A stretch of DNA of 13,494 bases from the NCBI GenBank assembly GCA_021107335.1, contig JAIOSZ010000125.1:1-13494 (forward strand), in the 5' to 3' direction. Shown one piece after another: positions 1-13,494 of this stretch. The notes beneath the pieces are model-generated. The model was not told where the DNA came from. It worked only from the letters and a program-made list of their open reading frames with translations, and ran no database searches. The stretch is from Desulfuromonadaceae bacterium (GTDB taxonomy: Bacteria; Desulfobacterota; Desulfuromonadia; Desulfuromonadales; Syntrophotaleaceae). Each line of letters starts with the position of its first letter. Positions within the stretch are counted from its first letter, which is position 1. A program made the translations under genes and the position numbers.

Positions 1-2
1 TC

Positions 3-446
3 GATGCCGAGGGTAATTTGTGGAGTCTGCTCGACAGCCGGACCGCTTATCAGCGAGTGGAGAAGAGTTCTGAATACGCTCGTATCGCCAAGGGTAGTGG
101 TAAGGGGTCGCTGTTAGGTGGTGCCGGGGGTGCCGCCATCGGTGCGGCTATCGGTATTCTGACCGGTGAGAACGTGGCCTCAGCGGCATTCAAAGGGGCG
201 GCCGTCGGTGCAGCCGGTGGTGCAGTTGTCGGTGGCACGCAAGGCAACGCCTCGAGTGATGCCAGTCGCCAGATCGGTCGTGATCTGGCCACTAAACAGC
301 TAGTCAATCAAGCGGTGCAGCCAGGGAGCTTGGCCAATGGATTCCTATTCTTCCCCGGAGAGGCTCCGTCCGCTGCGCAGCTGCGTTTACAGGTGCGGGA
401 AACTCAGAGCGGATTAGTGCATAAGATGATGATCCCACTGCCTTGA
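3..446 (+). CDS. Glycine-zipper envelope protein, 3' part only
   Basis: The frame is open to the window edge, so the true start lies upstream; the TTG at position 18 is inside the frame and unlikely to be the start. The visible 147 residues carry a Gly/Ala-rich stretch (roughly codons 30-75, encoded near 95-235) with repeated GxxxG/GGAGG spacing. It is split into two hydrophobic halves by a short polar turn (TGEN), as in glycine-zipper proteins that form a membrane hairpin. The C-terminal part contains GFLFFPGEAPSAAQLRLQV, a soluble-looking segment. Many such proteins are outer-membrane or periplasmic lipoproteins, but the N-terminus that would show a lipobox is not in the window. No specific function can be given. 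The gene ends 36 bases before a terminator, so it closes its own transcription unit. Confidence 0.7.
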   Translation, partial: DAEGNLWSLLDSRTAYQRVEKSSEYARIAKGSGKGSLLGGAGGAAIGAAIGILTGENVASAAFKGAAVGAAGGAVVGGTQGNASSDASRQIGRDLATKQLVNQAVQPGSLANGFLFFPGEAPSAAQLRLQVRETQSGLVHKMMIPLP

Positions 447-481
447 TTTCTCGCTAGGAATAAAATTTTTAAATCGGATAT

Positions 482-517
482 AAAAAGGGAGCGAACCATT
501 GGTTCGGTCCCTTTTTT
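482..517 (+). terminator. Rho-independent terminator after the glycine-zipper gene
   Basis: The stem pairs AAAAAGGGA and CGAACC (one G:G mismatch between them) with GGTTCG and TCCCTTTTT around an ATT loop. It ends in a run of six T. The A-run on the 5' side means it could also stop transcription on the minus strand. It separates the first gene from the SAM-cycle module. Confidence 0.9.
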
Positions 518-521
518 CGTC

Positions 522-550
522 TTGACCTATTGGAGGCCTCATGATAGATC
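522..550 (+). promoter_or_regulatory. Candidate sigma-70 promoter for sahR-ahcY
   Basis: TTGACC (522-527) matches the -35 consensus at five of six positions. Exactly 17 bases later lies TAGATC (545-550), a weak -10 (three of six). It lies just after the upstream terminator and before the regulator gene, and its -10 overlaps the inverted repeat at 548-563. A repressor bound there would block it. The poor -10 keeps confidence moderate. Confidence 0.45.
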
Positions 551-566
551 AATGTAGCTTGATGTA
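545..566 (+). promoter_or_regulatory. Inverted repeat, candidate SahR operator
   Basis: ATCAA (548-552) and TTGAT (559-563) form a perfect inverted repeat with a 6-base spacer. Flanking TA (545-546) and TA (565-566) extend the dyad, and the central TA (555-556) is also symmetric. It ends 25 bases before the sahR ATG. ArsR-family repressors bind such dyads near promoters, and SahR is known to control ahcY and its own operon in related bacteria. Assigning this dyad to SahR is inference. Confidence 0.6.
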
Positions 567-591
567 TTGTTGAGGAAAGGCAGATAAAGCA

Positions 592-1587
592 ATGTTGCAG
601 ACTCTTAAAGCGTTGGCTGACCCGACTCGGCTTCGATTATTGGGCATCTTAACCCATGGAGAATTTACGGTGCAGGAATTGACCGCTATCCTTTCTATGG
701 GGCAGTCCAGGATTTCCCGGCACTTACGTATTCTTACCGAGGCTGGAATCGCCTCGGTCAAGCGCCAAGGGACTTGGGGGTACTATCGTCTGGATATTGG
801 CGATAGCCTTTTTGATGAACTGTGGAGCAATCTCGAAAGGCATCTCGATACCCTTGCCGATTGGCCAAGGGATCGAAATAACCTGATGTCGGCCTTGGAA
901 GAGCGTCGTGGTCGCAGTCAGCGGTTCTTTGATCAACATGCGACTCAATGGGATCAGCTGGCTCGTGAATTGTTGCCAGTGGTCGATTATCGAACCCAAC
1001 TGCTTCAGCAAGTGCCCCATTGCCACTCTTTGTTGGAGGTCGGCGGCGGCACTGGAGCCATGTTGCCCGCATTGTCGGTTAAGGCGACTCACATCGTGGC
1101 AGTCGATCATTCAGCTGGAATGCTGGCTGAGTCCAGAAAACATGCTGAGCAGCAGGGAGTGCATAAGGTTGAATTTCGTTTAGGGGAAATGAGCCATTTG
1201 CCTTTGTGCGATGCCGAGGTGAACTGGGCCGTTCTCGACATGGTGTTGCATCATGCCCCACAACCGGCCCTGGTGTTGCGAGAGCTTGCCCGCGTGCTTT
1301 CATCTGGTGGTGGCGTGACAATTGCTGATTTTCAACGCCATGAGCAGGAATGGGTGCGAAGCAGGCTGGCCGATCAATGGCTCGGTTTCGACATTTCTGA
1401 GCTTGAAGATTGGTTTCACCAAGCAGGATTTGACAAGCCGGAATTTCGTTATGTTTCCGCTAGCGGACAAGAACATGACGTGATTTTGTGTACTGCACGA
1501 AAAAAAGGTGACCGAATTGTTGTTGATAGATCGAATTCAAGGGAAAAGACTTTTACATTATCTCGTTACAAAAAGGAGTGCTTTGAT
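592..1587 (+). CDS. sahR: SahR-like ArsR regulator with SAM-methyltransferase-type sensor domain
   Basis: Residues 1-90 form an ArsR winged helix ([12 protein letters not shown], then the recognition helix near [10 protein letters not shown] at 39-48). Residues ~105-300 form a Rossmann methyltransferase-like domain: motif [10 protein letters not shown] at 147-155, an acidic residue at VAVDHS (169-174), and the [12 protein letters not shown] strand (211-222). SahR regulators of this architecture repress SAM-cycle genes and release DNA when S-adenosylhomocysteine fills the methyltransferase-like pocket; the adjacent ahcY supports that role. GAGGAAAGG (572-580) is the likely ribosome binding site for ATG 592, and an in-frame TGA at 571-573 excludes a longer start. 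Oddity: there is no stop before ahcY, so the frame continues through about 30 linker residues (303-332) into the hydrolase. The end given here is the base before the ahcY ATG. The free protein may instead end near 1511 by a -1 shift at the A7 run. Methylation of a small substrate cannot be excluded. Confidence 0.8.
1500..1511 (+). other. A7 run with -1 frame stop at the sahR-ahcY junction
   Basis: Seven A (1500-1506) are read in frame as the last base of CGA and then AAA AAA, the arrangement A-AAA-AAA-G favoured for -1 slippage. After a -1 shift the next codons are AGG and TGA (1509-1511), ending the regulator as a 306-residue protein. In the +1 frame the first stop is the TGA at 1589-1591, which overlaps the ahcY ATG as ATGA. 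No clear SD-like stimulator or strong downstream stem is visible, so a sequence error in the homopolymer is an equally good explanation. Confidence 0.5.
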
Positions 1588-3012
1588 ATGACAAACGCCG
1601 CCCAAACAGATTGTTTGATCAAGGATATCGCATTGGCTGATTGGGGCCGCAAGGAAATCCGCATTGCCGAAGCTGAAATGCCCGGCTTGATGGCATTGCG
1701 TGAGGAATTTGGTGGTCAGAAACCACTGGCTGGGGCCCGCATTACCGGTTCCCTGCACATGACCATTCAGACTGCGGTTTTGATCGAGACTCTGGTCGAA
1801 CTCGGGGCTGATGTGCGCTGGGCCAGCTGCAATATCTACTCAACCCAGGATCATGCTGCTGCGGCCATCGCTGCTGCGGGGGTCCCCGTTTTTGCCTTTA
1901 AGGGAGAGACTCTAGAGGAATACTGGCGTTATACCAAGGCAGCACTAAGCCATCTCGATGGACCGAACCTGATTGTCGATGACGGCGGCGATGCCACCAT
2001 GCTCGTGCACCGCGGTGCTGAGCGGGAAATAGAGTTTGAAAAAACCGGTCAGTTGCCAGCCATTTCCGCTGAAAATAAGGAAATTGCCATCGTCGACCAG
2101 TTGCTTAATGAAACCCTTGAAGAGGATCCTTCTCTTTGGCGTCGTATGGCCAAAGGGCTCAAGGGAGTCAGTGAAGAGACCACCACAGGAGTTCATCGTC
2201 TCTATCAGATGGCCCGGGAAGGCAGCTTGATGTTTCCTGCTTTTAACGTCAACGATTCGGTAACCAAAAGCAAGTTCGACAACCTCTACGGATGCCGAGA
2301 GTCTCTTCTCGATGGTATCAAGCGGGCTACCGATGTCATGGTGGCCGGTAAAAAGTGTGTTGTACTCGGGTATGGGGATGTTGGCAAGGGCTGTGCACAG
2401 GCCTTTCGCGGCATGGGGGCCATGGTATTCGTCACCGAGGTTGACCCCATCTGTGCGCTGCAGGCCGCTATGGAGGGCTTTCCCGTAGTGAAGATGGACG
2501 ATGCCTGTGCTTTTGGGGATATTTTCGTCACCACTACCGGTAATGTTGATGTCATTACCCGTAGCCATATGGATCGTATGAAAAACGAGGCGATCGTCAG
2601 TAATATTGGCCACTTTGATTCAGAAATTCAGGTTGATGCGGTTTATGACGACCCCAGTCTAGTGATCCATGAAATCAAGCCTCAGGTTGACCAAATTGAG
2701 TGGCCCGATGGAAAACGCATAACTATTCTAGCTCGTGGTCGGCTGGTTAACCTCGGCTGTGCTACTGGTCATCCGTCATTTGTCATGTCGGCCTCCTTTA
2801 CCAATCAAGTGCTGGCTCAGATTGAATTATGGATTAATACTGATAGCTATGAAAACAAGGTTTATGTGTTGCCCAAGCATTTGGATGAAAAGGTGGCTCG
2901 TTTGCATCTGGGTAAGCTGGAGGTGCAGTTGACGGAGATGACGGCTAAGCAAGCTGAATATCTTGGTGTTGAGGTTACAGGACCCTACAAGCCTAGTCAT
3001 TACCGCTATTAA
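1588..3012 (+). CDS. ahcY: S-adenosylhomocysteine hydrolase (adenosylhomocysteinase)
   Basis: Cytosolic NAD-dependent enzyme that splits S-adenosylhomocysteine reversibly to adenosine and homocysteine, relieving product inhibition of methyltransferases and feeding the methionine cycle. The 474 residues from ATG 1588 match the usual bacterial length. Visible landmarks are the substrate-site segment TGSLHMT (53-59), [12 protein letters not shown] (82-93), the bacterial-type insert near 145-185, [14 protein letters not shown] (219-232), the NAD-binding loop GYGDVGKG (261-268), SNIGHFD (338-344) and the conserved C-terminal KPSHYRY. AAGGAG (1573-1578) lies nine bases before ATG 1588, a strong independent start, so ahcY can be made separately even though the upstream regulator frame runs into it without a stop. 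Expression is probably controlled by SAH through the upstream SahR-like repressor. The identification is certain; only whether a fused form exists is open. Confidence 0.97.
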
Positions 3013-3149
3013 GTTCCTTTGTCGATTCGATGGTCGCCATCGCCGTCTGTCTAGGTTGTGCGAATGCACAGTTCTTAACAAGGGCTTCAACTGCAGAAAT
3101 TTACGGAATGGCACGTGGTGATCCTTCGGTAAGGGAGTACAATTATAAG

Positions 3150-3245
3150 GACATAAGATCTGATCGTAACGGGTATGCGAATCAGATCTGAAACCTCCAT
3201 CTTTTGGCGCGTTGTCCTTCCCTCCTGAGCAACGCGCCTTTTTTT
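3150..3245 (+). ncRNA. Possible small RNA or structured 3' UTR of ahcY
   Basis: The first hairpin has a perfect 9-bp stem, AGATCTGAT (3156-3164) with ATCAGATCT (3181-3189), around a 16-base loop. A 16-base linker containing CCTCC (3194-3198) leads to a GC-rich terminator hairpin whose 15-base loop also contains CCCTCC (3220-3225). A possible -10 (TACAAT, 3138-3143) precedes it but lacks a good -35. The RNA could be a free transcript, be processed from the ahcY 3' end, or be only a two-stem terminator. It matches no family I recognise. Confidence 0.35.
3206..3245 (+). terminator. Rho-independent terminator downstream of ahcY
   Basis: A perfect 9-bp GC-rich stem, GGCGCGTTG (3206-3214) with CAACGCGCC (3230-3238), is followed by seven T. 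It ends the sahR-ahcY transcript, or the small RNA if that is separate. Confidence 0.95.
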
Positions 3246-3350
3246 GTGCTTTATCTTTTGCTTTGGTGCTTTAGGCCGGGCGAAGTTTGGGTTTTTCCGA
3301 TAGACATGCCTTCCAATTAGGGGGCTTTCAGAGACACTGTGGATATGCGC

Positions 3351-3375
3351 AGGTGCAAAGGTAACAACTGCACCT
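3351..3375 (+). repeat. Inverted repeat next to the prfB -35 box
   Basis: AGGTGCA (3351-3357) and TGCACCT (3369-3375) are a perfect 7-bp inverted repeat with an 11-base spacer and no T-run after it. The right arm shares its last base with the -35 box of the prfB promoter, so it could be an operator or a DNA-binding dyad. No regulator is assigned. Confidence 0.4.
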
Positions 3376-3403
3376 TGCCCTGGCCACTACGAGTCGCTAT
3401 AAT
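3375..3403 (+). promoter_or_regulatory. Sigma-70 promoter for prfB
   Basis: TTGCCC (3375-3380) and a consensus TATAAT (3398-3403) are separated by exactly 17 bases. The start point would fall near 3410, giving a leader of about 30 bases before the prfB ATG. It lies downstream of the ahcY terminator, so prfB and probably lysS have their own transcription. Confidence 0.8.
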
Positions 3404-3438
3404 CCCCAGCATTGCATTCTGTTTAAGGAGTTATTGTT

Positions 3439-4534
3439 ATGTTTCGTGAAGAAATTGAGGCCTTAAAGAAACTTCAGGTCAAGCTCGATGAGCTGAGGGG
3501 GTATCTTTGAACTGCCGGCCAAAAAAGAGCGTATCGCTGAGCTAGAGGCAGAAATTGCTCGGCCCGGTTTCTGGGATCAGGGTGATAAGGCCCAGGATTT
3601 GCTCAAAGAACGGACTGGGCTGGGGAAGGTGGTAGAGAAGTGGGAGCAGGCAGCTGCTGAACTTGAGGATCTACAAGTTCTGGTGGAGTTGGGGGAAGAG
3701 GACGAAGATCAGGAGTCCCTCGATGAGGTGCGAGAGCTGTTGCCGGGGCTGATTCAGCGGGTGGATAAGATGGAATTTGCCCGCATGCTGTCTGGCGAGC
3801 ACGACGCCAACAACGCTATTTTCAGTATCAACGCAGGTGCTGGCGGGCTTGAGGCTCAGGATTGGGCCGATATGCTGCTGCGCATGTATCTGCGGTTTTT
3901 TGAAAAGAAGGGCTACAAATCTAATGTTACCGACTATCAACCCGCCGAAGAAGGTGGAATCAAGAGCGTCACCGTGACCGTAGAAGGGGACTATGCCTAC
4001 GGCTGGCTGCGTTCAGAAATCGGTATTCATCGATTGGTGCGAATTTCGCCCTTCGATTCCAATGCTCGGCGGCATACGTCTTTCAGTTCCGTCTTCGTGT
4101 TTCCCGAACTGCCTGACGAAGTTGAAGTTGAAATCAACGAAAAAGACCTCAAAGTCGATACCTATCGCGCCAGCGGTGCAGGCGGCCAGCATGTCAATAA
4201 AACCGATTCGGCCATCCGTATCACCCATGTTCCTACGAATACCGTGGTGGCCTGTCAGAACGAGCGCTCCCAACACAAAAACCGGGCCACGGCCTTAAAG
4301 CAGCTCAAGGCACGACTCTTCGAGTTGGAACAACGCAAGAAGGCTGAAGAGGCCTCGGCTATTGCTGGCGATAAGATGGAGATCGGTTGGGGTAGTCAGA
4401 TTCGTTCTTATGTGTTGCACCCCTATCGCATGGTCAAGGACCATCGCACCAGTTTCGAAGTGGGCAATGCCGATGCGGTTTTGGACGGCGATCTCGACGG
4501 CTTTATCGAGGCTTTTCTGCTCGGTGGTAAATAG
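3439..4534 (+). CDS. prfB: Peptide chain release factor 2, programmed +1 frameshift
   Basis: RF2 reads UGA and UAA stop codons and triggers peptide release on the ribosome. ATG 3439 follows TAAGGAG (3424-3430). Codons 1-23 (ending RGYL) run into an in-frame TGA at 3508-3510. Skipping one base (the T at 3508) joins 3439-3507 to 3509-4534 and gives 364 residues, against 365 in E. coli. The stop-recognition tripeptide SPF is at 203-205 and the catalytic GGQ at 248-250 (in RASGAGGQHVNK). The residue before SGAGGQ is Ala, as in most bacteria, not the Thr of E. coli K-12. The frameshift is the known autoregulatory device: low RF2 lets the ribosome pause at UGA and slip +1, making more RF2. The gene forms a conserved pair with lysS, 168 bases downstream. 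A simple gene caller would wrongly start it at 3599. Confidence 0.97.
3496..3511 (+). promoter_or_regulatory. RF2 +1 programmed frameshift site
   Basis: The SD-like AGGGGG (3496-3501) stands three bases (TAT) before CTT, followed by TGA (3508-3510), the same arrangement as in E. coli prfB. The base after TGA is A, whereas E. coli has C. The downstream frame (GAA CTG CCG) continues into typical RF2 sequence, which confirms the shift. Confidence 0.96.
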
Positions 4535-4580
4535 CCGCGTCGCTGATGACTTGCCTCGGTGGATCTGATCTTTTTTGGGC

Positions 4581-4589
4581 TGCTAGAAT
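4581..4589 (+). promoter_or_regulatory. Candidate extended -10 promoter for lysS
   Basis: TGCTAGAAT combines a TGn extension with TAGAAT (five of six -10 matches). The base run 17 before it (GGATCT) is a poor -35, which extended -10 promoters tolerate. It lies 47 bases after the prfB stop and would give a leader of about 105 bases. A second, weaker option is TTGACT (4635-4640) with TAAGGT (4658-4663). Read-through from prfB is equally possible because no terminator is seen between the genes. Confidence 0.4.
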
Positions 4590-4702
4590 TACCCGTGCAG
4601 AGACCGGAAGAGGCCGTCAAAACAGGCTTTTCCCTTGACTTGGTCTGGGCCATTGTTTAAGGTGCCTTGTTTTGGGTTTGGGATAGAAAGGGCTTTGAAT
4701 TC

Positions 4703-6187
4703 ATGGAAGAACTGAACGATATACTGTTGCAACGTCGGGCCAAAGTCGATGAATTTCGCGAGCAGGGGATCAATCCTTTTGCCAACGATTTTTCCGTCAG
4801 CCACACTGCGGCGCAGGTCAAGGAGGCTCATGCCGAGCATGATGCCGCTGCGCTGGGAAGTTGCGATCAGGATTATGCTGTGGCCGGCCGGATTATGGCC
4901 CGCCGTGATTTCGGCAAGGCCGCATTTATTCAGATTCAGGATCGTACCGGCAGGCTGCAGGTCTTTGTCCGCCGGGATGAGATTGGGGACGAAACCTTTC
5001 AGCACTTTCGTAAGCTGGATATCGGCGATATCGTTGGCGTGACGGGCCGGATGTTTCGCACCAAAACCAATGAGCTCTCGCTGCGGGCCGCTTCCCTACG
5101 GCTGTTGACCAAGTCGCTTCAGGTGTTGCCTGAAAAATGGCATGGTCTGACCGATGTAGAGACCCGCTACCGCCAGCGCTACCTCGATATGATCGTCAAT
5201 CCCCAGGTGCGCGACACGTTTCAAAAACGCAGTCGTATTGTCAGTCTGATCCGTGACTACATGGTGCAGAACGATTTTCTTGAGGTGGAAACCCCGATGA
5301 TGCAGCCGGTGGCTGGCGGGGCCACGGCCAAGCCTTTCGTTACCCACCACAATACTTTGAAGATGGATCTCTTTTTACGCATCGCTCCAGAACTCTATCT
5401 GAAAAGATTGGTGGTCGGCGGCTTTGAACGGGTTTTCGAGATCAATCGCAATTTCCGTAACGAAGGGATTTCTATTCAGCACAATCCCGAATTCACCATG
5501 ATCGAGTTCTACCAGGCTTATGCCACTTACCAAACCCTGATGGATTTTACCGAGAAGCTGATCTGTCATGTGGCACAAGAGGTGGTCGGTAATCTGGTCA
5601 TTCCCTACGGTGGCAAGGAGGTAGACCTGACGGCTCCTTGGGATCGGTTGACATTGAAGGAATCGATTATCAAGTACGGGGATGTCGAGCCAGCTCTGTT
5701 GGAGGATAAAGCCCAAGCCCTTGGCTACGCACGTAGCCTCGGTCTCGAATTTGACGATAACATCGGTCACGGCAAATTGCTCACCGAGATCTTCGATGAG
5801 GTGGTGGAACCTAAATTATGGAACCCGACCTTCATTACTGAATATCCTACCGAGGTTTCTCCTCTGTCGCGAAAAAATGATGACAATCCCGAGGTCGTCG
5901 ACCGTTTTGAACTATTTATAGTTGGGCGCGAGCTGGCCAATGCTTTCTCCGAGCTGAACGATCCAATCGACCAGAAAGAACGCTTCATCGGCCAGTTAGC
6001 TGAAAAAGAGGCGGGTGATGAAGAGGCTCACGCCATGGATGAGGACTACATTCGTGCTTTGGAGTATGGCCTTCCGCCTACCGCCGGTGAAGGGATAGGT
6101 ATCGACCGGCTGGTCATGCTGTTGACCGACTCCGCCTCGATTCGGGATGTTATCCTCTTTCCCCAGTTGCGGCCTGAAAGCAAGTAA
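4703..6187 (+). CDS. lysS: Lysyl-tRNA synthetase, class II
   Basis: Charges tRNA-Lys with lysine in the cytosol. The 494 residues contain an N-terminal OB-fold anticodon-binding domain (about 55-135, with VAGRIMARRDFGKAAFIQIQD at its core). The class II catalytic core follows: motif 1 around 175-205 (FLEVETPMMQ), motif 2 at 243-270 (VFEINRNFRNEG then HNPEFTMIEFY) and motif 3 GEGIGIDRL at 462-470. TEYPTEVSPLSR (379-390) is the lysine-pocket segment typical of bacterial LysRS. ATG 4703 was chosen because MEELNDILLQRR is the family-like start and GAAAGGG precedes it by about ten bases; in-frame upstream codons back to 4667 have no support. It follows prfB, as in many proteobacteria, and has lolC 73 bases downstream with no terminator between them. 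Confidence 0.97.
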   Translation: MEELNDILLQRRAKVDEFREQGINPFANDFSVSHTAAQVKEAHAEHDAAALGSCDQDYAVAGRIMARRDFGKAAFIQIQDRTGRLQVFVRRDEIGDETFQHFRKLDIGDIVGVTGRMFRTKTNELSLRAASLRLLTKSLQVLPEKWHGLTDVETRYRQRYLDMIVNPQVRDTFQKRSRIVSLIRDYMVQNDFLEVETPMMQPVAGGATAKPFVTHHNTLKMDLFLRIAPELYLKRLVVGGFERVFEINRNFRNEGISIQHNPEFTMIEFYQAYATYQTLMDFTEKLICHVAQEVVGNLVIPYGGKEVDLTAPWDRLTLKESIIKYGDVEPALLEDKAQALGYARSLGLEFDDNIGHGKLLTEIFDEVVEPKLWNPTFITEYPTEVSPLSRKNDDNPEVVDRFELFIVGRELANAFSELNDPIDQKERFIGQLAEKEAGDEEAHAMDEDYIRALEYGLPPTAGEGIGIDRLVMLLTDSASIRDVILFPQLRPESK

Positions 6188-6260
6188 CAGTCGTATTAAG
6201 ATTCACGGCAAGAACGGGGCAGGGTTTGCCCGCTCCAGTTACCATGTCAAACGGGGTTCT

Positions 6261-7514
6261 ATGGGTTACGAGTGGTTCGTCAGTCTGCGCTATCTGCGTG
6301 CCAAGCGTAAGCAGACCTTCATATCGGTCATTTCCTTTATCTCCATCGCCGGGGTAACCTTAGGTGTTGCTGCGCTGATTATCGTGCTGGCGGTCATGAC
6401 CGGCTTTCATGATGGCGTGCGGAAGCAGATTCTGGGAAATGTTCCCCATGTGCTGGTGCAAAGACAGGGGGGGAATATTCCCGCCTATCAAGAGCTGGTG
6501 AGTGAACTTCGCCAAGCGTCACCCGACATTCTGGCTGTGACGCCTTATGTCGCCAAGGAAGCCATGCTGCTCGCCAAACGTAATGTGGCTGCAGTGAATG
6601 TGAAGGGGCTGCCGCGGGGGCATAAGGTTTTTCAACAGACTTTTCTGACGGCCGCTGGCAACGAAGTTGAGCAAGCCCTGTTTGCCGAGGGGGAAGGGGC
6701 CCCTGGTTTGGTGATCGGCCTCGACACCGCGGCAACCCTCGGTGTGACCGTTGGCGATACAGTCAATGTCATTCCCCCCATGTTCACCATTACTCCCTTT
6801 GGCCTGATCCCGAAGATGAAGCCTTTTCGGGTGGTCGGTATCGTCAGTCAACGGGGTGGCTTTCTAGATACCTATTATGCCTATATTCCTCTGGCTGTAG
6901 CACAGAACTTTTTTGATGCTTCCAATCAGGCCAGCGGTGTTGAAATTGAGGTGGCCTCCTACGATAAGGCCACGCCTTTAGCGAAGCAGTTGCGCAGCCG
7001 GTTGACCTTTCCTCTGGTCGTACGTTCTTGGGAGGATTTATTCGGTTCGTTTCTGTCCGCCCTTAAGCTGGAAAAGCTCGGTTTATTTATTGTGCTGGCC
7101 ATCATTGTGCTGGTGGCCGCTTTTAATATTGCCACCACGCTGATCATGGTGGTCATGGAAAAGCACAAAGATATTGCCATTCTGCGCTCCATGGGTGCGA
7201 CCTCTCGCAGTATCATGAAAATATTTGTGCTCGAAGGATTGATCATCGGCTTCATGGGAACCGGTCTCGGCACCTTGTTGGGTGTTTTACTGGCCAAGCA
7301 GGCCGATCCCATCATCAAGGGGCTCGAAGGTGTCTTAAAGATCAAGATTTTCGATCAAGCAGTCTACGGTATGGATCGTTTTCCTTCGGTGGTTATCCCC
7401 GAAGATGTGCTCAAGGTGGTCCTGGTGGCCATGAGCATCTGTCTATTGGCTACGGTCTATCCAGCCTTTCGTGCCTCGCGCATGGATCCGGGGGAAGCTT
7501 TGCGTTATGAATGA
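6261..7514 (+). CDS. lolC: Lipoprotein-releasing ABC transporter permease, LolC/LolE family
   Basis: Inner-membrane permease that, with LolD, extracts outer-membrane lipoproteins and hands them to the periplasmic chaperone LolA. The 417 residues show the family layout: N-terminal [33 protein letters not shown] with the first membrane helix at about 22-48, a long periplasmic domain (50-268), then three helices at about 272-300, 318-346 and 383-403. The cytoplasmic [13 protein letters not shown] coupling segment (301-313) contacts the ATPase. ATG 6261 fits the conserved MxYEWF start, although only a short GGGG (6253-6256) serves as ribosome binding site; an in-frame upstream extension into lysS is not family-like. 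Only one permease gene is present here, so it probably acts as a homodimer, as in bacteria lacking separate LolC and LolE. It overlaps lolD by eight bases, so translation is coupled. Confidence 0.93.
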
Positions 7515-8196
7515 TGCCCACAAAGAAGCTTTGATCGAGGTTCAGGGGCTTAGCAAGCACTATGTATGCGGAGAACGGCGTGTCGAGGTGCTGAGGGAAG
7601 TCAGTTTGCAGGTTGCTAGTGGTGACCAGGTGGCATTGGTGGGAGCTTCCGGTGCGGGTAAAACCACTCTGATGCATATCCTTGGTGGGCTGGATCGCCC
7701 AAGCAGCGGTACGGTGCGTTATCAGCAGCAGGACCTCCTGTCGCTGAAAGGTGAAGCCCTCGACGTTTTTCGCAACCGAACCATCGGTTTCGTCTTTCAG
7801 TTTCACCAATTGTTGCCGGAATTTACCGCTCTGGAAAATGTTATGATGCCGGCCTTGATTGCTGGACGAGGCTTTCGTCGCGCCCGAGGTCCCGCTGAGG
7901 CGATTCTGCAGGAAGTCGGGCTGGGGCAGAGGTTGGAGCATAAACCGGGAGAACTGTCCGGTGGGGAACAACAGCGGGTGGCCATCGCACGGGCTTTGGT
8001 CATGGAACCGCAGTTGCTGCTGGCCGATGAGCCGACCGGCAACCTGGACAGTACTACCTCCGACGAGATCTATCGTCTTTTACAGCAACTGCATCGGGAT
8101 CGAGGCTTGACAATGATCATCGTCACCCATAGCCAGACCTTGGCCGGCCGCATGGGGCGGATTTTACAGATGGTGGATGGTGAAATAGTATCCTGA
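7507..8196 (+). CDS. lolD: Lipoprotein-releasing ABC transporter ATPase LolD
   Basis: Cytoplasmic ATPase that powers lipoprotein extraction by the LolC/E-type permease. The 229 residues hold Walker [10 protein letters not shown] (46-54), the Q-loop in [18 protein letters not shown] (96-112), the ABC signature LSGGEQQR (150-157), Walker B with D-loop [12 protein letters not shown] (170-181) and the H-loop His in VTHS (206-209). [21 protein letters not shown] is the characteristic LolD/MacB-subgroup sequence. ATG 7507 lies inside the end of lolC; GGGGGAAG (7490-7497) supplies the ribosome binding site. A longer in-frame start at 7471 would read through lolC and is not needed. The stop lies directly before the bamA promoter. 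Confidence 0.96.
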
Positions 8197-8202
8197 TTTT
8201 CG

Positions 8203-8231
8203 TTTACAGTTTTTTTGCATTTACCTATAAT
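8203..8231 (+). promoter_or_regulatory. Strong sigma-70 promoter for the bamA operon
   Basis: TTTACA (8203-8208, five of six) and a perfect TATAAT (8226-8231) are 17 bases apart, starting seven bases after the lolD stop. Transcription would begin near 8238, leaving a leader of about 35 bases. It allows bamA-skp-lpxD-fabZ-lpxA to be expressed independently of lysS-lolCD. Confidence 0.85.
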
Positions 8232-8271
8232 TGCGCTTTTTATATGCCATTTCGACGGAGTTGTGCTGCTT

Positions 8272-10524
8272 ATGTCTAGGGTGTTGTTGTGTTTGCTTTT
8301 ATTGGCGATGCTGGTCCCGCAGGGCGCTTTTGCCCAGTTGTATCAGGTTGGACAGGTCGTTATTGAGGGAAATCGGCGAGTCGAAAGCCGCTACATCGAA
8401 TCGGTGTTAAATATCAGCGCCGGTCAAACCGTATCCGCTGCTGACATCGATCAAGGGTTGCGCAAAATCTACTTAACCGGCCGTTTTGATGATGTGGTTG
8501 CCGAAACAGTTGTGGCTGGAGAGTTGGTGCATCTGGTCTATCGAGTAACTGAACGGCCTTTGTTGCGCGAGGTTGTCTTTACCGGTAATCACAAGATCGA
8601 CTCCGATAAGCTCGGCACCATCATTAGCGCCAAGTTGGTAGATTTTTATCGGCCGCAGGTTTTGGCTCCGGCGATCAGAAAAATTAAGCAGGCCTATGTA
8701 ATGGAGGGGTATTACGCGACCGAGGTCGCACCTCAGGTCGATGTCAATGATCGTAACGAGGTCACCCTGACGCTGCAGATTGAAGAGGGCGAGCGGGTGT
8801 TTGTCACCGATATCCGCTTTGAAGGCAACACGGTTTTTAGCGAAAAAGCACTTAAGAAATCCCTCTTTTCTAAAGAAAAAGGGTTTCTTTCCTTCATCAC
8901 CGAACGGGGCGCCTACAAAGAGGACATGTTATTCGCCGATCGGGATGTCATTACCGACCAGTATTACAACCGGGGTTATATCCAGGTCAAAGTCAAAAAG
9001 CCGATAATGACCCTGCTTGACGACAAAGAATCGATGGCTGTGGTATTCGAAATTGAGGAGGGCAATCAATTTCGAGTCGGAAATGTCGATATTCAAGGCG
9101 ATCTGTTAGGTAGCAAAGAGGAGATGCTGTCCACGTTGACTCTGCGCTCAGGTGAGGTCTTCAGTCGCAAAACGTTGCGCCAAAACATGAAGCAGCTCAA
9201 CGATATGTACGCCGATGAAGGCTATGCCTTTGTTAATGTTTCGCCGGTGACTGATGTCGATCCTTTTCTGCAGCAAATCAATGTGGTGCTCAATGTCGAG
9301 CGGGGGGCGAGGGTTAGTATCGGCCGCATCAGCGTAGCCGGCAACACCCGTACCCGGGACAAGGTGGTCCGCCGTGAAATGCGCCTCACTGAAGGGGATT
9401 TTTACAGCGCTAGCAAGATGAAAAACAGCCGCCGCCGAATCAACAATCTGGGTTTTTTCGAAGAGGTGAATCTAACCACCAGTCGCGGTAGCGACGACGC
9501 TCATATGGATGTGGAGGTGGATGTACAGGAAAAGGCCACAGGCTCATTCAGTATCGGTGCGGGTTTCTCCTCTGCTGACGGCCTGTTGCTGCAGGGCGCT
9601 GTGTCGCAGGAAAACTTCCTGGGTCGCGCTCTACGTTTCGATCTGTCTGCTGCACTGGGTGGTAGCAGTACCACCTTTCGCCTTGGTCTGCTCGATCCTT
9701 ACTTTCTTGACCGGCACCTCGCCTTTGGCGGTGATCTGTATAACACCGAACGAGAGTGGACCGATTTTACCCGTAAGACCACTGGTGGGGATATCAAACT
9801 TGGTGTGCCTCTTACCGAAAATACACGCAGCTTCTTTATCTATCGCTATGAAAAGAAGGATATCTTTGATGTAGATGATGACGCTCCACGATCGATAACA
9901 GATCAGGAAGGTAAGCATACCCTTTCCTCTATTACCGCCTCGTTGAGTCGTAATACCACGGACTATCGCCCGGACCCGACCCGCGGTAATATATCCGAAA
10001 TCTCCGTCGAGTATGCCGGCCTCGGCGGTACCGAAAAATTCATTAAATATATCGCTGATCATCGCTATTTTTATCCCTTGCCCTGGGGCCTGGTCTTCTC
10101 AGCCCATGGTCAGGTCGGTTTTATTCAGGAAATGTCTGGTCAGGACAGCCCTCTGGATGAGCGTTTTTTTCTCGGAGGTATGAATAGTCTGCGCGGCTTT
10201 AATTCTCGCGAGGTTGGACCCCGCGAAGTAGAAGCTGACGGGGAAGGCTATTTTTATGGGGGCAACAAGGAGGCCTATTTCAATCTTGAGGTTTCCTTCC
10301 CGCTGGTCAAATCGATGAAGATGAAAGGCCTGGTTTTCTTCGATACTGGCAATGCCTGGAGTGAGGAGGAAGAATATTTCAGCGACATGCGCTACAGCGT
10401 CGGCGCTGGCATGGCTTGGAATAGCCCCATGGGGCCGCTGCGTTTTGCCTGGGGTTACAATCTTGATCCCGAAGATTATGAAGAGGCGACCGTTTTTGAT
10501 TTTTCTGTTGGCAAGATGTTTTAG
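8272..10524 (+). CDS. bamA: Outer membrane protein assembly factor BamA
   Basis: Core of the BAM complex that folds and inserts beta-barrel proteins into the outer membrane. The 750 residues start with a signal peptide (1-21, cleavage after AFA, mature QLYQVGQVVIEGN). Five POTRA domains follow at roughly 25-95, 96-172, 173-263, 264-344 and 345-420, each with the V-x-x-I/V-x-x-x-G-N-x-x start pattern. The C-terminal 16-strand barrel spans 421-750, with the conserved loop-6 motif LRGF at 639-642 (GGMNSLRGF) and a terminal Phe. ATG 8272 was chosen because the signal peptide begins there and GACGGAG (8254-8260) precedes it; an in-frame TTG at 8215 would add a long non-signal extension. It is followed at 30 bases by skp, its periplasmic partner. 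Somewhat shorter than E. coli BamA (810), mainly in the barrel loops. Confidence 0.97.
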   Translation: MSRVLLCLLLLAMLVPQGAFAQLYQVGQVVIEGNRRVESRYIESVLNISAGQTVSAADIDQGLRKIYLTGRFDDVVAETVVAGELVHLVYRVTERPLLREVVFTGNHKIDSDKLGTIISAKLVDFYRPQVLAPAIRKIKQAYVMEGYYATEVAPQVDVNDRNEVTLTLQIEEGERVFVTDIRFEGNTVFSEKALKKSLFSKEKGFLSFITERGAYKEDMLFADRDVITDQYYNRGYIQVKVKKPIMTLLDDKESMAVVFEIEEGNQFRVGNVDIQGDLLGSKEEMLSTLTLRSGEVFSRKTLRQNMKQLNDMYADEGYAFVNVSPVTDVDPFLQQINVVLNVERGARVSIGRISVAGNTRTRDKVVRREMRLTEGDFYSASKMKNSRRRINNLGFFEEVNLTTSRGSDDAHMDVEVDVQEKATGSFSIGAGFSSADGLLLQGAVSQENFLGRALRFDLSAALGGSSTTFRLGLLDPYFLDRHLAFGGDLYNTEREWTDFTRKTTGGDIKLGVPLTENTRSFFIYRYEKKDIFDVDDDAPRSITDQEGKHTLSSITASLSRNTTDYRPDPTRGNISEISVEYAGLGGTEKFIKYIADHRYFYPLPWGLVFSAHGQVGFIQEMSGQDSPLDERFFLGGMNSLRGFNSREVGPREVEADGEGYFYGGNKEAYFNLEVSFPLVKSMKMKGLVFFDTGNAWSEEEEYFSDMRYSVGAGMAWNSPMGPLRFAWGYNLDPEDYEEATVFDFSVGKMF

Positions 10525-10554
10525 ATTATTCATATCCACGCAAAGGAGTATGTT

Positions 10555-11085
10555 ATGAAAAGACTTTGGATAGGTTTAGTGGTAGTGCTGATGCTGGTGG
10601 CAACCCCGGTTTTTGCCGCGGACATGAAAATTGCTTTTGTCGATCTGCAGAAGGCACTGATGGAAAGTGATGCCGGCCAGGCCGCAAAGGTTAGCATGGG
10701 GCAGCGGGTCAAAGAATTTCAGACCACCGCTCAGCAACGCCAGGAAACTCTCAAAAAGTTGAATCAGGAGTTGGAAAAAAAGAGGCTGATGCTTTCTGCT
10801 GAGGCCAAGGCTGAAAAAGAGCGGGACTATCAACAGCAGACCAAAGATTTTCAGCGCTTTATCAAGGACGCGCAGGAGGAGTTGCAGCAAGAAGAGGCTC
10901 GTCTGGGCCGCAATATTCTCGAAGGTCTGAGCAAGGTAATCAAGGCTCTGGGAGACAAGGAAGGCTACACCCTGGTACTGGAACGTTCCAACGGCGCGCT
11001 GCTGTATGCCGATGATTCCATTGATTTGACTGACAAGGTTATTGCCGCTTACAACAAAGCGTATAAAGCGACTAACGGTAAATAA
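10555..11085 (+). CDS. skp: Periplasmic chaperone Skp (OmpH family)
   Basis: Holds unfolded outer-membrane proteins in the periplasm and delivers them to BamA. The 176 residues begin with a signal peptide (MKRLWIGLVVVLMLVATPVFA, cleavage near 21-22). A short strand segment follows (KIAFVDLQKALMESDAG, 25-41), then a long charged, Gln/Glu/Lys-rich helical region (about 45-120) that would form the tentacle coiled coil. The C-terminal strand region (YTLVLERSNGALLYADDSIDLTDKV, 138-162) completes the trimer body. AAGGAG (10543-10548) stands six bases before ATG 10555. Length and placement between bamA and lpxD are typical. Its stop overlaps the lpxD ribosome binding site. Confidence 0.94.
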   Translation: MKRLWIGLVVVLMLVATPVFAADMKIAFVDLQKALMESDAGQAAKVSMGQRVKEFQTTAQQRQETLKKLNQELEKKRLMLSAEAKAEKERDYQQQTKDFQRFIKDAQEELQQEEARLGRNILEGLSKVIKALGDKEGYTLVLERSNGALLYADDSIDLTDKVIAAYNKAYKATNGK

Positions 11086-11094
11086 GGAGCGTCT

Positions 11095-12126
11095 GTGAAA
11101 ACCCTCAATGAATTGGCAGAACTCATCGGTGGAACGGTGGTTGGCGATGGTGAGGTGGAGATTCATCGGGTGGCAGGCATCGATAATGCCCAACCCGGTG
11201 AAATCACCTTCCTGGCCAATCCCAAATACTTGCCGTTGCTGCAGACCACTCAGGCTTCGGCGGTAATGGTTAAACCTGGGATTGAGGCGCCAGGAGTGTC
11301 TCTACTGGTGTGTCCGAATCCCTATTTGGCCTTTGCCAAGATATTGACCGCTCTGCACGTTGCTAAGCCCGAATGTCGGGGCATCATGGAGGGAGCTTTT
11401 GTCGACCCAGAGGCTAAAATTGCCGACGGAGTGACCATCTATCCCGGTTGCGTTATCGGTAAAGGTGTGACGGTGGGTTCTGGAACCACCCTCTACCCCG
11501 GCGTGCTGCTATATGATAATGTGACTGTGGGAGAAGATTGTTTGATTCACGCTGGCACCGTTGTGCGCGAGGGGTGCCGCATTGGCAATCGGGTCATTAT
11601 CCAGCCCAAGGCTGTTGTTGGATCTGACGGCTTCGGTTTTGCTCCTGACGGTGGAGGTTATTTTAAAATACCTCAGGTGGGTATCGTGGTGATTGAGGAT
11701 GATGTCGAGATCGGTGCCAATGCCTGTCTTGATCGTGCCGCCATGGGCGTGACGCGCATCGGTCGTGGCAGTAAACTCGATAATTTGGTGCAGATTGGAC
11801 ACAACGTCAAAGTCGGAGAGGACAGCATTATTGTCGCTCAGGCCGGCATCGCTGGCAGCACTGAAGTCGGTAAACATTGCACCTTTGGCGGTCAGGTCGG
11901 TATTGCCGGGCACCTCAAGATTGGTGATAATACCATGGTCGGTGGACAGAGCGGAATAACCGCTAACCTGCCCAACGGCGGGGTCTTTTCCGGCACGCCC
12001 GCCATTCCTCATCGTAATTGGCTTCGGGCTTCAATGACCTTCGCTAAGCTTCCGGAAATGCGTAAGGAAATTAATCGGTTAAAGCGCCAGGTCGAAGAAT
12101 TGCAAGCGCTTGTTAAGGAAGGATAG
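11095..12126 (+). CDS. lpxD: UDP-3-O-(3-hydroxyacyl)glucosamine N-acyltransferase
   Basis: Third step of lipid A synthesis: transfers a 3-hydroxyacyl chain from acyl carrier protein to the 2-amino group of UDP-3-O-acylglucosamine in the cytosol. The 343 residues have an N-terminal uridine-binding domain (1-100, with [13 protein letters not shown]). A left-handed beta helix of hexapeptide repeats (about 101-290) contains [19 protein letters not shown] (176-194) and the catalytic His236 in [11 protein letters not shown]-terminal helical tail follows (313-343), with a coiled heptad pattern. The start is GTG 11095, supported by AAGGAG (11084-11089), which overlaps the skp stop; [13 protein letters not shown] is the expected N-terminus. 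Confidence 0.97.
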
Positions 12127-12131
12127 CTAGC

Positions 12132-12575
12132 ATGGAGCTTAACGCACAAGATATAATGAAGATACTTCCCCATCGCTACCCGTTTTTGCTGGTAGATCGT
12201 ATTGTGGAATTGGAGGTTGGTACCAGGGCAGTCGGTATCAAAAATGTGACCATCAACGAACCCTTTTTTCAGGGGCATTTCCCCGGCCACCCCATTATGC
12301 CGGGGGTTTTGATTCTCGAAGCCCTGGCTCAGGTCGGCGGAGTTACGGCGGCGTTGGCTGAAAAAGATGTCGATGATAAGGTAACTTACTTTGTCGGTAT
12401 TGATAAGGCCCGTTTTCGTAAACCGGTGGTGCCAGGCGATGTGCTGCGTCTGCAGATGGATATCAAATACTGCCGCCGTGGCATCTACTGTTTCGAAGGC
12501 AAAGCCTATGTTGAGGACAAGTTGGTGGCGGAGGCAGAACTTAAGGCCACCTTCGCACCGCGCGAGCATTCTTGA
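12132..12575 (+). CDS. fabZ: 3-hydroxyacyl-[acyl carrier protein] dehydratase FabZ
   Basis: Dehydrates 3-hydroxyacyl-ACP to trans-2-enoyl-ACP in fatty-acid elongation, thereby competing with LpxA and LpxD for 3-hydroxyacyl-ACP. The 147 residues form a single hot-dog fold with [16 protein letters not shown] (9-24), the catalytic His49 in the conserved [12 protein letters not shown] motif (48-59) and catalytic Glu63 in ILEALAQ. ATG 12132 is six bases after the lpxD stop, with AAGGAAGG (about 12116-12123) as ribosome binding site overlapping that stop. Its setting between lpxD and lpxA is typical and lets the cell balance lipid A against phospholipid synthesis. Confidence 0.97.
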
Positions 12576-12581
12576 GGAAAT

Positions 12582-13352
12582 ATGATACATCAAACAGCAA
12601 TAGTTCATAAAGGGGCGCAGATCGCTGAGGGCGTCGAAATCGGGGCCTATGCCATTATCGGTGAGCATGTAACCATCGGCGCTGGCACCACCATCGGTCC
12701 CCATACTGTCATCGATGGCTGGACGGAAATTGGCCGGGATAACCGGATATTTCAATTTGCTTCCATCGGGGCACCCCCACAAGATCTTAAATATAGTGGC
12801 GAAAAGACCCTGTTGAAAATTGGCGACCGTAATACCGTGCGAGAATTCGCCACCCTGCATCGGGGTACCGCAGACGGCGGTGGTGAAACGGTCATTGGCA
12901 ATGACAATCTGTTTATGGCCTATTCCCATGTAGCCCACGACTGCCTGTTGGGGAACCATGTTATTATGGCCAACGGTGCCACCCTGGCTGGGCATGTCGC
13001 GGTTGACGACTTTGCTATTCTCGGCGGTTTGTGTGCTGTGCACCAATTCACCCGCATCGGCGCTCATGTTATGATCAGCGGCGGTTCCATGGTCACTCAG
13101 GATGTGCCACCTTTCTCTATCGCCCAAGGAGATCGCGCTAAAACGGTGGGGATTAATCAGATCGGCCTCAAACGGCGGGGCTTTTCCGAGGAAGCAATTC
13201 GTGGGATCAAGCAGGCTTATAAGTTGATTTTCCGTTCCGGGTTACTCACTGAAAAGGCTTTGGAACAGATCGCAAATGAAATTCCAGACTGTCCTGAGGT
13301 TAAAGAGTTTTCCGAGTTTATTCGTAAGAGTACTCGGGGTGTCGCCCGCTAA
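12582..13352 (+). CDS. lpxA: UDP-N-acetylglucosamine O-acyltransferase
   Basis: First step of lipid A synthesis: moves a 3-hydroxyacyl chain from acyl carrier protein to O-3 of UDP-GlcNAc in the cytosol. The 256 residues show hexapeptide repeats forming a beta helix (1-190), DLKYSGE (68-74), the catalytic His119 in SHVAHDC (equivalent to E. coli His125), TLAGHVAVDDFAILGG (134-149) and a C-terminal helical domain ending STRGVAR. Gly167 aligns with E. coli Gly173, the residue that sets the acyl-chain ruler; Gly there favours long (about C14) chains. ATG 12582 follows TGAGGAAA (12573-12580), which overlaps the fabZ stop, so translation is probably coupled. Confidence 0.97.
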   Translation: MIHQTAIVHKGAQIAEGVEIGAYAIIGEHVTIGAGTTIGPHTVIDGWTEIGRDNRIFQFASIGAPPQDLKYSGEKTLLKIGDRNTVREFATLHRGTADGGGETVIGNDNLFMAYSHVAHDCLLGNHVIMANGATLAGHVAVDDFAILGGLCAVHQFTRIGAHVMISGGSMVTQDVPPFSIAQGDRAKTVGINQIGLKRRGFSEEAIRGIKQAYKLIFRSGLLTEKALEQIANEIPDCPEVKEFSEFIRKSTRGVAR

Positions 13353-13494
13353 CAGATTGGTCGTTACGAAACAACCCGGGGCCGGCCTGGTTCGAGTAAA
13401 ACAAGCATATAGTAATCCAGGTTCGTTGGTATCGCGCGTTTCGGTTCAGTTTAATTAGAAGGGCATCTATTGTTAGAGGATGTCCTTGGCAGAA
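13353..13494 (+). other. Tail after lpxA, possible start of the next gene
   Basis: No terminator is visible after lpxA. AGAAGGG (13457-13463) is a plausible ribosome binding site six bases before a TTG (13470), which would read L-L-E-D-V-L-G-R to the window edge; an ATG at 13480 is another option, with poorer spacing. In related genomes a further lipid A gene (lpxI or lpxB) or a membrane ABC transporter often follows, but eight codons cannot decide this. Confidence 0.3.

Follow-up and report, generated by a model that had tools for sequence, protein, structure and literature searches.

A SahR-type regulator and AhcY in one reading frame: a stop codon probably lost in a single lineage

Can a sensor of S-adenosylhomocysteine (SAH), a by-product of methylation that is toxic to the cell, and the hydrolase that removes SAH be encoded as one protein, and if so, is the joining of the two a new regulatory arrangement or something more ordinary? 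The question is raised by the window considered here (the whole stretch of DNA analysed, 13,494 nucleotides in length), in which positions 592–3012 of the + strand read open as a single frame of 806 codons, from the ATG at 592 to the TAA at 3012, just as the first-pass annotation had claimed. The identities given there to the two halves, namely an ArsR/methyltransferase-like regulator and AhcY, are confirmed by Pfam and NCBIfam profile matches, which give a domain order of HTH_5 at residues 10–55, methyltransferase domains at about 145–250 and AdoHcyase at 341–805. In the regulator half, the N-terminal ArsR-type HTH (PF01022) scores 45.9 bits against a cut-off of 22, NF033788 scores 80.8 bits against 55, and the C-terminal SAM-methyltransferase-like domain (PF08241) scores 64.5 bits against 21.2; the AhcY half matches the adenosylhomocysteinase equivalog TIGR00936 with 620.9 bits (cut-off 497.6). 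Judged from its sequence, the domain make-up of the first 307 codons is that of SahR. Solved structures of either half (for the regulator 16 listed chains, all of which match just one of its two domains, and for AhcY 49 distinct sequences at E <= 1e-50) have no bearing on the fusion.

The pairing as such is commonplace. A survey of 102 regulator loci (30 + 1 + 71), reduced to 86 distinct ones by dropping identical loci and including the window, found ahcY downstream of the regulator in 83, and within 300 bases of it in 78 of the 82 besides the window; of the three without ahcY, L024 is cut off inside the regulator, L003 continues for only 160 bases beyond it, and L130 continues for 1,046 with no ahcY. 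Since the two halves are both conserved genes and so regularly stand together, the arrangement is more than chance, and the sole unusual feature of the locus is the absence of a stop between them.

The SahR regulon and the sahR–ahcY pair were reportedly treated by Novichkov et al. in 2014. According to Leyn et al. (2014, PMC4239095), SahR responds to SAH, its motif is a palindrome of 20 bp, and its core regulon includes both sahR and ahcY; in PMC8877191 data from a rhizobium are taken as support for autoregulation. With the regulon as set out in PMC4239095 the window shares a regulator of the SahR kind and ahcY as a regulon member, and it has a candidate palindromic site upstream of sahR; it differs in that the stop between sahR and ahcY is missing. 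The candidate operator palindrome (Table 1) is perfect in the related genomes G002 and G003 too, while in G001 and G004 its right half reads CTGAT. Three other perfect palindromes among the matches listed (L039, L045 and L048) have, by eye, no SAM-cycle gene adjoining them.

Table 1 Features of the sahR–ahcY locus, in positions of the window.
Feature	Position	Strand	Basis or remark
GC-rich hairpin with T-run, probably the intrinsic terminator of the gene before it	487..517	+	Arms kept in the five genus loci aligned
Palindrome ATCAA-N6-TTGAT, candidate SahR operator	548..563	.	Only exact copy in the window
sahR-type regulator: ArsR-type HTH and SAM-methyltransferase-like domain, 307 codons	592..1512	+	Pfam/NCBIfam, orthologues
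A7 run, proposed slippery site	1500..1506	+	Not conserved (alignment and locus survey)
CGA codon where relatives have a TGA stop	1513..1515 (codon 308)	+	Comparison with relatives
Former intergenic spacer, now coding 24 extra linker residues	1516..1587	+	Length and frame variable among relatives
GGG as against GG in G002; one-base difference that puts ahcY in the regulator's frame	1541..1543	+	Alignment with G002
Shine-Dalgarno AAGGAG of ahcY	1573..1578	+	AAGGAG likewise in G001, G002, G003 and G078
ahcY, S-adenosylhomocysteine hydrolase, 474 codons and TAA	1588..3012	+	TIGR00936 score

What has happened to that stop can be read from close relatives. The codon aligned to the window's CGA is TGA in four of the five closest relatives' genomes, being codon 308 in G001, G002 and G004 and its aligned counterpart in G078, and the fifth, G003, stops with TAG one codon later. 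Among the 11 closest free regulators (P0008–P0018; end positions taken from length, with P0017 counted at 307 after discounting an extra N-terminal Met), ten end at codon 307 and P0011 one codon later, and P0009 ends in ARKKGD, which are the window's own residues right up to the lost stop. The C-termini preceding the TGA are RKKGD in G078 and RKKSA in G002, read in the same frame as the window through the run of A residues; in codons, G078 has CGA AAA AAG GGC GAT and then TGA, and the window has CGA AAA AAA GGT GAC and then CGA. As these relatives keep the same frame and stop at the codon aligned to CGA, A7 represents the normal frame and gives the expected C-terminus. More distant loci stop at other places (e.g. 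L007 at 2473), so that only the close relatives share the precise place of the stop.

These comparisons dispose of one explanation, namely that a homopolymer error at A7 hides two ordinary genes. The arithmetic by which A6 or A8 would restore separate genes was correct in the first-pass annotation, but as an explanation it is contradicted by the relatives' in-frame passage, and it was rejected because either length would give a C-terminus unlike theirs. Against G002 the run is A7-GG to A8-G, with a net length change of zero, and without a length change relative to the closest relative the ideas of a homopolymer error and of a slip both lose their basis.

The differences from G002 that matter are then two: CGA for TGA at 1513–1515, and one extra spacer base at 1541–1543, where G078 likewise has GGG, followed by one A fewer. 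Neither the spacing nor the frame of ahcY is fixed, the gene lying in frame 0 relative to the regulator in 23, frame 1 in 24 and frame 2 in 35 of the 82 other loci, and 13 of these 82 are one in-frame stop short of a fusion; with a spacer frame so variable and so many loci a single stop away, an occasional fusion by stop loss is to be expected. G003, for instance, already has ahcY in frame 0, but with four in-frame stops between. The separate ribosome-binding site and ATG noted for ahcY at 1573–1590 hold up, AAGGAG being followed by the gene's own start codon at 1588–1590, and with both intact free AhcY should still be made.

The spacer of G078 has a peculiarity of its own, an insert of about 157 bases (L037, approximately 748–904, minus strand) flanked on either side by a copy of CAACTATT; by eye, its ends resemble inverted repeats and it includes 7 N, which suggests a MITE-like insertion. 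This genome is filed in a different family, yet the regulator on its short contig (C446, L037) is 81% identical to the window's; as its contamination is given as 8, contig C446 may be misbinned or transferred.

It is thus probable that the locus is the usual sahR–ahcY pair, from which the sahR stop was lost recently in one lineage. An ancestral TGA at codon 308 would have become CGA (if that is the direction of the change), leaving a spacer that by chance keeps ahcY in frame and offers no further in-frame stop. Ribosomes translating the regulator would then run on into ahcY to give a fusion of about 90 kDa, free AhcY would presumably also be made from its own ribosome site and ATG, and the fusion may well be recent, tolerated and nearly neutral. 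Control would be unchanged, SahR repressing its own operon through the palindrome and being released as SAH rises, so that regulation most likely remains that of SahR.

Distinctly less probable is that the missing stop is an error of consensus or assembly, the organism having TGA at 1513–1515 and making two separate proteins. The junction is seen in a single contig of a single metagenome-assembled genome (MAG), which has 351 contigs, a total of 2.18 Mb and a completeness of 67%; each of the 82 other loci ends its regulator frame no later than the ahcY start (L068 and L137 have a 2-base overlap with the aligned ahcY, but in a different frame and unfused); the protein search with residues 1–335 described below did not bring up the window's own fused protein; and the species is represented by this one sequence among those found, the nearest free regulator being 94% identical. 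What makes an error unlikely is the state of the contig. Aligned with G002, the window is colinear throughout 13,459 columns, 94.2% of them identical, and the six indels are of one base each and lie without exception outside genes (with gene bounds as set in the analysis). The contig therefore shows no tendency to indels within genes over 13.46 kb, and the indel in the spacer fits noncoding drift. Ten of ten stop codons, those of ahcY and nine other frames, agree between the two, the one at codon 308 being the only stop difference seen, and together with the indel pattern this leaves the contig without sign of poor quality. A change of T to C is, moreover, atypical of homopolymer errors, and with the two sequences differing at about 5.8% of columns any given difference would be far likelier to be real than an error.

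Further along the window, positions 4703–13352 give matches to lysS, lolCE, lolD, bamA, lpxD, fabZ and lpxA, colinear with G002, the match to lolD (276.7 bits) lying under the cut-off of 307.75. The small protein at 10555–11085, between bamA and lpxD, had no match.

If the open junction is real, how widespread is it? The window is the sole fusion among the 83 loci with ahcY downstream. Regulator orthologues at E <= 1e-50 occur in 52 of the 136 genomes of the order (its own genome included), and the open frames in these 52 are of 285–447 aa, except for the window's, at 812. A conserved fusion is accordingly absent from 82 of 82 other loci and, judged by open-frame length, from 51 of 51 other orthologue-bearing genomes, and on the comparisons made the stop loss is private to one genome among those examined.

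Two protein searches over 5.8 billion sequences were restricted to fusion-length proteins (with residues 1–335 of the 806-aa query, proteins of about 443–1410 aa are admitted), the best 7988 and 7994 candidates by shared words being scored. Among the candidates scored, residues 1–335 of the window gave six matches, P0002 being the one SahR–AhcY protein, and residues 1–325 of P0002 gave seven, again with P0002 alone of that kind. P0002 (799 aa) has the domain order of the window, with 428 of 831 aligned columns identical, but its linker is shorter and different, and its AhcY part contains an out-of-frame stretch, which against the window's ahcY DNA gives a local score of 138 in another frame, 53 in the proper one and 21 in the third. 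P0002 therefore appears to have arisen through indel errors or decay, and could be an artefact of sequencing; the 71 loci found in genome contigs did not include its DNA, their best identity to its regulator being 61%. With relatives lacking the fusion and the searches yielding P0002 alone, a conserved fusion family was rejected. Nor was any report of a SahR–AhcY fusion found in the open-licence papers searched.

Other long proteins were met on the way. An AhcY-wide scan found a match in 138 of 148 genomes of the phylum, with five besides the window (G199, G220, G153, G227 and G191) having open frames of 676–833; in the three of these inspected (G199, G220 and G153), AhcY is preceded by an apparent out-of-frame reading of metK. 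Five SahR-like proteins of 469–586 aa (P0003–P0007) carry PF04480 and PF18741 beside the regulator domains, P0003 having a repetitive DKEPPFVHL-like stretch between its domains; this addition may be readthrough into an inserted element.

That the window encodes a functional fusion under selection, in which a SAH sensor tethered to the enzyme removing SAH couples enzyme dose, local SAH and repression, is decidedly improbable. Both halves are intact, and comparison of the window with G002 gives dN/dS values of 0.115 (regulator) and 0.066 (AhcY); of the 18 amino-acid differences in regulator residues 1–304, six fall on the window side and four on the G002 side, with eight ambiguous. By these figures the regulator is not visibly decaying, but they speak for the regulator and do not address the fusion. 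Set against selection are the occurrence in one of 83 loci and one of 52 genomes, a linker that is simply the spacer with the ahcY ribosome site kept, and the out-of-frame stretch in the only other fusion found. The first-pass annotation pointed out that a fusion would place the sensor physically on the enzyme; that such an arrangement is kept by selection is possible but unsupported. It is natural to think of PutA, a regulator–enzyme fusion that is conserved and has been demonstrated experimentally: as in the frame described here, PutA-like fusions unite in a single chain a DNA-binding domain and an enzyme from one and the same pathway, but the putative fusion of the window is private to one genome.

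Scarcely credible, finally, is a programmed -1 slip on A7 that would produce the free regulator and the fusion at a fixed ratio. A-runs are known slippery sequences, and the heptamer A-AAA-AAA is indeed followed in the -1 frame, after one codon (AGG), by TGA at 1509–1511, where the first-pass annotation had placed it. The run is not conserved, however: of the 82 other loci two have at least seven A within the final 30 nt of their regulator frame, and the five genus loci aligned range from A4 to A8. The 81 nt 3' of A7, folded without pseudoknots, fold worse than their shuffles (z +1.42, with 187 of 200 shuffles folding at least as well) and show no stimulatory RNA structure, and among the relatives examined there is no fusion for a slip to control. 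The slip was rejected on the rarity of the run and the poor folding. A +1 shift does, as had been proposed, run to TGA at 1589–1591 in an ATGA overlap with ahcY when the sequence is read by hand. In contrast to A7, AGGGGGTATCTTTGA at 3496–3510 in prfB, a gene whose listed open frame begins only at 3599, is what we take to be the classic autoregulatory +1 frameshift site. No RNA element reached its gathering score within the window.

All this leaves the loss of one ordinary stop in one lineage as the most likely account, and the locus then has the look of a curiosity rather than of a novel mode of regulation. Were the change a sequence error, it would matter for annotation alone. It is very improbable that the fusion is both made and useful, with each SahR monomer bearing an AhcY subunit, AhcY tetramers holding SahR DNA-binding domains and SAH being depleted beside its sensor; if that were true, it would be a self-resetting repressor with a private enzyme pool. 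Comparison with close relatives can, as here, explain an eye-catching fusion. If the stop loss is real, the locus offers a snapshot of how a regulator–enzyme fusion can begin: from a known operon in which one stop is lost, the spacer is in frame and the second start, still intact, preserves the free enzyme.
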